A stretch of DNA of 64,000 nt from Bacteroidales bacterium. Lineage in GTDB: Bacteria; Bacteroidota; Bacteroidia; Bacteroidales; UBA932. Positions 1-64,000 of the stretch are shown here, in pieces. The stretch is from NCBI GenBank assembly GCA_017428245.1, contig JAFRRF010000034.1, forward strand, positions 124,001-188,000, read 5' to 3'. Each line of letters starts with the position of its first letter. Position 1 is the first letter of the stretch. The notes under the pieces are model-generated. The model saw only the letters and a list, made by a program, of their open reading frames with translations, made no database searches and had not been told where the DNA came from. The translations under genes were made by a program, and so were the position numbers.

Positions 1-386
1 TTGTAATACTCGATTGCCTGGCCCAGGCTGATGCCCCAGGTTCCGGTAATCACGCCCGTCTCGTCGGAGACATAGTACTCCTTGTCGCACATCCAGCTCC
101 AACGGTCCTTTTCATAGAGCAGTTTGTCAAAATAATCGTAGATTTCGTAATCGTAGGGCTTGATTCCCGCGTTGCGGCCCCTGACCTCGTCGCGCCAATA
201 ATAATAGACATCCATATACTGGTCCCGGAAAAAGACTTTCGCCTCATAATCGGGATCCGCATCAATCTTGTTCTTCTCTTCTTCCTGCGGATCCGCCGGG
301 CAGGCCTGCAGAACGAACAACAGCGGAAGCAGCGCCGCGAACAGCAGCCAGCGGGATGTTTTTTTCGCTTTCATTTTCCGTGTCAT
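1..386 (-). CDS. S41-type peptidase lipoprotein, N-terminal part (cut by window edge)
   Basis: About 128 N-terminal codons are present and the C-terminus lies outside the window. The protein starts with a basic n-region, a hydrophobic stretch and a lipobox (VLQAC, Cys about residue 29), so it should be a lipoprotein. After an acidic linker comes a segment with YYYWRDEV and YFDKLLYEKDRWSWM. This resembles the N-terminal region of Bacteroidetes S41 (C-terminal processing) proteases, where a tyrosine/tryptophan-rich helix precedes the PDZ domain. The catalytic domain is not visible, so the family is inferred. The start is the ATG at 386; an in-frame ATG at 374 is also possible. A TAnnTTTG element at 407-400 precedes it. 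Confidence 0.6.
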   Translation of the reverse strand, partial: MTRKMKAKKTSRWLLFAALLPLLFVLQACPADPQEEEKNKIDADPDYEAKVFFRDQYMDVYYYWRDEVRGRNAGIKPYDYEIYDYFDKLLYEKDRWSWMCDKEYYVSDETGVITGTWGISLGQAIEYY

Positions 387-391
387 TTTAG

Positions 392-407
392 TATCTTTGC
401 AAAGATA
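392..407. promoter_or_regulatory. Perfectly palindromic divergent promoter (two back-to-back -7 elements)
   Basis: The 16-bp perfect palindrome TATCTTTGCAAAGATA carries a Bacteroidetes -7 element (TAnnTTTG) on each strand, 392-399 forward and 407-400 reverse. The forward copy lies 20 bp before the symporter ATG (419) and the reverse copy 14 bp before the lipoprotein ATG (386). Promoter identity rests on motif and position only. Confidence 0.7.
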
Positions 408-418
408 ACGTTTTTTCC

Positions 419-1807
419 ATGAATTCTGTCGCGACCCTCATTGAAAAGATATCGTCTGCCGTATGGGGCTGGCCGATGATCATCCTCCTGCTTGGAACCC
501 ACCTATTTATGACCTTCCGACTGCGGTTTCCGCAGTTGAAGGTGGGAAAAGCCATCCGTCTGTCACTGACAAAAGACAAAGACGCACACGGCGACGTGAG
601 CCAGTTCGGCGCATTGGCCACCGCCCTGGCGGCTACCATCGGCACCGGCAACATCGTCGGCGTAGCCACGGCCGTGGCCCTCGGCGGCCCCGGCGCCGTG
701 CTCTGGTGCTGGATCACGGGTGTCTTCGGCATGGCCACCAAGTACTCAGAAGGGTTGCTGGCCGTCAAATACCGTGTCCAGACGAAAGAGGGAAAGATGC
801 TCGGCGGGCCGATGTTTGCCCTGGAACGCGGCCTCAACGCCAAATGGCTGGCCGTCCTTTTCGCCGTATTCACGGCCCTGGCCGCCTTCGGCATCGGAAA
901 CACGGTGCAGGCCAATTCCATCTCAATGCTGCTCAATGAAACCTATGGCATATCGCAGACACTGGTGGGCGCCATCCTCGCCGCACTGGTGCTGCTGGTG
1001 ATCGTATTCGGTGTGAAAGGTATCGCGCGCGTCTGTTCGGCCCTCGTCCCGTTCATGGCCATCTTCTATGTCCTGGGTTGCCTGGTCATACTCGGAATGA
1101 ACTGGCCCTATCTGGGCGAAAGCATCCGGCTTATCTGCCGCTCGGCCTTCACAGCCCGCGCCGCAGGCAGCGGATTCATCGGAACGACCGTAATGATGGC
1201 CTGCCGCTTCGGTATCGCCCGCGGCCTGTTCTCCAACGAGTCGGGCCTGGGTTCCGCGCCCATCGTGGCCGCTGCCGCCCAGACCCGCAACCCGGTGCGC
1301 CAGGCGCTGGTCTCCTCGACCGGCACCTTCTGGGACACGGTGGTGGTGTGCGCCATCACCGGACTCGTGCTGGTGAGCAGTATCGTAGCCCATCCCGACA
1401 TCGACAGTTCGCAGGGTGCCGCCCTGACGAAGGCCGCCTTCGAGAAACTCCCCTACATCGGACCGCTGATCCTCTCAGTGGGCATCGTCACCTTCGCCTT
1501 CTCCACCATCCTGGGCTGGTCGTACTATGGGGAACGCGCCATCGAGTATCTGGCAGGCCGACACGAACGGGCCCGCAAAGTGATGATCGGAATTTACCGG
1601 ACCCTGTTCATCGCCGCCGTCTTCATCGGCTCCGTGATGGGACTGGCCGTGGTCTGGAATCTGGCCGACATCGCCAATGCGCTGATGGCCATCCCCAACC
1701 TGATCGCCATCCTGCTGCTCAGCGGGGTAATCGTGCGTGAGACGCGGTATTATCTGTGGAACGACCAGCTGGACGAAGACAGCGGCGAGATTCCTCCTAC
1801 TTTATAG
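419..1807 (+). CDS. Sodium:amino acid (alanine/glycine) symporter, AGCS family
   Basis: A 462-residue integral membrane protein predicted to import alanine or glycine with sodium across the inner membrane. It has the AGCS hallmarks: GTGNIVGVATA near residue 76, and RGLFSNESGLGSAP followed by a QTRNP segment near residue 270, with about ten hydrophobic helices. Length matches the family (about 450-500). It starts 20 bp after a -7 element and ends tail-to-tail with the FtsB-like gene, overlapping it by 11 bp. Exact substrate cannot be told from sequence. Confidence 0.9.
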   Translation: MNSVATLIEKISSAVWGWPMIILLLGTHLFMTFRLRFPQLKVGKAIRLSLTKDKDAHGDVSQFGALATALAATIGTGNIVGVATAVALGGPGAVLWCWITGVFGMATKYSEGLLAVKYRVQTKEGKMLGGPMFALERGLNAKWLAVLFAVFTALAAFGIGNTVQANSISMLLNETYGISQTLVGAILAALVLLVIVFGVKGIARVCSALVPFMAIFYVLGCLVILGMNWPYLGESIRLICRSAFTARAAGSGFIGTTVMMACRFGIARGLFSNESGLGSAPIVAAAAQTRNPVRQALVSSTGTFWDTVVVCAITGLVLVSSIVAHPDIDSSQGAALTKAAFEKLPYIGPLILSVGIVTFAFSTILGWSYYGERAIEYLAGRHERARKVMIGIYRTLFIAAVFIGSVMGLAVVWNLADIANALMAIPNLIAILLLSGVIVRETRYYLWNDQLDEDSGEIPPTL

Positions 1808-2147
1808 ACGGGGCTCCGCCCTGTTCGATGACGTAGACATCTTCACCGTCCTGGTGATAGAAGTATTCCTCCCGGGCGAATTTCTCGAGGGAATCCCGCT
1901 CCGAACGGAGCTGGTCGAGTTTGCGGTCCATCTTGGAGATTTCCTTCTGGTAGAACTCGATCTGCCGGCGCTGGTTGCGGAGGGTGATGCGCGAACGGAT
2001 CATCCGGCCGACATTGTTGGTATCGATAAAACAGATCCATACCAGGAAAATGAAACCGACCAGGAAGTACTTGTTCAAAAGTACTTTCCCGACACGGTGC
2101 TGTTTCCATTCCCGGTACTTTTCCCCGATTTTCGTGAAGATGGACAT
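1797..2147 (-). CDS. FtsB/DivIC-like septum formation initiator
   Basis: A 116-residue single-pass protein: short basic cytoplasmic N-terminus, one membrane helix (about residues 27-42, LVGFIFLVWICFID), then a coiled coil (about 55-95) and a short conserved tail with FAREEYFYHQDGEDVYVI. This is the FtsB/DivIC architecture, which bridges FtsL and FtsQ in the divisome. The reading frame stays open far upstream, but the ATG at 2147 gives the natural length and lies 18 bp after a -7 element (2172-2165). Its promoter is shared back-to-back with the CPBP protease gene. Confidence 0.85.
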   Translation of the reverse strand: MSIFTKIGEKYREWKQHRVGKVLLNKYFLVGFIFLVWICFIDTNNVGRMIRSRITLRNQRRQIEFYQKEISKMDRKLDQLRSERDSLEKFAREEYFYHQDGEDVYVIEQGGAPSIK

Positions 2148-2164
2148 GGCGGCGGATGTTTTCA

Positions 2165-2185
2165 CAAAAATAATGATTATTTTTG
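2165..2185. promoter_or_regulatory. Inverted-repeat divergent promoter between ftsB-like and CPBP genes
   Basis: An inverted repeat with 10-bp arms and a one-base centre carries TATTTTTG on both strands (2178-2185 forward, 2172-2165 reverse). The forward element ends only 5 bp before the ATG at 2190, so the CPBP transcript may be leaderless. Motif-based call. Confidence 0.65.
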
Positions 2186-2189
2186 ACGA

Positions 2190-3014
2190 ATGATTCAACA
2201 ATACAAATATTGCAAGCCCGGGGTGGGCGCTTCGTGGCTGCTGGTCGCCCTGGTTTTCGTCGGAAGTCTGGTGGGAGGTATGTTGACGTTTGCCTGGCAG
2301 ACCGTTCCGCAATCGCTCACCTATCTGATTATGATGTGTTTCCCGCTGGCGGCCTGCTGGTGGATGGGGGCGCAGGCCCAGCTGCGCGGCGAGCCGGCGC
2401 TCCGGATCGATGCACCGCATTTCGGAAAGCTGGGCGCCTTCGGCGTCCTGGCGCTGGCGGCCGTCGCCATGCTGTCCCTGTCGGTCGTCATCGAACCGAC
2501 CACGTCGTTCATTCCGATGCCCGATTCCATCAAGGCCATCTTTGAGAAAGCCTTCGTCGAATCCGCCCTGTGGGACATGATCGTCTCGACCTGCATCCTG
2601 GCGCCGCTGCTCGAAGAGCTGCTCTGCCGCGGCATCATGCTGCGCGGCATGCTGGCCCGCAGAAAGGCCCCGTGGAAGGCCATTGTCTGGTCGGCCCTGA
2701 TCTTCGCCGTGATGCATATGAATCCCTGGCAGTCCATCCCTGCCTTCCTCATCGGGCTGCTGCTGGGCTGGGTCTATTACCGCACCCACTCGCTGTGGGC
2801 CACCATTTTCCTGCACTGCCTCAACAATTCCATTTCGACGGTCATTTCACGCGTCTGGGCCGACCTGCCCATCGATGCCGGGCTGAAGGATGTGCTGCCG
2901 GAAACCACTTATTGGATCGTCTATGTAGCCGCAGCCCTGCTGCTGGCCATCACCCTTGTCATCTTAAATGAAAAAACTGTATCCCCTCAAGTTCAAGCCC
3001 CAGTGGATGCCTAA
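2190..3014 (+). CDS. CPBP family intramembrane glutamic endopeptidase (Abi)
   Basis: A 274-residue polytopic membrane protein of the CPBP/Abi (Rce1-like) family, which cleaves membrane-associated proteins. The three family motifs are present: EELLCRG (EExxxR, about residue 142), FAVMH (FxxxH, about 172) and HCLNN (HxxxN, about 210). Partners of bacterial members are mostly unknown. The ATG at 2190 follows the -7 element by 5 bp. The 3' end overlaps the manA start by 47 bp, so the two genes are probably co-transcribed. Confidence 0.88.
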   Translation: MIQQYKYCKPGVGASWLLVALVFVGSLVGGMLTFAWQTVPQSLTYLIMMCFPLAACWWMGAQAQLRGEPALRIDAPHFGKLGAFGVLALAAVAMLSLSVVIEPTTSFIPMPDSIKAIFEKAFVESALWDMIVSTCILAPLLEELLCRGIMLRGMLARRKAPWKAIVWSALIFAVMHMNPWQSIPAFLIGLLLGWVYYRTHSLWATIFLHCLNNSISTVISRVWADLPIDAGLKDVLPETTYWIVYVAAALLLAITLVILNEKTVSPQVQAPVDA

Positions 3015-3933
3015 GGCCTGGGGCGGAGAATCCTGGGACTTGTGCGGCTTCGAGGAAGAGGCTTCCGTCGTCTCGGAAGGATTCCTTGCCGAAAACGATC
3101 TGCCCGACATTCTGGAAACCTATCTCGGCGACCTGGTGGGTGACGAGATATTCGAATGGAACAATCTCTACTTTCCTTTGCTGATCAAGCGGCTATACGT
3201 GGAGGATCGTCTTTCCGTCCAAGTTCATCCCGACGATACGGTTGCGGCCGAACGGTACGAACTGTACGGCAAGACGGAGTTCTGGTACGTCACCGAAGCT
3301 GGGCCGGACGCCCGCATCTGGATGGGATTCAAGGAAGACACCGACGCCGGCACCCTGTACCGCGCCTGCAAGGACGGTACGGCTCCCGCGTTGCTCAACG
3401 TCTATACGCCCCGGCCGGGCGACTGTTTCTTCATTCCGCCCGGAACCGTCCATGCGGCGGGCGGCGGACTGAAGATCACCGAGATACAGGAAGCCTCCGA
3501 CTTTACGTTCCGCCTCTACGACTGGGGGCGCGAATTCAATCCCGCCACCCGCCGGGAAATCCATCTCGACGATGCGCTCGACAGCATCGATTATCGGAAA
3601 TACGACGAGGCGGCCAACGCCTGTTCCTGTCCCGACGGCGTGAAAGTCCTGGTCGACGACCCGCATTTCGTTCTTACCAGCATGCGGCTGAAGACTCCGG
3701 CGAAAGTGCCGATGGATTCATTCAAGAGTTGTGTGGTCCTGTGCTGTACGGAAGGATCCGCTTCAGTCGAGGCGGGCGGCGCGCGCTACGGCCTCGCCGC
3801 CGGCGAGTGCATGCTCCTTCCCGCTTCACTCGACGACGTGATGCTGGTACCCGCCCCCGACGGCGTCCATCTCCTGCAGGTCCATCTGCCACAGCCCCCG
3901 AAAGAAGACGTCTACGACGGTCCGGAGCCGTAA
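2968..3933 (+). CDS. manA: Mannose-6-phosphate isomerase, class I
   Basis: A 321-residue zinc enzyme interconverting mannose-6-phosphate and fructose-6-phosphate in the cytoplasm, feeding GDP-mannose for glycans or mannose catabolism. Family signatures are visible: QVHPDD (about residue 90, zinc ligands Gln and His), TEFWYV with the ligand Glu (about 105), GTVHA (about 160) and an ITEIQEASDFTFRLYDWGR block. The length equals that of the short bacterial type I enzymes. It overlaps the CPBP gene by 47 bp and is followed by a strong hairpin. Confidence 0.93.
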   Translation: MKKLYPLKFKPQWMPKAWGGESWDLCGFEEEASVVSEGFLAENDLPDILETYLGDLVGDEIFEWNNLYFPLLIKRLYVEDRLSVQVHPDDTVAAERYELYGKTEFWYVTEAGPDARIWMGFKEDTDAGTLYRACKDGTAPALLNVYTPRPGDCFFIPPGTVHAAGGGLKITEIQEASDFTFRLYDWGREFNPATRREIHLDDALDSIDYRKYDEAANACSCPDGVKVLVDDPHFVLTSMRLKTPAKVPMDSFKSCVVLCCTEGSASVEAGGARYGLAAGECMLLPASLDDVMLVPAPDGVHLLQVHLPQPPKEDVYDGPEP

Positions 3934-3990
3934 GATTTTTGCGCGCCCAAAAGCGTGGCGGACATACGCTTGATGTTCAATGTTTTAACG

Positions 3991-4024
3991 AAAATCGCTT
4001 GCGTAAAAATACGCAAGCGATTTT
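3991..4024. terminator. Bidirectional intrinsic terminator between manA and the OmpA-like gene
   Basis: A perfect 15-bp stem (3991-4005 with 4010-4024) closes on an AAAA loop. The core is TCGCTTGCGT / ACGCAAGCGA flanked by A4 and T4, so it can terminate both converging genes. Confidence 0.85.
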
Positions 4025-4062
4025 ATATAATTCGTTGTAAGCCAACTATGTAGCTGCCACGG

Positions 4063-5394
4063 CTATTTCTTGACGAATTCGACGCGGCGGTTCTTGGCGC
4101 GACCTTCGTCGGTGCCGTTGTCGGCGATGGGCTCGTGAGCGCCTTTGCCGACGGCGGTCAGGCGGGAGGCATCGATGCCGTTGTCCACGAGAGCCGCTAC
4201 GATCGCTTCGGCGCGTTTCTGGCTGAGCGGATCGTTGACCTTGTCAGAGCCCGTGTTGTCGCAATGGCCCTGGACCTCGAACTTGATCGACGGATCGTCG
4301 GCCATCATCTTCGTGATGCGGTTGATTTCACCCGAGGATTCCGGCTTGAGGGTGGCCTTGCCGGTGTCGAAGGTGATGGCGTAGGTTACGATCTTGCCGT
4401 CGGAGACCAGGCGGTCGTAAAGCGGCACGGCACCTTTCGCGATACGGACGTTGCGCCAGAAATACAGCCGTTCATAATCGTATTCACCCGTGAACTGCAC
4501 GAACCGGGGCGCCTTGGCGTTGGGAATGTTGGCGACCCGCTGCTCGTCGAAATAGATTTTGAAGGCGCGCTTGTTGAAAGAAATGGCAATGTGGTGCCAG
4601 GCATTCCGCTGGAGATTCTTGATCTCATACTGGCCTTCCCGGATATCGCCGTTGGGGGCCGTCCACTCATAGTAAAAGTTCTGATTGGGCGCGTTGTCAT
4701 AGCCCGTCGCATCGATATGCATATACAGCGACATTTCGTCCGGGTTGCGCCATATGCGATGGATCTCCTCTTCACAACCCAGATAGATGGCATAACCGTT
4801 CAGACCCAGGCCGTCACCATTGTTGACTTCCTTGGTAAAGAACCCTTCTTCCCAGAGATAGATATCGAACTCCACGGTGCATTCGTCGGTCAGGTAAACC
4901 TTCCCGTCCTGATAGAGCGGCGTAATCGTGGCGTCTTGCGTGTTGATCACTTTCTGCCCATCGAAATCGACGATTTCCGCCGCACCGCTGAACGCATCCC
5001 ACATGGACGGGAATTCGCCGAGCTGTTCGTTTTCCATCGTGTCTTCAAAGATGATTTCATCGCCGGCGACGAAATCATAATTGTTCCACTTCATCTGGGC
5101 ACCTTTCTTCACTTCTTTCTGCTCGGAAACGGTTTCTTCCTCAGGATCTTCCTGAACCGTCTGCCAGTTCTCGCCGTCGTTATTCTGGTTCTGCTGATTC
5201 AGCCGTTCCTGTTTCCTTTCCTTCCGGGCCTTGCTGTCGAGGGCATTGTTGATGCCCTGTTCGATCTTGTTGCCGACTTTGTACTCCACAGCGTTCTTCG
5301 CCCGGTTCTTCAGGCGGTTGAGAACGTTGCTTTGCGCGGAGGCTCCGCTGCAGACCAGCAGAAGAGCCGTCATCAGTAAAACAATCTTTTTCAT
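4063..5394 (-). CDS. OmpA family protein with laminin-G-like middle domain
   Basis: A 443-residue exported protein. Residues 1-20 form a signal peptide ending in GASA. Residues about 25-100 are charged and Asn/Gln-rich. About 110-320 looks like a concanavalin/laminin-G-type beta sandwich (IFEDTMENEQLG, AWHHIAISFNKRAFKIYFD). About 335-443 is an OmpA C-terminal peptidoglycan-binding domain (ITFDTGKATLKPES, QGHCDNTGSD, EGRAKNRRVEF). It probably tethers an outer-membrane or periplasmic module to the cell wall. There is no N-terminal beta barrel. It is transcribed alone, with manA's terminator shared at its 3' end. Confidence 0.85.
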   Translation of the reverse strand: MKKIVLLMTALLLVCSGASAQSNVLNRLKNRAKNAVEYKVGNKIEQGINNALDSKARKERKQERLNQQNQNNDGENWQTVQEDPEEETVSEQKEVKKGAQMKWNNYDFVAGDEIIFEDTMENEQLGEFPSMWDAFSGAAEIVDFDGQKVINTQDATITPLYQDGKVYLTDECTVEFDIYLWEEGFFTKEVNNGDGLGLNGYAIYLGCEEEIHRIWRNPDEMSLYMHIDATGYDNAPNQNFYYEWTAPNGDIREGQYEIKNLQRNAWHHIAISFNKRAFKIYFDEQRVANIPNAKAPRFVQFTGEYDYERLYFWRNVRIAKGAVPLYDRLVSDGKIVTYAITFDTGKATLKPESSGEINRITKMMADDPSIKFEVQGHCDNTGSDKVNDPLSQKRAEAIVAALVDNGIDASRLTAVGKGAHEPIADNGTDEGRAKNRRVEFVKK

Positions 5395-5460
5395 ATCGGA
5401 AAAATTTGATTTGCAAAGTACTACATAAACTATGCAAATCTAACCATTTTTAATTAAAAA
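5395..5460. promoter_or_regulatory. AT-rich spacer with small inverted repeat upstream of the OmpA-like gene
   Basis: This gap separates cca from the OmpA-like gene (both minus strand). It holds a 7-bp inverted repeat (ATTTGCA at 5410-5416, TGCAAAT at 5434-5440). A degenerate -7 element with one spacer base (TACTTTG on the minus strand, 5421-5415) sits 21 bp before the ATG. Whether the repeat is an operator is unknown. Confidence 0.3.
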
Positions 5461-6870
5461 TCAAACACATCGCGATTGAAGCCCCAGCTCGGCGGCTTTC
5501 TGTTCCATCAGGGCGCAGGCGGCTTCGAATTCGTTGGGGATGACACCGTCGAGGATGGCCTCTTTGACGGCTTCCTTGATGATGCCGATCTCACGACAGG
5601 GCGGAATGTGGTATTTTTCCATAATCAGCTCGCCGGTGACGGGGTTCTTGAAGTTGCGCACGGCGTCTTTGGCCTCTACCTCGACGAGTTTCTCCTTTAC
5701 GTGGTCGTACTGCTGCCTGTATCGCTCGACTTTCTGCTCGTTGGCCGAGGTAATGTCGGCCTTGCACAGGAGCATCAGGTCGTCGATGTCGTCTCCGGCG
5801 TCGAAAAGCAGGCGGCGGACCGCCGAATCGGTCACCTCATCGGTTACCAGTGCGATGGGACGCATATGGAGCAGCACCAGTTTCTGGACGTATTTCATAT
5901 CGTCGGTCTGCGACATCTTAAGCCGGGAAAATACTCCTTTGACCATCTTGGAACCCACGTACTCGTGCCCACGGAACGTCCAGCCCGTTTCCGGATCCCA
6001 GTGCTTGGTAGAGGCCTTTCCGATATCGTGGAGCAGAGCCGCCCAACGTAGCCAGACATTGTCACTTGCGGCGGCAACATTGTCGAGCACCTGCAGGGAA
6101 TGGCGGAAATTGTCCTTGTGTCCACGCCCGTCGACCGTCTCCACGCCCTTGAGACTGGCCACGGCAGGAAGGACGAAAGGAAGCAGGCCGCACTCATCGA
6201 GCAGGCGGATGCCGACCGATGGCTTCGGCGTGCGCATAATCTTCATCAATTCGTCTGCAATGCGTTCGGCCGAGAGAATCTCCATCCGTTCCTTGTTGCG
6301 GCGGATCGAGTCGACGGATTCAGGCACGATCGTGAAACCCAGCTGCGTGGCAAAACGCACGGCGCGCAGCATCCGCAACGGATCGTCGCTATAGGTCGTG
6401 TCGGGATCGAGCGGGGTACGGATCAGGCCGTCGTTCAGGTCCCGGATGCCGCCGAAAGGATCGACCAGGCTGCCGTAATCATCTCTCTGGAGACTGAATG
6501 CCATCGCATTGATGGTAAAATCACGGCGCTGCTGGTCCTCTTCGAGCGTACCGTCTTCGACGATGGGTTTGCGGGAATCAGAACGGTAGGATTCGCGGCG
6601 GGCGCCGACGAATTCCACTTCCAGGTTGCGATAGCGAAGCATCGCCGTCCCGAAACGCTTGAAGACCGACACCTTGGCGTGAATCTTTTCCGCCACGGCT
6701 TCGGCCAGGGCGATGCCGCTGCCTTCAACCACGATGTCCACGTCGTTGCAGGGACGCTGCAGGAAGAAGTCGCGCACATAGCCCCCGATGACGAAAGCCC
6801 GCACGCCCTGCTCCCGCGCCACCTGCGACACGATGTCGAATATCTTACCGTTCAATGCCTCCGCAAACAT
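5461..6870 (-). CDS. cca: CCA tRNA nucleotidyltransferase with HD domain
   Basis: A 469-residue enzyme that adds or repairs the 3'-CCA end of tRNAs. The N-terminal head domain (about 1-150) has the class II motif GGYVRD followed by DVDIVV (catalytic carboxylates) and the RRDFTINAMA motif. The neck domain follows (DDPLRMLRAVRFATQLGF). The C-terminal half carries an HD phosphohydrolase domain (RHSLQVLDN, LLHDIGKAST). The fusion is usual in Bacteroidetes. The ATG at 6870 lies 4 bp after a -7 element (6882-6875), so the transcript is probably leaderless. Confidence 0.93.
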   Translation of the reverse strand: MFAEALNGKIFDIVSQVAREQGVRAFVIGGYVRDFFLQRPCNDVDIVVEGSGIALAEAVAEKIHAKVSVFKRFGTAMLRYRNLEVEFVGARRESYRSDSRKPIVEDGTLEEDQQRRDFTINAMAFSLQRDDYGSLVDPFGGIRDLNDGLIRTPLDPDTTYSDDPLRMLRAVRFATQLGFTIVPESVDSIRRNKERMEILSAERIADELMKIMRTPKPSVGIRLLDECGLLPFVLPAVASLKGVETVDGRGHKDNFRHSLQVLDNVAAASDNVWLRWAALLHDIGKASTKHWDPETGWTFRGHEYVGSKMVKGVFSRLKMSQTDDMKYVQKLVLLHMRPIALVTDEVTDSAVRRLLFDAGDDIDDLMLLCKADITSANEQKVERYRQQYDHVKEKLVEVEAKDAVRNFKNPVTGELIMEKYHIPPCREIGIIKEAVKEAILDGVIPNEFEAACALMEQKAAELGLQSRCV

Positions 6871-6874
6871 GGCA

Positions 6875-6910
6875 CAAAGATAATAAATAACGCATTTATT
6901 CGTATCTTTG
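6875..6910. promoter_or_regulatory. Divergent promoters of cca and holA
   Basis: TATCTTTG occurs on the minus strand at 6882-6875 (for cca, ATG at 6870) and on the plus strand at 6903-6910 (for holA, ATG at 6918). Both lie 4 to 7 bp from the start codons, leaving almost no 5' untranslated region. Confidence 0.7.
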
Positions 6911-6917
6911 TGGAGTT

Positions 6918-7976
6918 ATGGCCAAGGCGACGACAGACACGGTTCAGGAGTACAAGGCGCTGCGCGGGGAAATCCTCAGCGGCGACATCAAGCCGTTTTA
7001 TCTGCTGTTCGGCAAGGAGCACTATTATATCGACGAACTCTGCAAATTGCTGATGGAACATGCCGTCCCGCCCGAAGAGCGGGATTTTGGCCAGATCGTC
7101 TATTTCGGGGCGGATGTCACGGCCAATCAGGTCGTAAGCACCGCCCGACAGTTCCCGATGATGATCGCCCGGCAGATCGTCGTGGTCAAAGAGGCGCAGA
7201 TGATGAAAAAGGTGGAAGACATCGGCGTCTATTTCGAAGGTATCCAGCCCACCACCGTGCTGGTGATCTGTTACAAGACCAACAACGACCCGACCAAGAG
7301 CGGCAAGAACATCGACAAGCGCTCCACTTTCTATAAACAGGCAAAGAAACTGGGTGTCGCTTTCGAGTCGAATCCCATCCCGGACTACCGCATCGGACGC
7401 TGGATTGACAGCTACCTTTCCGAAGCCGGATTGAGCATTGCGCCCGACGCCTCGGCGCTGCTGGCCGAATCGGCCGGCACCGACCTGCAGAAAATCACCC
7501 TGGCCATCGACAAACTCCGCAAGATCCTGCCGGAAGACCGGCGGCGCATCACGGCGAAGGACATTGAGGATAATGTGGGAATGAGCCGGGACTACTCGGT
7601 ATTCGAACTCACGAAAGCGCTTTCGATGAAAGATGCGGACAAAGCCTTCCGCATCGCCCGTTTTTTCGGTGATTCCCCGAAACGGTTCCCGATCCAGATG
7701 ACGATGGCCGCGCTCTCCGGGCACTTTATCCGGCTGCTGCGCTACCACGCCTTGCTCCAGCGCGGTGACGAGCGCGGTGAGATCCTCTCCCAACTGGGCA
7801 TCAATCCTTATTTCGCCGGCGAATACGACACGGCCCTGCGCAACTATCCGGTCAAAAAGACGATGCGCGCCATTGCCCTTCTCAAGGAATACGACCGCCG
7901 TTCCAAATCGAACACCCGCGGGGAAGCCTCCGACGGAGACCTCCTCAAAGAACTTATCGCCAAACTTTTAGCCTGA
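6918..7976 (+). CDS. holA: DNA polymerase III subunit delta
   Basis: A 352-residue delta subunit of the clamp loader, which opens the beta ring during replication. Recognisable features are the N-terminal PFYLLFGKE(H)YYIDEL block with a degenerate nucleotide-binding fold, the alpha-helical lid and collar (ITAKDIEDNVGMSRDYSVFEL) and a family-typical length. The 3' end overlaps the minus-strand HsdR_N gene by 9 bp. The ATG at 6918 is 7 bp after a -7 element. Confidence 0.9.
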   Translation: MAKATTDTVQEYKALRGEILSGDIKPFYLLFGKEHYYIDELCKLLMEHAVPPEERDFGQIVYFGADVTANQVVSTARQFPMMIARQIVVVKEAQMMKKVEDIGVYFEGIQPTTVLVICYKTNNDPTKSGKNIDKRSTFYKQAKKLGVAFESNPIPDYRIGRWIDSYLSEAGLSIAPDASALLAESAGTDLQKITLAIDKLRKILPEDRRRITAKDIEDNVGMSRDYSVFELTKALSMKDADKAFRIARFFGDSPKRFPIQMTMAALSGHFIRLLRYHALLQRGDERGEILSQLGINPYFAGEYDTALRNYPVKKTMRAIALLKEYDRRSKSNTRGEASDGDLLKELIAKLLA

Positions 7977-8384
7977 AACTTCGGGTAACAGGGACTCAGG
8001 CAGTACATCCAGGGTGGCGTAACCGTCTTCCCCATCCTTGCGCCGCAGCAGATGCGTGACCGTGCCGTTGGTTACCATCACATAGTTGACCTTGAGCACG
8101 CGTGTGTAACGCACCACCTGGTCGATAACCTCCGCATCAAGCTTTACGCCGGGCGCCTTGCATTCCACCAGCAGGTGCGGACGAAGCTGCCGGTCAAAAG
8201 CCAGGATGTCCGCCCGGTACCGGCGCCGGTTGTACACGAAACCGTATTCGCTCTCCATCAGGCCCGTCGGAAAACCCTGGACATCGCACAACCAGGCAAT
8301 GACCGCCTGGCGCACTTCCTCCTCCGGCGTACGGGCCACCCATTTCCGCCGCAGCGGATCATAAATCACATCGGAACCGGTCAT
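7968..8384 (-). CDS. Stand-alone HsdR N-terminal (type I restriction) domain protein
   Basis: A 138-residue protein made only of the PD-(D/E)xK-like fold seen at the N-terminus of HsdR. The RADILAFD and LLVECKAP segments supply the D...ExK catalytic pattern (about residues 57-77). No helicase or methylase genes are nearby, so it is not a restriction system. It is a conserved Bacteroidetes gene of unclear role, often near holA. The ATG at 8384 forms a 4-bp ATGA overlap with the upstream gene's stop, giving this start; the frame also stays open upstream but that reading has no support. Confidence 0.82.
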   Translation of the reverse strand: MTGSDVIYDPLRRKWVARTPEEEVRQAVIAWLCDVQGFPTGLMESEYGFVYNRRRYRADILAFDRQLRPHLLVECKAPGVKLDAEVIDQVVRYTRVLKVNYVMVTNGTVTHLLRRKDGEDGYATLDVLPESLLPEVSG

Positions 8385-8833
8385 AGCCGCTGAACGATCA
8401 GGCCGACCTTCTGGAACTCGTTCCAGAGCCAGAGATACTCGTCCGTAGTCTTGACAACGACGAGCTTGACGATCAGCGTCGTGGACTCGCCGGCGTCGAG
8501 CCTGTAGTGGATCTCGCACTCTACCTCGTCCCCTTCTTTCACGGGAACGGATTCCCCATAAAAGATATTCAGATAACGGGTCTGATCGTCGCTCTGGATC
8601 CGGCAGGTCCGCCGCACCGGATTGACGGCCCGCTGGAACAGGCCCAGGTCGAAGGCAAGGGCGCAAGAGCCTTTCAGGTAGAGACCCTCGATATAGGATG
8701 CCTCCAGCTGCTTGCGTTCGGTACTCTTGGTATCAATCACAGGATTGGGATTGTCACTTCCCGGATCGGGTTCAGGACACGACACCGCCATCGTCGTGGC
8801 GACGACCACGAGCGCCAGCGCGAAGCGCAGCAT
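8381..8833 (-). CDS. Small lipoprotein of unknown function
   Basis: A 150-residue protein with a lipoprotein signal (TTMAVSC) and a short acidic/Pro linker (PEPDPGSDNPNP). It ends in a domain with alternating hydrophobic residues that may be a beta sandwich (VKEGDEVECEIHYRLDAGES). I do not recognise the family. The first ATG is at 8833; a GTG at 8863 would overlap the protease gene and weaken the signal peptide. It sits between the M6 protease and the HsdR_N gene on one strand, coupled to the latter by ATGA. Confidence 0.6.
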   Translation of the reverse strand: MLRFALALVVVATTMAVSCPEPDPGSDNPNPVIDTKSTERKQLEASYIEGLYLKGSCALAFDLGLFQRAVNPVRRTCRIQSDDQTRYLNIFYGESVPVKEGDEVECEIHYRLDAGESTTLIVKLVVVKTTDEYLWLWNEFQKVGLIVQRL

Positions 8834-8849
8834 AAAGCCTATGTTCCGG

Positions 8850-10847
8850 TCAGTCCGCACCACCCACCTCCAGTATCTTGGTCAATGTCTCCCGGGATCC
8901 GTCCGGGTAAAGGATTTTTGCCACAATCCGATAGGAGCCGGCTTCCGGGAAGATGTAACGGTCTTCATCCATCGAGACACCGTTGACACTCCACAGCACT
9001 TCCGTCCCCGTCTCAGTCAGGTTGAGCAGGAACAGGCGCAGGCGGTCGCCCGCCTTGTAAGTCTGGTCCATCCCGCCGATAAGCGGATAATCGCTCAACT
9101 GGCTCAGGGCCCGGAATTCTATCCGGTAAACCTTGCCCGAAACGTTCCATCGGGAATAATAGAGTTCACAGTAATACGATTCGCCCGGAGTCAGGTCTTC
9201 GAACAGGTAGTTCGTATCGTTACCGATGACGTCGACCACTTCGACGGGACTGTTCCGGAGTCCCCAGCGTATATTCCACTGTCCGTCGCCGGCTTTGTCA
9301 CACTCCCATTCCAGCAGGGCCGATGTCTGCCAGGGCGTGATGGAATAGCCCGTGATCACCGGCAGGTTCCAGCTGTCATCGAAGACGACTTTGACATTCA
9401 TACCGTCGGAACCGCGCACCAGGTTGGACAGGCCATATCCGACACCTTCCCCATTCCAGCCGCTGAGCGGAAAGTTGACGGATGAATGGATGACCTGAAC
9501 GTTCCGCGCGCCGGGGAAAAAGACGTCTTCGACACCCAGCCCCGTTCCGCCGTTCGAAGCGACGGCCAGTGCGCAGGGATGGGAGGCGCAGGCATTGACG
9601 GAGTTCGTCGCCCAGCGCGTGCGTGCCGTCATGGAACCCGCCCGGTTCGTGCTCTTGTCAATATGATAGATGACCAGGCCTGTCCCGCCGATGGCGGCAT
9701 CCCATTTGGTTCCGTCCCGGAATTCGAGCCAGAAATCCTCACCGGCCTTGCCCGTTGCAAGTACGTGGGCTACGGAAGAGCCCTGCACGGGTACTACCGT
9801 AAGCTCCGTAGGCTGCCGGACAGCCCGCCGCTCGGCCAGACCGATTGTTTCACGCTCGAAAATGGTCAGGTATGGCGGCGTACGGCCTTCGTTGTTGTAA
9901 TTGCCCTGGTCCATCACCGAGAGTGTGCCGAACAGCCCCACACCGGTGCCTTCCGTACTGCCGTTCACATCATAAAGGTCCTGCAAGCCCAGGAAGTGGC
10001 AGTACTCGTGGCAGATCGTGCCGATACCTGCAAAGCGGTAGCCCGAAGGACCGGAATATTCGGAATAAAGCGAAAAATTCGAGATCCGCACGCCGTCGAG
10101 CGAAAGATTCTGGTCGGAGATGTTCCACGACTGCGGCCACAGCGTGTTCTCGTCGCCGCCTTCCGCTTCATTATGCCCGGCAAAGATCAGGAACACATTG
10201 TCCACATAGCCGTCCTGGTCGAAATCGTAGCGGGAGAAATCCACCCCGGTCGCATCGGCAGCCCGACAGGCGTGTTCGACCAGCTGTTTGAGATTCTTGT
10301 CGGTGACACCGCCCTTGTTCTCGCCGTACCAGGCCAGGTCATTGGGCAGGGTCACCACATCGCAGATGTCGAACGAGAGATTGCAACGGTTGCCGAGATT
10401 GTCGCGGAAATAGTCGAGCACGCTGCCCGTGGCTCCGTTCTCGGTATAGTACTGCTGGTTGAAGAGATTATAGATGGCAGAGCGGGGCGAAGGGACCGTG
10501 AAGCGGACGTCGCGGAATTGTACCGGGATGACGACCGTGCGGATGTTGAACGACGCCTTGGTTGCCATAAACATCGCAATAGTGCCCCCTTCCGGATTGA
10601 GTGCCTTGCCTTTCTCCGGCATCGGAGGCAGGGAGTCCGTCACGCGCCAGAAACCCCGGCCGTCCTGGGAAAGCGGGCGACCTTCCAGAGTCGTCTTCCA
10701 GGAGCGGTTCTCATCGCCGTGGATCCGGAGGGTCAGCGTCGTTCCGTCAGGCTGGGTGACCGTAACGGGATACGGGTATGCCTTCACTGCGAAAAGCGGC
10801 AGTGAAAAAGCCAGCAGGGCAAGCAAGGAGAAGACAACCCGTTTCAT
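8850..10847 (-). CDS. Secreted M6-family metalloprotease
   Basis: A 665-residue exported zinc protease of the immune-inhibitor-A (M6) type. A signal peptide covers residues 1-20. The zinc motif HEYCHFLGLQD (HExxHxxGxxD) lies near residue 282. A long N-terminal prodomain-like region starts with YPYPVTVTQPDGT, and the C-terminal 180 residues look like fibronectin/Ig-type beta domains (SALLEWECD, ILYPDGSRETLTK). There is no clear sorting domain. It probably degrades extracellular protein. A degenerate -7 element (TAGTTTG) lies upstream on the minus strand. Confidence 0.85.
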   Translation of the reverse strand: MKRVVFSLLALLAFSLPLFAVKAYPYPVTVTQPDGTTLTLRIHGDENRSWKTTLEGRPLSQDGRGFWRVTDSLPPMPEKGKALNPEGGTIAMFMATKASFNIRTVVIPVQFRDVRFTVPSPRSAIYNLFNQQYYTENGATGSVLDYFRDNLGNRCNLSFDICDVVTLPNDLAWYGENKGGVTDKNLKQLVEHACRAADATGVDFSRYDFDQDGYVDNVFLIFAGHNEAEGGDENTLWPQSWNISDQNLSLDGVRISNFSLYSEYSGPSGYRFAGIGTICHEYCHFLGLQDLYDVNGSTEGTGVGLFGTLSVMDQGNYNNEGRTPPYLTIFERETIGLAERRAVRQPTELTVVPVQGSSVAHVLATGKAGEDFWLEFRDGTKWDAAIGGTGLVIYHIDKSTNRAGSMTARTRWATNSVNACASHPCALAVASNGGTGLGVEDVFFPGARNVQVIHSSVNFPLSGWNGEGVGYGLSNLVRGSDGMNVKVVFDDSWNLPVITGYSITPWQTSALLEWECDKAGDGQWNIRWGLRNSPVEVVDVIGNDTNYLFEDLTPGESYYCELYYSRWNVSGKVYRIEFRALSQLSDYPLIGGMDQTYKAGDRLRLFLLNLTETGTEVLWSVNGVSMDEDRYIFPEAGSYRIVAKILYPDGSRETLTKILEVGGAD

Positions 10848-10909
10848 AGACAGTCTTTTTCAAACTACATAATTACATATTTTTTCCGAAATCTCCAAAA
10901 ACTATGTCT

Positions 10910-10917
10910 TATCTTTG
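10910..10917 (+). promoter_or_regulatory. -7 promoter element for the GT2-LAB_N operon
   Basis: TATCTTTG lies 18 bp before the ATG at 10935. It rules out the upstream in-frame GTG at 10920, which would lie at or before the transcription start. Confidence 0.65.
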
Positions 10918-10934
10918 CAGTGACTACGCAAGCC

Positions 10935-11669
10935 ATGAACGCAACTGCCTCCTATCAGTTTACCATTATCGTACCGGTCTATAACGAGCGGGAAAACCTC
11001 CCGCGGCTCGAGGAGCGGCTCGCCGCCTATCTGGAAAAAACCGCCGCACCGCCTTCCTGCGTTTTGCTGGTAGATGACGGGTCGACCGATGGCGGCAGCG
11101 CGCTGATCGAGGAAATCTGCAGTCGCCGGCCCGATTTCTTCTTTCTCCGTTTTTCCCGGAACTACGGACTGACCGCAGCCCTGAAAGCCGGTTTCGCCGC
11201 CTGCGAATCGCCGCTGGCCGGCTATATCGACGCCGACTTGCAGACCGATCCCGACGACTTTGACCGCCTGCTGCCTTTTTCCGGAGAATACGCCCTGGTG
11301 ACGGGCATCCGGACCGAGCGCAAAGACAGTTTCGTAAAACGTGCATCCTCGAAGATCGCCAATTCCTGGCGGAGGATGATGACCCATGACGGTGTTTCCG
11401 ATACCGGCTGCCCGCTCAAGGTAATCCAGACGGCGTATGCCCGGAAGTTGCCTTTGTTCAACGGAATGCACCGCTTCCTGCCCGCTCTGGTCCAGATGGC
11501 CGGCGGCCGCGTCCGGCAGGTTCCGGTGCGGCACTACCCACGGGTGGCGGGAACGGCCAAATACCATCTGTTCAACCGGCTCTGGCGACCGCTGATCGAC
11601 TGCTTCGGCTTCCGCTGGATGAAGAAGCGCTACATCGACCCGACCATCGAAAAAAAAGGTCTCGAATGA
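10935..11669 (+). CDS. Glycosyltransferase family 2 (DPM1/GtrB-like, soluble)
   Basis: A 244-residue GT-A glycosyltransferase resembling polyprenyl-phosphate sugar synthases. The N-terminus carries IIVPVYNERENLPRL, then LLVDDGSTDG (nucleotide-sugar site), GLTAALKAGF and YIDADLQTDPDD (DxD metal site). The C-terminal membrane helices of GtrB or ArnC are absent, so membrane attachment may come from the next gene, which overlaps by 4 bp (ATGA). Likely role: charging undecaprenyl phosphate with a sugar for lipid A or glycan modification. Confidence 0.82.
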   Translation: MNATASYQFTIIVPVYNERENLPRLEERLAAYLEKTAAPPSCVLLVDDGSTDGGSALIEEICSRRPDFFFLRFSRNYGLTAALKAGFAACESPLAGYIDADLQTDPDDFDRLLPFSGEYALVTGIRTERKDSFVKRASSKIANSWRRMMTHDGVSDTGCPLKVIQTAYARKLPLFNGMHRFLPALVQMAGGRVRQVPVRHYPRVAGTAKYHLFNRLWRPLIDCFGFRWMKKRYIDPTIEKKGLE

Positions 11670-12307
11670 ACGGGAACTTCTGGATATTCGCGCTCGGACT
11701 CCTTGCACAGGCCTTGTTCTCCGCCCGGATGCTCGTCCAGTGGCTGCTGTCGGAGAAGGCCCGGAAAGTAGTCAACCCCACCCTTTTCTGGACGCTCAGC
11801 CTGACAGCTTCGCTGCTATTCTTCCTCTACGGCTGGCTGCGCAGGGATTTTGCCCTGATGCTGGGTCAGGTCATCGGCTTCTATGTTTATGTCTGGAACC
11901 TGGGCGCCAAGGGTATCTGGCAGCGGCTGGGCCGGTGGAAGCCTGTCGTACTGGGTGCACTGTTGCTTGTTCCGGTCGTCGCGGTCACGGGCATGGCCGG
12001 CGACTGGCAATCCTTCCGGGATTCGGTCTTCCACAATGAGGCCATTCCGCGCTGGCTGCTGCTCTTCGGTTCTTTCGGGCAACTCGTCTTTTCCCTGCGT
12101 TTCCTGTATCAGGCATTGTATTCAGTCCGGCGCGGTGAATCGCTCCTGCCTGCCGGATTCTGGATGATCAGCCTGGCGGGCGCAGTGCTCATCCTGACCT
12201 ACGGCATTCTGCGACACGATCCCGTCGTGATCCTGGCTCAGAGTTTCGGGCTGGTGACCTACATCCGAAACCTGATGCTGGGCCGGCGCAGCACTGGCGG
12301 CGTCTAG
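11666..12307 (+). CDS. Membrane protein with two tandem LAB_N (lipid-A-disaccharide synthase N-terminal) domains
   Basis: A 213-residue membrane protein containing two copies of the LAB_N module. Copy one is about residues 8-75 (FSARMLVQWL, NPTLFWTLSLTASLLFFLYG, VYVWNL). Copy two is about 125-205 (FSLRFLYQALYS, PAGFWMISLAGAVLILTYG, VTYIRNL). Each copy supplies three or so helices. LAB_N proteins without a catalytic domain occur beside DPM1-like transferases, as here, and probably act as a membrane partner or flippase-like factor in lipid A glycan modification (inference). Confidence 0.8.
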   Translation: MNGNFWIFALGLLAQALFSARMLVQWLLSEKARKVVNPTLFWTLSLTASLLFFLYGWLRRDFALMLGQVIGFYVYVWNLGAKGIWQRLGRWKPVVLGALLLVPVVAVTGMAGDWQSFRDSVFHNEAIPRWLLLFGSFGQLVFSLRFLYQALYSVRRGESLLPAGFWMISLAGAVLILTYGILRHDPVVILAQSFGLVTYIRNLMLGRRSTGGV

Positions 12308-12348
12308 CGTTTTTTTCGTTTTTCGGGATAACATTGCCGCTGATTCGT

Positions 12349-12356
12349 TATTTTTG
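12349..12356 (+). promoter_or_regulatory. -7 promoter element of alr
   Basis: TATTTTTG lies 21 bp before the ATG at 12378. The longer reading frame would start with a TTG at 12354 inside this element, so the ATG is preferred. Confidence 0.65.
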
Positions 12357-12377
12357 TATGATAAAATAATCAGCAGT

Positions 12378-13487
12378 ATGGCACAGAATCCCCCGCTTGC
12401 CCGACTCGAACTCAGCCGTAGCGGCATTCAGAACAACTATCGTCATTTCCACTCTCTCCTTAAACCCGAAACAAAAATCCTCATCCTGGTCAAGGCCAAC
12501 GGCTATGGCCACGGTGCCGTGCCTTTTGCACAGGAGATGGAAGCGCTGGGCGCCGCTTATTTCGGCGTGGCGCTGCCCGGCGAAGGCGTGGAACTGCGCA
12601 AGGCCGGCATCAGCCTGCCGATCCTGGTGCTGACCACCGGAACAGAAGACTATCCGGAGATGATCCGGTACGGACTGGAACCGGGCATCCCCGACCTGCA
12701 CGCCCTCATCCGGCTGCGCGAAGAGTTGCGCAAGGCCGGCCGGCGCGACTATCCCGTCCATATCAATATCGACACCGGCATGCACCGGCTGGGATTTATG
12801 GAACGTGAGATCCAGGGCCTGATCGATTTCATCGCCGAAAGTCCCGAGATCCATATCGAAGGCCTCTACACACACCTGGCCGCCGCAGACGAGCCGCAGC
12901 ACGATGCCTTCACGCTGGGCCAGATCGCCCTGTACGAAAAGCTCAGCACCCGGATCATGGAGCATCTTCCCTATAAACCGCTCCGACACGTGCTGAACTC
13001 CGCCGGCATAGAACGTTTCACACAATACCAGTACGATATGGTGCGCCTGGGCATCGGCATTTACGGCATCAGCGCAACCGCGAGTCCCGGACTCAGGCCC
13101 GCCGCCTTCTACCGCTGTCCGATCCTGCAGATCAAGGACCTGCTTCCCGAAGACGGAACGGTCGGCTACGGCCGGCACGGAAAACTCGGCCCCGGCGTCA
13201 CCCGCTCGGCTACTCTCTGCGTGGGTTACGCCGACGGCATCAACCGTCATCTGGGCCAGGGCGCCGCTTCCTTCTCCGTAAACGGCAAGCTTGCCCCGAC
13301 ACTCGGCAACATTTGTATGGATATGTGTATGATCGATGTCACGGGCATCGACTGTGAGGAAGGCGATATGGTCACGATCTTCGGCGACAATCCGACGGCC
13401 GCCGACATCGCCAGAATCCTCGACACGATTCCCTATGAAATCTTCACCTCCGTGCCGCGACGCGTCAACCGCGTGATTGTCGAATAA
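12378..13487 (+). CDS. alr: Alanine racemase
   Basis: A 369-residue PLP enzyme that makes D-alanine for peptidoglycan. The cofactor lysine lies in LVKANGYGHGA (about residue 37) and the second active-site region in CVGYADGINRHLG. A C-terminal beta domain with NICMDMCMIDVT is also present. Length is normal for the free-standing enzyme; there is no MurF fusion. The start is set by the -7 element at 12349-12356. Confidence 0.93.
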   Translation: MAQNPPLARLELSRSGIQNNYRHFHSLLKPETKILILVKANGYGHGAVPFAQEMEALGAAYFGVALPGEGVELRKAGISLPILVLTTGTEDYPEMIRYGLEPGIPDLHALIRLREELRKAGRRDYPVHINIDTGMHRLGFMEREIQGLIDFIAESPEIHIEGLYTHLAAADEPQHDAFTLGQIALYEKLSTRIMEHLPYKPLRHVLNSAGIERFTQYQYDMVRLGIGIYGISATASPGLRPAAFYRCPILQIKDLLPEDGTVGYGRHGKLGPGVTRSATLCVGYADGINRHLGQGAASFSVNGKLAPTLGNICMDMCMIDVTGIDCEEGDMVTIFGDNPTAADIARILDTIPYEIFTSVPRRVNRVIVE

Positions 13488-13503
13488 AAAATGAAAATAT
13501 TTA

Positions 13504-13532
13504 TTGAGTTTCGATAATTTTTTATACCTTTG
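13504..13532 (+). promoter_or_regulatory. -33/-7 promoter of the His/acidic-tail membrane protein
   Basis: TACCTTTG at 13525-13532 is preceded 18 bp upstream by TTG at 13504-13506, matching Bacteroidetes -33 TTG / -7 TAnnTTTG spacing. The ATG follows at 13566, leaving a leader of about 30 nt. Confidence 0.6.
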
Positions 13533-13565
13533 CAGAAACAAACCAAAACCAATAACCCAATCGCT

Positions 13566-14306
13566 ATGGCAACAGAGAAACTCGACATCATGCAGACCAT
13601 CAAGGACGGCGTCCGCTATGGTCTGAAGAACTTCTTCCCGCTGATCCTGATGGTCATCCTTTATTTCGTGACCGTCTGGATCCCCTACCTCAACGTCGGC
13701 ACCACCATCGGACTCTACAAGGCCGTCATCGGCATCGGACGTGGGGAGACCATCGACCCGACTTCGATTTTCGCCAAAGAGAACTTCCGGAATCTCAGCG
13801 GCTTCTTCCTGCTGCTCGGTCTCCTTTACATCGGCACTATGGTCGCCTTCCTCTTTATGTTCATCCCGGGTATCGTGATGGGCATCGCCTGGGGCTTCGC
13901 CATTTACTTCTTCCTCGACAAGAAAGTCTCCCCGCTCAAATCACTGCAGCTGAGCTACGACTCCACCTATGGCAACAAGTGGCGCATCTTCGCCGTGGGA
14001 TTCCTCATGTCACTGGCCATCTGCATCGTTTGCGGTCTCCTGGGCGCCATTCCGAAGGCCGGCGTCGTCCTGGCCGTACTGGCCGCCATCGTCTGCAGCG
14101 CCATCTGCGTGGCCATCGACGGTGTGATGTACAACTTCTTCTCCAAGAAAGCCGATGCGATCATCGCCGAACGTCACCATCATCACGGCCGCTGCTGCCA
14201 CGGTGAGGATCCCGTCGCGGAAGCCGCCGAAACGGTAGAAGAAGCGGTCGAAGAGATCGTCGATACCGTCGAAGACGCGCTCGACGACGTCAAGACGGAA
14301 GCGTAG
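13566..14306 (+). CDS. Polytopic membrane protein with His/Cys patch and acidic tail, unknown function
   Basis: A 246-residue protein with about five or six hydrophobic helices (for example FFPLILMVILYFVTV, LFMFIPGIVMGIAWGF, VLAVLAAIVCSAICVAI). A C-terminal tail begins with ERHHHHGRCCHGED and continues into an amphipathic acidic stretch of repeated AxxxVEEAVEEIVDTVEDAL-like turns. The helices resemble glycerophosphodiester-phosphodiesterase-type membrane domains only vaguely. The tail could bind metal (His4, Cys2) and form a coiled coil. The start is the ATG at 13566; the frame is open further upstream but reaches into the promoter. Confidence 0.7.
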   Translation: MATEKLDIMQTIKDGVRYGLKNFFPLILMVILYFVTVWIPYLNVGTTIGLYKAVIGIGRGETIDPTSIFAKENFRNLSGFFLLLGLLYIGTMVAFLFMFIPGIVMGIAWGFAIYFFLDKKVSPLKSLQLSYDSTYGNKWRIFAVGFLMSLAICIVCGLLGAIPKAGVVLAVLAAIVCSAICVAIDGVMYNFFSKKADAIIAERHHHHGRCCHGEDPVAEAAETVEEAVEEIVDTVEDALDDVKTEA

Positions 14307-14330
14307 GCCCTTCCCTGCCGCCAAACCATG

Positions 14331-14360
14331 ACGCTCCGGGCAAAGCCCGGGGCGTTTTTT
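14331..14360 (+). terminator. Intrinsic terminator after the His/acidic-tail membrane protein
   Basis: An 11-bp GC-rich stem (14331-14341 with 14345-14355, one G-T pair) with an AAA loop is followed by a T6 run. It separates this gene from the MMPL operon. Confidence 0.85.
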
Positions 14361-14380
14361 CTTTTTTCCTGCGAATTATT

Positions 14381-14388
14381 TATATTTG
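14381..14388 (+). promoter_or_regulatory. -7 promoter element of the MMPL-FakAB-PlsX-ACP operon
   Basis: TATATTTG lies 23 bp before the ATG at 14411. An A/G-rich stretch (AAAGAAAG) sits directly before the start codon. No other promoter is seen up to the ACP gene. Confidence 0.65.
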
Positions 14389-14410
14389 CAACTTATTTAA
14401 AAAAAGAAAG

Positions 14411-16903
14411 ATGCACCGGATTTTCGTTCCGATTTACCGATACTTCCGCAGCCACAAGGCGCTCCTCTATATCATTCTGGCCCTGAGCACCCTGATCTTC
14501 CTCTTTTTCGGCGCGCAGCTCCGATATGAAGAGGACGTGGCCAAACTGCTGCCCCGCTCGAGCGTAGAAAGCGAGTTGGCTTTCAGCGACATCGGACTGA
14601 AAGATAAAATCTTCGTCCAGATCACGTCGGCCAACCCCGACGAGCCCCTCGATACCTGGACCCTGAGCGATTATATCGACGAATTCACGCAGATGCTCCA
14701 GCAGCGTGATTCCACGGGCCGGTACATCCGCGGCATCCTCAGGTCCCTGGAAGTGGAAACGGCCCTCGGAGCGATGGACTATGGTTTCGAACACCTCCCT
14801 TCGCTTATCGATCCTTCCTATTATGAAGCGTTCGCCGAAGCCCTGACGCCGGAAGCCATCGATGCGCAGATGGAGCGCAATCTGGAACTGATAGAAAGCG
14901 ATGTGACCGGAACGGCCACGCAGATGGTCTGCACCGATCCGTTCGCCCTGCGTGAGGTTTTCCTTGCGAAGCTGATGCCGGAAGGGGCTGCCGACGGATC
15001 GGTCGGCGACTACACGATCGAGAACGGGCATTTCTTCTGTCCCGACCGTACCGTGGCAATGGCTTTCCTTTCCCCCAGTTTCCAGCAGACCGATTCGGGT
15101 ACGTCCACCAAATTCGCCCGTATCCTCAACCAGGAACGCAAACGTTTTGAAGCGGCCCATCCCGATGCCCGGATCCTTTTCCACGGAGCACCGCTGGGTG
15201 CCGTGTCGAATGCCGGCACCATCAAGCAGGACCTGGTCTGGACCGTCGGCATCTCGCTGCTCATCATCCTGACTATCCTTCTGCTGGCCTTCCGCCGCCT
15301 GCGGTTCATCGGCCACTTGCTGCTGCCCGTCGTTTACGGTACTTTCTTCGCCCTCGCCTGCGTCTATTGGATCAAGGGCTATATGTCGCTGATGGCCCTT
15401 GGCATCGGCGCCATTATCCTGGGCGTCGCCCTGAGCTATTGCCTGCACGTGCTGATCCACTACTATTATGTGGAAGACGTGGAACAGATGCTCCGAGAAG
15501 AGTCCACGCCCGTGGTGCTGGGCTGCCTGACCACCATCGGCGCCTTCCTGGGCCTGCTTTTCACCGAGAGCGACCTGCTGCGCGATTTCGGTCTTTTCGC
15601 CACGTTCGCCCTGCTGGGAAGCACTTTCTACGCATTGGTATTCCTGCCGCATTTCCTGAAAAAAGAAGATATCCGCTACAAGAAATACAAAGGATTCCAT
15701 ACCATCGACCGGATCAACGGCCTGCCGTGGGACCGCAACCCCTGGATCCTGGGGGCGATGGCCCTGCTGCTGGTGGCCGGCATCGCGATGAGCCCGAAGG
15801 TGGGTTTCGACAGTGACCTGCGGAACCTCAACTATGTGGACCTTCCTCTCGACGAGAGCCAGCGGCTCTACAGTGAAAAGAACGAGAACGGCCATATGAA
15901 CCTGTATTTCGCCGCCTATGACAACGATTTCGACCAGGCGCTCGTCTACGACCGGATGCTGAACGAGCGGCTCGACTCCCTGCAGCGGACCGGCCTGGTG
16001 AAGCGATACTCTTCGGTCGTTTCGCTCCTCTTCCAGCCGGAAGAAGAGCAGGTGCGCCGCATCGAGGCCTGGAAAGGATTCTGGACGCCCGCCCGTGTAG
16101 CCCAGGCGAAACGTGATCTGGCTGCAGCCGCCCGCAAGCACAAACTCGACCCCGATCTTTTCGTCCCGTTCTTCGCCCTGGTCGAAGCCGATTATCAGCC
16201 CGGCTCCCTTTTTGAGGCGGGCGTAATCCCCGAAGAACTGCTCTCTTCGTTCATCGAACGACAGGACAGCGGGCGCTGGATGATCTTCTCAACCGTCGCC
16301 TTCGCACCGGAAGACATGGACACCGTCACGGACGCTCTGGTCAGCGGACCGCAGACTGTAGTCCTGGAGCCGTTCTATTATTGCCGCGATATGGTGGAAA
16401 TCGTCCACGATGATTTCCAGAAGACGCTGCTGATCTCCTCGCTTTTCGTCCTGCTGGTGCTGCTACTGTCGTTCCGGAACCTGTGGGTTGCCTTGGTGGC
16501 GTTTTTCCCGATGTTCCTTTCGTGGTATGCCCTGCAGGGCTTCATGGCGATGTTCGGACTGGAGTTCAACCTGATCAACATCGTCATCGCCACATTCGTG
16601 TTCGGCATAGGGGTGGACTATAGTATCTTCGTGATGGCGGGATTGCTGGAGGAAGCCCGGACGGGCAGCCAGCAGCGGCTGGATTACCACAAAGCCGCCA
16701 TCTTCTTCTCTGCGCTGATCCTGATCATCGTGGTCGGATCCCTGGTCTTCGCCCGCCACCCTGCCATCAGTTCCACCGGACGGATTACCCTGATCGGTAT
16801 GATTTTCACGATACTGATGACCTACTCCCTCGAACCTTTCGTCTTCCGCAGGCTCCTCAGGACGAAATGGTTCCGCAGAAGTTTGAAACTTGACAGAAAC
16901 TGA
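14411..16903 (+). CDS. MMPL/RND-family lipid exporter
   Basis: An 830-residue RND-type transporter of the MMPL branch. It has an N-terminal helix, a large periplasmic domain, a block of about five helices (residues about 275-415), a second periplasmic domain and a second helix block (about 680-820) with FGIGVDYSIFVMAGLLEEA. This last matches the proton-relay GxxxDY motif. MMPL proteins move lipids or fatty-acyl products across the inner membrane. It heads an operon of acyl-phosphate and ACP genes, which suggests a fatty-acyl or phospholipid-type substrate. Its stop overlaps the next start by one base. Confidence 0.85.
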   Translation: MHRIFVPIYRYFRSHKALLYIILALSTLIFLFFGAQLRYEEDVAKLLPRSSVESELAFSDIGLKDKIFVQITSANPDEPLDTWTLSDYIDEFTQMLQQRDSTGRYIRGILRSLEVETALGAMDYGFEHLPSLIDPSYYEAFAEALTPEAIDAQMERNLELIESDVTGTATQMVCTDPFALREVFLAKLMPEGAADGSVGDYTIENGHFFCPDRTVAMAFLSPSFQQTDSGTSTKFARILNQERKRFEAAHPDARILFHGAPLGAVSNAGTIKQDLVWTVGISLLIILTILLLAFRRLRFIGHLLLPVVYGTFFALACVYWIKGYMSLMALGIGAIILGVALSYCLHVLIHYYYVEDVEQMLREESTPVVLGCLTTIGAFLGLLFTESDLLRDFGLFATFALLGSTFYALVFLPHFLKKEDIRYKKYKGFHTIDRINGLPWDRNPWILGAMALLLVAGIAMSPKVGFDSDLRNLNYVDLPLDESQRLYSEKNENGHMNLYFAAYDNDFDQALVYDRMLNERLDSLQRTGLVKRYSSVVSLLFQPEEEQVRRIEAWKGFWTPARVAQAKRDLAAAARKHKLDPDLFVPFFALVEADYQPGSLFEAGVIPEELLSSFIERQDSGRWMIFSTVAFAPEDMDTVTDALVSGPQTVVLEPFYYCRDMVEIVHDDFQKTLLISSLFVLLVLLLSFRNLWVALVAFFPMFLSWYALQGFMAMFGLEFNLINIVIATFVFGIGVDYSIFVMAGLLEEARTGSQQRLDYHKAAIFFSALILIIVVGSLVFARHPAISSTGRITLIGMIFTILMTYSLEPFVFRRLLRTKWFRRSLKLDRN

Positions 16904-18498
16904 TGGAAAACCTGGACGGAAATCTGTTTCTCGCGATGGTCCGCAGCGGCGGCGCACGGCTGAACGCTCAGCGGAAAATCATCAACGACCTCAACGTGTT
17001 CCCCATTCCCGACGGAGATACCGGGGACAATATGTATATGACCCTGGAGGCCGGCTGTCGGGCGGCGGAAGGTTCTCTCGGTGAGACGGCGGCCGCTGTC
17101 TCGCAGGGAATGCTGATGGGCGCCCGAGGCAATTCGGGCGTGATCCTCTCCCGCATATTCGCCGGGCTGGCGCGCGGCCTGTCGGGTCTTCGGGAAGCCG
17201 GGCTGGACGCGTTCGAAAAAGCGATGGCCTGCGGCGTGGAAGACGCCTATACGGCAGTTGCCACACCTGTCGAAGGTACGATCCTGACCGTTCTCAGGGA
17301 AGGCGTCGAAGCAGCGGCACGCAGCCGTGACTTCGACGAATACTTCGACCTGCTCGTTTCGGCGATGGACCTTTCGCTCCAACACACGCCCGAACTGCTC
17401 GACGTGCTCAAGAAAGCCGGCGTGGTAGACAGCGGCGGTGCCGGACTGCTCGCCATCGTCGAAGGGATGCGGTCCGCCCTGCACGGCGAAGCCGGGACGA
17501 TGCCCGAGACAGCCGCCGCCCCGGCGCAGCACATCGACCTGAATGCCTTCACCGAAGACAGCGTGCTGGAATTCGGCTATTGCACGGAATTCCTGCTGCG
17601 CCTGCAACGCAGCAAGGTGGACCTGGATGCCTTCGACGAGAAGGTCATCGCCGACTGGCTCGCGGCCCACGGCGATTCGTTGGTATTCTTCCGCGACGGC
17701 ACCATCATCAAAGTCCACGTCCATACCCCTGCCCCGGGCGATATCCTGAACTACTGCCAGCGGTACGGGGAGTTCCTGACGCTGAAGATTGAGAACATGA
17801 CGCTCCAGCACCACGAAAACCATATGGACGAGCGATACCGCGTAGGCGGGAAAGAACTCGGAGTAGTGGCTGTCGCCGCAGGGACGAAGATGCGGCAACT
17901 CTTCCAAGAACTGGGGACCGACGAGGTGATCGAAGGCGGACAGACAATGAATCCGCCGGTGCAGGCTTTTCTCGAAGCTTTCGACCGTATCGGCGCCAGG
18001 CATATCCTCGTGTTCCCGAACAACGGGAATATCGTGCTGACCGCCCGGCAGGCCGCCGGCCTGTACCGGAAATCGGAGGTCACGGTCATCCCTACCCATA
18101 GCCTGGGCGAGGGCTATTTCGCCCTGGCCAACCTCGACACCTCCCTGCCGGCCGATGAAATCGTGTCCGCACTGGACGAAGTGCTGTCCGAGACGGTCAC
18201 CGGCCAGGTGTCCCGCGCCATCCGTGAAAGCGGAGCCGGTGCCGCTGGCGACTACCTGGGCATCAGCGGAAAAGAAATCCTCTGCGGGTCGCCGGAGAGG
18301 CAGAATGCCCTGATGGAAATGGCCCGCAAGCTGGATGCCGGGCACCACGACATCGCCGTGCTCTTCCAGGGTGCCGACGTGCCGAATGACGAAGCGTCCG
18401 CGGCCGTCGAAGCCCTTACCGCGGCCTTCCCCCGCACTGAAACCACCCTGATCGAGGGCGGACAACCTATCTACGACTATATCCTTTTGCTATGTTGA
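16903..18498 (+). CDS. fakA: DAK2/DhaL-domain protein, fatty acid kinase subunit FakA-like
   Basis: A 531-residue protein with the FakA layout. An N-terminal DhaL ATP-binding domain (about 1-190) carries FPIPDGDTGDNMYMTL, GARGNSGVILS and DSGGAGLLAI. A central domain and a C-terminal DegV-like domain follow, with ILVFPNNGNIVLTA. FakA phosphorylates fatty acids bound to FakB, giving acyl phosphate. Length matches FakA (about 550). The adjacent FakB/DegV and PlsX genes strongly support this role. The system is best known in Firmicutes, so its place in a Bacteroidales genome is notable. TGATG overlap with the MMPL gene. Confidence 0.82.
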   Translation: MENLDGNLFLAMVRSGGARLNAQRKIINDLNVFPIPDGDTGDNMYMTLEAGCRAAEGSLGETAAAVSQGMLMGARGNSGVILSRIFAGLARGLSGLREAGLDAFEKAMACGVEDAYTAVATPVEGTILTVLREGVEAAARSRDFDEYFDLLVSAMDLSLQHTPELLDVLKKAGVVDSGGAGLLAIVEGMRSALHGEAGTMPETAAAPAQHIDLNAFTEDSVLEFGYCTEFLLRLQRSKVDLDAFDEKVIADWLAAHGDSLVFFRDGTIIKVHVHTPAPGDILNYCQRYGEFLTLKIENMTLQHHENHMDERYRVGGKELGVVAVAAGTKMRQLFQELGTDEVIEGGQTMNPPVQAFLEAFDRIGARHILVFPNNGNIVLTARQAAGLYRKSEVTVIPTHSLGEGYFALANLDTSLPADEIVSALDEVLSETVTGQVSRAIRESGAGAAGDYLGISGKEILCGSPERQNALMEMARKLDAGHHDIAVLFQGADVPNDEASAAVEALTAAFPRTETTLIEGGQPIYDYILLLC

Positions 18499-19361
18499 CA
18501 CTATATACTGACACCGACACCGACATTACCCCCGCCGTTGCAGCGGAGTATGGCTACAAACTCATCAGCATGCCCTACAGCGTGGACGCCAAGACCGTCT
18601 ACCCGTATGTGGACTTTACTGAATTCGACAGCCGCGCCTTCTACGATATGTTGCGCAGCGGCGTGCTGCCTACAACCAGCGCCATTTCCAAAGAGCGCTA
18701 CATCGAGTACTTCGAACCGGAGTTGGCAGCCGGCAACGATATCCTTTATGTCCACTTCTCCAGAGCGATGACCATCACGTTCAACGCAATGGACGAGGCC
18801 GTGGCCGAACTGCGCGCGAAATATCCGGAGCGCCGTTTCGAGGAAATCGACACCAAAGGCATCACGACTATCAGCTACGCCATCGTGCGTGCCGTCGGCG
18901 ACCTGTTCAAGGCCGGCAAGACTCTCGACCAAGTCCTGGAATGGGCGAAAACCGAAGTGGACCACTACGCGATGTATTTCTTTGCCGACGACTTGAAATT
19001 CTTCCGGCGGAGCGGCCGCGTAAGCGGCCTGGCGGCCACGATGGGAACGCTTATCGGCATCCGGCCCATCATCTATATGTCGGCCGAAGGGAAAATGACC
19101 TCGTGCGGCAAAGAAAAAGGCCGTGTCAAGGCAATGGAGCACCTTATCGGCCGCGTGGCCGATCTGGGCGACGACATCAAGTCGTACCGCTTTTACGTAG
19201 GCCATACCGATGCACCCGAGATTGCGAAAGAAGTGGGTGCGATGCTGAAGGAACGTTTCGGCGAGGATCTGAATATAGAATATGTAGTCTGCAATCCCAC
19301 CGCCGGCAGCCATTCCGGTCCCAACGGCGTCGGCGTGTGCTTCCACGCCAAACACCGCTAG
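18492..19361 (+). CDS. fakB: DegV family fatty-acid-binding protein (FakB)
   Basis: A 289-residue two-domain protein of the DegV/FakB family, which holds a fatty acid while FakA phosphorylates it. Family motifs: an N-terminal TDTDTDITP loop (cognate of the usual TDS(T/S)ADL) and LPTTSAIS near residue 60, where Thr/Ser contact the carboxylate. FRRSGRVSG near residue 170 and a C-terminal HSGPNGVGVCFH are also present. It overlaps fakA by 7 bp, so the pair is translationally coupled. Confidence 0.85.
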   Translation: MLTLYTDTDTDITPAVAAEYGYKLISMPYSVDAKTVYPYVDFTEFDSRAFYDMLRSGVLPTTSAISKERYIEYFEPELAAGNDILYVHFSRAMTITFNAMDEAVAELRAKYPERRFEEIDTKGITTISYAIVRAVGDLFKAGKTLDQVLEWAKTEVDHYAMYFFADDLKFFRRSGRVSGLAATMGTLIGIRPIIYMSAEGKMTSCGKEKGRVKAMEHLIGRVADLGDDIKSYRFYVGHTDAPEIAKEVGAMLKERFGEDLNIEYVVCNPTAGSHSGPNGVGVCFHAKHR

Positions 19362-19366
19362 TAGAA

Positions 19367-20494
19367 ATGATTGAAGTCCGACAAGTATCCACGCGCCGTC
19401 AGCAGCGGGATTTCCTCAATTTCCCGCTCGACCTTTACAAGGGCAATCCCTGTTTCGTGCCGCCGCTGTATGCCGACGAGCGGAAGATGTTCCGGCCCGG
19501 CTTCGTCTATAACGACTGCTGCGACTGGATCTGTTTCAATGCTTATAAGGACGGCCGGATTGCCGGCCGCATCCAGGGCATCATCCAGAAGGCCGCCAAC
19601 GAAAAAAACGGTGAACGCCGCGTCCGTTTCTGCCGCTTCGACACGGTCGATGACCCGCAAGTATCGGAAGCCCTGTTCCTTGCCGTTGAGAACTGGGGCC
19701 GGGAAAAAGGGATGGACACTATCTGCGGCCCCCTGAGCTTTTCGGACCTGGAGCGCGAAGGGTTGCTCGTGGAAGGCTTCGACCAGCCCGAAACCTTCGA
19801 GGAACAGTATAACGCCGAATACTACCAGCACCACATCGAGCGACTGGGCTTCGTCAAGGAAGTGGACTGGACCGAGTCACGGATCTATGCACCCGATCCT
19901 TCGGACGACGAAGAGGATCTCGACAAACTCACCGATTTTATCTTCCGTCGGTACAAACTGCATTTCGGGCCATCGACCAGCGCACGCGATTTCATCCGGC
20001 GCTATGCCGACGGTATCTTCGAAATACTGGACAAGTCCTACGACGGCCTTTATGGAACCGTTCCGTTCACCGACGGGATGAAAAAACTGATGATCGACAA
20101 TTTCCGGCTGGTCATCAATCCGAAATACACGGCTGTCATCCTCGACGAAAACGACAAGATGGTCTGCTTCGGTTTCGCCATCCCGGCGCTTGCCCCCGCC
20201 CTCGTGGGTACGCGCGGCCGCTTCACGCCGAAAGTGCTGATCCGGCTGCTGCGATGCATCCGCCATCCCAGGATCATCGACCTGTGCCTGATCGGCGTGG
20301 AACCGGAATACCTCAACCGCGGCGTATCCGTAGCTTTTGCTTCAGCCATCATGCATATGCTGCGCGACACCGATGTAGCGTACGCCGAGACCAATCTCAA
20401 CCTCGAAGACAATTACGCTATCCTGAACCTGTGGCACCGCTTCAAGGCCGTCCAGGCCAAGCGCCGTCGCGCATACGTTAAGAAATTGTCATGA
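19367..20494 (+). CDS. GNAT-like N-acetyltransferase (unknown acceptor)
   Basis: A 375-residue protein. The N-terminal part (FLNFPLDLYKGNPCFVPPL, ADERKMF, CGPLSFSDLEREGLLVEGF) is typical of a large bacterial GNAT-related family. The C-terminal half contains a second GNAT-like fold (LCLIGVEPEYLNRGVSVAF). The acceptor is unknown. Its position between FakB and PlsX, with a 5-bp gap before and a 4-bp ATGA overlap after, suggests an acyl-lipid role (inference). The ATG at 19367 is chosen because the longer frame would run deep into fakB. Confidence 0.72.
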   Translation: MIEVRQVSTRRQQRDFLNFPLDLYKGNPCFVPPLYADERKMFRPGFVYNDCCDWICFNAYKDGRIAGRIQGIIQKAANEKNGERRVRFCRFDTVDDPQVSEALFLAVENWGREKGMDTICGPLSFSDLEREGLLVEGFDQPETFEEQYNAEYYQHHIERLGFVKEVDWTESRIYAPDPSDDEEDLDKLTDFIFRRYKLHFGPSTSARDFIRRYADGIFEILDKSYDGLYGTVPFTDGMKKLMIDNFRLVINPKYTAVILDENDKMVCFGFAIPALAPALVGTRGRFTPKVLIRLLRCIRHPRIIDLCLIGVEPEYLNRGVSVAFASAIMHMLRDTDVAYAETNLNLEDNYAILNLWHRFKAVQAKRRRAYVKKLS

Positions 20495-21510
20495 TCAAGA
20501 TCCTCGTAGACTGCTTCGGCGGCGATCATTCGCCGCAGGCAAACGTGGCCGGCGCATTGGCCGCCCTGGACAAAAATCCAGATCTGCATCTGCTGCTGAC
20601 CGGCGACGAGACCCTATTGAAAGCGGAACTCTCCGGAAAGGCTTATGATGCCGCACGTCTTGAGATCATCCACGCGCCCGAAGTAATCGGCTGCGATGAG
20701 AAACCAACCGATGTGATCCGGCTCAAGCGCAACAGTTCGATGATGAAAGCCATCATCCTGCTGCGCGACCGCGACGACATCGCCGCCCTGGTCTCGACCG
20801 GCTCGACCGGCGCACTGGTCACCGGCGCACTCGTGCGCCTGGGCCGCATCCCGGGCGTCATCCGCCCGGCCTTCTGCCCCATCCTGCCGACGATGAACGG
20901 CGGCATCGTGGGCATCTGCGACAGCGGGGCCAACCCCGAAGTCACCGCAGCGCACCTGCGGCAGTTCGCCATCATGGCAAGTTTATATCTCGAAAACGTG
21001 TACGGCGTAAACCGTCCCCGCACCGCCCTGCTCAACGTAGGAAAGGAGGCGGAGAAGGGCGACGACGTCCGCCGCGAGGCTTACCGGCTGCTGCAGGAGA
21101 CGCCGTCGGTCAACTTCGTGGGAAATATGGAAAGCCGCGAATTCCTCTCCGGCGAGTTCGACCTGGTGGTGGCCGACGGCTTTTCAGGCAACGTACTGGT
21201 CAAATGTACCGAAGGTACGGCTCTCGAACTGCTCAAGAAACTGAAAAAGGACATTTACTCCCGCACGCTATACAAACTGGGAGCCCTGCTGATGAAACGG
21301 ATGTTCCAGGAAGAAAAGGAGTTTATGAACTACCAGAACTACGGTGGCAGCGTCCTGCTGGGCACGCAGAAAGTCGTCGTCAAAGGACACGGCAGCAGCA
21401 AGGCCGTCGCCGTGGAGAAATGCATCGAACAGGCCTACAGGATGGAGACCAGCCGGCTCTCCGCCAAGATCGAGGCCGAAATCGCAAAATACGAACATTA
21501 CGAAGAGTAG
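20491..21510 (+). CDS. plsX: Phosphate acyltransferase PlsX
   Basis: A 339-residue PlsX, which makes acyl phosphate from acyl-ACP for PlsY in phospholipid synthesis. Signatures: IKILVDCFGGDHSP at the N-terminus (canonical DxxGGD), LVSTGSTGALV, LPTMNGGI and VVADGFSGNV. Length is normal. It follows the GNAT gene with an ATGA overlap. The next gene is an acyl carrier protein, a common pairing (plsX usually neighbours fabH or acpP). Here FakAB and PlsX can both feed the acyl-phosphate pool. Confidence 0.95.
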   Translation: MIKILVDCFGGDHSPQANVAGALAALDKNPDLHLLLTGDETLLKAELSGKAYDAARLEIIHAPEVIGCDEKPTDVIRLKRNSSMMKAIILLRDRDDIAALVSTGSTGALVTGALVRLGRIPGVIRPAFCPILPTMNGGIVGICDSGANPEVTAAHLRQFAIMASLYLENVYGVNRPRTALLNVGKEAEKGDDVRREAYRLLQETPSVNFVGNMESREFLSGEFDLVVADGFSGNVLVKCTEGTALELLKKLKKDIYSRTLYKLGALLMKRMFQEEKEFMNYQNYGGSVLLGTQKVVVKGHGSSKAVAVEKCIEQAYRMETSRLSAKIEAEIAKYEHYEE

Positions 21511-21521
21511 AAGAGCAACAA

Positions 21522-21767
21522 ATGAATATGTTTGACAAAGTAAAGGCAATCCTCGCCAAACAACTCCGGAAAGATCCGGCACTGATTACGCCGGAGTCCA
21601 AGATCAAACGCGACCTGGGCGCCGACTCCATCGACATTCTCCAGCTCCTGATGCGTATCGAGGACCAGTACGGCATCGTCATCCCCGACGAGTCCCTCGC
21701 TACCTTCGAGACCGTCGGCGACGTAGTCGCTTTCCTGGAAAAACAGGAAGAGTCGCTTAATATTTAA
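21522..21767 (+). CDS. Acyl carrier protein
   Basis: An 81-residue ACP with the phosphopantetheine site GADSIDILQLLMRIED (Ser about residue 36) and acidic helices. The motif DSID rather than the housekeeping DSLD suggests a specialised rather than the main AcpP. The start ATG at 21522 is 11 bp after plsX; an ATG at 21528 is also possible. It overlaps the convergent LolA gene by 11 bp. Confidence 0.9.
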   Translation: MNMFDKVKAILAKQLRKDPALITPESKIKRDLGADSIDILQLLMRIEDQYGIVIPDESLATFETVGDVVAFLEKQEESLNI

Positions 21768-22272
21768 AGAGATATTCCGTCGAGATTCCGCCGAACTCCT
21801 CGAGAACCATCCGTACGGGGAGTCCCTTGACGTATTCCATAAGGATCTGGGAATAGCCGCGGGCGGCCGCCTTGCGGGCTTTCATCACGACGGTCTTGAC
21901 GCCGTTCTTGTCGGATACGGTCAGTTCAGCATCGTTGTCTTTGGCTGCCTGCTCGTAATTTCCGTCAATGCAATTGAGCAGCGTGTTGCGCAGCACTTTG
22001 AAACGGGCATTTTTGTCGGTATCCACGGAAATCTGCTGGCCCTGGGTATTCGAGCGGAGCATCGGACCCGAAATGACCAGATATTCCCCGGCCGGGTCGG
22101 TATATGTCATCGTGAGCTGGTCGGGCGACTTGTAGGAAACAACGCCGGCCGAACGGAAGACCTTTCCGGAAGCTTTGATGGTACGTGCCTGTGTGAATTC
22201 ACACTCGGTCGTCTGAGCGTTTGCCAGCCAGGCAAAGCAGAGAAAAAAAGCGAGAAAAAAAGATTTTTTCAT
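21757..22272 (-). CDS. LolA-like outer-membrane lipoprotein carrier
   Basis: A 171-residue periplasmic protein with a signal peptide (about residues 1-20, ending LANAQ) and a LolA-type open beta barrel. Signatures include ECEFTQARTIKASGKVFRS and GVVSYKSPDQLTMTYTDPAG, the usual 'film of residues around KxPxxLxWxY'. LolA-like proteins carry acylated cargo between membranes, and in Bacteroidetes they often accompany MMPL exporters, as here. The ATG at 22272 lies 20 bp after a -7 element (22300-22293). It may be divergently regulated with the AraC gene. Confidence 0.82.
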   Translation of the reverse strand: MKKSFFLAFFLCFAWLANAQTTECEFTQARTIKASGKVFRSAGVVSYKSPDQLTMTYTDPAGEYLVISGPMLRSNTQGQQISVDTDKNARFKVLRNTLLNCIDGNYEQAAKDNDAELTVSDKNGVKTVVMKARKAAARGYSQILMEYVKGLPVRMVLEEFGGISTEYLFKY

Positions 22273-22292
22273 TTTCGAACCTAAAACGGGTG

Positions 22293-22321
22293 CAAAGATA
22301 GAATAATTATTCCTAATTTTG
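22293..22321. promoter_or_regulatory. Divergent promoters of lolA-like and AraC genes
   Basis: TATCTTTG on the minus strand (22300-22293) serves the LolA gene. TAATTTTG on the plus strand (22314-22321) lies 17 bp before the AraC ATG at 22339. The plus-strand element contains the upstream in-frame GTG, which excludes it as a start. Confidence 0.65.
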
Positions 22322-22338
22322 TGCCAAAACGTAGGGAA

Positions 22339-23163
22339 ATGGCAATAATCGAACCATTTTGGAATCCTAAAACAGACATGTCGGGGTTCCTCTTCAGTAT
22401 CAAGAAGGTTCATCGGGAAGCTTATTTTGATGTTTCCGACATCCCGGAAACCGTCCTCCCCTTCTTCTCCTTCGCCTATCTGACCGATGGAGAAGTACTG
22501 ATAGAAATCGAAGGGAAACCGTATCTCTGCCAGACAGGTCAGGTTTTGATCATTCCACGCAACGTGCCGTTCCGCGTCCTGCACTTCAACCGGAACACAG
22601 GTTTTGAATGCGGCTTTTCCCTGCGCGTCCTCAAAGATGTCTCGTATGAATGCCTTCACAGCCCGCAACCGGTTCTCCAGTCTTTCACACCCGAAGATGC
22701 ATCTTTTACGACGGCATTGCTGGAAGTAATCTATAAATCCTACCAGCAGAAGGATTATTTCGTGACGGCGAGCGCACTCGATCTCTTCCTCTGCCGGATC
22801 AAACCGCGCGAAGACCATCCGGACAACGCCATCGTGAGCCGTTTCCTCGAACTGGTCTTTGACCGGAACAACAAACCCGGCAAAGTGTCGACCTATGCCA
22901 GTTCCCTCTGCATCACGCCCAACTATCTGAACCGCCTTGTGCGCGCCCATACCGGCCACTCCGCAATGGACTGGATTGAAATTTCCCGTCTGAACCTGGC
23001 CAAATCCCTGCTCAAGCAGAACCAACTGCAGGTCTCGGAAATCGCTTCGGCCGTCGGCATTGACGACCAGTCATACTTTACACGTTTTTTCAAGAAGAGC
23101 GAAGGCATCACACCGACTCAGTACCGGGACCAGGTATTGAGCAAGCTCCGGCACTCAAAATAG
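22339..23163 (+). CDS. AraC family transcriptional regulator
   Basis: A 274-residue regulator with an N-terminal cupin-like sensor domain (about 1-150, with LTDGEVLIEIEGKPYLCQTG) and a C-terminal double helix-turn-helix (about 170-270: YASSLCITPNYLNRLVRAHTG, then EIASAVGIDDQSYFTRFFKK). It lies between the LolA gene and the thioesterase and may regulate the surrounding acyl-lipid genes (inference). It overlaps the convergent thioesterase by 9 bp. Confidence 0.87.
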   Translation: MAIIEPFWNPKTDMSGFLFSIKKVHREAYFDVSDIPETVLPFFSFAYLTDGEVLIEIEGKPYLCQTGQVLIIPRNVPFRVLHFNRNTGFECGFSLRVLKDVSYECLHSPQPVLQSFTPEDASFTTALLEVIYKSYQQKDYFVTASALDLFLCRIKPREDHPDNAIVSRFLELVFDRNNKPGKVSTYASSLCITPNYLNRLVRAHTGHSAMDWIEISRLNLAKSLLKQNQLQVSEIASAVGIDDQSYFTRFFKKSEGITPTQYRDQVLSKLRHSK

Positions 23164-23895
23164 AATCTCGGCGCAGAAGGCGGAATGTCCGTCGACGCGA
23201 CCTTCCACCATCCAGCCGTCTGCGACTGGTGCACGAAACAGTTCAACCGTCTCTCCGACCCGGGTCTCCTTGTTGAAATTGATGCGGATGCTGCGTACCC
23301 GGCGGGTGGCCAGCGTGTCGAAATCGAGACAGTCCATCGCCCAGACCACGTATTTCGCATTGTTCGTATGCCCGATGATATCCACGTCGGAGTAAGCCAC
23401 TTTGTGCTCGCCGGCCCTCTCTATGCCGGCCGAAGGCATCACCACCTTCCCGCACGGCGTATCCAGGGCGCTGTCCCGGCACTCCGTGTCGAGCGGCAGT
23501 TTTCCCTCGAGATGTTCGCGGCGCAGCAAGCGGCGCGTCGCCACATCGATAATCAGCCACGATGACGTCGCCAGTACGGCCGGAGCGCCGTCAGGGCCGA
23601 GCAGCCGGAAGTCACGCACATAAAAAGGACCTTCAAAGCCCTTGTGCCAGGTCTGAAGTTCCACCTCGTCTTTCCACCGTGGCATCTCCGGGAAAATGAT
23701 GTGCATCCGCGACAGGACCCAGGCCGTGCCGTAGCGCTGCAGATCGTCGTAGCCGAATCCCAGGGAATCGGCGGAAATGTAGGCTATTTCCTGGGCCAGG
23801 TCCATAAAAGCGCCCGGCTTCAGGTAATGCGCCACGTCCGTGTCATAACAGGTCACCTTCAGGTGGCGGACCGTCTTTTTATCGGGATTTTCCAT
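23155..23895 (-). CDS. Acyl-ACP thioesterase (FatA/FatB-like)
   Basis: A 246-residue double-hotdog enzyme hydrolysing acyl-ACP to free fatty acid. Signatures: LQRYGTAWVLSRMHI in the first hotdog and the SDVDIIGHTNNAKYVVW block (about residue 170), which carries the catalytic Asn/His region in plant and bacterial acyl-ACP thioesterases. It is the last gene of the TIR-PEGA-kinase/AAA run, 3 bp after that gene's stop, so it may be co-transcribed with it. Functionally it fits the FakAB/PlsX/ACP genes nearby: thioesterase and FakAB form opposite arms of acyl turnover. Confidence 0.87.
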   Translation of the reverse strand: MENPDKKTVRHLKVTCYDTDVAHYLKPGAFMDLAQEIAYISADSLGFGYDDLQRYGTAWVLSRMHIIFPEMPRWKDEVELQTWHKGFEGPFYVRDFRLLGPDGAPAVLATSSWLIIDVATRRLLRREHLEGKLPLDTECRDSALDTPCGKVVMPSAGIERAGEHKVAYSDVDIIGHTNNAKYVVWAMDCLDFDTLATRRVRSIRINFNKETRVGETVELFRAPVADGWMVEGRVDGHSAFCAEILF

Positions 23896-23898
23896 AGC

Positions 23899-25683
23899 TT
23901 ACCCCCTCGTTTTGTATTCCTCCGAAGACCCGTCGAAGCGATATCCGATCGGTGTCCGTTCCTTTTTGCGACCCAGGGAGGATGGATTGCAACGGATGGA
24001 ATCCTCCAGATGGTGCTGGGCAATCGTCTCGTCGGCCAGGGCGGCCACCAGCGCGGCTTCGTTGGCGATGAACGCGATGTCGGAAGACGCATAACCTTCA
24101 GTCAGCGCCGCCAGCCGGTCGAAATCGATACCGTCGGCCAACGGGCGTCCTTTAAGATGATGCATAAACATCTGCCGCCGGGTTTCTTTTTCGGGGGCGG
24201 GCACTTCGATCTGCAGGTCCAGCCGCCCTTTACGCAGGACCGCCGGGTCTATCATATCCATCCGGTTGGTGGTTCCGATGACGAAAATGCCGCGCTGCGC
24301 GCAGTTGTTCAGTTGGGAAAGGAATTCGTTGACCTCTTCCGGCCGGTGCCGGGCCGCCTCGCTGCCGCGGGCCGGAACGAACGAGTCGAACTCATCGAAA
24401 CAAAGCACAGTCGGGGCTTTGGCCGCCGCTTCCTGGAAGAGAGCCGCAATCTTCCCCTGCGTTCCGTGGATATAAGTGCTGCCCAGATCCGATCCGTTGA
24501 CCACCATATAATTGAAATGCGATTCCTCGGCGAATTTTTCGGCAAAGTAGGTCTTGCCGCAGCCCGGAGGGCCGTAAAGCAGCATCCCGTTGGGCGGAAG
24601 GAGACGGTATTTCCGGGCCTTTTCCTTATCGCGCAAGACCCAGATCACCCGCTCCGTCAGCATCTTCTTCAGGTTCTCCATACCGGCAACGTCGGCAAAA
24701 CCGCCCCGGCTGGCATTGCGCTGCAGTGATTTTTTAAGCTCCGTGCCGTCCGTCGTAGCCTTGAGACCGTCCGACTGGGATGGCGCCATCCGTCGCCCAT
24801 CCCCGGCCGTCTGATGCCGGCTGTCCGACTGCCCGTCGGAGAGCATTTCCAGCATCCGGGCCGGATCCGGCCGGCCGGCCGGATCCAGGCGCAGGCCTGC
24901 CAGCACGACATTCTGCAACACCCGGTCGACGGAATGCATCGCTGCCGGCCACACAGGTTCGCGACGACGGGCGTCCCGCATCCGGTCACGTCGTTCCGGG
25001 AACGGATCTCTTTCGTCCATCGAGCAGTTCCACGGCGCCTGGCCGCTGATCAGGGTATAGAGCAAAGCCGCCACCGAGAAAGCATCGCTCCGGGACGTAA
25101 ACGTTCCCGTCAAAGCCTCGGGCGCCGTATAGAGCAGGTTCAGGTCGGCCATCGGGAAAGGAGGTTCACCCATCGTTACGTCCCCGTGGGCATGCCCCAG
25201 ATCGATGATCTTGGGCGAGAGTCCTTCAGGCGTTTCCTCAAGCAGGATGTTGCGCGGAGTGATATCGTTGTGGTTAAGGCCGGCATCCCGGCGCAGGTAC
25301 ACCAGGCCGCTCAGGACGGCGACGGCCACGGCCCGCGCTTCCGAAGAGGAAAAGCGACGTCCTTCGTTCAGATATTCCGACAAGAGCGCTCCCTGGAAAA
25401 ACTGCATTACCAGATAGGGATACGTCCGTCCCTGCACGGTGACCGTCCCGTCGCCGACATACGAAATGACATTCCGGTCATTGACACGGCGGCTGTTGAC
25501 GATTTCCTCCACCTCGCCCTCCACATACCAGGCTGCAGGCACAGCCTCCGGATTGAAAAGTTTCAGGAAGCAACGACGGCCTGCCGCGTCGGTGACCACG
25601 TAACTGTCGTTATGCAGTCCCTCTTTGATGAAACGCTGGACCCGGAAAGGTCCGATCTGCGCATTGTTATCCAGGCGGACCAT
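23899..25683 (-). CDS. Fusion of Ser/Thr protein kinase and AAA+ ATPase
   Basis: A 594-residue cytoplasmic protein with two enzymatic domains. Residues about 10-285 form a protein kinase fold: Lys41 in CFLKLF, a catalytic loop HNDITPRN (Asp140, Asn145), DLG (Asp161) in place of DFG, and APE at 187-189. The glycine-rich loop is degenerate. After a linker (about 290-320), residues about 325-560 form a classical AAA+ module: Walker A GPPGCGKT (371-378), Walker B VLCFDE, sensor TTNRMD and arginines in LRKGRLD, as in FtsH/CDC48-type ATPases. No membrane helix is seen. The gene lies 9 bp behind the PEGA gene and 3 bp before the thioesterase. Confidence 0.85.
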   Translation of the reverse strand: MVRLDNNAQIGPFRVQRFIKEGLHNDSYVVTDAAGRRCFLKLFNPEAVPAAWYVEGEVEEIVNSRRVNDRNVISYVGDGTVTVQGRTYPYLVMQFFQGALLSEYLNEGRRFSSSEARAVAVAVLSGLVYLRRDAGLNHNDITPRNILLEETPEGLSPKIIDLGHAHGDVTMGEPPFPMADLNLLYTAPEALTGTFTSRSDAFSVAALLYTLISGQAPWNCSMDERDPFPERRDRMRDARRREPVWPAAMHSVDRVLQNVVLAGLRLDPAGRPDPARMLEMLSDGQSDSRHQTAGDGRRMAPSQSDGLKATTDGTELKKSLQRNASRGGFADVAGMENLKKMLTERVIWVLRDKEKARKYRLLPPNGMLLYGPPGCGKTYFAEKFAEESHFNYMVVNGSDLGSTYIHGTQGKIAALFQEAAAKAPTVLCFDEFDSFVPARGSEAARHRPEEVNEFLSQLNNCAQRGIFVIGTTNRMDMIDPAVLRKGRLDLQIEVPAPEKETRRQMFMHHLKGRPLADGIDFDRLAALTEGYASSDIAFIANEAALVAALADETIAQHHLEDSIRCNPSSLGRKKERTPIGYRFDGSSEEYKTRG

Positions 25684-25692
25684 AAGCCCTGA

Positions 25693-28026
25693 TTAAAAGA
25701 CGCGCAGGATATTGTTGCCTTTGGAATCACGGTCACCCAGTTTGATACCCACGGTAACGACGAACTCCGCTCTTTGGAAAGGCACGACGTAAGGCTCGGA
25801 ATAATAGCGTTCCGTGACTGTCGATGTCTTGATTGCTCCGTTGGGAGCGAGGATATTGGCCTGCCCGTAAAACAGCTGCACACCCGCCTTGAGATTGACA
25901 TTGAAGATCGGAAAGCGCGAAGAGATCTCGCCGCCGAGGAAAGCGTCGTGTCCGGACATATGGGTCAGCGGAAGGAGTTTCGTCAAAGGCGGATACCAGG
26001 CATACGAAGTCATCAGGCAGATATCTGCATTATTATGGAGGGCGCCGCCCAGACGGAATTCCCCGTTGAGGAAAAGGATCGACAAGGCCGGGATAAAGGT
26101 GGTATTGGTATACAGGTCCGCGTTCTTCCCGCCCTGAAGGATATCTTCGATCAGATTGCCCTTCGAATTGTAATAATAGATCTTTTGCAAAGGATCAGTC
26201 TGCCAGAAAACGCTCGCTTTGGCAACACTGGTCGTCAGCCCGTGGAAAATGCGGAGTTCGGCGAAAGAGACATCACCGATCCGCTGGAAATTTTTGGCCA
26301 GCTTGCTGTCGGCCGGGAAGCACGGTGCAGGACGCTTCAGATAATAGTTCACGCCGAGAATATGGAAATCTTCCCTTGAATAAGAAAGAAGATTCAAGCG
26401 TTCGCGCTTGCCGTGGTACCAGAAATAACCGTCATACGCCCTGGTCAGGTTGCTGCGCATAAGCTGGACGTGATAAAGAGAGTTGCTCGCCGGGAGTTCG
26501 ACGATGCCGGGCGTCTTGACATTGTCCACATAGACGACCTGATTCTTGCCCCGTCCCTTGGTGACAACGATTTTCAGGCTGTCCGCGTCGCTGGATATGA
26601 CCAGCGGATAGGTTTTCTCCAGGGAGATGCGGTGATCCTGCTCCCCGCCACCCTGTGCGACAACTTCCTCCGACCAGGGGAAATAGCCTTCTTTTTCGTA
26701 ATGCAGCTTGTGGTAACCTTCTCTCAGTTGTATGTTCAGCGGCGTCGTCCCGGCAGGTTCGCCATTGACGGACACCTTGCAGTATGCGGGATCCGAGGTG
26801 ATATGATAGGTTACATACCGCTTCAGGGACAGATTCAGCAAGTGATCCTTTTCCTCTTCGATATCGAATTCATATCGCTCATGTTCCGGAAGGAAACCGT
26901 CTTTTTCGACCCGCAGTATATGGTGTCCCGTTTTGACCTTGCCTGTAAACGGCACTTCTCCGACCTCTCTCTCATCGATAAACAAACGGGCTCCCGTGGC
27001 ATTCTCCGCATCCTGCACGGTCAACCTGCCATAGATGGCTGAGAGGGTGAAGTCGAGGTGGACTTTCTCGCCTTTGTCGATCTTGATATTCTGGACACCG
27101 AACTTGAAACCATCCGATTCCGCACGGATGACATACTGACCGGGGTGCAGCGGAATCACATTTCCTTCGTAGATATTATAATAGCTGATCTCCTGGTCGA
27201 CATTGAAACTCTTCACCTGGCTAGGCTGCAAGTTGACAGGAATGCCGCTGATATCCAGTTTGGTGACTGAATCGAAGTACAGGCCTTCCTCCGGTTTGAT
27301 ATCGACAGACAGCATGGCAAAAGCAGGTGTCAGTTCAATCCTGTGGTAAAGATCCGACGACGACGGGTTTTGGGGGACGACAAGCACCGTATCGATCCGC
27401 TCAAATCCGTTTTTCTCGATTCTCACGTGATGCTCCCCTTCCGAAAGCGAAAACTGGTCGGCAAGCATACCCGTATTCTGATCAACGGAAATGATCGAGC
27501 GTTCCGGAACGGTCCGGATATGGACCGTATGGGTGATTTCCCGCCTGGCATCTTGATTAATCAGCACATAAGCGGTACGCTCCTTCCCCATCGACACTTC
27601 GATGACGCCTTTGCGGGGTTCATCGAACGGGTTTGGGGCTACCGTGATAAGCAGCACATCCGCATCGACGGCCGTCGCACACCATTCAGGCGTGGCCGTT
27701 ACTTCCCACTTCTTTCCGGCGGTAACATAGATGCTGTCCCGTCTCCCGGCCCCCGGAATCAGAAGGGTTTCCTTGGAAAGATTCAAATCGGCCAACTTCG
27801 TCAGGGCGGAGCGGCACTGGCGGATCAGTCTGTCGGCCTGGCCGATCTGGTCCTTGGTGACACCCGGAGCCTTTTTGGCCGATTCAAGTGTCTTAATGGC
27901 CAGGTCATATTGCTTTGTGGTATAATACTCGACCGCCTCGCTATATCGCATATCAAATGATTTCTGAGCAAATAACGGCATCGACACCAGCAGAAGTGTC
28001 ATCAACAGAAGAAGGATTCTTTTCAT
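25693..28026 (-). CDS. Exported PEGA-repeat protein with BACON-like domain and probable outer-membrane barrel
   Basis: A 777-residue exported protein. A signal peptide (1-20) is followed by TPR-like helices (about 25-75, AVEYYTTKQYDLAIKTLESA) and a BACON-like beta domain (about 85-160, KWEVTATPEWCATAV). Several PEGA modules come next (for example GARLFIDEREVGEVPF with HHILRVEKDGFLPE, and CKVSVNGEPAGTTPLNI with YHKLHYEKEGYFPW). The last 200 residues have alternating aromatic/polar strands that look like an outer-membrane beta barrel. PEGA domains are thought to bind surface or wall polymers. It overlaps the TIR gene by 4 bp (ATGA), so the two are translationally coupled. Confidence 0.78.
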   Translation of the reverse strand: MKRILLLLMTLLLVSMPLFAQKSFDMRYSEAVEYYTTKQYDLAIKTLESAKKAPGVTKDQIGQADRLIRQCRSALTKLADLNLSKETLLIPGAGRRDSIYVTAGKKWEVTATPEWCATAVDADVLLITVAPNPFDEPRKGVIEVSMGKERTAYVLINQDARREITHTVHIRTVPERSIISVDQNTGMLADQFSLSEGEHHVRIEKNGFERIDTVLVVPQNPSSSDLYHRIELTPAFAMLSVDIKPEEGLYFDSVTKLDISGIPVNLQPSQVKSFNVDQEISYYNIYEGNVIPLHPGQYVIRAESDGFKFGVQNIKIDKGEKVHLDFTLSAIYGRLTVQDAENATGARLFIDEREVGEVPFTGKVKTGHHILRVEKDGFLPEHERYEFDIEEEKDHLLNLSLKRYVTYHITSDPAYCKVSVNGEPAGTTPLNIQLREGYHKLHYEKEGYFPWSEEVVAQGGGEQDHRISLEKTYPLVISSDADSLKIVVTKGRGKNQVVYVDNVKTPGIVELPASNSLYHVQLMRSNLTRAYDGYFWYHGKRERLNLLSYSREDFHILGVNYYLKRPAPCFPADSKLAKNFQRIGDVSFAELRIFHGLTTSVAKASVFWQTDPLQKIYYYNSKGNLIEDILQGGKNADLYTNTTFIPALSILFLNGEFRLGGALHNNADICLMTSYAWYPPLTKLLPLTHMSGHDAFLGGEISSRFPIFNVNLKAGVQLFYGQANILAPNGAIKTSTVTERYYSEPYVVPFQRAEFVVTVGIKLGDRDSKGNNILRVF

Positions 28027-28994
28027 CGGTTCAGTTCGTTAATTATCTTTTCCAGACTAGGATTCGTTTTCACAGACAGGGCGTATTCTATGCAGGCAAG
28101 CACATTTTCGCGTTCGGACGGGCGACGGGAAATGAGATAGAGGGCGTAGGAATCCCGGGCATATTCCGCCCAGGCGGCATGGATGGAATCGAGACGGGCG
28201 GTAATGGAAGAAGTCCGGCCGGACAGGTCCTGGTTGAAGAGTCCCTTGAACGTGCTATCTCCATACCGGCTGCCGACCGCCTTCGCACTGTCCAGCAGAA
28301 AAAGCGCCTGTTTCAGACCGGCTATCTGGTCCGCAGTCGTTTCCAGCGTATTGGGAGAGGCTTTCATCGCCTCGAAACAGGTCACAAGGGAATCAGACCC
28401 GGCAATCAAATCCTCGTACTGACGGGAAGATTCCATCGCGGCGCGATTTTCGGCCCGGTCCCTGCTCCTGGACAGGGCGAAAACCACGATGGCCAGCACC
28501 AGCAGAGCTGCCAGCGAGACCGCCGACCAGGCCAATATCTTTTTCTTGCGCCCCGACACGACGTTCCTGCCGCCGACCGTCCCTTCCTCTGGATGGGCAA
28601 TGGCTGTCCGGATATCTTCCATCAACTTCGTTTCCACGGGACAGAGTTCCTTCCGGCGCCAGTTGAAGTTCCCCAGCATCAGTTCCAGGTCCGGAGGCAT
28701 TGTCTCGCTGCCGTCGATGATATAGGGGATGATCGTTCCGCTATGCTTATGATTGAAGGCGTATGTAACCTCTCCGCGCGTAAATCTGGAACGGAAGGAA
28801 TTCTGGCTGGCCAGAAAAAGGAACACCGTGGAATCGTCGACGGCCTCAGCCAGTACCTGCGGAAAGTTCTGCCCCGCTTCGATACCCTCACGGTCAATAA
28901 AAAAAGTAAGTCCGGACGCAGTAAGGGCCGAACAGATTTCATCAGCTATCTTTGAGTCTTTACGAGAATAGCTAATAAACACATCATATGCCAT
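28023..28994 (-). CDS. TIR-domain protein anchored by one transmembrane helix
   Basis: A 323-residue protein. Residues 1-125 are a TIR domain: YDVFISYSRKDSKIADEI, a DREGI segment near residue 37, and TRGEVTYAF with Glu75 at the position of the catalytic glutamate in NAD-cleaving TIRs. A linker and a Lys/Arg patch (GRKKK) precede one membrane helix (about 153-175). The C-terminal 145 residues are probably periplasmic, helical and without a recognised domain. The topology puts TIR in the cytoplasm and a sensor-like domain outside. The -7 element TAAATTTG at 29023-29016 precedes it. First gene of the TIR-PEGA-kinase/AAA operon. Confidence 0.85.
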   Translation of the reverse strand: MAYDVFISYSRKDSKIADEICSALTASGLTFFIDREGIEAGQNFPQVLAEAVDDSTVFLFLASQNSFRSRFTRGEVTYAFNHKHSGTIIPYIIDGSETMPPDLELMLGNFNWRRKELCPVETKLMEDIRTAIAHPEEGTVGGRNVVSGRKKKILAWSAVSLAALLVLAIVVFALSRSRDRAENRAAMESSRQYEDLIAGSDSLVTCFEAMKASPNTLETTADQIAGLKQALFLLDSAKAVGSRYGDSTFKGLFNQDLSGRTSSITARLDSIHAAWAEYARDSYALYLISRRPSERENVLACIEYALSVKTNPSLEKIINELNR

Positions 28995-29015
28995 TGTTCC
29001 GAGACATTATCCTTG

Positions 29016-29045
29016 CAAATTTAACAAAAAAGTTTGTTATTTTTG
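29016..29045. promoter_or_regulatory. Divergent promoters of the TIR operon and the RyR-domain gene
   Basis: TAAATTTG on the minus strand (29023-29016) lies 22 bp before the TIR ATG at 28994. TATTTTTG on the plus strand (29038-29045) lies 20 bp before the GTG at 29065. The two elements are 14 bp apart, so one bound factor could affect both. Confidence 0.65.
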
Positions 29046-29064
29046 TGTAATCCCTTAGTAACAC

Positions 29065-29406
29065 GTGAAAAAGAACGACACACATTATATTCCCGCCCCG
29101 GCCGACCTTTCCGACGTCGTCCTGCCGGAAGGACTGGTCCGGCTTACCGAGACCATCGCCCGCAACACACACGAAGTCTGGTCAAAAAAAAGGATGGACG
29201 AAGGATGGCGCTATGGAAGAATCCGCAGTGAAGCCCGGAAACTGCATCCGAACCTGATTCCTTACGAATGTCTGCCGGAAGCCGACAAGGAATACGACCG
29301 TGCCACAGCCCTCAATGCCATCAAACTGCTGGTCAAATTGGGGTATTCGATCGAGTCCCCTTCATCGGAGCTCGGCGTCCAGGCCGAGGGACGTGCTGTA
29401 GAATGA
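29065..29406 (+). CDS. RyR-domain protein
   Basis: A 113-residue cytoplasmic protein. Residues about 24-95 match the RyR domain of ryanodine receptors and its bacterial homologues: THEVWSKKRMDEGWRYG, LIPYECLPEADKEYDR and TALNAIKLLVKLGY. Function in bacteria is unknown; in ryanodine receptors the module binds ligand-like groups. It starts with GTG, supported by its distance to the -7 element, and no ATG is available. It is divergent from the TIR operon. The last 45 bp overlap the convergent gene. Confidence 0.82.
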   Translation: MKKNDTHYIPAPADLSDVVLPEGLVRLTETIARNTHEVWSKKRMDEGWRYGRIRSEARKLHPNLIPYECLPEADKEYDRATALNAIKLLVKLGYSIESPSSELGVQAEGRAVE

Positions 29407-29787
29407 AAGTCCGTTGATTTTCAGACGGTCGAAAAGAGGTTTGAGTTTGGGTGCGGCGTCGAGGTTCAGGACGGCACGGCCGCCGGAAAAGCTTTCCACC
29501 AGTCCGGCCGGGAGTTTTTCGAGCAACTTTTTCGATGCCATGTCGAGCGCCATATTTCCGGCGCGCCCCGCGTCGAGTTGCAGGACCACGCGCGGCAGTG
29601 CCATTTCCACTATCTGTACGTCGGCCGAAACCGTATGCGTCAGCGGACGGTTGAGGACCGGGAGGGAAATTGATGCTTCGTAGGACAGGGTCAGGGTATC
29701 TGCGGATTTATATTGGATGCCGATGTTCTGTCCGCTTTTCTCGCGGACCAGCCTGGAAATCTCATCGTATGAAACGGAAAGAATCAT
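29362..29787 (-). CDS. Conserved small protein of unknown function
   Basis: A 141-residue protein without signal peptide or membrane helix. It begins MILSVSYDEISRLVREKSG and has alternating hydrophobic strands in the first half and a LKINGLSFY segment near the end. I do not recognise the family; the pattern suggests a beta-rich lipid-binding-like fold, but this is a guess. It has its own -7 element (TAAATTTG, 29814-29807). It overlaps the RyR gene tail by 45 bp, yet codon pattern and promoter support both. Confidence 0.6.
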   Translation of the reverse strand: MILSVSYDEISRLVREKSGQNIGIQYKSADTLTLSYEASISLPVLNRPLTHTVSADVQIVEMALPRVVLQLDAGRAGNMALDMASKKLLEKLPAGLVESFSGGRAVLNLDAAPKLKPLFDRLKINGLSFYSTSLGLDAELR

Positions 29788-29806
29788 AAAACGGTTTTTT
29801 TTTCCT

Positions 29807-29835
29807 CAAATTTAACGATTGTTTCACTATTTTTG
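29807..29835. promoter_or_regulatory. Divergent promoters of the 29.4-kb gene and the tandem-repeat protein
   Basis: TAAATTTG on the minus strand (29814-29807) and TATTTTTG on the plus strand (29828-29835) point outwards, 20 and 26 bp from their start codons (29787 and 29861). Confidence 0.65.
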
Positions 29836-29860
29836 TAAGGGTACGATAAAATCTTGTCCC

Positions 29861-30274
29861 ATGAAACACATTCTCTTCCTCTTTCTCACGACAACAGCCC
29901 TGTTTGTTGCCGGTGACGTCTTTGCCCAGCGTCTCCAGGACGGCAGTTACAGCACCGTCGGTTATATCAAGAGCGACGGTACCGTACAGGATGGCTCTTA
30001 CCGGACCATCGGGCACATCAAAAGCGACGGCACCGTACAGGACGGCTCCTATCGCACCGTCGGACACATCAAGAGCGACGGTACCGTGCAGGACGGGTCT
30101 TACCGGACCATCGGGCACATCAAGAGCGACGGCACCGTGCAGGACGGTTCCTATCGCACCGTCGGACACATCAAGAGCGACGGCACCGTACAGGACGGAT
30201 CTTACCGGACCATCGGGCACGCCGATTCCAGCCTCCGGAAAGAATGGTTGGCATGGTTTTATTTCTTCAGGTAA
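29861..30274 (+). CDS. Secreted tandem-repeat protein (17-residue repeats, beta-flower-like)
   Basis: A 137-residue protein: signal peptide (1-22, ending DVFAQ), then residues 26-120 made of five full and one partial copy of a 17-residue unit with consensus QDGSYRT(I/V)GHIKSDGTV. A short tail (DSSLRKEWLAWFYFFR) ends the protein. Copies alternate TIG and TVG, showing duplication of a two-unit block. Such short DG-rich repeats form closed beta-hairpin assemblies, and similar Bacteroidetes proteins have been called five-fold beta-flower proteins (from memory). Role unknown, cell-surface or periplasm. Confidence 0.75.
   Translation: MKHILFLFLTTTALFVAGDVFAQRLQDGSYSTVGYIKSDGTVQDGSYRTIGHIKSDGTVQDGSYRTVGHIKSDGTVQDGSYRTIGHIKSDGTVQDGSYRTVGHIKSDGTVQDGSYRTIGHADSSLRKEWLAWFYFFR
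29936..30220 (+). repeat. 51-bp tandem coding repeat, about 5.6 copies
   Basis: In-frame 51-bp units with near-identical sequence. Odd and even copies differ in the same codons (ATC/GTC, GGG/GGA), so the real repeat of recent origin is a 102-bp dimer. The number of copies may vary between strains. Confidence 0.85.
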
Positions 30275-30292
30275 CACGCTAACATTACTGCT

Positions 30293-30997
30293 ACGAAAAA
30301 GATCCTGACATCCCTGCTTCTGCTGCCGCTCCTGATCTTCAGTGCAGGCGCCCAGACGTTTCTTTCCGGTAAAGAAAGCCTGGACTACGCTATCCGTGTC
30401 AACTTCCTTCCGGGCGAAGTCGGTACGATGTCTTTCCGGGGAGAAGAACGGGGCGGGAACTATCACGTCGATGCCGTTTTGAAGGCGGCGGTCGGCAGTC
30501 TATATACCCTCGATTGTTTGTATGGCTCGACTTTCCGAAAGGATGCCGCGCTGACACCGGTCGCGGCCACCCGCAGCCATACGGAGAAAAAATACTGGGC
30601 TAAGGGGATTTACAACTGGTCTGCACCGGGACAGGTCCATATGGATGTGACCAAAAGCTCCCGCCCGCCCCGGGACGAAACGCTCTCCTGGGCCGGCACG
30701 GTCCGCGACTTGCTCGGCATGCTCTGGTGGCTCCGTACGCTCGACTATGAGCAGGCCCTGCCCGGAGCCGGAACCAACGCCCTGCTGCTGGACCACGACG
30801 CGATTCCCGTCGTCGTAGCCTCGCACGAAAAGAAAACCATCCGCCACAACGGGAAGCAGACACCGGTCATCGAAGTGAAACTGGCACAAAACGGCAAGGA
30901 GGCGCTCAGCATCACGATGACCGACGACACCCGGAGGATTCCCCTGAGATTTTCCATCGCCCTCTCGTTCGGCACCATCAAGGGAAGCCTGAAATGA
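30293..30997 (+). CDS. DUF3108 protein lacking a normal start codon
   Basis: The protein matches DUF3108-type periplasmic proteins (LDYAIRVNFLPGEVGTMSF, VRDLLGMLWWLRTLDYEQA, DDTRRIPLRFSI). In frame upstream is a complete signal peptide (KKILTSLLLLPLLIFSAGAQ). However, the codon where ATG is expected is ACG at 30293-30295; ATT at 30284 is another rare possibility. The first in-frame ATG (30428) would remove the signal peptide and a strand. The repeat-protein gene stops 18 bp upstream and probably shares the transcript. Either translation starts at a rare codon, or the start was mutated or misread. Coordinates use the ACG. Confidence 0.6.
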   Translation, partial: TKKILTSLLLLPLLIFSAGAQTFLSGKESLDYAIRVNFLPGEVGTMSFRGEERGGNYHVDAVLKAAVGSLYTLDCLYGSTFRKDAALTPVAATRSHTEKKYWAKGIYNWSAPGQVHMDVTKSSRPPRDETLSWAGTVRDLLGMLWWLRTLDYEQALPGAGTNALLLDHDAIPVVVASHEKKTIRHNGKQTPVIEVKLAQNGKEALSITMTDDTRRIPLRFSIALSFGTIKGSLK

Positions 30998-31033
30998 ATG
31001 GTCGAAAAAAAATGTTCTTTTCAATTGTTTAAC

Positions 31034-31041
31034 TATTTTTG
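31034..31041 (+). promoter_or_regulatory. -7 promoter element of the GH3-GlsA-GlsB operon
   Basis: TATTTTTG lies 21 bp before the ATG at 31062. The following two genes have gaps of 4 and 3 bp and no promoter of their own. Confidence 0.65.
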
Positions 31042-31061
31042 TGGGATAAACAAAGCACCCC

Positions 31062-32570
31062 ATGAGTCTGACCACGCCGATACGCCTTTTCTTCGAGCCC
31101 CGGATACGGGAACTCGCCCGGCAGGAAAAGGAAGGGGAAGCCGTACAGTTAAAGACGCTTTCCTACCTGATGGACAAGGCAAAGAACACCGAATACGGAA
31201 GGCGCTGCGGATTCTCCGCGGTCCGCACTTATGAGGACTTCGCCGGCTGCGGGCCCGTCAATACCTACGAGAAACTCAAGGAAGGCATCGACCGGATGCG
31301 GCACGGAGGCGACGACATCCTGTGGCCCGGCCGCGTGAAATGGTACGCAAAATCGTCGGGCACTACGGCTGACAAATCGAAATTCATCCCCGTCAGCCAG
31401 GAAGGTTTGCAGAAAGCCCACTATCAGGGTGGTTTCGATTCGGTGGCCTTTTACCTTCGGAACAACCCCAATAGCCGCATCTTCGACGGCAAGGCATTGA
31501 TCCTGGGGGGCAGCCACGCGCCGAACTTCAATGTCAAAGACTCCCTCGTGGGCGACCTGAGCGCCATTCTGGTTGAAAACATCAACCCGCTTGCCAATCT
31601 GGTCCGCGTTCCCAAAAAAGAAACGGCGCTGCTCGCCGATTTCGAGGAGAAACGCGACCGCATCGCCCGGGAGACGATGCACGAGAACGTGACCAATCTG
31701 AGCGGAGTCCCGTCGTGGATGCTCTCAGTCCTCGGCCGGGTAATGGAACTTTCCGGTAAGGAGCACCTTGAAGAGGTCTGGCCCAACCTGGAGGTGTTTT
31801 TCCACGGCGGTGTGGCTTTTACTCCCTACCGTAAACAATACGAACGGCTGATCACTTCGCCGAAGATGCACTATATGGAGACCTATAATGCCAGCGAAGG
31901 ATTCTTCGGCATCCAGGACAATCCGGCCGACCCGGCGATGCGCCTGATGCTCGACTACGGCATCTTCTACGAATTTATCCCGATGGACGAATTCGGCCGG
32001 GCGAACCCGACCGTCGTACCGGTCTGGGGTGTTGAGACCGGCCGGAATTACGCAATGGTAATCTCCACCTGCTGCGGCCTGTGGCGTTATGTGATCGGCG
32101 ATACGGTCCGCTTCACGTCGAAAGACCCCTACAAATTCGTCATCACCGGCCGGACGAAGCAGTTCATCAATGCTTTCGGCGAAGAACTGATCGTGGACAA
32201 TGCCGAACAGGGGCTGGCCTTCGCCTGCCACCAGACCGGAGCAGAAGTGCAGGAATATACGGCCGCTCCTGTCTTTATGGACGGAACCGGCCATTGCAGG
32301 CATCAGTGGCTCATCGAGTTCCGCCGGCAACCGGACGACCCGGCCCGCTTCGCCACCCTGCTCGACGGTAAACTGCAGGAACTCAACAGCGACTATGAAG
32401 CCAAGCGCTTCAAGAGCATTACCTTGCAGCCCCTGGAAGTCGTGACCGCCCGTCCGGGCCTGTTCAACGCCTGGATGAAGCAGCGCGGCAAACTGGGCGG
32501 CCAGCACAAAGTCCCGCGCCTGAGCAACAGCCGCGAATACATCGACCAACTCCTGGAACTGAACCGATAG
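31062..32570 (+). CDS. GH3-family acyl-adenylate/amido synthetase
   Basis: A 502-residue GH3 protein (auxin-responsive promoter family), part of the ANL adenylating superfamily. Visible motifs are AKSSGTTADKSKFIPVS (ATP-binding P-loop, about residue 95), YMETYNASEGFFGIQ and GRTKQFINAFGEELIVDNAE. Plant GH3 enzymes conjugate acyl acids to amino acids; bacterial substrates are unknown. Here it opens an operon with GlsA- and GlsB-like acyltransferases, so it may activate a fatty acid or join it to an amino acid (inference). Confidence 0.85.
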   Translation: MSLTTPIRLFFEPRIRELARQEKEGEAVQLKTLSYLMDKAKNTEYGRRCGFSAVRTYEDFAGCGPVNTYEKLKEGIDRMRHGGDDILWPGRVKWYAKSSGTTADKSKFIPVSQEGLQKAHYQGGFDSVAFYLRNNPNSRIFDGKALILGGSHAPNFNVKDSLVGDLSAILVENINPLANLVRVPKKETALLADFEEKRDRIARETMHENVTNLSGVPSWMLSVLGRVMELSGKEHLEEVWPNLEVFFHGGVAFTPYRKQYERLITSPKMHYMETYNASEGFFGIQDNPADPAMRLMLDYGIFYEFIPMDEFGRANPTVVPVWGVETGRNYAMVISTCCGLWRYVIGDTVRFTSKDPYKFVITGRTKQFINAFGEELIVDNAEQGLAFACHQTGAEVQEYTAAPVFMDGTGHCRHQWLIEFRRQPDDPARFATLLDGKLQELNSDYEAKRFKSITLQPLEVVTARPGLFNAWMKQRGKLGGQHKVPRLSNSREYIDQLLELNR

Positions 32571-32574
32571 CCCC

Positions 32575-33393
32575 ATGCCTGTCAACGAAACCGTCATACT
32601 GGATCTCGACCAGATCGTAAAAAGCCGTTTCGGCGAGAAGAAGATTCCCCAGTTTGTCCTGAACTGGCTCAAGAAATTCATTCATCAGGACCACCTCAAC
32701 GGATACCTGAGCAAAGGCTATCTTGGCGTGGAGTTCGCTGAAAAATCCCTTGAGTATTACGACGCCCACGTCACGGTGGAAGGGCTGGAAAACCTTCCCG
32801 ACACGGGTCGTTTCACCTTCGCGGGCAACCATCCGCTCGGCGGACTCGATGCAATGAGCATCATCGGTACGGTGGGCCGCAAATACGACGGGAACATCGT
32901 GATTCCGGCCAACGATTTTCTGATGGCCATCAAACCCATCGCCGAATACACGATCCCCGTCAATAAGATGGGCGGCCAGAGCGCCGAACTGGTGGGGATG
33001 ATCAACGAAGCCTTCAACTCCGACCGGCAGGTAATCATCTTCCCGGCCGGCCTGTGTTCGCGCAAAATCGACGGCATTGTCCAGGACCTGCCCTGGAAGA
33101 AAACCTTCATTACCAAAAGCCGGATGTCGCACCGCGACGTGATTCCCATGTGGTTCAGCGGACAGAACTCCAAACGGTTCTATCGGCTCGACCGGCTTCG
33201 CAACCTGTTGAAACTAAAGCTCAACATCGCCATGTTGACGCTTCCCGACGAACTCTACAAGAGCCAGCACAAGTCGTACAGGCTGGTGTTCGGCAAACCC
33301 ATTCCCTGGCAGACCTTCACTTCCGAAAAAAGAGATGCCGAATGGGCAGCCTGGGTCCGTGAAAAAGTATATGAGCTGAAAAAAGAGGATTGA
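32575..33393 (+). CDS. glsA: PlsC-like acyltransferase, GlsA type (glycine-lipid O-acyltransferase)
   Basis: A 272-residue membrane-associated acyltransferase related to 1-acylglycerol-3-phosphate acyltransferases. The active-site motif is NHPLGGLD (His86, Asp92), with five residues between His and Asp instead of PlsC's four. VIIFPAGLCSRK (about residue 145) is the substrate-phosphate-type motif. In Bacteroides thetaiotaomicron a paired PlsC-like/GNAT gene set (glsA/glsB) makes glycine lipids; the same gene pair lies here 3 bp apart. Assignment to glsA is by context and similarity. Confidence 0.75.
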   Translation: MPVNETVILDLDQIVKSRFGEKKIPQFVLNWLKKFIHQDHLNGYLSKGYLGVEFAEKSLEYYDAHVTVEGLENLPDTGRFTFAGNHPLGGLDAMSIIGTVGRKYDGNIVIPANDFLMAIKPIAEYTIPVNKMGGQSAELVGMINEAFNSDRQVIIFPAGLCSRKIDGIVQDLPWKKTFITKSRMSHRDVIPMWFSGQNSKRFYRLDRLRNLLKLKLNIAMLTLPDELYKSQHKSYRLVFGKPIPWQTFTSEKRDAEWAAWVREKVYELKKED

Positions 33394-33396
33394 CCT

Positions 33397-34401
33397 ATGA
33401 TACAGGCAGAAATCATCGCGCCGGTGGACAAGGAACTCCTGAAGGCCGAACTGACAGAAAAGCATTTCCTGCGCGACACCAATCACGCCGGAAACAAGCT
33501 CTACATCGTGGACAACCAATGCGCTCCCAACGTGCTGAGGGAAATCGGGCGCCTGCGGGAAATCGCCTTCCGCGCTGGCGGCGGCGGGACCGGCAAGGCG
33601 GCCGATCTGGACGCTTTCGACCTGGATGCCGCTTTCAAATACAAGCAATTGGTGCTATGGGATCCTGAGGCAGAGTGCATCGTGGGAGGCTACCGTTTCG
33701 TACGTTGCGACGAAGTGATGTACGACCGCTTCGGCCAGCCCATCATGCCCTCCTCCCACCTGTTCCGCTTCACGCGCCGTTATCTGCGCAACGACTTCCT
33801 CAAGACGATCGAGCTGAGCCGCTCCTTTATCCGGCCCGAATACCAGAGTTCCGAAAAAGGGATGAAGAGTCTCTATTCGCTCGACAACCTTTTCGACGGA
33901 CTCGGCGGGCTGATGATGCTCTACAAAGGACAGATGGAGTGCTTCTTCGGCAAAATGACCATCTATCCCTCTTTCCCGGAAGAGGGTCTCCAGATGCTGC
34001 TGTATTTCCTTCACAAACACTTCGGCAGCCGGGAAACCGACCTGCGCGGCCGCATCGACCGGATGGTAATCCCCAAAAAACCGGTCAGGATCAAACTTTC
34101 GCGCAAATACAAGGACGTATTCACTGAAGAGGATTTCCACGAAGATTACAAAATCCTCAAACACGAAATCCAGGGACTGGGCGTCAATATTCCGCCGCTG
34201 GTCAATACTTATATGAACCTCTCCCCGACGATGAAATCGTTCGGGGCCGGCATCAACGACGAGTTCGGCGACGTCATCGAGGCAGGCATCCTCATCAAGT
34301 TCGACGAGTTGCACCCCGACAAGTCCCGCCGCCACATGAACTTCCCCAATCTGGACGAAATCAAAACCCGCTTCCGGCATCTCCGGAAGCGGGCGAAATA
34401 A
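33397..34401 (+). CDS. glsB: GNAT/hemolysin-like N-acyltransferase, GlsB type
   Basis: A 334-residue protein of the OlsB/hemolysin GNAT group, which N-acylates an amino acid with 3-hydroxy fatty acid from acyl-ACP. Signatures include LREIAFRAGGGGTGKAADLDAFD and CIVGGYRFV, then ELSRSFIRPEYQSSEKGM and LFDGLGGLMML. With the preceding GlsA-like gene it should make glycine lipids. The last codons contain a perfect hairpin that probably ends the convergent patatin transcript. Confidence 0.78.
   Translation: MIQAEIIAPVDKELLKAELTEKHFLRDTNHAGNKLYIVDNQCAPNVLREIGRLREIAFRAGGGGTGKAADLDAFDLDAAFKYKQLVLWDPEAECIVGGYRFVRCDEVMYDRFGQPIMPSSHLFRFTRRYLRNDFLKTIELSRSFIRPEYQSSEKGMKSLYSLDNLFDGLGGLMMLYKGQMECFFGKMTIYPSFPEEGLQMLLYFLHKHFGSRETDLRGRIDRMVIPKKPVRIKLSRKYKDVFTEEDFHEDYKILKHEIQGLGVNIPPLVNTYMNLSPTMKSFGAGINDEFGDVIEAGILIKFDELHPDKSRRHMNFPNLDEIKTRFRHLRKRAK
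34363..34393 (-). terminator. Terminator of the patatin gene embedded in the 3' end of glsB
   Basis: A perfect 11-bp stem (34367-34377 with 34383-34393, loop CATCT) lies inside the last codons of the glsB-like gene. On the minus strand it is followed by TTTTGATTT, as expected for an intrinsic terminator of the patatin gene ending at 34414. Confidence 0.65.
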
Positions 34402-34413
34402 GCCTGTCCGTTT

Positions 34414-36876
34414 CTAGAATTCAAACCCGATCGACGCGTATCCGGTAACCCCGGTGTACTCGGTCCACTGAACGGCGACCCGGAACGGTCCCACCATCGT
34501 CTGCCGGCCATACTCCGTGCCGAATGCCCAGACTTTATCCAGCTCAAAAAACTTTTTCGGCAAATAGGTGTCGACGTAAACGCCGGTACGCGCCGTAAAG
34601 TAATTCTTGCCCAAACGATAACGCAGGTCCACTTGACCGACGGTACTGAAAGGAAGACAACTCCGGTATCCGGTCGGGAAGCCGAAGAACGGAATCTGGC
34701 GTTCCGTATAACGGTTTGACACGAATCCGCCAATGGTAACGGCGTGTTTAGGATTGAAATAGTCAACGTACGAACCGTCGATATCTTCCGACAACTTGAT
34801 TGACGGCACCCATTCCCATCCTAAATAGAACTTGGGCATAATCGTAAAATTCTTCCCGATGGAGATTGCAGCCTCGAATGAAGCGAGGGAGGAAAGATAG
34901 TTCGGGACCACACCGTTTTTCGTCGTAGCGGGATCATTCTCGTGAAAAATCCTGTCATCCAAATCAATGGTATAGCCTTTGAAAACATAGCGCCCATCCA
35001 GGGAAAAACGGAAGCCCCGGGTCGGGAAATAACCGTCATTGAACGTATCGAACTTGAAAGCGGCAAAGGCGGAAAGCCAGTAACTCTTCCAATCCCAGCC
35101 TTCCCATTCTTCATTATACGAAAGATAATGCTCATACGGATCCATTTCTGCCGTCACGCCGACCCGCATCGTCCCCATACGCATCCGTGAATCCTCCAGA
35201 TACACATCGGCTGCAGTGGTAAGGAGTTTTTCGTATGTTCTCGACCCCCAGTCGGAATTCGTGTTGATAATCCGGGCCCGGGCGGTCATGCCGACGGTGG
35301 GAAGGCCTATCTTGGACTTGGCGGCCACGTCGAAGGCAAATCCCGGATTCGTACCAAGTTTCAAGTCGGTCATCATACGAAAACCGGAAAGCCGGCGGGT
35401 ACCAAGCCCCAAATGGAGGGCGACAGCCACGGCTTCGTCTGTATCGGCACGAATACCCACGGCGAAATCGTTCACCTGTCCTTTCTGGCAGTCGAAAACC
35501 AGCGTGTACGGTTCCTCGCTTCCTTCCAGATGATAGGTGACCGCCTCAAAGACATTGGTTCCGTAGATATTGTTCAGGAGGCGTTCGATGATTTCCCTGT
35601 CATACATCCCGTCGGCCGGATAATCCCTCGGATGCAGGATCTTGTCCCGGTCATCCTCGGCGATTCCCGAGAAACGGACCCGGTCCACACGGACCTTGGT
35701 CTGGGCAAGATTGACGGCAGGGGCCGCATGCCTGACATCCGGTTCAGGCCGGCCGGCCACGAGGGCGGCGACAGATTCGAACATCTCCTTGTGGGCGATG
35801 GCGTTCTGATAGCCCTGGTTGATGATGTCGTCTACGCTCTCTTCATCGAAGGAAAGCATATTGTAGCCCTTCAACTCGTGGTGCACGTGCAGGTCGGTCA
35901 ATTCCAAAGCGGGACTGAAAGCTTCGGACGAGAGCAGGGTAATGGTCTGGAACAGGAAATCTATGGGCGAATTCAACTGGTCGAGCGATCGCCGGGTGGA
36001 CATATCCGAACCGATGATGATGTCGGCGCCCATCTCTTTCGCCAAGTCCACGGGGAAATTGTTGCGCATACCGCCGTCGAGCAGGATTTCCCCTCCGCCG
36101 CGGACAGCACGGAAATAGAAAGGAATCGCCATTGTGGACCGCATAGCGGAGGTGATGCTGCCGGAGGTCCAGTACTTGGGCGTCATCGAATGGATATCCG
36201 TCGCCACGCAGGCGTACGGAATGGGCAGGTCCGCGAAACTCAGGCTGTCCTGGTAGCCGACACTGATGGAACTAAGCATATTCCTGACATTCAGACCGTA
36301 CAGGAAGCCGTCAGGCATGCCGATCCCCATCTTATTGACGGCATCCTGCAGGGCATCCGAAGAATTGTGACCGGCCTCTTCCGTCATCCGTTCCAGCAAC
36401 TTCTCCCGGCGGAACCGCTCGGCCACATCCTCGTCGTCATAATGGAAGGGGACGCGAAGGATGAACTTCTCGCGGTATTTCCGCAACTTATAGGAAATAT
36501 AGTCGTTCGGAATCTTGTCGGACATCATAATGGGCCACTGGATGTCGCGGACCAGGGAGTCCAGCTGGTCGTGCTTGTAACCCAGGGCATACAGGCCGCC
36601 GACCAGACCACCCATACTGGTACCCGTGACGATATCCACGGGAATGCCCAATTCTTCCAGATACTTGATCACACCCAGGTGAGCCAGACCCCGGGCGCCT
36701 CCACCGGCCAGGACAAGGCCTACGGTGGGCCGATATTGCCGGATGGAATCCATCCGGGCCCGCACCTTGGCAAAAGCAAGGGAGTCACCCTCCGGATTGG
36801 CACTGGGAAGAATCTGGGCAAAAGCCGTAAAAGAAACCGCGCAAGCAAACAACAGCGCAATGAACTTTTTCTTCAT
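34414..36876 (-). CDS. Patatin-like phospholipase fused to an outer-membrane beta barrel
   Basis: An 820-residue exported protein. Signal peptide 1-20; patatin domain about 50-370 with oxyanion loop AGGGARGLAHLGV and nucleophile elbow GTSMGG (Ser87). The catalytic aspartate lies in LLDGGMRNNFP. A POTRA-like segment follows (about 400-470, RFSGIAEDDRDKILHP), then a BamA/Omp85-type 16-strand barrel to the C-terminal Phe (TGYASIGFEF). This layout resembles type Vd PlpD-like proteins and the bacteroidal surface-antigen patatins. It probably exposes or secretes a phospholipase A. Confidence 0.88.
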   Translation of the reverse strand: MKKKFIALLFACAVSFTAFAQILPSANPEGDSLAFAKVRARMDSIRQYRPTVGLVLAGGGARGLAHLGVIKYLEELGIPVDIVTGTSMGGLVGGLYALGYKHDQLDSLVRDIQWPIMMSDKIPNDYISYKLRKYREKFILRVPFHYDDEDVAERFRREKLLERMTEEAGHNSSDALQDAVNKMGIGMPDGFLYGLNVRNMLSSISVGYQDSLSFADLPIPYACVATDIHSMTPKYWTSGSITSAMRSTMAIPFYFRAVRGGGEILLDGGMRNNFPVDLAKEMGADIIIGSDMSTRRSLDQLNSPIDFLFQTITLLSSEAFSPALELTDLHVHHELKGYNMLSFDEESVDDIINQGYQNAIAHKEMFESVAALVAGRPEPDVRHAAPAVNLAQTKVRVDRVRFSGIAEDDRDKILHPRDYPADGMYDREIIERLLNNIYGTNVFEAVTYHLEGSEEPYTLVFDCQKGQVNDFAVGIRADTDEAVAVALHLGLGTRRLSGFRMMTDLKLGTNPGFAFDVAAKSKIGLPTVGMTARARIINTNSDWGSRTYEKLLTTAADVYLEDSRMRMGTMRVGVTAEMDPYEHYLSYNEEWEGWDWKSYWLSAFAAFKFDTFNDGYFPTRGFRFSLDGRYVFKGYTIDLDDRIFHENDPATTKNGVVPNYLSSLASFEAAISIGKNFTIMPKFYLGWEWVPSIKLSEDIDGSYVDYFNPKHAVTIGGFVSNRYTERQIPFFGFPTGYRSCLPFSTVGQVDLRYRLGKNYFTARTGVYVDTYLPKKFFELDKVWAFGTEYGRQTMVGPFRVAVQWTEYTGVTGYASIGFEF

Positions 36877-36901
36877 GATGATTGTAGAAACGATATTTTC
36901 A

Positions 36902-36917
36902 CAAAATTACAAAAATA
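36902..36917 (-). promoter_or_regulatory. Tandem -7 elements upstream of the patatin gene
   Basis: On the minus strand TATTTTTG (36917-36910) is directly followed by TAATTTTG (36909-36902), giving two possible transcription starts about 8 bp apart before the ATG at 36876. Confidence 0.55.
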
Positions 36918-37025
36918 ATAAGGATTGCCGAAGAAGAAGTCATCTTTGGCCGGACAGGGGATACTCTGTGGCTGTTTCTCCTCTTTATTTGTCAGAAAAC
37001 AAACCTTTTCTGTCGGTATTCTTCT

Positions 37026-37033
37026 TATATTTG
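37026..37033 (+). promoter_or_regulatory. -7 promoter element of the ThuA gene
   Basis: TATATTTG lies 26 bp before the ATG at 37060. Confidence 0.6.
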
Positions 37034-37059
37034 CATAAGTACTATCTATTGAAAATCAA

Positions 37060-38361
37060 ATGAGTCGCTGTTTAGTGATTTTGCTTGCCGGCCTGTTTTC
37101 GCTGCCTGTTTTCGCTCAGCGGGGCGACATACCCCAGGAGGCGGTCCGGCAGGGTTTCGGCGTCCAGAAAATTGTGTTCGCCTCAATGGATACCGATCCG
37201 GCCGCAGAGGAAGTCATTGTGTTCGGGCATGACAACGGCCACTGGCCCGAGTTCGACCTGTTCAAATCCTACGTGGCCGTAATCGATACCAAAACCCGGG
37301 AGGTGAAATATATTTCCGGGGAATTCGTCACTGACAGTTACAACATTACCGTGTCGGACCTCGACGGGGACGGATATGATGAGCTTTACTATCGCTGTCT
37401 GGATATGGGCCGCTTTGCGACCTCTCCTGATGGTTACAATCCGGCCCTCTTTTACTTATATCGCAAGATCAGTCTGCGACCGGATCCCGCCCCGGCCACC
37501 CCGCGAAAGGACAAGATACACACGCTTGTCATAGCGGGGCAGGACGGCAGCCATTGGTCTGAAGGAGCGGCCGAATGCGTGCGCCTGATGCTCGAGAACA
37601 GCGGATTGTTCAGCGTAGATGTGCTCATCACCCCCGACTGGGGCGAGGACATGTCCGCTTTCAACCCCGAATTCAAGAAATACAGTCTGGTGATTATCGA
37701 TTATGGCGGCGTTGAGTGGGCCGAAAACGTAAAAAGCAGCTTCGAGTCTTACGTGGCGGACGGAGGCGGCGTCGTTTTCATCCATTCGTCAATCATTCCC
37801 ATGGAGAAATGGCCCGAATACAACAAGATGACCGGCCTGGGCGCGTGGAACGGCCGTGACGAAAGATGGGGGCCGTATCTCTACCTCCAGGACGGGAAAT
37901 ACGTGTACGACTACTCCCCCGGCTGGGCCGGGCACCATGGCTTGCAGCATCATATCATCGTCGACCATCAGGCCGAGGGCCATCCCATCATCAAGGGACT
38001 TCCCCGCCGCTGGCACCACTTCAAGGACGAGATTTACACGCGCCTGCGCGGACCGGCAGAAAATATCGAGGTTATTGCCACCACCAGGGATTCGGGACGT
38101 GACGAGCCTGTGATGTGGACCGTCACCTATGGGAAAGGCCGTATCTTTACCGATATCCTGGGCCATTGCGGCAGCGATCCCAACATGACGTACGCCAGGA
38201 CCTGCACAGGTTATCAGGTTACATTCCTCCGGGGCTGCGAGTGGGCCGCCACGGGCGCTGTCACGCAACCGGTCCCGCCCGATTTTCCGGATGAAGACCA
38301 TTATACGCTCAGAAAAGACTTCAAAGCCCCTGCCTTGTGCAACAGTACACGGCCATTGTAG
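37060..38361 (+). CDS. ThuA-domain secreted protein
   Basis: A 433-residue exported protein with a signal peptide (1-19, ending PVFA) and an N-terminal FG-GAP/VCBS-like module (EVIVFGHDNGHWPEF, VSDLDGDGYDELYY). Its ThuA (class-I-glutamine-amidotransferase-like) domain spans about residues 150-410, with GQDGSHWSEGAAECV, GGGVVFIHSS and HPIIKGLPRRWHHFKDEIY. ThuA proteins are linked to sugar (trehalose-type) use, but the reaction is not established. The natural C-terminus seems to be near DEDHYTLRKDFKAP; the last ten residues look like read-through into foreign sequence. Confidence 0.78.
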   Translation: MSRCLVILLAGLFSLPVFAQRGDIPQEAVRQGFGVQKIVFASMDTDPAAEEVIVFGHDNGHWPEFDLFKSYVAVIDTKTREVKYISGEFVTDSYNITVSDLDGDGYDELYYRCLDMGRFATSPDGYNPALFYLYRKISLRPDPAPATPRKDKIHTLVIAGQDGSHWSEGAAECVRLMLENSGLFSVDVLITPDWGEDMSAFNPEFKKYSLVIIDYGGVEWAENVKSSFESYVADGGGVVFIHSSIIPMEKWPEYNKMTGLGAWNGRDERWGPYLYLQDGKYVYDYSPGWAGHHGLQHHIIVDHQAEGHPIIKGLPRRWHHFKDEIYTRLRGPAENIEVIATTRDSGRDEPVMWTVTYGKGRIFTDILGHCGSDPNMTYARTCTGYQVTFLRGCEWAATGAVTQPVPPDFPDEDHYTLRKDFKAPALCNSTRPL

Positions 38362-38495
38362 CACTCAACGTGGTACTGGCCAGAGATGAACGGGATCTGG
38401 TAACACTTTCACCCAAGAACTATCCGCTGGGACTGAAAGATATCGTCTATGGCGGCGACTTCCCCGTGGGTCGTTTCCAGGGACCCGGCCGGTAA
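38331..38495 (+). pseudogene. C-terminal remnant of an unidentified gene
   Basis: One frame shift away from the ThuA tail runs an open frame of 54 codons with good coding character and no start (LNVVLARDERDLVTLSPK, then YPLGLKDIVYGGDFPVGRFQ), ending in TAA at 38493-38495. It looks like the C-terminus of another protein whose front was deleted and joined to the ThuA gene. I do not recognise the family. Confidence 0.45.
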
Positions 38496-38528
38496 TCCTT
38501 TTGACCGATAAGCAACTCCCCTTGAGAA

Positions 38529-38564
38529 AAAAAGAATCCCGCGGTTTCCCGTGGGATTCTTTTT
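38529..38564. terminator. Bidirectional intrinsic terminator after the ThuA region
   Basis: A 16-bp stem (38529-38544 with 38549-38564, one G-T pair) with a TTTC loop and A/T-rich flanks. It can end plus-strand transcription from the ThuA gene and minus-strand transcription from the cargo genes. Confidence 0.8.
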
Positions 38565-38582
38565 ACTTATCTGATTAATCAG

Positions 38583-38715
38583 ATCAATATTCTTCCTCGT
38601 TAAATATACGGAGTGTGGTCTGTAATCTGATAATTATCAATCGGTTACAACTGTATTTAAAAATTCGAATAGCCATTAGGGAAGTTTGATGCAGGCTAAT
38701 AGCCTCGAACTGACA
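38583..38715 (-). repeat. Repeat unit A, copy 1 (DUF2795 3'-end plus degenerate sequence)
   Basis: An 18-bp block at 38583-38600 is identical to 40733-40750, the 3' end of the intact DUF2795 gene, including its stop codon. Read on the minus strand it ends FNEEEY-stop. The rest aligns with copy 2 at 39588-39716 (shared blocks around the Asn-Glu tail, TTATCA and GGGGAAGT/GGGAAGT). Confidence 0.6.
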
Positions 38716-38742
38716 TGATACCTTCCATTTTTACTATCCCTT

Positions 38743-39363
38743 TCAGTTCTGAATAATCGAATTATTCCTAAGATATTCTTCTCTGCCAGGGAAAGTCGGG
38801 TCCATTCCTCGTTTATATGGATTATACTCAAACATTACTTTATTCGAGTAAGGCAAACAGATTGGTTCTTCATCTAACATCTCTTTAATCGATTCGACTG
38901 ATTGTTCCTCCCTGAAGAGCCGATAATAATAACCACACTTATTATCGGACTTATATAGGACTTTGATATAGCCACTGTCTTTCATCATTTCTATTGAACG
39001 ACAATTAGAGTTCACCAACTTGTCCACTATTGCATTGATATTATCCATATTGAAACCTATAAAATGTAACAAGTTGTCATAATCTTTCTGAACAGGATTC
39101 TTTGTCCCCATCCACAAAAAATTGTAAACATAGAGTTCTGTTACAAGTGAATCCTTGATAATGAGTTGAATGCCACAATAATCATTTAAAGCCGCATTTG
39201 TATATGCCACCAAGTCCCATATCTCATCAGCATGAGACTCATAATTCTGAGATAACTCTTCAGGGGATACAATTAGTTTCTGATTCTTTCCTTGGCATCC
39301 AATACAGAATAGTGAAATCGCAGCGATTATACAAGCAGCATGTCTAATTTGCTTTATTGACAT
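38743..39363 (-). CDS. AT-rich lipoprotein of unknown function (cargo 1)
   Basis: A 206-residue protein with a lipoprotein signal peptide (lipobox FCIGC, Cys about residue 22 of this start). The mature part is predicted helical with few familiar motifs (WDLVAYTNAALNDYCGIQL, LLHFIGFNMDNINAIVDKL). Codon use and base composition are much more AT-rich than the surroundings, suggesting transfer. The ATG at 39363 lies 21 bp after a -7 element; the upstream GTG at 39384 overlaps that element. No homologue recognised. It could be an immunity-type or surface protein, but nothing shows this directly. Confidence 0.68.
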   Translation of the reverse strand: MSIKQIRHAACIIAAISLFCIGCQGKNQKLIVSPEELSQNYESHADEIWDLVAYTNAALNDYCGIQLIIKDSLVTELYVYNFLWMGTKNPVQKDYDNLLHFIGFNMDNINAIVDKLVNSNCRSIEMMKDSGYIKVLYKSDNKCGYYYRLFREEQSVESIKEMLDEEPICLPYSNKVMFEYNPYKRGMDPTFPGREEYLRNNSIIQN

Positions 39364-39383
39364 AATATGGTTGTTTATTCTCA

Positions 39384-39391
39384 CAAAGATA
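39384..39391 (-). promoter_or_regulatory. -7 promoter element of cargo gene 1
   Basis: On the minus strand TATCTTTG (39391-39384) lies 20 bp before the ATG at 39363. Confidence 0.6.
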
Positions 39392-39405
39392 ATAAAAAGG
39401 GCCTA

Positions 39406-39463
39406 CTATTCCTCTTCCTCCAGGAGGACTTCTTCTTTCATAGGGAAATATTTGGGTAGTAAA
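39406..39463 (-). repeat. Repeat unit B, copy 1 (acidic-tail sequence)
   Basis: On the minus strand this block reads LLPKYFPMKEEVLLEEEE-stop. It matches 40612-40672, which reads LLPNYFPLLEEVLLEKEEE-stop in the equivalent place upstream of cargo 2. Shared DNA blocks include GGAGGACTTC and TTGGGTAGTAAA. It may be the tail of a lost small acidic protein. Confidence 0.55.
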
Positions 39464-39511
39464 GGCCTCAAAATGGTCATTTTAGGCCCATTTTCGGGTT
39501 ATTTTGGATAG

Positions 39512-39538
39512 AAAAAAGCAGTGGGACTATCCACTGCT
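39512..39538 (-). terminator. Terminator hairpin between cargo genes
   Basis: AGCAGTGG (39517-39524) pairs with CCACTGCT (39531-39538); on the minus strand it is followed by T6. It would end transcription of the MORN gene. Confidence 0.7.
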
Positions 39539-39587
39539 CAAATCTTATTCTATTGATTACCAATAGATTATGTCTTAACCACCTATT

Positions 39588-39716
39588 AGTATTCTTCCTC
39601 GTTAAACATATAGTATAGCCTCTGTAAGTATCTCATTATCAGATGGTTATACGCGCATTCGAGAGCTTTGGATAGTCACAGGGGAAGTCTGAGGCCGGCT
39701 GAGAAGCTATCAACTA
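39588..39716 (-). repeat. Repeat unit A, copy 2 (DUF2795 3'-end plus degenerate sequence)
   Basis: It begins TATTCTTCCTCGTTAAA as in copy 1 and reads MFNEEEY-stop on the minus strand. Further in, another frame reads QPASDFPCDYPKLSNARITI-stop, which is not part of DUF2795. The copy is diverged from copy 1 but alignable over most of its length. Confidence 0.55.
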
Positions 39717-39758
39717 ACACAAAAATCAAAAGAATACTATCCAAAAACAAATACATTT

Positions 39759-40505
39759 CTAATCAACCAAATGACCATCCAACCAATGCCCTTCTATCTC
39801 TTCGTGATATATGCTTCCAGATTCGTCCTCTTTTTCAATCCATACGATTCCTTTCGGAAGAATCATTTTACCATAACCATTATAAAGCCCTCGTTCAAAA
39901 TAACCCTCATAAACACGTCCATCAACCAATGTTTCTTTACCATAACCATGAGGTAAATTGTTCTGAAATTCTCCTTCATAAACATCTCCAGTGGGTAGTG
40001 TTATTTTTCCTTTCACTCTTCTTGATTTATGAAAAACTCCTTCAAACCTATATCCATCAGGCCCGATCTCGACTCCTTTACCCTCTAAAAAGCTATCCAC
40101 CCAAATGCCAGTAAAAGATGCACCTGAACTAGTGAATACTCCATAACCATTCCTTTTGTCATCACTCCAATTGCCTTCATAAACCTGCCCAGATACCCAA
40201 GTGTACTTGCCCTTCCCCGATTTCAAGCCATTCTTCATCTCTCCTTCATAAACATCACCATTTGCCATTTTGATTATCATCATACCATTAGGCTGGCCTT
40301 GCCGGAACTCACCCTCATAGACATTCCCATTAGGGAATGACATCCTCCCATATCCATGCGGAACAATTCCTTCTACTTCCCCAGAGTATGTTCTACCATC
40401 AGGAAAAGGGATGACAGTCAAAACATTTTCGACATCAGATTCATTATTATATGACTTATGCATAGGATTATCACCAACAAGTAATTTCTTCAACTTCTCA
40501 AACAT
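39759..40505 (-). CDS. MORN-repeat protein (cargo 2)
   Basis: A 248-residue cytoplasmic protein built of about eight MORN repeats of roughly 23 residues with YxGxxxxGxxxGxGxxxxxxG pattern (for example NVYEGEFRQGQPNG, DVYEGEMKNGLKSGKGKY, RVYEGYFERGLYNGYGKM). MORN repeats bind lipids or mediate protein contacts. The leading 40 residues (MFEKLKKLLVGDNP) are not repeat. AT-rich like cargo 1. A -7 element lies at 40553-40546. No enzymatic domain is attached. Role unknown. Confidence 0.82.
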   Translation of the reverse strand: MFEKLKKLLVGDNPMHKSYNNESDVENVLTVIPFPDGRTYSGEVEGIVPHGYGRMSFPNGNVYEGEFRQGQPNGMMIIKMANGDVYEGEMKNGLKSGKGKYTWVSGQVYEGNWSDDKRNGYGVFTSSGASFTGIWVDSFLEGKGVEIGPDGYRFEGVFHKSRRVKGKITLPTGDVYEGEFQNNLPHGYGKETLVDGRVYEGYFERGLYNGYGKMILPKGIVWIEKEDESGSIYHEEIEGHWLDGHLVD

Positions 40506-40545
40506 ATGACTGTAATTATAGGGTCGGTCAAACTGAGTTTATTGA

Positions 40546-40553
40546 CAAATATA
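40546..40553 (-). promoter_or_regulatory. -7 promoter element of the MORN gene
   Basis: On the minus strand TATATTTG (40553-40546) precedes the ATG at 40505 by about 40 bp. Confidence 0.5.
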
Positions 40554-40611
40554 GCATTTTTATAGTATTGAACCTCACCTAATTATTCTAACCTCTAGCA
40601 TTTTTGATTTA

Positions 40612-40672
40612 CTATTCCTCCTCTTTCTCGAGGAGGACTTCCTCCAATAATGGGAAGTAATTGGGTAGTAAA
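40612..40672 (-). repeat. Repeat unit B, copy 2 (acidic-tail sequence)
   Basis: Second copy of the block described at 39406-39463. No start codon is present in its frame, so it is a remnant or non-coding. Confidence 0.5.
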
Positions 40673-40707
40673 AAAAAGAAAAAAACCAGGGCTCAAACCC
40701 TGGTTTT
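40671..40707 (-). terminator. Terminator of the DUF2795 gene
   Basis: ACCAGGG (40685-40691) pairs with CCCTGGT (40698-40704), extended by A/T pairs. On the minus strand it is followed by a long T-rich run. It sits 27 bp beyond the DUF2795 stop. Confidence 0.8.
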
Positions 40708-40733
40708 ATACTTGTAACTTATTGATTATCAAA

Positions 40734-40955
40734 TCAATATTCTTCCTCGTCGAAGAAAAAGTCGTCTTTGGTCGGATAATCGGGCCAGATGTCTTCGATG
40801 GATTCGTAGACTTCGCCGTCTTCTTCGAGATCTTCCAGGTTCTCGATCACTTCGAGCGGGGCTCCCGAACGGGTGGCATAATCGATCAGTTCTTCGCGGG
40901 TTGCGGGCCAGGGTGCATCTTCCAGTTTCGATGCGAGCTCAAGTGTCCAATACAT
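40734..40955 (-). CDS. DUF2795-domain small acidic protein
   Basis: A 73-residue acidic protein typical of Bacteroidetes. Features: WPATREELIDYATRSGAPLEVIENL, then DGEVYESIEDIWPDYPTKDDFFFDEEEY. The DUF2795 fold is small and helical; its function is unknown (possibly nucleic-acid associated in relatives). Its last six codons and stop are the sequence copied in repeat units A1 and A2. Promoter TATCTTTG at 41006-40999, leader about 40 nt. Confidence 0.88.
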   Translation of the reverse strand: MYWTLELASKLEDAPWPATREELIDYATRSGAPLEVIENLEDLEEDGEVYESIEDIWPDYPTKDDFFFDEEEY

Positions 40956-40998
40956 ATTCGTGTGTATTAAAAAAGGTTACTCTCACAAATTGGGGCCG

Positions 40999-41006
40999 CA
41001 AAGATA
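40999..41006 (-). promoter_or_regulatory. -7 promoter element of the DUF2795 gene
   Basis: TATCTTTG on the minus strand, about 44 bp before the ATG at 40955. Confidence 0.55.
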
Positions 41007-41042
41007 TAAAAAAAACAATACAACAACTTTTTTTTGATTTTT

Positions 41043-41564
41043 TTACGGCAACCAAAAATCATCGTGTCCCGCACACAAGTATCTTGCCAGAGTAAACAGA
41101 TAGTCACTCAGGCGGTTAACATATCGCAGCGCCTGTGCATCCTGGTCGGTTTTTTCTTCAATCAGGACAGCGCTCCGCTCGGCGCGGCGGCAGACCGTAC
41201 GGGCCACGTGCGCCAGCGAAGAAGCGTGGGGTTCTCCCGGTAATACAAAAGCCGTCTGCGGCGGAAGAAGGGCCGTCATCCGGTCGATTTCGCTTTCCAG
41301 GAAAGCCGTCTCAGCCTCATCGAGCGGCTTGAGTTTCGTGGAACGTCCGTCGTTGGCAAGATGGGCGCTCACGTTCATCAGATGGATCTGGATCCGGCGC
41401 AGCGGAAGATCCGCATCGGCGGTTTCGCAGCGGAGCAGGCCCAGGATACTGATCAGTTCGTCGAGGTCGCCGTAGGTCATCACGCGGGGATGTGCTTTGC
41501 TCACACGCGTTCCGCCCACCAGCGAAGTGGTGCCGGTATCACCGGTCTTGGTGTAGATTTTCAT
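41043..41564 (-). CDS. ATP:cob(I)alamin adenosyltransferase, PduO type
   Basis: A 173-residue trimeric helical enzyme attaching adenosyl to cobalamin for B12-dependent mutases. Signatures: [17 protein letters not shown] (ATP site), [25 protein letters not shown] and [16 protein letters not shown]. Length is normal. It is last in a minus-strand run mqnB-mqnD-ABC-this gene, overlapping the ABC gene by 26 bp. No cobalamin riboswitch is seen. Confidence 0.92.
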
Positions 41565-42234
41565 CGTGTTCTATTTTTCCGTCACGAAGATAGACAATTC
41601 TTTCGGCTTGCCGCGCAATATCCTCTTCGTGCGTTACCAAAATCACTGTATTTCCTTTACGATGGATCGCTCCGAAAAGTTTCATTATTTCGATTGACGT
41701 AGCCGTATCGAGGTTGCCGGTAGGCTCGTCGGCCAGAATCAGGGACGGACGCGTGACCAGCGCCCGGGCCACGGCAACGCGCTGGCGCTGGCCGCCCGAC
41801 AGTTCGTCGGGCCTGTGCGTCAGGCGCTCCGCCAAACCAACCTGGTGCAACACCTCCCGGGCACGTGCGAAACGTTCCTCTTTCCCCACACCGGCATACT
41901 GGAGCGGCAGGGCCACGTTTTCGAGGGCCGACAGCCGCGGCAGCAGATTGAACGACTGGAACACGAACCCGATCTTCCGGCCCCGGATTTCCGACAGCCG
42001 GTCATCGTCGAGACGGCTTACGTCGAGACCGTCCAGCAGGTACCGCCCCCCGGTAGGGACGTCCAGGCAGCCCAGAACATTCATCATTGTCGATTTGCCT
42101 GAGCCCGAAGGGCCCATAATGGCGACATACTCTCCTTCCCGGATGCGGAGGTCGACTCCGTCAAGCGCCCTGACCGCATTGTCGCCCGTGCGGTACTCCT
42201 TCCTGACGCCCTCCATGCAGATAATCTCTCTCAT
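41539..42234 (-). CDS. ABC transporter ATP-binding protein, MacB/LolD type
   Basis: A 231-residue ATPase. Walker [11 protein letters not shown]-loop [18 protein letters not shown], signature [15 protein letters not shown], Walker [13 protein letters not shown] and H-loop LVTHEED are all intact. The sequence fits the MacB/LolD/FtsE class that works with FtsX-like permeases, but no permease gene is adjacent. The ATG at 42234 gives [10 protein letters not shown]; an ATG at 42216 is also possible. It overlaps the mqnD 3' end by 74 bp. Confidence 0.85.
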
Positions 42235-43015
42235 AACGCTGATACAAGGTATCGACAGCCCGGCGGCCTTCTTCCCCCAGGTCGAGGGAGAAACGGTTGA
42301 CAAACATGTCGATGTGTTTTTGCTGGATCGTTGCCGACAGCTCGCGGGCGTACGAGGCGACATAATCGCGCGAGGCTTCCGGATGGGCGAACGCATACTG
42401 GATGCTCCGGTGCAACACGCGGTCGAAAGAGGCAGCAATTTCCGGGCCAAGGCTACGCCGGACGGCGATGCCGCCGAGCGGAATGGGACAGCCGGATGTC
42501 TGCTGCCACCACGCACCCAGGTCACACACCAGGTCAAGTCCCTTGTCGCGGTAGGTGAAGCGTCCTTCGTGAATCAGGACACCCAGGTCGAAGCGGCCGT
42601 CAGCCACAGCCCCCTCGATCTTAGAAAACAACATCGGCGTCTGTTCTCCCAGGCCGGGATAGGCCAGCGTGCAAAGCAGGGCGCCGGTGGTATAGCAGCC
42701 GGGCGTGGCGATACGCAGACCGCTGCGGGAGAGCACTTCCGTATCGCCGGCACGGCACACCAGCAACGGACCGCAGTCCCAGCCCAGGGCCGAACCGGAG
42801 GACAGCATTTCGTAGCGGTCGCGGACGGTGAACCAGCCGTGATAGCTGAGTTTGCTGACGTCAAAGGTCTCACGCTGGGCGCGGGCGTTGAGTTCTTCTA
42901 CGTCATAGATGTCGATGTCGAACGACAAGCCTTCCGTATCGACCAGGCCATGCACCAGGGCGTGGAACATGAACGTGTCGTTGGGACAGGAGGAAAAGGC
43001 TATCTTGAGTTTCAC
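42161..43015 (-). CDS. mqnD: 1,4-dihydroxy-6-naphthoate synthase (futalosine pathway)
   Basis: A 284-residue periplasmic-binding-fold enzyme that converts cyclic dehypoxanthinyl futalosine to dihydroxynaphthoate in menaquinone synthesis. The N-terminus [19 protein letters not shown] is the family signature; [10 protein letters not shown] and [10 protein letters not shown] are also typical. The 3' end extends 74 bp into the ABC gene, giving a tail ([14 protein letters not shown]) not usual in the family. It overlaps mqnB by 4 bp. Confidence 0.9.
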
Positions 43016-43536
43016 AGGGAAGATAAAACGGTTTTGAGGTTCTGCAGGGCCAGGGGAATGTCCCAGCGGCCGTGGTCGGTCTCACCGACGAGATTGGAAA
43101 TGGTGCGGATCTCGGCGAAAGGGACGCCGGCCGTCAGACAGGCTTCGAAGAAGGCGGCGCCTTCCATTGTCTCAACGTCGGCTACGACCCGGCGGAAACG
43201 TGCCTCCAGGGCCGGAACGGTGTTGCCCGCGGCCTGCGGCAGTGCAGCAAACACGGCCGGAGGCGCCGGGTTGAGGAAATGGTCATCCGGCCGGTCACCG
43301 TAACGTTCGCTGACAACCTGGACCACGGAACCCAGCGGCAGAAAACCGCCATAGCAGCCCGCGAGTCCGATATCGAGCGCCAGGTCGAATCCGCCGGCTG
43401 CCAGGACCGGTTCAAGAGAACGCCGCGTCGCTTCCGGGCCGATACCGGTACAAAGGAAAGTATCCCCTGTCCCGACGCGAAGATAGCGGGCGACATCCAG
43501 TTCAAAATCGACGGCAGCGACGAAAAGATATTTCAT
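43012..43536 (-). CDS. mqnB: Futalosine hydrolase
   Basis: A 174-residue nucleosidase of the MTA/SAH nucleosidase superfamily, which removes hypoxanthine from futalosine in the menaquinone route. Seen: [50 protein letters not shown] (catalytic region) and [11 protein letters not shown]. Shorter than most homologues but complete in motifs. Adjacent mqnD supports the call. Only a weak -7 element (TAATTTCG, minus strand 43551-43544) precedes it. Confidence 0.9.
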
Positions 43537-43583
43537 TTAGGACCGAAATTACGAATAATTCGGGAAAAGTGAAATAATATTCG

Positions 43584-43590
43584 TAACTTG
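43584..43590 (+). promoter_or_regulatory. Weak -7 element of folE
   Basis: TAACTTG, one T short of consensus, 22 bp before the ATG at 43606. It excludes the TTG at 43588 as a start. Confidence 0.35.
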
Positions 43591-43611
43591 CCATACTTTT
43601 CAGTAATGTAT

Positions 43612-44211
43612 ATGTCATACAAGAAAAAGGAAACGTTCGACGACCGCATCACGGAAGAACTCGCCGGTCACTACCGGGAAGTTCTCCGGCTTATCGGCGA
43701 GGACCCTGCCCGCGAAGGCCTGCTCAAGACTCCGCTGCGCGTGGCCCGCTCGATGCAGTTCCTGACGAAAGGCTATCAGGAAGACGGCGCCGAAATCCTG
43801 CGCTCGGCAATGTTCCGGGAGGAATATCACCAGATGGTCGTGGTCAAGGACATCGAACTCTATTCGATGTGTGAGCATCATATGCTTCCTTTCTACGGAA
43901 AAGCGCACGTGGCTTACATCCCCGACGGGTGGATCACCGGATTGAGCAAGCTCGCCCGCGTGGTGGAAACCTATGCCCGTCGGCTGCAGGTCCAGGAACG
44001 GCTCACAGTCCAGATCCGCGACTGCATCCAGGAAACCCTCCATCCCCTCGGCGTGGCCGTGGTCATAGAAGCGGCGCATATGTGCATGCAGGTACGCGGT
44101 GTCCAGAAGCAGAATTCCGTGACTACCACCTCCGCTTTTACGGGCACTTTCCTGAAAGACATCCGCACTCGGAACGAATTCATGACGCTCATCGGAGCCA
44201 ATTTGCATTAG
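43612..44211 (+). CDS. folE: GTP cyclohydrolase I
   Basis: A 199-residue zinc enzyme making dihydroneopterin triphosphate from GTP, first step of folate synthesis. Zinc ligands and active site are present: [15 protein letters not shown] (Cys, His, His) and [13 protein letters not shown] (second Cys). ATGs at 43606 and 43612 are both possible; I use the second, giving MSYKKK. The gene leads folE-trkA-aspA on one strand, the trkA start following by 6 bp. Confidence 0.95.
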
Positions 44212-44217
44212 TACGCT

Positions 44218-45567
44218 ATGAAAATCGTAATCGCAGGGGCAGGAGAAGTCGGATGCCACTTGGCAAAAATGCTGAGCGAGGGCTACCACGAAATCACCAT
44301 CATCGACAACGACGAGGAACGGCTGGCTTTGGTCACCGAGAGCATGGACGTGCTTACGGTGCAGGGGGAGCCCACCTCCATCAACATCCTCAAGTCGGCC
44401 GGCGTGGACAAGGCCGACCTCTTCGTGGCCGTCAGCCCGGCGAAGCAACAGGATGTCAACCTGGTGGCCGCTCTCATCGCAAAGAAACTGGGTGCCCGCA
44501 AGGTAACGGCGCGTGTCAACAACGCCGAATACCTCAATTACGACAACAAACTGATGTTCACCGATATGGGCATCGACCTGCTATTCTATCCCGAGAAAAT
44601 CGCCGCAGGTGAAATCGGCGACCTGCTCAAGCAGTCCGACGTCTCGGAATTCGTGGATTTCGCCCGGGGACAGCTGCAGATGGTCGTCTTCCGTATCGAT
44701 GAAGGATCGAAGATGCTCAACAAGAGCACGGCCGATTTCCCCTATCCGCCCGAAAACCTTCCCTTCCGCGTAGTGGCCATCGCCCGTGGCGGAGAAACCA
44801 TCATTCCGCAGCGCGATACGCTCTTCAAGCGCGGCGATATGGTATACGTCATATCCAAACGGGAATTCGTGGACGAACTGATGTCCTGGTCGGGCAAAAA
44901 GTACCTCGACATCAAAAGGCTCACTATCCTGGGCGGCGGCCGCATCGGCGAAATGGTGGCACGGGAGTTCGAAAAGACGGCTGAGTTCGTCAAGATTATA
45001 GAAATCAACCGGGAGCGCTGCGAAGTGCTCTCCGAAAACCTCAACCGAACGCTTGTAATCAACGGCGACGGCCGCAACTCCGACTTTCTTTATGAAGAGG
45101 ATGTCAAGAGCTGCGACGCTTTCGTGGCCGTGACCTCCAGTTCCGAGACCAACATCCTGGCCTGCGTGGCCGCCAAGAAAATGGGCGTGGCCAAGACCAT
45201 CGCAGAAGTCGAGAACATCGAATACATCAAGTTGGCCGAAGGGATGGGTGTCGATGCGGTCATCAATAAAAAAATCATCACCGCCGGCCGCATCTTCCGC
45301 TTCACGATGAGTACCAAGGTGCGCACCGTCAAAGTCATCGGCGGCGCCGATGCGGAAGTCATCGAATATATCGTCAATCCCGACAGTCCGGTCACCAAGG
45401 CTCCGATCCGTGACCTGCGTTTTCCGAAAGACGCCGTCATCGGCGGCATCATCCGCGGGAACGAGGCCATCATCGCCGTCGGCGACACCCGCATCAAACC
45501 TTACGACCGGGCCGTTATCTTCGCACTGCCCACCGCGCTGAACCGCATCGAGAAACTTTTCAACTGA
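44218..45567 (+). CDS. trkA: Trk system potassium uptake protein TrkA
   Basis: A 449-residue cytoplasmic regulator of the Trk potassium channel. It contains two RCK_N NAD-binding domains (IVIAGAGEVGCHLAKML at residues 2-18 and ILGGGRIGEMVAREF near 239) each followed by an RCK_C domain. The matching TrkH channel is not in the window. It is 6 bp behind folE and 28 bp before aspA. Confidence 0.93.
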   Translation: MKIVIAGAGEVGCHLAKMLSEGYHEITIIDNDEERLALVTESMDVLTVQGEPTSINILKSAGVDKADLFVAVSPAKQQDVNLVAALIAKKLGARKVTARVNNAEYLNYDNKLMFTDMGIDLLFYPEKIAAGEIGDLLKQSDVSEFVDFARGQLQMVVFRIDEGSKMLNKSTADFPYPPENLPFRVVAIARGGETIIPQRDTLFKRGDMVYVISKREFVDELMSWSGKKYLDIKRLTILGGGRIGEMVAREFEKTAEFVKIIEINRERCEVLSENLNRTLVINGDGRNSDFLYEEDVKSCDAFVAVTSSSETNILACVAAKKMGVAKTIAEVENIEYIKLAEGMGVDAVINKKIITAGRIFRFTMSTKVRTVKVIGGADAEVIEYIVNPDSPVTKAPIRDLRFPKDAVIGGIIRGNEAIIAVGDTRIKPYDRAVIFALPTALNRIEKLFN

Positions 45568-45595
45568 CAATCATCATCAAACATACTATACCGCT

Positions 45596-47026
45596 ATGAT
45601 CGAATACAAATTCAAAACTTCGGGCAAGACCCGTTCAGAACACGACCTGCTGGGTGACAAGGACGTCCCCGTGGAAGCGCTCTTCGGCGTACAGACCCTC
45701 CGCTGCATCGAGAACTTCGACATCAGCCGCAATCTTCTCGGCGACCATCCGGAATTCGTCAAGGCTTTCGGCATCGTAAAAATGGGTGCCATCCTGGCCA
45801 ATCACGAACTCGGCCTGGTTTCCGATGAAATCACGGACGCCGTCGTAGAGGCCTGCAAGGAGCTGATGGAAGGCAAACACACCGAGCACTTCCCGATCGA
45901 CATGATCCAGGGCGGCGCCGGCACGTCGGCCAACATGAACGCCAACGAGGTCATCGCCAACCGCGCCCTTGAAATCATGGGCAAGAAACACGGCGACTAT
46001 AAGGTGATCCACCCGAACGACCACATCAACATGGCCCAGTCGACCAACGACGCCTATCCGACCGCCATGCACCTGGGCCTGTATATGATCCACCAGAATC
46101 TGATGGCCTCAATGAAGGCGCTGGCGAAGGCTTTCCGTGCCAAACAGCGCAGTTTCGCCAATATTATCAAGATGGGCCGCACCCAGCTGCAGGACGCCGT
46201 TCCGATGACGCTCGGACAGACCTTCGGCGCTTTCGCTACCGCCGTCGAGACCGAAATGAAGCGTCTTGACGCCGCCGCCCAGGAATTCCTCGTGATCAAT
46301 ATGGGCGCCACGGCCATCGGTACCGGCATCACCGCCGAACCGGGCTACGCCGAGGCTTGCACCAAACATATCAAGAAGATTTCCGGCTGGAAGATCACGC
46401 TCGCCAAAGACCTCGTGGAAGCCACCAACGACACTTCCTGCATGGTTTGCTACCACGCTGAACTGAAGAACATCGCCATCCGCATTTCCAAGATCTGCAA
46501 CGACCTGCGTCTCCTCGCCTCCGGTCCGCGCACGGGTCTGGCCGAAATCAACCTGCCTCCGAAGCAGCCGGGCAGCTCCATCATGCCGGGCAAGGTGAAC
46601 CCTGTGATTCCCGAGGTCACCAACCAGGTATGCTTCAAGGTCATCGGCAACGACACCTGCATCACGATGGCGTCGGAAGCCGCCCAGCTCGAGCTGAACG
46701 TGATGGAGCCCGTACTCGTCGAGTCGATCGTCGAATCGCAGACCTGGATGACGAACGCCCTCAACACCCTCCGCATCGAGTGCGTCGACGGCATCACCGC
46801 CAACAAGAAGCATTGCAAGGCCCTGGCCGAACACAGCATCGGCATCGTGACGGCCCTCAAGCCGTACATCGGATACGCCAAGTGCACCGAGGTCGCCAAG
46901 GAAGCCCTCGTCACCGGCGGCAGCGTCTATCAGCTCGTACTCGACAAGAAGTACCTGACCAAGGCACAGCTCGATAAGATCCTCGACCCGAAGAATATGG
47001 TGAAACCGACGAAGGTGGAACTCTAA
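45596..47026 (+). CDS. aspA: Aspartate ammonia-lyase
   Basis: A 476-residue enzyme of the fumarase/aspartase superfamily that splits aspartate into fumarate and ammonia. The signature GSSIMPGKVNP lies near residue 325; GAGTSANMNANEVIANRALE and NDHINMAQSTNDAYPT are also typical. The fumarase paralogue usually differs in these blocks (for example MNVNEVI), so aspartase fits better. Ends in a hairpin. Confidence 0.92.
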   Translation: MIEYKFKTSGKTRSEHDLLGDKDVPVEALFGVQTLRCIENFDISRNLLGDHPEFVKAFGIVKMGAILANHELGLVSDEITDAVVEACKELMEGKHTEHFPIDMIQGGAGTSANMNANEVIANRALEIMGKKHGDYKVIHPNDHINMAQSTNDAYPTAMHLGLYMIHQNLMASMKALAKAFRAKQRSFANIIKMGRTQLQDAVPMTLGQTFGAFATAVETEMKRLDAAAQEFLVINMGATAIGTGITAEPGYAEACTKHIKKISGWKITLAKDLVEATNDTSCMVCYHAELKNIAIRISKICNDLRLLASGPRTGLAEINLPPKQPGSSIMPGKVNPVIPEVTNQVCFKVIGNDTCITMASEAAQLELNVMEPVLVESIVESQTWMTNALNTLRIECVDGITANKKHCKALAEHSIGIVTALKPYIGYAKCTEVAKEALVTGGSVYQLVLDKKYLTKAQLDKILDPKNMVKPTKVEL

Positions 47027-47046
47027 CCGACGTCAAGGCATTTAAG

Positions 47047-47074
47047 GAAGCGCAGGTCCAAAAGCCTGCGCTTC
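47047..47074 (+). terminator. Probable terminator after aspA
   Basis: A 10-bp stem (GAAGCGCAGG at 47047-47056 with CCTGCGCTTC at 47065-47074) with an 8-base loop. The following T run is weak (CATTTATT), so efficiency is uncertain. It lies 4 bp from the convergent gene's end. Confidence 0.6.
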
Positions 47075-47078
47075 TCAT

Positions 47079-48035
47079 TTATTCGGCATTGATGGCAAAC
47101 AACACGGCCTCACTGCTCTCCGAATGATTTGTGAGGAAGATATGTGCGGTTGTTTCAGTCGGATAGGTACGGAAATACGAAGCGTCGCCTTCAAAAGATG
47201 CCGTGGTTTTTCCGGATAAGGAAAAAGCGGCGATTTCACAGTACCCCGTACAAACGACGGCCAGTTCAAGGGTCTGGCCCGGCTGAAGGACATAATAATT
47301 GCACAGGACATTGCCACCGGACAGTTTGTTGTCCGTCGAAGGAGCCATCGGCACGGGCAGGTCGGCGATCTGTTCGGAAACAGGCCGGGAATCGCCCACA
47401 TTGGAGGCCAGATCCACCAGGCAGAGCGGGTCGAACACGAAATACCCGTTGAACGACTGCGGGGTATAATCGGAAACGACGGTAAAGTCATACCGGACCA
47501 GACCCAGACTGTCCAACCTGTCGGAAACGGACAGTAATATATCCGCATCCCCGTCGGCCAGTGCCTGCCGGGCGGTGGAAAACGCCTCCCGGAGCGGATC
47601 CAGCAGCATTCCGGATTCACCCTGCAAGGGAATGAAATCCTGTCCCAGACCACGATAGGTAACACCGGCTGCCTGCATATAGTTGACGTCCTTAGGGCTG
47701 CTTTTCGTTGATATTTTTTCCTTCACGAAGGCCAGGAAATTGGGGGTAACCGGGCGGGATTTGCTCTGCTGTGCCGCAATCAATGACGAAAGGGTACCGA
47801 TTCCCTCCTTTACCGTATAGAGGCTTTCACTCTTTTCGTCGATAACCGTCAACCGGCCGTTTGTAGAAACTGAAAGGACAGTCTTATCCGTCAACCGGTC
47901 GCCAGGCAATATCTGCGCGGCCTTTGCCTTGCCCTTGGATACCACATCTCCTTTCACAGTATAAACGAGATAGGACTGTGCCAGGCAGGTGAGTGAAAGA
48001 AAGACGCTGATTGAAAAGGATAACAGGTATTTCAT
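47079..48035 (-). CDS. Exported FecR-like partner of the CHASE2 gene
   Basis: A 318-residue exported protein with signal peptide (1-20, ending CLAQ). Residues about 25-110 resemble a FecR-like sandwich (YTVKGDVVSKGKAKAAQILPGDRLTDKTVLSV). The central part is unassigned. The C-terminal 80 residues look like a beta domain (LQPGQTLELAVVCTGYCEI). The ATG at 48035 is chosen because it begins a proper signal peptide; the longer frame does not. It lies 10 bp behind the CHASE2 gene and shares its transcript. Confidence 0.7.
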   Translation of the reverse strand: MKYLLSFSISVFLSLTCLAQSYLVYTVKGDVVSKGKAKAAQILPGDRLTDKTVLSVSTNGRLTVIDEKSESLYTVKEGIGTLSSLIAAQQSKSRPVTPNFLAFVKEKISTKSSPKDVNYMQAAGVTYRGLGQDFIPLQGESGMLLDPLREAFSTARQALADGDADILLSVSDRLDSLGLVRYDFTVVSDYTPQSFNGYFVFDPLCLVDLASNVGDSRPVSEQIADLPVPMAPSTDNKLSGGNVLCNYYVLQPGQTLELAVVCTGYCEIAAFSLSGKTTASFEGDASYFRTYPTETTAHIFLTNHSESSEAVLFAINAE

Positions 48036-48045
48036 ACAAATGGGA

Positions 48046-49233
48046 TTACGTAAACAATGAATTCTGAAGGAAACGATTTGAATAGCGTTTCGAGAGGGCA
48101 ATGACGGAGGAACGGTACAGTTTCCGGCTTTCCAGCGTCAAGGCAAAGAGCGTCAAGACGATGGCAATATCGATGCAATAGCCCCATTTTGTAAAGATGA
48201 CGAAAGTCAGATAGGTCAGGACGGCTGAACACAGGAACAGGGTGTTGCCGGGCACGATTCTCGACTCCCGCAGGAAGGTCGCCGGCACAACCCGTCTGCC
48301 CTGCCCGGTCGCTTTCACGAGGGCTTCCACCGTAACCTGGAAAAGGAAACACAGGACAAAAGCCAGGATCCAGTTTATCCAGGAAGGAAGGTAACGCACA
48401 CTCTTTCCCATCAGGGTATCCACGGAATACGCCTGGATCCCTACGCCCGGCATCTTGCCCAGCGGAGACACGTGCGCATCCCGTTCTTCCCGGAAGCCGC
48501 CGAGCAAAACGATCTTCCCTTCCAGGAAATCGGCTTCCTGCTCGATATCATCGGGAGAAATCACGCGAAAAGCGACATTCCGGTAGTTGATCAGCCAGTC
48601 TTCTCCATGGTTTTCCAGGGAACGGCCGGAATACTGTTCCACAACTGCCGCAGGAAAAGACTTGACGGTTTCCTGGCCAAGCCGGTTCTTAACACTGAGT
48701 TTCCGGACGGGCAGGTTGTCCAGATTGTTCTTCAGATTGGCATAACCTTCCTTCACGGAGACACTGTCAGTGAAGAAAGAATGGACTGAGGAGGTAAAAC
48801 AAGCGGCCTGGCTGTCGTAATCCGTCAGTTTACAGGTAAAGACCATATTGTCTCCGTATGTCCTGACGACATCCAGAAGCCGGGCATTGCCTTCCGCATC
48901 CGCCTTCAGTCCTTCGAAAATCGCATCCACTCCTATGCAGGCCGGATCGCACAGGACGACACGTTCCAGCAGGACGGCGATGTCTCCTCTGTCTTCGACG
49001 TCACTGATATCCACGATTGCGACCGTACGGCTCTCTTCCGGCTTGCCGTAATGCTGGATCTCGAAGAACAGGTCCGTGACGCTGAATGCCTTCAAAGCCT
49101 TGGCAACAGGATTGAGGAAGGAAATGTTGTAGGTCACAACCGACAGCACACCCAGCAAGATAAAAGCTCCGACCGCGATGAGCAAATGATCGCGATGGAA
49201 AAAGAAACCCCAGCGTGTCTTGGGAGCAGCCAT
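48046..49233 (-). CDS. CHASE2-domain membrane protein without output domain
   Basis: A 395-residue membrane protein. One N-terminal helix (about 22-42) is followed by an extracytoplasmic CHASE2 domain (about 50-270: VAIVDISDVEDRGDIAVLLERV, CIGVDAIFEGLK, ADFLEGKIVLLGGF). Three C-terminal helices then end the protein (about 290-380). The usual cyclase, kinase or GGDEF output domain is missing, so signal must pass to a partner. Promoter TATTTTTG at 49266-49259; ATG at 49233 (a TTG upstream is not needed). Confidence 0.82.
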   Translation of the reverse strand: MAAPKTRWGFFFHRDHLLIAVGAFILLGVLSVVTYNISFLNPVAKALKAFSVTDLFFEIQHYGKPEESRTVAIVDISDVEDRGDIAVLLERVVLCDPACIGVDAIFEGLKADAEGNARLLDVVRTYGDNMVFTCKLTDYDSQAACFTSSVHSFFTDSVSVKEGYANLKNNLDNLPVRKLSVKNRLGQETVKSFPAAVVEQYSGRSLENHGEDWLINYRNVAFRVISPDDIEQEADFLEGKIVLLGGFREERDAHVSPLGKMPGVGIQAYSVDTLMGKSVRYLPSWINWILAFVLCFLFQVTVEALVKATGQGRRVVPATFLRESRIVPGNTLFLCSAVLTYLTFVIFTKWGYCIDIAIVLTLFALTLESRKLYRSSVIALSKRYSNRFLQNSLFT

Positions 49234-49258
49234 GTTCAAAAACAATCCGTTCAGTGGT

Positions 49259-49266
49259 CAAAAATA
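49259..49266 (-). promoter_or_regulatory. -7 promoter element of the CHASE2 operon
   Basis: On the minus strand TATTTTTG (49266-49259), 25 bp before the ATG at 49233. It lies just beyond the stop of the AraC-type gene at 49289. Confidence 0.6.
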
Positions 49267-49288
49267 GAAAAAATTTCCCTTATAGTTG

Positions 49289-49633
49289 CTAAAGAATCTC
49301 TCCGTTTGTACGGGGATCGATCAAAACCCGTTCCCGCAAAGCGCAGGCCGTCAAGCCTGCGCATTTTTTGATGTAACGGTTCATCGCATCGGCGCAGGAA
49401 AAGCCGCTCATCAGGGCGACATCTTCCCGGGAAAGGGAGAGGTCGCCGCTGTCGAGCAACAGTTCTATGGCGTACTGTACCCGGTAGGTATTCACGAAAC
49501 GGGCGAAATTGAGACCGTGTTCCCGCAGGGCACGGGAGACATAGGTCCGGTTGGTCATCGTCTCGCGGGCAAGATCGTCACGGGTAAGGTCTTTCCTCAG
49601 GAATAGCCGCTGCTCCCGCATCAGCGCATCCAT
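49289..49633 (-). CDS. Short AraC-type DNA-binding protein (HTH domain only)
   Basis: A 114-residue protein containing little more than the AraC C-terminal double HTH: DDLARETMTNRTYVSRALREHG for the first motif and REDVALMSGFSCADAMNRYIKK for the second. No sensor domain or membrane helix. It lies 22 bp behind the next AraC-type gene on the same strand and may be its co-transcribed partner or a truncated copy. Confidence 0.72.
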   Translation of the reverse strand: MDALMREQRLFLRKDLTRDDLARETMTNRTYVSRALREHGLNFARFVNTYRVQYAIELLLDSGDLSLSREDVALMSGFSCADAMNRYIKKCAGLTACALRERVLIDPRTNGEIL

Positions 49634-49655
49634 CTTTTGAAACAGGGGCCCGGTC

Positions 49656-50207
49656 TCAGGTTTTCGCTTCGTTCCTTTTGCGGTACTCTTTGCACCATTC
49701 GGCCGGCGTGAAGCCCGTGTTGCGGCCGAAAGCCGTATTGAATGTCGTCATCGAATTGAAACCGACACGGCGGCAGAGTTGCGTGATGGTCAGGTCGGGA
49801 TTCTGGGCATAGATCCGCATCGCTTCACGGACCCTGTAGTAGTGCACCAGCTGGCAAAAGTTTTTGTTCAGTTTGATTTTGATGGTCTGGGCGAGATAGC
49901 TTTTGTTGGTATAGAGCCTCTCCGCCAGGTCTCCTACCCGGATATCGGGATTCAGGTACAGTTTTTCCCGCTCCAGCACATTGCAGAGCCGTTCTTTCAA
50001 TTCTTCCATATCCGAATCCTTCAGGCTCGGTCCGTCATCCGCCAGGATGCGGTCGGCATTGGGAATGGCGCGCTCCTGATGCGGATACTCCTTTACGGCG
50101 GCAGCCCCGGATTCCGGGGTTTTCGATTTCCGGTAAAAACGTATGAAGAAAAAAACCAGCGCCGCGACCAGCGGCACATATCCGACCCAATAATAAATCG
50201 TATTCAT
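49656..50207 (-). CDS. Membrane-anchored AraC-type regulator
   Basis: A 183-residue protein with an N-terminal membrane helix (about 5-24, WVGYVPLVAALVFFFIRFY), a linker and a C-terminal AraC-type double HTH (VGDLAERLYTNKSYLAQTIK, then ITQLCRRVGFNSMTTFNTAF). A membrane-tethered HTH without a periplasmic sensor resembles the C-terminal parts of large hybrid regulators. Confidence 0.75.
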   Translation of the reverse strand: MNTIYYWVGYVPLVAALVFFFIRFYRKSKTPESGAAAVKEYPHQERAIPNADRILADDGPSLKDSDMEELKERLCNVLEREKLYLNPDIRVGDLAERLYTNKSYLAQTIKIKLNKNFCQLVHYYRVREAMRIYAQNPDLTITQLCRRVGFNSMTTFNTAFGRNTGFTPAEWCKEYRKRNEAKT

Positions 50208-50251
50208 CGCTCCGTGTTTTTTTGTATTAAATCCTGCACGAAGCTACAAAC

Positions 50252-50312
50252 AAAAAAAGCGGTTTATCTTTCCGACGATATAACCGCTTTCTAACAAAGC
50301 CGGAAACCGGCT
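50252..50312 (-). terminator. Tandem terminator hairpins after the yitT-like gene
   Basis: Two hairpins lie just beyond the yitT-like stop (50322): AGCCGG / CCGGCT with an AAA loop (50298-50312), then AAAGCGGTT / AACCGCTTT (50256-50264 with 50282-50290). The second is followed on the minus strand by T7. Confidence 0.75.
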
Positions 50313-50321
50313 GAAAAACAA

Positions 50322-51218
50322 TTACTTCTTGATTACGTCGAAGCCGGAGCCGTAAACACCGCTCACGCTGCCCACGGAGAGAAATGCCTGCGGATCCTCT
50401 TCCTTGATGAGATTGAGCAAAAATTTCAATTCGTGTTTGCGGGCGACCACGACCAGAACCGTCGACTCAGCCTTTGTATACCAGCCCTTTCCTTCGAGAG
50501 CCGTCACACCGCGATGCAGTTCGCCGGTGATCCGGTCGGCGATTTTTTCATAGTTTTTGGAAAAAATCAAGATTTGTACGGACTGCTTGCTGCCCGAAAC
50601 GAAGAGGTCGAGCGAGACGCTGAATACGCCTGCCATCACATAGCCATAGACCAGATTGGCGACGCGGACGCCCCAGCTGCCCTCCGTTGGTACGATCAGC
50701 GATGAACCGATGATGAAGATGTCGAGGATCAGCAGGATCTTGCCCGGTGAGATGGCGCGGTACTTGGTGATCATCAGGGCCACGATGTCGGTGCCGCCGG
50801 AACTGCCTCCCTGAGAGAAGGTGAGCGAGATACCCAGCGCGGAGAGCATACCGCCGATGATGACGCTCAGCAGCTTGCCGTTGTCCAGCGCGATGATCTG
50901 GATGAACTCCTGCGGGATGACCATCGGCAGGAACCGCAGCAGCAGCGTCGTGACCACCATCGCATAGACGGTCTTCACGCCGAAAGCGGGACCCAGGATC
51001 TTGAGGGCGATCAACAGCAGGATGGCGTTGATGATAAAGAAGGAGTAGCTCACGTGGAACCCGGTGCAATACTGGATCACAGCCGAGATACCGGTGACGC
51101 CGCCACCCACCAGCTGATGGGGGATGATGAAGACAATCCAGGCCAGCGTATAGAGAATCAGGCCGACCGTGATGATCGCATAGGACTTGAGCGTCGCAAA
51201 GACTTTGTTCCGATCCAT
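50322..51218 (-). CDS. YitT family membrane protein
   Basis: A 298-residue protein with five or six helices in the N-terminal 200 residues (GVTGISAVIQYCTGF, QGGSSGGTDIVALMITKY) and a C-terminal DUF2179 soluble domain (about 215-295, GVTALEGKGWYTKAESTVLVVV). Transport function is unproven. The start codon directly abuts the leuS stop, so the genes share a transcript. Confidence 0.88.
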   Translation of the reverse strand: MDRNKVFATLKSYAIITVGLILYTLAWIVFIIPHQLVGGGVTGISAVIQYCTGFHVSYSFFIINAILLLIALKILGPAFGVKTVYAMVVTTLLLRFLPMVIPQEFIQIIALDNGKLLSVIIGGMLSALGISLTFSQGGSSGGTDIVALMITKYRAISPGKILLILDIFIIGSSLIVPTEGSWGVRVANLVYGYVMAGVFSVSLDLFVSGSKQSVQILIFSKNYEKIADRITGELHRGVTALEGKGWYTKAESTVLVVVARKHELKFLLNLIKEEDPQAFLSVGSVSGVYGSGFDVIKK

Positions 51219-53930
51219 TTAACAGACGATATTGATGATTTTGCCGGGAACGACGATGACCTTGCGGATCGTCGCGCCCTGCAGGTATTTCGCGGTATTG
51301 GCGTCGGCCCGGACGGCAGCTTCCACTTCGGCACGGTCGAATGCCTTGGGCAGTTCGAGCAGGAAACGCATCTTGCCGTTGAACTGCACGGGGTATTTCA
51401 CGACGTCTTCCACGGTGAAGGCGGCTACGTATTCCGGGTAGGAGGCGAAGCTGACGCTTTCGGCATGACCGAGCATCTGCCACAGTTCTTCGGCGATGTG
51501 TGGAGCAAAGGGACTGAGGACCACCACGAGCGGCTCCAGTATCTCGCGCTTGTTGCACTGGAGATCGGACAGCTCGCCCACAGCGATCATGAAGGCGCTC
51601 ACAGAGGTGTTGAAGGAGAAGTGCTCGATGTCGTCCTGCACCTTGCCGATGAGGCGGTGGAGCACCTTGAGTTCGGCCGGCGTGGCCTTTTCTTCACTCA
51701 CACAGAAGGTGTCGCGGTCGAAGAACAGTTTCCAGAACTTGCGGAGGAAGCGGTGCACACCGTCGATACCCTTGGTGTCCCACGGTTTGCTCTGCTCGAG
51801 CGGGCCGAGGAACATCTCGTACATACGGAGCGTATCGGCACCGTAGCGTTCGCATACACTGTCGGGGTTGACCACGTTGAACATCGACTTGCTCATCTTC
51901 TCGATGGCGCTGCCGCAGATGTACTGGCCTTCTTCAAGGATGAACTCGGCCGTAGCAAAATCGGGCATCCAGCGACGGAAAGCCTCGGTATCGAGCTTGT
52001 CGCCGTCGACGATGTTCACGTCGACGTGGATCTCCGTGGTGTCGTACCGGTCTTTCAGGCCGCACGAGACGAAGGTGTTGGTATTTTTGACGCGGTAGAC
52101 GAACTTGCTCTGGCCCTGGATCATACCCTGGTTGATGAGCTTCTTGAACGGTTCCTGCTCGCACACATAACCGCAGTCATAGAGGAACTTGTTCCAGAAA
52201 CGGGAATAGATGAGGTGGCCCGTCGCGTGCTCGGTTCCGCCGATGTAGAGGTCCACGTCACGCCAGTACTCGTCGGCCTGACGGCCGACCAGGGCCTGAT
52301 CGTTGTGCGGATCCATATAGCGGAGATAGTAGGCGCTGCTGCCGGCGAAGCCGGGCATCGTGCTGGTCTCGATGGGATAACCCTGGTAGGTCCAGTCCTT
52401 GGCGCGGGCCAACGGCGGTTCGCCGCTTTCGGTAGGCAGGAACTTGTCGACCTCAGGCAACTGCAGCGGCAAACACTCGAGCGGCATGGCCTTCGGAATC
52501 CCGTCTTTGTAGTAGATCGGGAACGGTTCGCCCCAGTAGCGCTGGCGCGAGAAAATGGCGTCGCGGAGGCGGTAATTGATCTTGCGGCGGCCCAGGCCGT
52601 GGGCCTCGACATAGTCGATGGCGGCCGGAATGGCCTCCTTGACGTCCATTCCGTTGAGGAAGCCGGAGTTGCACATCTTTCCCTCCTTGGCGTCGAAACT
52701 TGATTCGGAGATGTCGCTGCCTTCCACGACCGGAACGATGGGCAGGTTGAACGCCTTGGCGAAAGCGTAGTCGCGGCTGTCGTGGGCCGGAACAGCCATA
52801 ATGGCGCCCGTACCGTAGCCGGCCAGGACGTATTCGGAGATCCACACCGGGACCTTCTCGCCGGTAAGCGGATTGATGGCGTACGAGCCGGTGAACACGC
52901 CGGTGACCTTGCGGGTCTCGGCGATGCGCTCGCGCTCGGTCTTCTTCTTGGCCTGCAGCAGATAGGCCTCTACGGCTTCTTTCTGCTCCGGCGTAGTGAG
53001 TTTCTCCACCCAGTCGCTTTCCGGTGCGAGTACCATGAAAGTGACGCCGAAAACCGTATCGGCACGCGTGGTGAAGATCGTCATTTCATATTCCTTGTCA
53101 CCGTTGAACACGTGGAACACCATTTCAGCGCCCTGGCTTTTGCCGATCCAGTTGCGCTGCATCTCCTTGAGGGAGTCGGTCCATTCAAGGGTCTCGAGGC
53201 CGGCAAGCAGGCGCTCGGCATAGGCGCTCACGCGCAGCTGCCACTGCTTCATTTTCTTCTGCTCCACGGGGAAGCCGCCGCGCACGGAGTAGCCTTCCTT
53301 CACCTCGTCGTTGGCCAGCACGGTACCCAACTGCGGACACCAGTTCACCGAGGTCTCGCCCAGATAGGCGATGCGGTACTGCATCAGAAGGTCGGACTGT
53401 TCCTTTTCGGAGAGACCGTCCCAGCGGCCTTCCGCCTTGAACTTTGCAATCAGCGTGTCGATCGGTTCAGCCTTGTCGGTTTCAGGATTGTACCAGTGGT
53501 TGAACATCTCGAGGAAAGCCCACTGCGTCCACTTGTAGTAAGCCGGATCGCAGGTCCGTACCTCGCGGGACCAATCGTAGGAGAATCCGATGCGGTCCAT
53601 CTGCTGGCGGTAGCGGGCGATATTGGCATCGGTGGTCTTGGCCGGATGCTGTCCGGTCTGGATGGCGTACTGCTCGGCGGGAAGGCCGAATGCGTCGTAG
53701 CCCATCGGGTGCAGCACATTGAATCCCTTCAGGCGCTTGTAACGGCTATAGATGTCGCTGGCAATGTAGCCGAGCGGGTGACCGACGTGAAGTCCCGCAC
53801 CGGACGGGTACGGAAACATGTCAAGCACATAATACTTAGGTCTGGGAGAATCGTTCCTGGCCTCGAACGTATGGTGCTCAGCCCAATACGCCTGCCATTT
53901 CTTTTCAATCTCTACGAAATTGTAATCCAT
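51219..53930 (-). CDS. leuS: Leucyl-tRNA synthetase
   Basis: A 903-residue class I aminoacyl-tRNA synthetase. The HIGH-type motif is in [17 protein letters not shown] (about residue 48) and the KMSKS motif in [12 protein letters not shown] (about 680). The CP1 editing domain (about 220-420) carries [12 protein letters not shown] and [14 protein letters not shown]. Length fits Bacteroidetes enzymes. Promoter TATCTTTG at 53963-53956 lies just beyond the stop of the upstream gene; a small hairpin sits in the short leader. Confidence 0.96.
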
Positions 53931-53955
53931 TTGACGCCTGTTTGAAATTCAGGCG

Positions 53956-53963
53956 CAAAGATA
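53956..53963 (-). promoter_or_regulatory. -7 promoter element of leuS
   Basis: TATCTTTG on the minus strand, 25 bp before the leuS ATG and 1 bp beyond the upstream gene's stop. The leader contains CGCCTG (53935-53940) and CAGGCG (53950-53955), able to form a 6-bp hairpin. Confidence 0.6.
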
Positions 53964-53964
53964 G

Positions 53965-55254
53965 TTATTTCAGGCGAAATTCGACCGGAATGACGATTCT
54001 TGTGCGGACTTTCTCGCCCTTGATCTGGCCAGGAATCCATTTCGGGGAGACGGAGACCACACGGACGGCCTCATCGTCGAGCAATTCGTCGACCCCGTGC
54101 TCCACCGTGACATTCGTCACGCTGCCGTCCTTTTCCACTACAAAACTTACGAGGACCTGTCCCTGGAGTTTCCCGCGGATGGCCCGTTCGGGATAGCGCA
54201 GATACTTGTACACCCAACTTGTGAGGAAATGCTTTTCATTGGAATGGAAAAACTGCGGCCGCACGTCGCACTCGGAGGCCGCATACACCCGCTCAGCGCG
54301 TGCTTTCTGTTTTGCAGGATCGGCATCGCGCGACGATATCTCGTCCTGATCGGCGAGCACCAGCAAAAAGTGATACAGATAATTGCAGGTAGCCTCCATC
54401 GCGGCATAGTCAAGCTGGCGCGGCGTATCGCGGATGGTACGGTGTTCGCGCGCCGTACCGCGTGTGAAAAGAAAGACCGGGATCTGGCGCTCATAAAAAG
54501 CCAGACAGTCGGAAGACACGGGCAACTCCCGGGAACGGACCGGCAACAGTGTCACAGGCTGCTCTTGCGTCTGGGTGAACAGATGGTTGTAATCCACATC
54601 GCCCAATTGGGAAAAACAGCTCAGCGGACGGTCGTTTCCGGTACGGCCCAGACAACTGAGGTCAACCATCGCATCCACGGCCCGGATCTCGCTGAAAGCC
54701 CTGTTGGCGAAATACCAGGCTCCGGCCATCCCCTGCTCGCCGGCGCCGAAGCCCACGAAAATCACCGAACGGCGGAAAAGACCGCTGTACTGCGCGACCA
54801 TACGGGCCACTTCCAGCATGACGGCCACGCCCGAGGCATTGCAGTCCGCCCCCGGGAAAACCTGGGTGACCGGTTCGCCGTCAATCGTCAGGGTATGGGT
54901 ACCCAGATGGTCGTAACGGGCACCGACCACGATATACTCGCCGCGCAGCTCCGGATCGGAACCTTCGACGATGCCCACCACATTCCGGGAGCGGATGCTG
55001 TCGCCGCCGGCGGCAATGGCGAAATCCTGGCCGAGGCTGTCGGTAAGCATCAGCACGCCGGCATCGGCAAGTGCGTCATAAATGTAGCGCGCCGCAAGCC
55101 GCTCTCCCTCGCTGCCGGCCTTGCGGCCGTCAAGTTCTTCGTCGCACAGGGCGGCGACGTGTTGTCTCAGGGCAGGGGCAACAGCAAAATTCTGTGCGGC
55201 GAGCGTCGCCGCACAGAATTCAAGCATAAGGAGTATCGATAAAAATCTTTTCAA
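53965..55254 (-). CDS. M28-peptidase-like protein with degenerate active site, fused to TonB C-terminal domain
   Basis: A 429-residue exported protein with signal peptide (1-20). Residues about 30-300 have the M28 aminopeptidase fold, but key residues differ from the family: GAHYDHLG is GARYDHLG (Arg113), GADDNASG is GADCNASG (Cys138) and GAEEQG is GAGEQG (Gly172 at the catalytic Glu). The C-terminal HxxxDT region reads HRTIRDT. It is therefore probably inactive as a peptidase. Residues about 340-429 are a TonB C-terminal domain (YPERAIRGKLQGQVLVSFVV). It directly follows gcvT. Confidence 0.8.
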   Translation of the reverse strand: MKRFLSILLMLEFCAATLAAQNFAVAPALRQHVAALCDEELDGRKAGSEGERLAARYIYDALADAGVLMLTDSLGQDFAIAAGGDSIRSRNVVGIVEGSDPELRGEYIVVGARYDHLGTHTLTIDGEPVTQVFPGADCNASGVAVMLEVARMVAQYSGLFRRSVIFVGFGAGEQGMAGAWYFANRAFSEIRAVDAMVDLSCLGRTGNDRPLSCFSQLGDVDYNHLFTQTQEQPVTLLPVRSRELPVSSDCLAFYERQIPVFLFTRGTAREHRTIRDTPRQLDYAAMEATCNYLYHFLLVLADQDEISSRDADPAKQKARAERVYAASECDVRPQFFHSNEKHFLTSWVYKYLRYPERAIRGKLQGQVLVSFVVEKDGSVTNVTVEHGVDELLDDEAVRVVSVSPKWIPGQIKGEKVRTRIVIPVEFRLK

Positions 55255-56361
55255 TTATTTCTTGTAGAACGGCATCTTCACCACTTCGGCTTTCAGCAGC
55301 TTGCCGCGCACGTTGATGAAGATTTCGCTGCCGACTTTGTTGAAGGGAACATCTACATATCCCATGCCAATCGCCTTCTTGACGCTCGGGCCCATCGTAC
55401 CGGAGGTCACGTGACCGATCTGCTTGCCTTCGGCGTCGCAGATAGGCATTTCGTGGCGGGCAATGCCACGGTCCACGAGCTCGAAGCCCACGAGCTTGCG
55501 CGTCAGGCCGGCTGCCTTCTGGTCAAGCAGGTACTGTTTGTCGATGAAGTCGCCCTTGACATCGTTGAATTTGGTGATCCAGCCAAGGCCGGCTTCCAGC
55601 GGGGAGGTGGTGTCGTCGATGTCGTTGCCGTAGAGGCAGAAACCCATCTCAAGACGGAGCGTGTCGCGGGCGCCCAGGCCGATGGGCTGGATACCGAACG
55701 GCTCTCCGGCCTCGAAGACGGCCTTCCACAACTTGTCGCCGTATTCATTGGGGGCATATACCTCGCATCCGCCGCTTCCCGTATAACCGGTGGTCGAAAG
55801 GATGGCGCCGGGGATGCCGGCGACTTCGAGTTCCTTGAACGTATAATACTCCATCGAAAGGATGTCTTCCTTGCAGAGCTTCTGCATCACTTCCATCGCC
55901 TTGGGGCCCTGGATGGCGAGCTGGCAGGTGGCGTCGGAGGCGTTCACCAAGTCCTTCCCGATTTCCAGTCCGAACTTCGGTGCGACAGAGCACAGATGGT
56001 TCCAGTCTTTCTCGATATTGGCGGCGTTGACGGCCAGCAGGTATTTCTCGGTGCTGAAGCAGTACGCGATGAAATCGTCCACGATACCGCCCTTGCCGTT
56101 GGGGAAGCAGGTGTACTGGGCTTTGCCCGGGAAGAGGACGGAAGCGTCGTTCGAAGAGACATACTGCAGGAAGGCCAGCGCCTTGGGGCCTTTGATCCAG
56201 ATCTCGCCCATATGGGAGACATCGAATACCCCGACGCCTTCGCGGACACAGGCATGTTCCTCATTGATTCCCTTGTATTGGATCGGCATATTGTAGCCGG
56301 CAAACGGAGCCATCTTCGCACCCAGCGCGATGTGCTTCTCGGTAAATACGGTGTTTTTCAT
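55255..56361 (-). CDS. gcvT: Glycine cleavage system T protein (aminomethyltransferase)
   Basis: A 368-residue folate-dependent aminomethyltransferase. N-terminal [21 protein letters not shown] and the [11 protein letters not shown] segment are typical, as is the C-terminal [22 protein letters not shown]. Partners gcvH and gcvP are not in the window. It overlaps the SPOR lipoprotein gene by 4 bp and abuts the M28-like gene. Confidence 0.95.
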
Positions 56362-56861
56362 ATTTCTTTGTGTAATTTTTGTTTCGTATCGTAAATCCAG
56401 GGATCGGTCGGGGCCAGATGCAGCCGCTTGAGCGTTGCCATATCACGGCGAATGTCATCCATGTCATCGCTCCCTTCCAGGCAGACCACCTTCAGACCGC
56501 TCTTGAAATCGAATGTCTTGACCTTGAGTCCGTTTTCCTCCAGCTTTTCGATGAAAAACTGTGCGCCTTCAGCACCGCGGAAAGCACCTGCGACCGCATA
56601 ATAACGCTTGACCACGGCCGCTTCGGCGGCCGCTTTTGCAGCGGCTTCCTCGATCAGTTGGCGGGCTTTTTCCTCTTCGGCCGCGGCAATGGAGTCGCGG
56701 ACGGCCTGCTCACGTGCCTCCCGTGCGGCGCGCAGCACGGCCAGGTCGGCGGATGTGGGTTTGCCAAGCGAAGCGCGGATCAGGTCGCAACCTGTGGCCG
56801 TCATCGTCAGTACGGCCAGGCAGAGCGTCACGATCCCCGTTTGAAAGCGATGTTTTTTCAT
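56358..56861 (-). CDS. Lipoprotein with coiled coil and SPOR-like domain
   Basis: A 167-residue protein: lipoprotein signal (MTATGC, Cys about 25), an Ala/Glu-rich coiled coil (about 45-85, [20 protein letters not shown]) and a C-terminal SPOR-like fold (about 86-150, [21 protein letters not shown]). SPOR domains bind denuded peptidoglycan at division sites. A -7 element (56876-56869) lies 8 bp before the ATG, so the leader is very short. First gene of the SPOR-gcvT-M28 operon. Confidence 0.8.
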
Positions 56862-56868
56862 TATCTGG

Positions 56869-56876
56869 CAAAGATA
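56869..56876 (-). promoter_or_regulatory. -7 promoter element of the SPOR-gcvT-M28 operon
   Basis: TATCTTTG on the minus strand, 7 bp between its last base and the ATG at 56861. Confidence 0.6.
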
Positions 56877-56926
56877 GCATAAAAAACGTTATAAAAAGGT
56901 TAACTTTACGCGGTAAAGTCAAACGG

Positions 56927-58003
56927 ATGGGGTATTTCTGGAAAAAAGCGTTCGTCCTTCTGATCGGCCTGGCCGTCGCCGGGTCGTCGTATGCCCGGGG
57001 AAGGGACACGGTCCGGATCGTATTCATCGGCGATGTGATGGCGCACGGGCCGCAGACGGCTGCCGCACTCAAGCCCGGCGGCAACCGGACCAATCCCGCC
57101 GACTACGATTACAGTGCCTGCTTCCGGCATGTCCGGGACCGCTTTGATGCGGCCGATTTCGTCGTTGCCAATATGGAATTCCCCTGCGGTGTGACACCCT
57201 ATTCGGGCTATCCGTTTTTCTCAGCCCCCCAAAGCCTTGCCTATGAAGCGAAGCGCTGCGGCATCGACCTGTTCCTGACCGCCAACAACCATATCTGCGA
57301 CAAAGGCGCCGCCGGAATGGACAGCACGTATGTCGTCTATTCCCGTCTCGGCGTGCCTTTCACGGGATTGTACCGCTCCGAAGGCGAGGAGTACGAAACC
57401 AACCCGATGATCGTCAACATCCGGGGCATCGACGTTGCCTTCATCAATTTCACCTACGGGACCAACGGCCTCCCGGTCCCCCGTCCCTGGCGGGTGAGCC
57501 TACTCGACTCCACCCACGTGAAAGAAGTCGTCGCACGCGCAAAGCAGCGCGGCGCAGAGTTCATCGTCGCGCTGCCGCACTGGGGAGAAGAATACCACCA
57601 GAAGCCCAACGCCTCCCAGCGGCGGTGGGTGGAAATGCTGTTTCGGAACGGCGTCGATGCCGTGGTCGGAGCTCATCCCCACGTCGTTCAGCCCGCGGAA
57701 TTCCGCCCGCCCCACGCCGTCGCGTATTCGCTGGGCAATTTCATGTCGAACCAGAGCGACGTGAACACGCAGATCGGAATGTTATACGAAATTACGGTCG
57801 TGCGTGACGAAAAGGGAGATGTGTCCATCGCGGACGCCGTTCCCACTTATCTCTGGTGTTCCCGGCGCAGAATGCTGGAAAAGAATTATACCGTCATCCC
57901 CATCCTGGAATGGATCGGCCGGCGCGACCAATGGCTCGACAAGAGCGATTACGACAAAATGATCCGGGAATGGGAAGGCGTCAAAAAGACATTCGGATTA
58001 TAA
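56927..58003 (+). CDS. CapA-like metallophosphatase-fold protein
   Basis: A 358-residue exported protein (signal peptide about 1-23, SSYA). The CapA/calcineurin-like fold is seen in IVFIGDVMAHGPQ, VVANMEFPCG, LFLTANNHICDKGAAGMDST, VALPHWGEEY and VDAVVGAHPHVVQPAEF. These are typical of poly-gamma-glutamate capsule CapA and relatives. No capsule genes are nearby, so the substrate is unknown. The ATG at 56927 gives the signal peptide; the open frame upstream is not supported. It lies 4 bp before phoH. Confidence 0.85.
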   Translation: MGYFWKKAFVLLIGLAVAGSSYARGRDTVRIVFIGDVMAHGPQTAAALKPGGNRTNPADYDYSACFRHVRDRFDAADFVVANMEFPCGVTPYSGYPFFSAPQSLAYEAKRCGIDLFLTANNHICDKGAAGMDSTYVVYSRLGVPFTGLYRSEGEEYETNPMIVNIRGIDVAFINFTYGTNGLPVPRPWRVSLLDSTHVKEVVARAKQRGAEFIVALPHWGEEYHQKPNASQRRWVEMLFRNGVDAVVGAHPHVVQPAEFRPPHAVAYSLGNFMSNQSDVNTQIGMLYEITVVRDEKGDVSIADAVPTYLWCSRRRMLEKNYTVIPILEWIGRRDQWLDKSDYDKMIREWEGVKKTFGL

Positions 58004-58007
58004 CCAT

Positions 58008-58958
58008 ATGGAAAAAACCATCCTGCTCGAAGAGATCGACCCGATCGACATCTATGGAATCAACAACCGCCTGTTCGACCTGCTGGCCAGCCACTATCCC
58101 AAAATCAAGGCCGTGGCGCGCGGTGCCGAAATCTACCTGATGGGCCCGCAGAGTGAACTCGACGACTTCGAGGAAAAGATCACGATGCTCCGCCAAAGGA
58201 GAATGACCAAGAGCGTACTTACGGAATACGACATCGAAGCACTGTTTGAAGGATCCGAACGGACAGCCATAGCCGGTGTTCCGGAATCGGAAGCGGCGGC
58301 CGGCAACATCATCCTCTACAGCAACGAAGGCCGGCCGATCAAAGCCCGTACACCGAATCAGAAAAGGATGGTCAGCGAATCACAGCGCAGCGACCTGGTT
58401 TTCGCCCTCGGACCCGCGGGCAGCGGAAAGACCTATACCGCCATCGCCCTGGCCGTCCGCGCCCTGAAGAACCGGGAAGTGCGAAGGATCATCCTCACCC
58501 GTCCCGCCGTGGAAGCCGGCGAGCGGCTTGGCTTCCTCCCGGGCGATCTCAAAGACAAACTCGATCCCTATCTGCAGCCGTTGTACGATGCGCTGGGCGA
58601 CATGATCCCGGCCAAACGGCTCCAGTCTTTCATGGAAGAAGGCATCATCCAGATCGCGCCGTTGGCCTATATGCGCGGACGCACCCTCGACCGGGCCTTC
58701 GTCATCCTCGACGAGGCGCAGAACACGTCGCTGGGTCAGCTCAAGATGTTCCTCACCCGCATGGGCAGCGATGCCAAGTTCATCGTCACCGGCGATCCCA
58801 CGCAGATCGACCTGCCCAACAAAGCCGACTCAGGCCTGATGCGCGGCGTGGAACTTGTCCGCGACATCAAGGGAATCAGTATCGTAGAATTCGGAAAAGA
58901 GGATATCGTCCGGCACCCGCTCGTTACAAAGATTGTGGATGCGTTCGAACGCATCTGA
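58008..58958 (+). CDS. phoH: PhoH family ATPase
   Basis: A 316-residue cytoplasmic protein with an N-terminal KH-like part (about 1-100) and a PhoH ATPase/helicase domain. Walker A is GPAGSGKTYTAIALAV (about residue 140), then LTRPAVEAGERLGFLPGDL and Walker B RAFVILDEAQN. PhoH proteins act with YbeY-type RNases in RNA metabolism. The tail overlaps the convergent FISUMP gene by 35 bp. Confidence 0.93.
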   Translation: MEKTILLEEIDPIDIYGINNRLFDLLASHYPKIKAVARGAEIYLMGPQSELDDFEEKITMLRQRRMTKSVLTEYDIEALFEGSERTAIAGVPESEAAAGNIILYSNEGRPIKARTPNQKRMVSESQRSDLVFALGPAGSGKTYTAIALAVRALKNREVRRIILTRPAVEAGERLGFLPGDLKDKLDPYLQPLYDALGDMIPAKRLQSFMEEGIIQIAPLAYMRGRTLDRAFVILDEAQNTSLGQLKMFLTRMGSDAKFIVTGDPTQIDLPNKADSGLMRGVELVRDIKGISIVEFGKEDIVRHPLVTKIVDAFERI

Positions 58959-59913
58959 CGCTGACACGCAGCTCGTCTTTGGAAGCAAAGCCCAACGGGA
59001 AACTGTCCAGGTCGTAATAGATGTACCGATAATACGCCTGGTCCGCGTTTTTCTCCTCGGAAGTCCACCAGCAGCCATATTCGTTCAGTCCCTGGACATC
59101 GTTGCTGTCCTTTGCACCGAAACCGAGCGGAATCGCGTTCCAGCCAAGGGAATTGGAGTGCAGATTGTCGGGAGAATACGGCCACATCCGCTCACCGTTC
59201 AGGCGCGCATCGGCTGAAGCCTTGGCACCCAAACCCTTCCAGTCATCGAAAAAGCCCACGGAAACCCCGCCGCTCATCGCCGCGGCCAGGGACTCCCAGT
59301 CTGCCTGTGTGGGAAGGCGCCATCCTTCCGGACAGGCGGCAGAGGCTTCCTCCCAGGTGTAGAAACTGCCGAACATCTGCGCCGTGGCGGGCGAAGACTG
59401 GAACGGAACGCCCGTCCCCTGCCAGGCCAGATTCTGGCTGAACCAGTCCAGGCCGCCGGCCTGGACATAGCGGTAGGTATGGCCGTCACGGGGATCGGTA
59501 AAGGTCAGACGGCTCTTGTACAGGCCGCTGAGCGACGTGTTCCAGGTCGTATCGACCGTCGTGACATTCTGGGTGGTGGAAGAGATATAGAACCCGGGCG
59601 CCAGGGATATGGCCGTGACGTTGAACACGCCGAGGCTGTCGGGGAAGCGGACTGAAACCTTGCGGGCCGAAAGCGTATCGGCATAGACGCCCGGAATGTA
59701 CCACTTGTAGATGACTTCCTTGGGATAGATGATGCCGGAAGCGCTCATCGTGACCGTTTCGCCTTTAAGGACGTAATACGGAATATCATAGACGATGGTG
59801 CCGGACATCGATTCCGACGTAATCTCCTCTTCTTCTTTTTCAGCGCAGGAAAAGACACACGCCAACAAGAAGGCGAAGGTCATCAGCCAGGCGGATTTTT
59901 TAATCAGATTCAT
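58924..59913 (-). CDS. FISUMP-domain lipoprotein
   Basis: A 329-residue lipoprotein (lipobox VFSC, Cys about 23). Residues about 35-130 look like an Ig-type domain (GTIVYDIPYYVLKGETVTMSA). From about 140 onward there is a Fibrobacter succinogenes major paralogous (FISUMP) domain with DGHTYRYVQAGGLDWFSQNL, TWEEASAACPEGWRLPT and CWWTSEE. FISUMP domains occur in surface proteins of gut Bacteroidetes; function unknown. ATG at 59913; an upstream in-frame start at 59928 would lengthen the n-region. Confidence 0.82.
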   Translation of the reverse strand: MNLIKKSAWLMTFAFLLACVFSCAEKEEEEITSESMSGTIVYDIPYYVLKGETVTMSASGIIYPKEVIYKWYIPGVYADTLSARKVSVRFPDSLGVFNVTAISLAPGFYISSTTQNVTTVDTTWNTSLSGLYKSRLTFTDPRDGHTYRYVQAGGLDWFSQNLAWQGTGVPFQSSPATAQMFGSFYTWEEASAACPEGWRLPTQADWESLAAAMSGGVSVGFFDDWKGLGAKASADARLNGERMWPYSPDNLHSNSLGWNAIPLGFGAKDSNDVQGLNEYGCWWTSEEKNADQAYYRYIYYDLDSFPLGFASKDELRVSVRCVRTHPQSL

Positions 59914-59957
59914 CGATTTTCTCCACATTACAACTTGCAAAGATGCACAATTAATCG

Positions 59958-59965
59958 TAATTTTG
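59958..59965 (+). promoter_or_regulatory. -7 promoter element of the apbE-aminoacylase operon
   Basis: TAATTTTG, followed by GTG at 59991 and ATG at 60003. A variant reverse element CATCTTTG (59945-59938) may serve the divergent FISUMP gene. Confidence 0.55.
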
Positions 59966-60002
59966 CAATAGTCGCCAACAGACTAAAACCGTGCCAGCAT
60001 CT

Positions 60003-61040
60003 ATGTCCTGCCCTGTTTTCCGGTTTTTCCGCCCGCTTGCCATCCTGGCCGTCGCTCTCCTGCTGGCCGGCGGATGTCGCGGCACGCAATCCTTTATCCG
60101 CATCGAAGGATTCGCGCAGGGAGGCACCTACCACGTCATCTGCAGTCCTGACGTGCGTCTGCGGGAGCCGCAACTCCGCGCACGCATCGACTCTCTGCTG
60201 GTGGAAATCGACAATACGCTGAGCGGTTACAACAAGGGGTCCCTGCTTTCACGCATCAACGCCGGAGAAGACCTGCCGCTCAACGGCCTGTTCCTCGGCT
60301 GCTTCAACCGGTCGAAGGAAATTTGGGCCGAAAGCGGGGGCGCTTTCGATCCGTCCGCCGCACCTTTGTTCGATCTCTGGGGCTTCGGCTTCACAGAAAA
60401 AGGAACCGTACGGCAGGAAGCCGTCGATTCTATTCTCGCCTTCGTGGGAATGGACCGGCTTTCGCTCGAGACGCGGGACGACGGAATCCACCTCGTCAAA
60501 GCCGATCCCCGCATGCGGCTTAACTTCAATGCAATCGCACAGGGTTACTCGGCCGATGCGGTGGCGGCGCTGCTCGATGCCGCCGGCTGCGGAAACTATC
60601 TGGTCGATATCGGCCGGGAGATCCGCTGTAAAGGCCTGAACGCTTCCGGCGAGCCATGGCGCGTAGGGCTCGACCGGCCCAGCGACGGCAATATGGATGA
60701 AGGCCGCGACCTGCAGGCCATTATCCACGTGTCTGACTGCGGAATCGTCACTTCGGGCAACTACCGCAAATTCTATATCGAAAACGGGCGGAAATACGCC
60801 CATACCCTCGATCCGTCAACCGGCCGGCCCGTCACACACAATCTACTGAGCGCCACCGTCATAGCCGGAGACTCCACTACGGCCGACGCATACGCCACCT
60901 GGCTGATGGTCATCGGGGAGGAACGGGCGCGCGAACTGCTCGCCGTCCGGCCGGATATCGAAGCCCTGCTGGTTTACGACAAGGACGGGCAAATGTGCGT
61001 TTTCCAGACGAACAACATCAATACGACAGACATAAAATGA
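60003..61040 (+). CDS. apbE: FAD:protein FMN transferase (ApbE), lipoprotein
   Basis: A 345-residue exported lipoprotein (lipobox LAGGC). ApbE attaches FMN to Thr of proteins such as NqrB/C and RnfG. Signatures: GGTYHVICSPD, SGYNKGSLLSRIN, GAFDPSAAPLFDLWGF, INFNAIAQGY-like LNFNAIAQGYSADAV and YAHTLDPSTGRPV with the metal-binding Asp. Start ATG 60003 is used; GTG 59991 adds four residues. It overlaps the D-aminoacylase by 4 bp (ATGA). Confidence 0.92.
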   Translation: MSCPVFRFFRPLAILAVALLLAGGCRGTQSFIRIEGFAQGGTYHVICSPDVRLREPQLRARIDSLLVEIDNTLSGYNKGSLLSRINAGEDLPLNGLFLGCFNRSKEIWAESGGAFDPSAAPLFDLWGFGFTEKGTVRQEAVDSILAFVGMDRLSLETRDDGIHLVKADPRMRLNFNAIAQGYSADAVAALLDAAGCGNYLVDIGREIRCKGLNASGEPWRVGLDRPSDGNMDEGRDLQAIIHVSDCGIVTSGNYRKFYIENGRKYAHTLDPSTGRPVTHNLLSATVIAGDSTTADAYATWLMVIGEERARELLAVRPDIEALLVYDKDGQMCVFQTNNINTTDIK

Positions 61041-62716
61041 ACAGACGAGACTTCCTCAAGACATCGGCTCTGGGTGTGGCGGCCGTCGGAATCACCGGGC
61101 TGACCGGCTGCAAGGTCACGACCAGACAATCCTTTGACGTCCTCATCAAGAACGGCGTCATCCACGCCGGCGACGGCAAGGCTCCCATCACAGGCGACAT
61201 CGCCATCCGGGGCGGAAAAATCGCCGCAATCGGCAAAGACCTCGGCAAAAGCGCCGACACGATCGTCGACGCCCACGGCCTGGTCGTTTCACCGGGATTC
61301 ATCGACATCCATACCCATACCGACACCAATCTGTTCCTTGCACCCAAGGGAGACAGCCGCATCTTCCAGGGCATTACCTCCGAAGTAGGCGGGAACTGCG
61401 GTTACTGTCCTTTCGTTTACAGTGACGAGGCGTGGGAAGGGCGCAAGGACCGCCCGCGTCACGGAGGTCCTGCCTGGCGTGACATCGACGGCTTCTACCA
61501 GCGGCTGACAGAAAACAAGATCGGCATCAACTATTCCAGCCTTGTCGGCCACGGTGACGTGCGCGAAGCGGTCGTCGGCCCCTACAATGTGCCGGCCACC
61601 GACGAGGACCTGAAAAAGATGTGCGAGATTCTTGACCACCAGCTGGATCTGGGCGCCATCGGTCTTTCCTACGGCCTGGAATATGCACCGGGCTGCTATA
61701 GCGACACCCGGGAGATGGTAGAACTCAACAAAGTCGTAAAGAAGCACAATGCGCTCTATACCATCCATATGCGTAATGAGGACGACCACGTTCTCGAAGC
61801 GATGGACGAAGCTATCGAAGCTGCCCGTCAATCTGGCGCCCGCCTTGAGATTTCCCACCTGAAGGCTCAGAACCCGGCCAATTTCGATAAAATCGACGAG
61901 ATGCTCAGGAAGATCGACGATGCTTATGCCGAAGGTATTGACATTGCATTCGACCGATATCCGTACACAGCCTTCTCTACCGGCTTCACGTCTTTCATTC
62001 CCATCGAACTGCGCGACGGGACATCCGAAGACATCTATGCCCGCCTGAACGACAGAGCCACCTGTGAGAAAATCAAGAAATACGCCTATAGCCGCCTGGA
62101 ACGCTTCGGCGGACCGCAGCAGGTCGTCGTAGCCGGCTGCAACGATCCGGCCAATGCCGTTTATGCCGGCAAGAACCTGGCGGAATGCTGCAAGATTTCC
62201 GGGATGGACGAATGGGAGATGATCCGCTATCTGTTGATTTCCGAGAAACTGGAAGTCAATCAGGCGACATTTGCGATGAAGGAAGAAAACCTCAAGAAGA
62301 TCTATGCACACCGGCTTTCGATGCCCGCCTCCGACGGCAGCGTCTATTCTCCGGAAGGACCTCTGGGCAAGGAACTCCCCCACCCGCGTTCCTATGGCAC
62401 CTTCCCGCGCTTTTTCGAACAGTTCGTCCGGAAAGACAAGGTCCTCGACCTGGCCACGGCCATCTGGAAGTGCACGGGTCTGCCGGCCTCACGCATCAAA
62501 CTCAAGGAAAGGGGCCAGCTCATCCCTGGCTACGCGGCCGACATCACGGTTTTCGATCCGGAAACCATCGCCGACTTGTCCACCTATGCCAATCCGCATA
62601 TTTTCCCGGCAGGCATCGTCCATGTGTTCGTAAACGGTGTCCACACCATCAAGGAAGGCGCCCACACCGGCGCCCTCTCCGGCGTAGTTTTGGACAACGG
62701 TCAACTGAATCGTTGA
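61037..62716 (+). CDS. N-acyl-D-amino-acid deacylase family amidohydrolase, Tat-exported lipoprotein
   Basis: A 559-residue enzyme of the amidohydrolase fold. The N-terminus has a twin-arginine signal (NRRDFLKTSALGVAA) followed by a lipobox (GLTGC). The metal site HTHTDTN lies near residue 94 in GFIDIHTHTD; HMRNEDDHVLEAMDEAI and EISHLKAQ are typical of D-aminoacylases. Natural substrate may be N-acyl-D-amino acids or D-amino-acid peptides from cell wall. It follows apbE with an ATGA overlap. Confidence 0.87.
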   Translation: MNRRDFLKTSALGVAAVGITGLTGCKVTTRQSFDVLIKNGVIHAGDGKAPITGDIAIRGGKIAAIGKDLGKSADTIVDAHGLVVSPGFIDIHTHTDTNLFLAPKGDSRIFQGITSEVGGNCGYCPFVYSDEAWEGRKDRPRHGGPAWRDIDGFYQRLTENKIGINYSSLVGHGDVREAVVGPYNVPATDEDLKKMCEILDHQLDLGAIGLSYGLEYAPGCYSDTREMVELNKVVKKHNALYTIHMRNEDDHVLEAMDEAIEAARQSGARLEISHLKAQNPANFDKIDEMLRKIDDAYAEGIDIAFDRYPYTAFSTGFTSFIPIELRDGTSEDIYARLNDRATCEKIKKYAYSRLERFGGPQQVVVAGCNDPANAVYAGKNLAECCKISGMDEWEMIRYLLISEKLEVNQATFAMKEENLKKIYAHRLSMPASDGSVYSPEGPLGKELPHPRSYGTFPRFFEQFVRKDKVLDLATAIWKCTGLPASRIKLKERGQLIPGYAADITVFDPETIADLSTYANPHIFPAGIVHVFVNGVHTIKEGAHTGALSGVVLDNGQLNR

Positions 62717-62775
62717 AAGTCAACCGATTAGAAGATATAATCTTCATCTTTTTTTAAAATCTTTCCGATTTTACA

Positions 62776-62814
62776 AAAAAATATCCCCGGCCTGAATCCA
62801 TTCAAGCCGGGGAT
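62776..62814 (-). terminator. Intrinsic terminator of the outer-membrane protein gene
   Basis: ATCCCCGGC (62783-62791) pairs with GCCGGGGAT (62806-62814), with an extended inner stem. On the minus strand it is followed by ATTTTTTTG, fitting the minus-strand gene that ends at 62835. Confidence 0.8.
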
Positions 62815-62834
62815 AAAAGTAAATGGCGCGGAGA

Positions 62835-63449
62835 CTAGAAGCGGGCACGGATGCCGAACTGGAAGATGCCCTGCATACCGACACCGAGTTCCATGAAACC
62901 GCTGAAGCCACGACCCACTTCCATACCGATCAGCGAAGCGTGGAAAGTCGGGAGAAAATGCGTCTCGTAAGGCGCGTCGTCTTCCACCGTCTTTGCACCG
63001 AGCATCATCACGCCCAAACCGACTTTGGAATACATGCCGAAAATATCCGAACGGGTCCGGAACCAGTCGAATTTGCCCGTACCCATCAGAGTGAACACAT
63101 CGAGCGAAAGATTCGCGGTTCCCGTCTGGTCGGTCATTTTGACACCTGCATTGTAAAAGCCGAGCGCGCCGCCGACCGAAACGACCCGGTTGAGCTGATG
63201 GGCATACCCCAGATTGATCCAGCCCCGCGTTCCCGAATTGCGCACGATCAGAACGTCTTCCTCATCGGAAAGGCTGGAGATGAAACCGGCCTTGGAAACA
63301 ACCGAGCTGAAAGCGGAGCCAAGCAGGGACACGCCATAGCCGACAGAGATCTCATTGGGAGCATACTCCTTGTAGTACGGCTGCGCCTGCGCTTTCGGTA
63401 CCGCCAGGAGAAGGCAAAAAGCCAAAACAGCAAAAATGATCTTTTTCAT
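62835..63449 (-). CDS. Small outer-membrane beta-barrel protein
   Basis: A 204-residue exported protein with signal peptide (1-22, ending AQA). About eight amphipathic strands follow (EISVGYGVSLLG, GWINLGYAHQLN, FSGFMELGVGMQG), ending in an aromatic C-terminal residue (IRARF), as expected for a barrel inserted by BAM. Function unknown. It lies 8 bp behind trpS and is probably co-transcribed with it. Confidence 0.75.
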   Translation of the reverse strand: MKKIIFAVLAFCLLLAVPKAQAQPYYKEYAPNEISVGYGVSLLGSAFSSVVSKAGFISSLSDEEDVLIVRNSGTRGWINLGYAHQLNRVVSVGGALGFYNAGVKMTDQTGTANLSLDVFTLMGTGKFDWFRTRSDIFGMYSKVGLGVMMLGAKTVEDDAPYETHFLPTFHASLIGMEVGRGFSGFMELGVGMQGIFQFGIRARF

Positions 63450-63457
63450 CAGTATGT

Positions 63458-64000
63458 TTATTTGGTTATTTGTCCGTATTTTTCCGACTGTTCGCGCACC
63501 AGCGCATCCAGGACGTCGGGGTCGAAATAGTTGATCTTCATCGCGCGCTTGACGGCGGCAAGCGTGTCGGCAGCAGCCGCGCGGGCAACCTCAGAACCTT
63601 TGCGAAGCACCTCGTACACATAGGGTATGTCACTTTCAAGTTCTTTGCGGCGATGGCGGATCGGTTCCAGTTCCTCATTAAGGATAGCATTCAGGAAATT
63701 CTTGCACATCACGTCGCCCAGGCCGCCGGCGCGGTACTGCGCCTTCATCTCGTCGAGCGAGTGGAACTCGAAACTGACCTTGCGGCCCTTGAAGCAGTCG
63801 GCGTAGCGCTCGAAATGCTCCGGACGGCAGAAGGCGTCGAGATAAGTGAATACGGTGTTTCCTTCGACCTTCCCGGGATCGCTCACCTGCAAGTGGCCCG
63901 GATCGGTGTACATTCCGCGAACCTTGGCCGCGACCTCTTCCGCCGAATCCGACAGATAAATGCAGTTGCCAAGCGATTTGCTCATCTTGGCCTTGCCGTC
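63458..64000 (-). CDS. trpS: Tryptophanyl-tRNA synthetase, C-terminal part (cut by window edge)
   Basis: The C-terminal 180 residues are present, starting just before the KMSKS loop ([19 protein letters not shown]). The C-terminal helical domain is typical for TrpS ([50 protein letters not shown]). The catalytic Rossmann domain lies beyond the right edge. The gene ends 8 bp before the outer-membrane protein gene. Confidence 0.93.

What the first reader, a model, noticed from the sequence alone, without database searches (positions are those of the whole stretch)
23155..29406. TIR / PEGA / kinase-AAA+ operon divergent from a RyR-domain gene
Four tightly packed genes (ATGA overlap, 9-bp gap, 3-bp gap) encode a membrane-anchored TIR protein with the catalytic-position Glu, an exported PEGA/BACON protein with a probable barrel, a Ser/Thr-kinase-AAA+ fusion and an acyl-ACP thioesterase. 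A RyR-domain gene is divergent from the same promoter region. This layout spans outer membrane, periplasm, inner membrane and cytoplasm. It could be an envelope-damage or phage-sensing signalling system with NADase or kinase output. I do not know a described system with this composition.
Basis: partly seen in the sequence, partly recalled or inferred. Interest (0 to 1): 0.82.

Follow-up and report, generated by a model that had tools for sequence, protein, structure and literature searches.

The report
TIR–PEGA–RyR envelope signalling module
A bacterial genome, by its relatives a gut Bacteroidales, carries a membrane-tethered immune-type enzyme (TIR) paired with an exported sensor-like protein and a ryanodine-receptor-type domain that probably binds the enzyme's signal, and relatives add channel-like genes with the same domain, which suggests a bacterial counterpart of cyclic-ADP-ribose signalling to channels.

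Summary
The genes, spacings and domains are as described, but the grouping needs correction. The conserved unit is TIR–PEGA plus a RyR-domain partner. The kinase–AAA+ and thioesterase genes are neighbours: 0 of 10 stretches around close kinase orthologues hold TIR or PEGA, and 0 of 13 named PEGA loci hold the kinase. Of 12 complete TIR–PEGA loci, window included, 11 have a RyR-type gene alongside: a small RyR domain, a membrane protein ending in RyR whose family profile matches plant channels DMI1/CASTOR, or an MscS-like gene plus a split RyR-type subunit. The window genome carries that last pair on another contig. The window RyR keeps the four ligand residues of phage RyDEP, reported in 2026 to cleave TIR-made 2'/3'cADPR, at identical spacing; TIR keeps its catalytic Glu. 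In one relative a kinase with the same tail replaces TIR beside PEGA. Best reading: PEGA relays an envelope state to TIR; its cADPR-type product acts on RyR-gated channels; the small RyR buffers or removes it. No biochemistry supports this yet; trigger and any anti-phage role are unknown.

The parts
28023..28994 (-). TIR protein: N-terminal TIR domain (residues 5-112), one membrane helix near residue 153, C-terminal domain that should be extracytoplasmic
   Evidence: topology inferred
28770..28772 (-). codon of Glu75, opposite the SARM1 glutamate; invariant in 8 of 8 aligned proteins
25693..28026 (-). PEGA/BACON protein: signal peptide (by eye), short helical region, BACON, PEGA repeats, C-terminal strands ending in Phe; predicted sensor or adaptor
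29065..29406 (+). stand-alone RyR (PF02026) protein, divergent from TIR
29170..29298 (+). H-x2-W-x21-H-x16-D motif of the RyR domain, spacing as RyDEP H75/W78/H100/D117
   Evidence: residues from PMC13232231
28995..29064 (.). 70-bp divergent intergenic region that should hold both promoters
   Evidence: promoter function inferred, not scanned
29362..29787 (-). 141-aa gene of unknown family, tail-to-tail with RyR; in L087 and L032 the membrane-RyR gene lies directly beside the orthologue of this gene
   Evidence: no remnant of the membrane-RyR gene in the window
23899..25683 (-). kinase-AAA+ fusion, motifs present; adjacent but NOT part of the conserved TIR-PEGA-RyR unit
23155..23895 (-). acyl-ACP thioesterase; goes with the kinase neighbourhood, NOT part of the unit

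Best explanation
TIR-PEGA-RyR is an envelope-to-cytoplasm signalling module. The exported PEGA/BACON protein senses an envelope state and acts on the periplasmic tail of the single-pass TIR protein (inferred). The cytoplasmic TIR domain then converts NAD+ into a cyclic-ADP-ribose-type signal (inferred from the conserved glutamate). The signal is bound by RyR domains on channel-like membrane effectors in relatives, and in this genome perhaps by a split MscS-like plus RyR-type pair encoded on another contig; these change ion flux (inferred). The small stand-alone RyR protein buffers or hydrolyses the signal (inferred from RyDEP). Shown here: the genes, the conserved linkage, the conserved residues and the homologies. 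The kinase-AAA+ and thioesterase genes are neighbours only.
For: Linkage: 11 of 12 complete TIR-PEGA loci carry a RyR-type gene alongside. In the genus, genomes with full PEGA have a PF02026 match at E<=0.01 in 5 of 5 against 4 of 32 without (Fisher 2.9e-4). In the order sample, RyR genomes hold TIR_2 in 20 of 25 against 70 of 222 of the rest, and 8 of 25 (window genome included) have TIR within 5 kb of RyR against 0.18 expected (TIR rows were truncated, so 8 is a lower bound). Chemistry: Glu75 invariant in 8 of 8, aligned to SARM1. 15 of 15 small RyRs that I aligned keep the RyDEP motif at exact spacing; the four columns are invariant in the 7 RyR-type proteins of A3. PMC13232231 reports PF02026 proteins that cleave or bind 2'/3'cADPR. 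Channel: a profile of four order-level members plus two from TIR-PEGA loci (L181, L182) finds only DMI1 (1.5e-5) and CASTOR (1.6e-4, 2.3e-4) in the PDB; the window-genus type matches the four over 484 columns (7e-13); the split subunit matches their second half (2.8e-16) and pairs with an MscS-like gene. Sensor: in L183 a kinase with the same tail replaces TIR beside PEGA, and that genome has no PF02026 hit.
Against: No biochemistry. The window locus lacks a linked channel gene; the split pair is on another contig and its subunit has lost one of the four ligand residues. In the genus test, three of the five PEGA-positive genomes (G003, G033, G036) reach only 23.7-25.9 bits, below the Pfam cut-off of 27.4; over the cut-off it is 2 of 5 against 4 of 32, no association, so the test leans on the weaker domain of the membrane proteins (that domain is backed). 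L185 has TIR-PEGA but no RyR nearby (its contig ends 4.3 kb past PEGA) and none in its genome, 82% complete. L032 has both RyR genes without TIR-PEGA; L162, L163 and L165-L167 show RyR pairs for which I did not show a TIR neighbour. Five of ten membrane-RyR proteins have other motif spacing, and L167 has Lys for the first His. The ligand residues are conserved family-wide (PMC13232231), so they do not prove this ligand. The channel model has mean pLDDT 65.8, worst in the membrane part; its fold search never ran. Single-protein RCK matches stay below cut-off.
Confidence: 0.55

Rival explanations
1. RyR is only an off-switch: TIR is an NAD-depleting enzyme or signal maker whose effector is elsewhere, and RyR mops up or cleaves leaked cyclic-ADP-ribose to set a threshold. 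No channel is involved in this genome.
For: The window has the small RyR and no linked channel. All four RyDEP residues, with the catalytic pair, are present. RyDEP cleaves; six of eight tested homologues bound the signals and those homologues did not cleave (PMC13232231).
Against: 10 of 12 TIR-PEGA loci carry a membrane RyR protein, a relative of it, or the MscS-like plus split pair, and this genome has such a pair elsewhere.
Confidence: 0.2
2. One reading: kinase-AAA+ and thioesterase act with TIR-PEGA in this lineage as a recently assembled operon.
For: Gaps of 9 and 3 bp suggest co-transcription. In G003 a thioesterase orthologue (by eye) lies about 10 kb beyond TIR-PEGA.
Against: 0 of 10 stretches around close kinase orthologues have TIR or PEGA; 0 of 13 named PEGA loci have the kinase.
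Confidence: 0.08
3. A Thoeris-like anti-phage system with a new sensor and effector.
For: Same logic of TIR plus signal-binding partner; TIR cross-matches ThsB-type models; phage RyR proteins counter Thoeris signals.
Against: 48.5 against 220 bits for ThcB4; no NCBIfam or PADLOC defence match for the eight partner proteins scanned; TIR is paired with an exported protein; no mobile-element sign was found, though only plasmids (PEGA) and phages (TIR) were searched.
Confidence: 0.2
4. TIR is a non-catalytic scaffold and the association with RyR is structural or accidental.
For: No activity was tested; many TIR domains are scaffolds (recalled).
Against: Glu75 invariant in 8 of 8; TIR-RyR linkage recurs in several families of the order with different TIR proteins.
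Confidence: 0.07

Closest known systems
Thoeris (TIR ThsB plus effector ThsA and later types)
   Same: A TIR enzyme with the conserved glutamate beside a partner predicted to read a NAD-derived signal.
   Different: TIR is membrane-anchored and paired with an exported PEGA protein; partners are RyR, channel-like and MscS-like proteins; below curated Thoeris scores, no defence match for the partners scanned. Yirmiya et al. 2025, a survey of TIR systems cited in PMC13232231, was not held, so overlap with it is unknown.
RyDEP and the R12/PF02026 family
   Same: Same domain (3.7e-31) and the same four ligand residues at identical spacing.
   Different: Host-encoded beside the TIR gene; phage RyDEP works against the host signal (PMC13232231).
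Plant channels CASTOR/POLLUX/DMI1
   Same: The membrane-RyR family profile matches only DMI1 and CASTOR in the PDB at E up to 1.
   Different: The match covers 113-120 of 722 columns; the bacterial proteins end in a RyR domain; no such full-length gene was found in the window genome.
Animal cADPR-ryanodine receptor signalling
   Same: RyR domain as putative reader of a NAD-derived signal controlling a channel.
   Different: Only the R12-type domain is shown to be shared; the bacterial pore parts resemble other families.
Bacterial 'putative ryanodine receptor' (PDB 3nrt; B. thetaiotaomicron by recall and PMC13232231)
   Same: Closest solved bacterial stand-alone homologue of the window RyR (2.3e-34).
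   Different: No function is given in the call.

Membership tests
Thoeris | TIR domain with the catalytic-position Glu | tested here: met
Thoeris | match to a curated Thoeris TIR model above its cut-off | tested here: not met
   NF058526 48.5 bits against 220; PADLOC ThsB matches partial, no cut-offs given
Thoeris | adjacent known effector (SIR2-SLOG, macro or caspase type, recalled) | tested here: not met
   no such domain in the window genes scanned or in the partners scanned
Thoeris | protects against phage through a TIR-made signal | not testable with these tools
   needs assays
RyR domain family PF02026 | score above the Pfam gathering threshold | tested here: met
   window RyR 107.6 bits against 27.4
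RyDEP-type signal binder or hydrolase | H-W-H-D ligand residues at RyDEP spacing | tested here: met
   positions from PMC13232231
RyDEP-type signal binder or hydrolase | binds or cleaves 2'/3'cADPR | not testable with these tools
   needs purified protein
CASTOR/DMI1-type channel (relatives' membrane-RyR protein) | profile match to the family | tested here: met
   A6: DMI1 1.5e-5, CASTOR 1.6e-4 and 2.3e-4, over 113-120 columns
CASTOR/DMI1-type channel (relatives' membrane-RyR protein) | same fold and pore in the window-genus type | tested here: inconclusive
   profile link 7e-13; model pLDDT 65.8; fold search of this model never accepted
MAD6, IetA/IteA or CDC48 families (kinase-AAA+) | score above curated cut-off | tested here: not met
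   66.9 against 460, 92.8 against 510, 180.7 against 802.65 bits

The most novel reading that the evidence does not exclude
Bacteria run a complete TIR to cyclic-ADP-ribose to RyR-gated ion-channel pathway, driven by an envelope sensor, in which the gating half (RCK-like plus RyR) has been kept while the pore was exchanged between a CASTOR/DMI1-like and an MscS-like scaffold. It would be a prokaryotic counterpart of cADPR-ryanodine receptor signalling and a natural host setting for RyR domains before phages used them against TIR signals.
Probability: 0.35. Interest if true: 0.92.

Novelty: new variant of a known kind. Interest (0 to 1): 0.78.

Why it matters
Whether cADPR-type signals act on ryanodine receptors through the R12 domain is open; the 2026 RyDEP preprint points to it as a subject for future studies. 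A compact bacterial system in which TIR, a stand-alone RyR domain and RyR-bearing channel-like proteins are encoded together would make that directly testable with small proteins. It would also add channels as a possible output of TIR signalling and an exported PEGA protein as a possible input.

Tried and rejected
Rejected: kinase-AAA+ and thioesterase as components. Rejected: a RyR-TIR fusion in G011:C29, suspected from neighbouring hits; the translation shows two genes in different frames. Rejected: a remnant of the membrane-RyR gene in the window; the only hits below E 0.1 are the RyR gene itself. Not confirmed: the C-terminal barrel of PEGA (in one search the strands showed no clear alternation). 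Dead ends: plasmids with PEGA and phages with TIR gave nothing. The order search with the PEGA profile scored only two candidates per genome; most of its 14 positive genomes match only in part of the repeats or the start, and G057 is the one clear relative besides the window. Dropped before counts: L180 (4.1-kb fragment) and L183 (kinase instead of TIR) from the 12 loci; G020, with a partial PEGA-repeat hit, counted as PEGA-negative.

Literature: PMC13232231 read in parts 1 and 2 of 6 plus passages; PMC7016017, PMC8195603, PMC13142454 and PMC13174449 by passages; every other paper by search listing only. Searches for a described TIR-PEGA-RyR system: 15 of 162 listed; 15 of 33; 25 of 157; 3 of 3; 12 of 17; 20 of 71; 12 of 304; 12 of 65; 8 of 495. 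No title or abstract start in these listings describes one; unlisted papers were not seen. Burroughs et al. 2015 and Yirmiya et al. 2025 were not held; from recall the former treats nucleotide sensor domains broadly, so an earlier mention of RyR beside TIR cannot be excluded.

Full report
WHAT IS THERE. The four-gene row is on the minus strand and RyR on the plus strand, with 70 bp between the TIR and RyR starts. Kinase motifs (HNDI, DLG) and AAA+ motifs (GPPGCGKT, CFDEFD) are present. TIR has one hydrophobic helix near residue 153, then about 150 residues that should lie in the periplasm (inferred). PEGA starts with a signal-peptide-like stretch (by eye) and its C-terminal part is modelled mostly as strands (mean pLDDT 79.7, pTM 0.40). 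Foldseek listed 50 of 1,908 matches, chiefly immunoglobulin-like and other beta-sandwich proteins, so the barrel is neither shown nor excluded.

THE KINASE AND THIOESTERASE ARE NEIGHBOURS. I fetched 14.7-19.9 kb around ten close kinase-AAA+ orthologues (70-78% identity, L032-L041) and searched them with the window proteins. TIR or PEGA gave a hit in 0 of 10 (E below 1e-8). Five of ten keep the thioesterase directly beside the kinase, in the same gene block as the window. The names of that block's genes (DegV, PlsX, ACP, LolA, GH3, LPLAT and so on) are by eye or recalled; only AraC, thioesterase, beta-flower and DUF3108 were scanned. The reverse test agrees: in the DNA held for 13 named PEGA loci (L175-L187, 4.1-22.3 kb; found with one peptide pattern, so not exhaustive) the kinase gene was found in 0 of 13. 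TIR-PEGA is thus a separate unit lying beside that block. In G003 it lies beside the same acyltransferase-like genes, with a thioesterase orthologue (by eye) about 10 kb beyond, so the location may be old in the genus.

THE CONSERVED UNIT IS TIR-PEGA PLUS RyR. In 199 family genomes, 11 had a PEGA match and 16 a TIR match. The eight with the close TIR (48% identity or more) have PEGA directly beside it; in G036 the PEGA gene is split by contig ends. The other 11 plus the window make 12 complete TIR-PEGA loci. RyR-type genes flank 11 of these 12: a small RyR in 7 (window, L175, L177, L178, L184, L186, L187), and in 10 a membrane RyR protein, a relative of it, or an MscS-like gene plus a split RyR-type subunit. 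L185 has none; its contig ends 4.3 kb past PEGA. These are related genomes, not 12 independent events.

STATISTICS AND THEIR LIMITS. In the genus (37 genomes), PF02026 at E<=0.01 occurs in 5 of 5 PEGA-positive and 4 of 32 PEGA-negative genomes (Fisher 2.9e-4, ignoring phylogeny and incomplete assemblies). Three of those five reach only 23.7-25.9 bits, below Pfam's 27.4, because the gene there is the membrane type with a weaker RyR domain; over the cut-off it is 2 of 5 against 4 of 32. Of the four PEGA-negative ones, G024 has two other TIR genes near RyR and G018 a TIR-like gene by eye; G007 ends 2.1 kb past RyR; G015 has RyR genes but no TIR seen. Over the order (247 genomes), RyR genomes carry TIR_2 in 20 of 25 against 70 of 222 of the rest (p 3.5e-6). 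TIR lies within 5 kb of RyR, start to start, in 8 of 25 (window genome included) against 0.18 expected from rounded genome sizes and uniform placement. TIR rows were truncated, so 8 is a lower bound: L164 shows a further TIR gene beside RyR (TIR_2 1e-8).

THE RyR RESIDUES. A May 2026 preprint (PMC13232231; parts 1 and 2 of 6 and passages read) reports that a phage PF02026 protein, RyDEP, cleaves the TIR products 2'cADPR and 3'cADPR, that six of eight tested homologues bind them without cleavage by the homologues, and that ligand contacts are H75, W78, H100 and D117. The window RyR has H36, W39, H61 and D78: the same spacing. 15 of 15 small RyRs that I aligned keep it; these were picked by hand from the fetched loci. 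The same four columns are invariant in the 7 RyR-type proteins of A3. Of the ten membrane-RyR proteins, five have exact spacing and five do not, and L167 has Lys for the first His. The preprint says that these residues are conserved across the family, so they support nucleotide binding in general rather than one ligand.

THE MEMBRANE PARTNERS. The larger RyR proteins (about 645-793 aa) have N-terminal membrane helices, alternating helix-strand domains that look Rossmann-like (from motifs and the model) and a C-terminal RyR domain. A profile of six of them (four from other families of the order or the family, two from TIR-PEGA loci) finds only DMI1 and CASTOR in the PDB, at 1.5e-5, 1.6e-4 and 2.3e-4 over 113-120 columns. 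The window-genus type is homologous to the four (7e-13). The split subunit matches their second half (2.8e-16) and is encoded beside an MscS-like gene (MS_channel_2nd 2.1e-9, 6e-10 and 1.6e-9 in the three scanned). The window genome (93.8% complete) gave no full membrane-RyR gene but has this pair on contig 39, 55-56% identical to the pair linked to TIR-PEGA in L086. Its subunit has lost one of the four ligand positions and is not detected by the PF02026 model, so its RyR assignment rests on profiles A3 and A8 alone.

THE SENSOR SIDE. In L183 the gene before PEGA is a Ser/Thr kinase (by sequence; not scanned alone) whose last ~96 residues match the TIR protein's tail (1.5e-11 alone, 4e-8 among all fetched frames). 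No PF02026 gene is found in that genome (85% complete). So the cytoplasmic output can be exchanged while tail and PEGA stay together, and here RyR is absent with TIR. This is one case. In another family, G057 has PEGA, two TIR genes and a RyR match within 10 kb of one contig.

MODEL. Shown: gene content, linkage, residue conservation, homology. Inferred: PEGA senses an envelope state and acts through the TIR tail; TIR makes a cADPR-type signal; RyR domains on channel-like proteins read it; the small RyR buffers or removes it. The trigger is unknown. Phage defence is possible, but nothing here is specific for it: matches to known defence proteins are domain cross-matches and the eight partner proteins scanned match no defence model.

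NOVELTY. TIR signalling through a nucleotide to a partner is a known kind (Thoeris). The exported PEGA input, host RyR as partner and channel-like outputs were not seen in the listings. Two works that could bear on this were not held. I therefore rate it a new variant of a known kind.

Noticed in passing
L183 / L094 (genome G096, contig 343): The kinase-PEGA pair lies in a cluster with an FHA-domain gene and, by eye, phosphatase-like and small WXG100-like genes.
   Followed up: partly
L190 8149-10208 (window genome, contig 39): MscS-like gene plus split RyR-type subunit inside a cluster that looks, by eye, like polysaccharide uptake and esterase genes.
   Followed up: yes
L155, L156, L157: RyR genes beside a protein with TIR and, by eye, a SIR2-like N-terminus, and a very large STAND-like ATPase gene; looks like a different conflict system.
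   Followed up: no
L158 and L174: Large proteins with AAA-type matches ending in RyR domains, near a TIR gene and a gene with a 'VGVTGHR'-type start (SLOG-like by eye).
   Followed up: partly
L042 and L047: Distant kinase-AAA+ or AAA relatives beside similar-looking ~130-aa small proteins, perhaps a separate kinase-AAA module.
   Followed up: no
window 29362-29787: 141-aa gene without Pfam or NCBIfam match, found in 6 of 10 close kinase stretches and beside the membrane-RyR gene in L087.
   Followed up: partly
window 29819-30274: 5-fold beta-flower protein made of near-identical short repeats.
   Followed up: no
L193 and L194 (G018, G024): A second kind of RyR locus in the genus: small RyR followed by TIR genes with a membrane helix (one scanned: TIR_2 5.5e-15) and many exported proteins.
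   Followed up: partly
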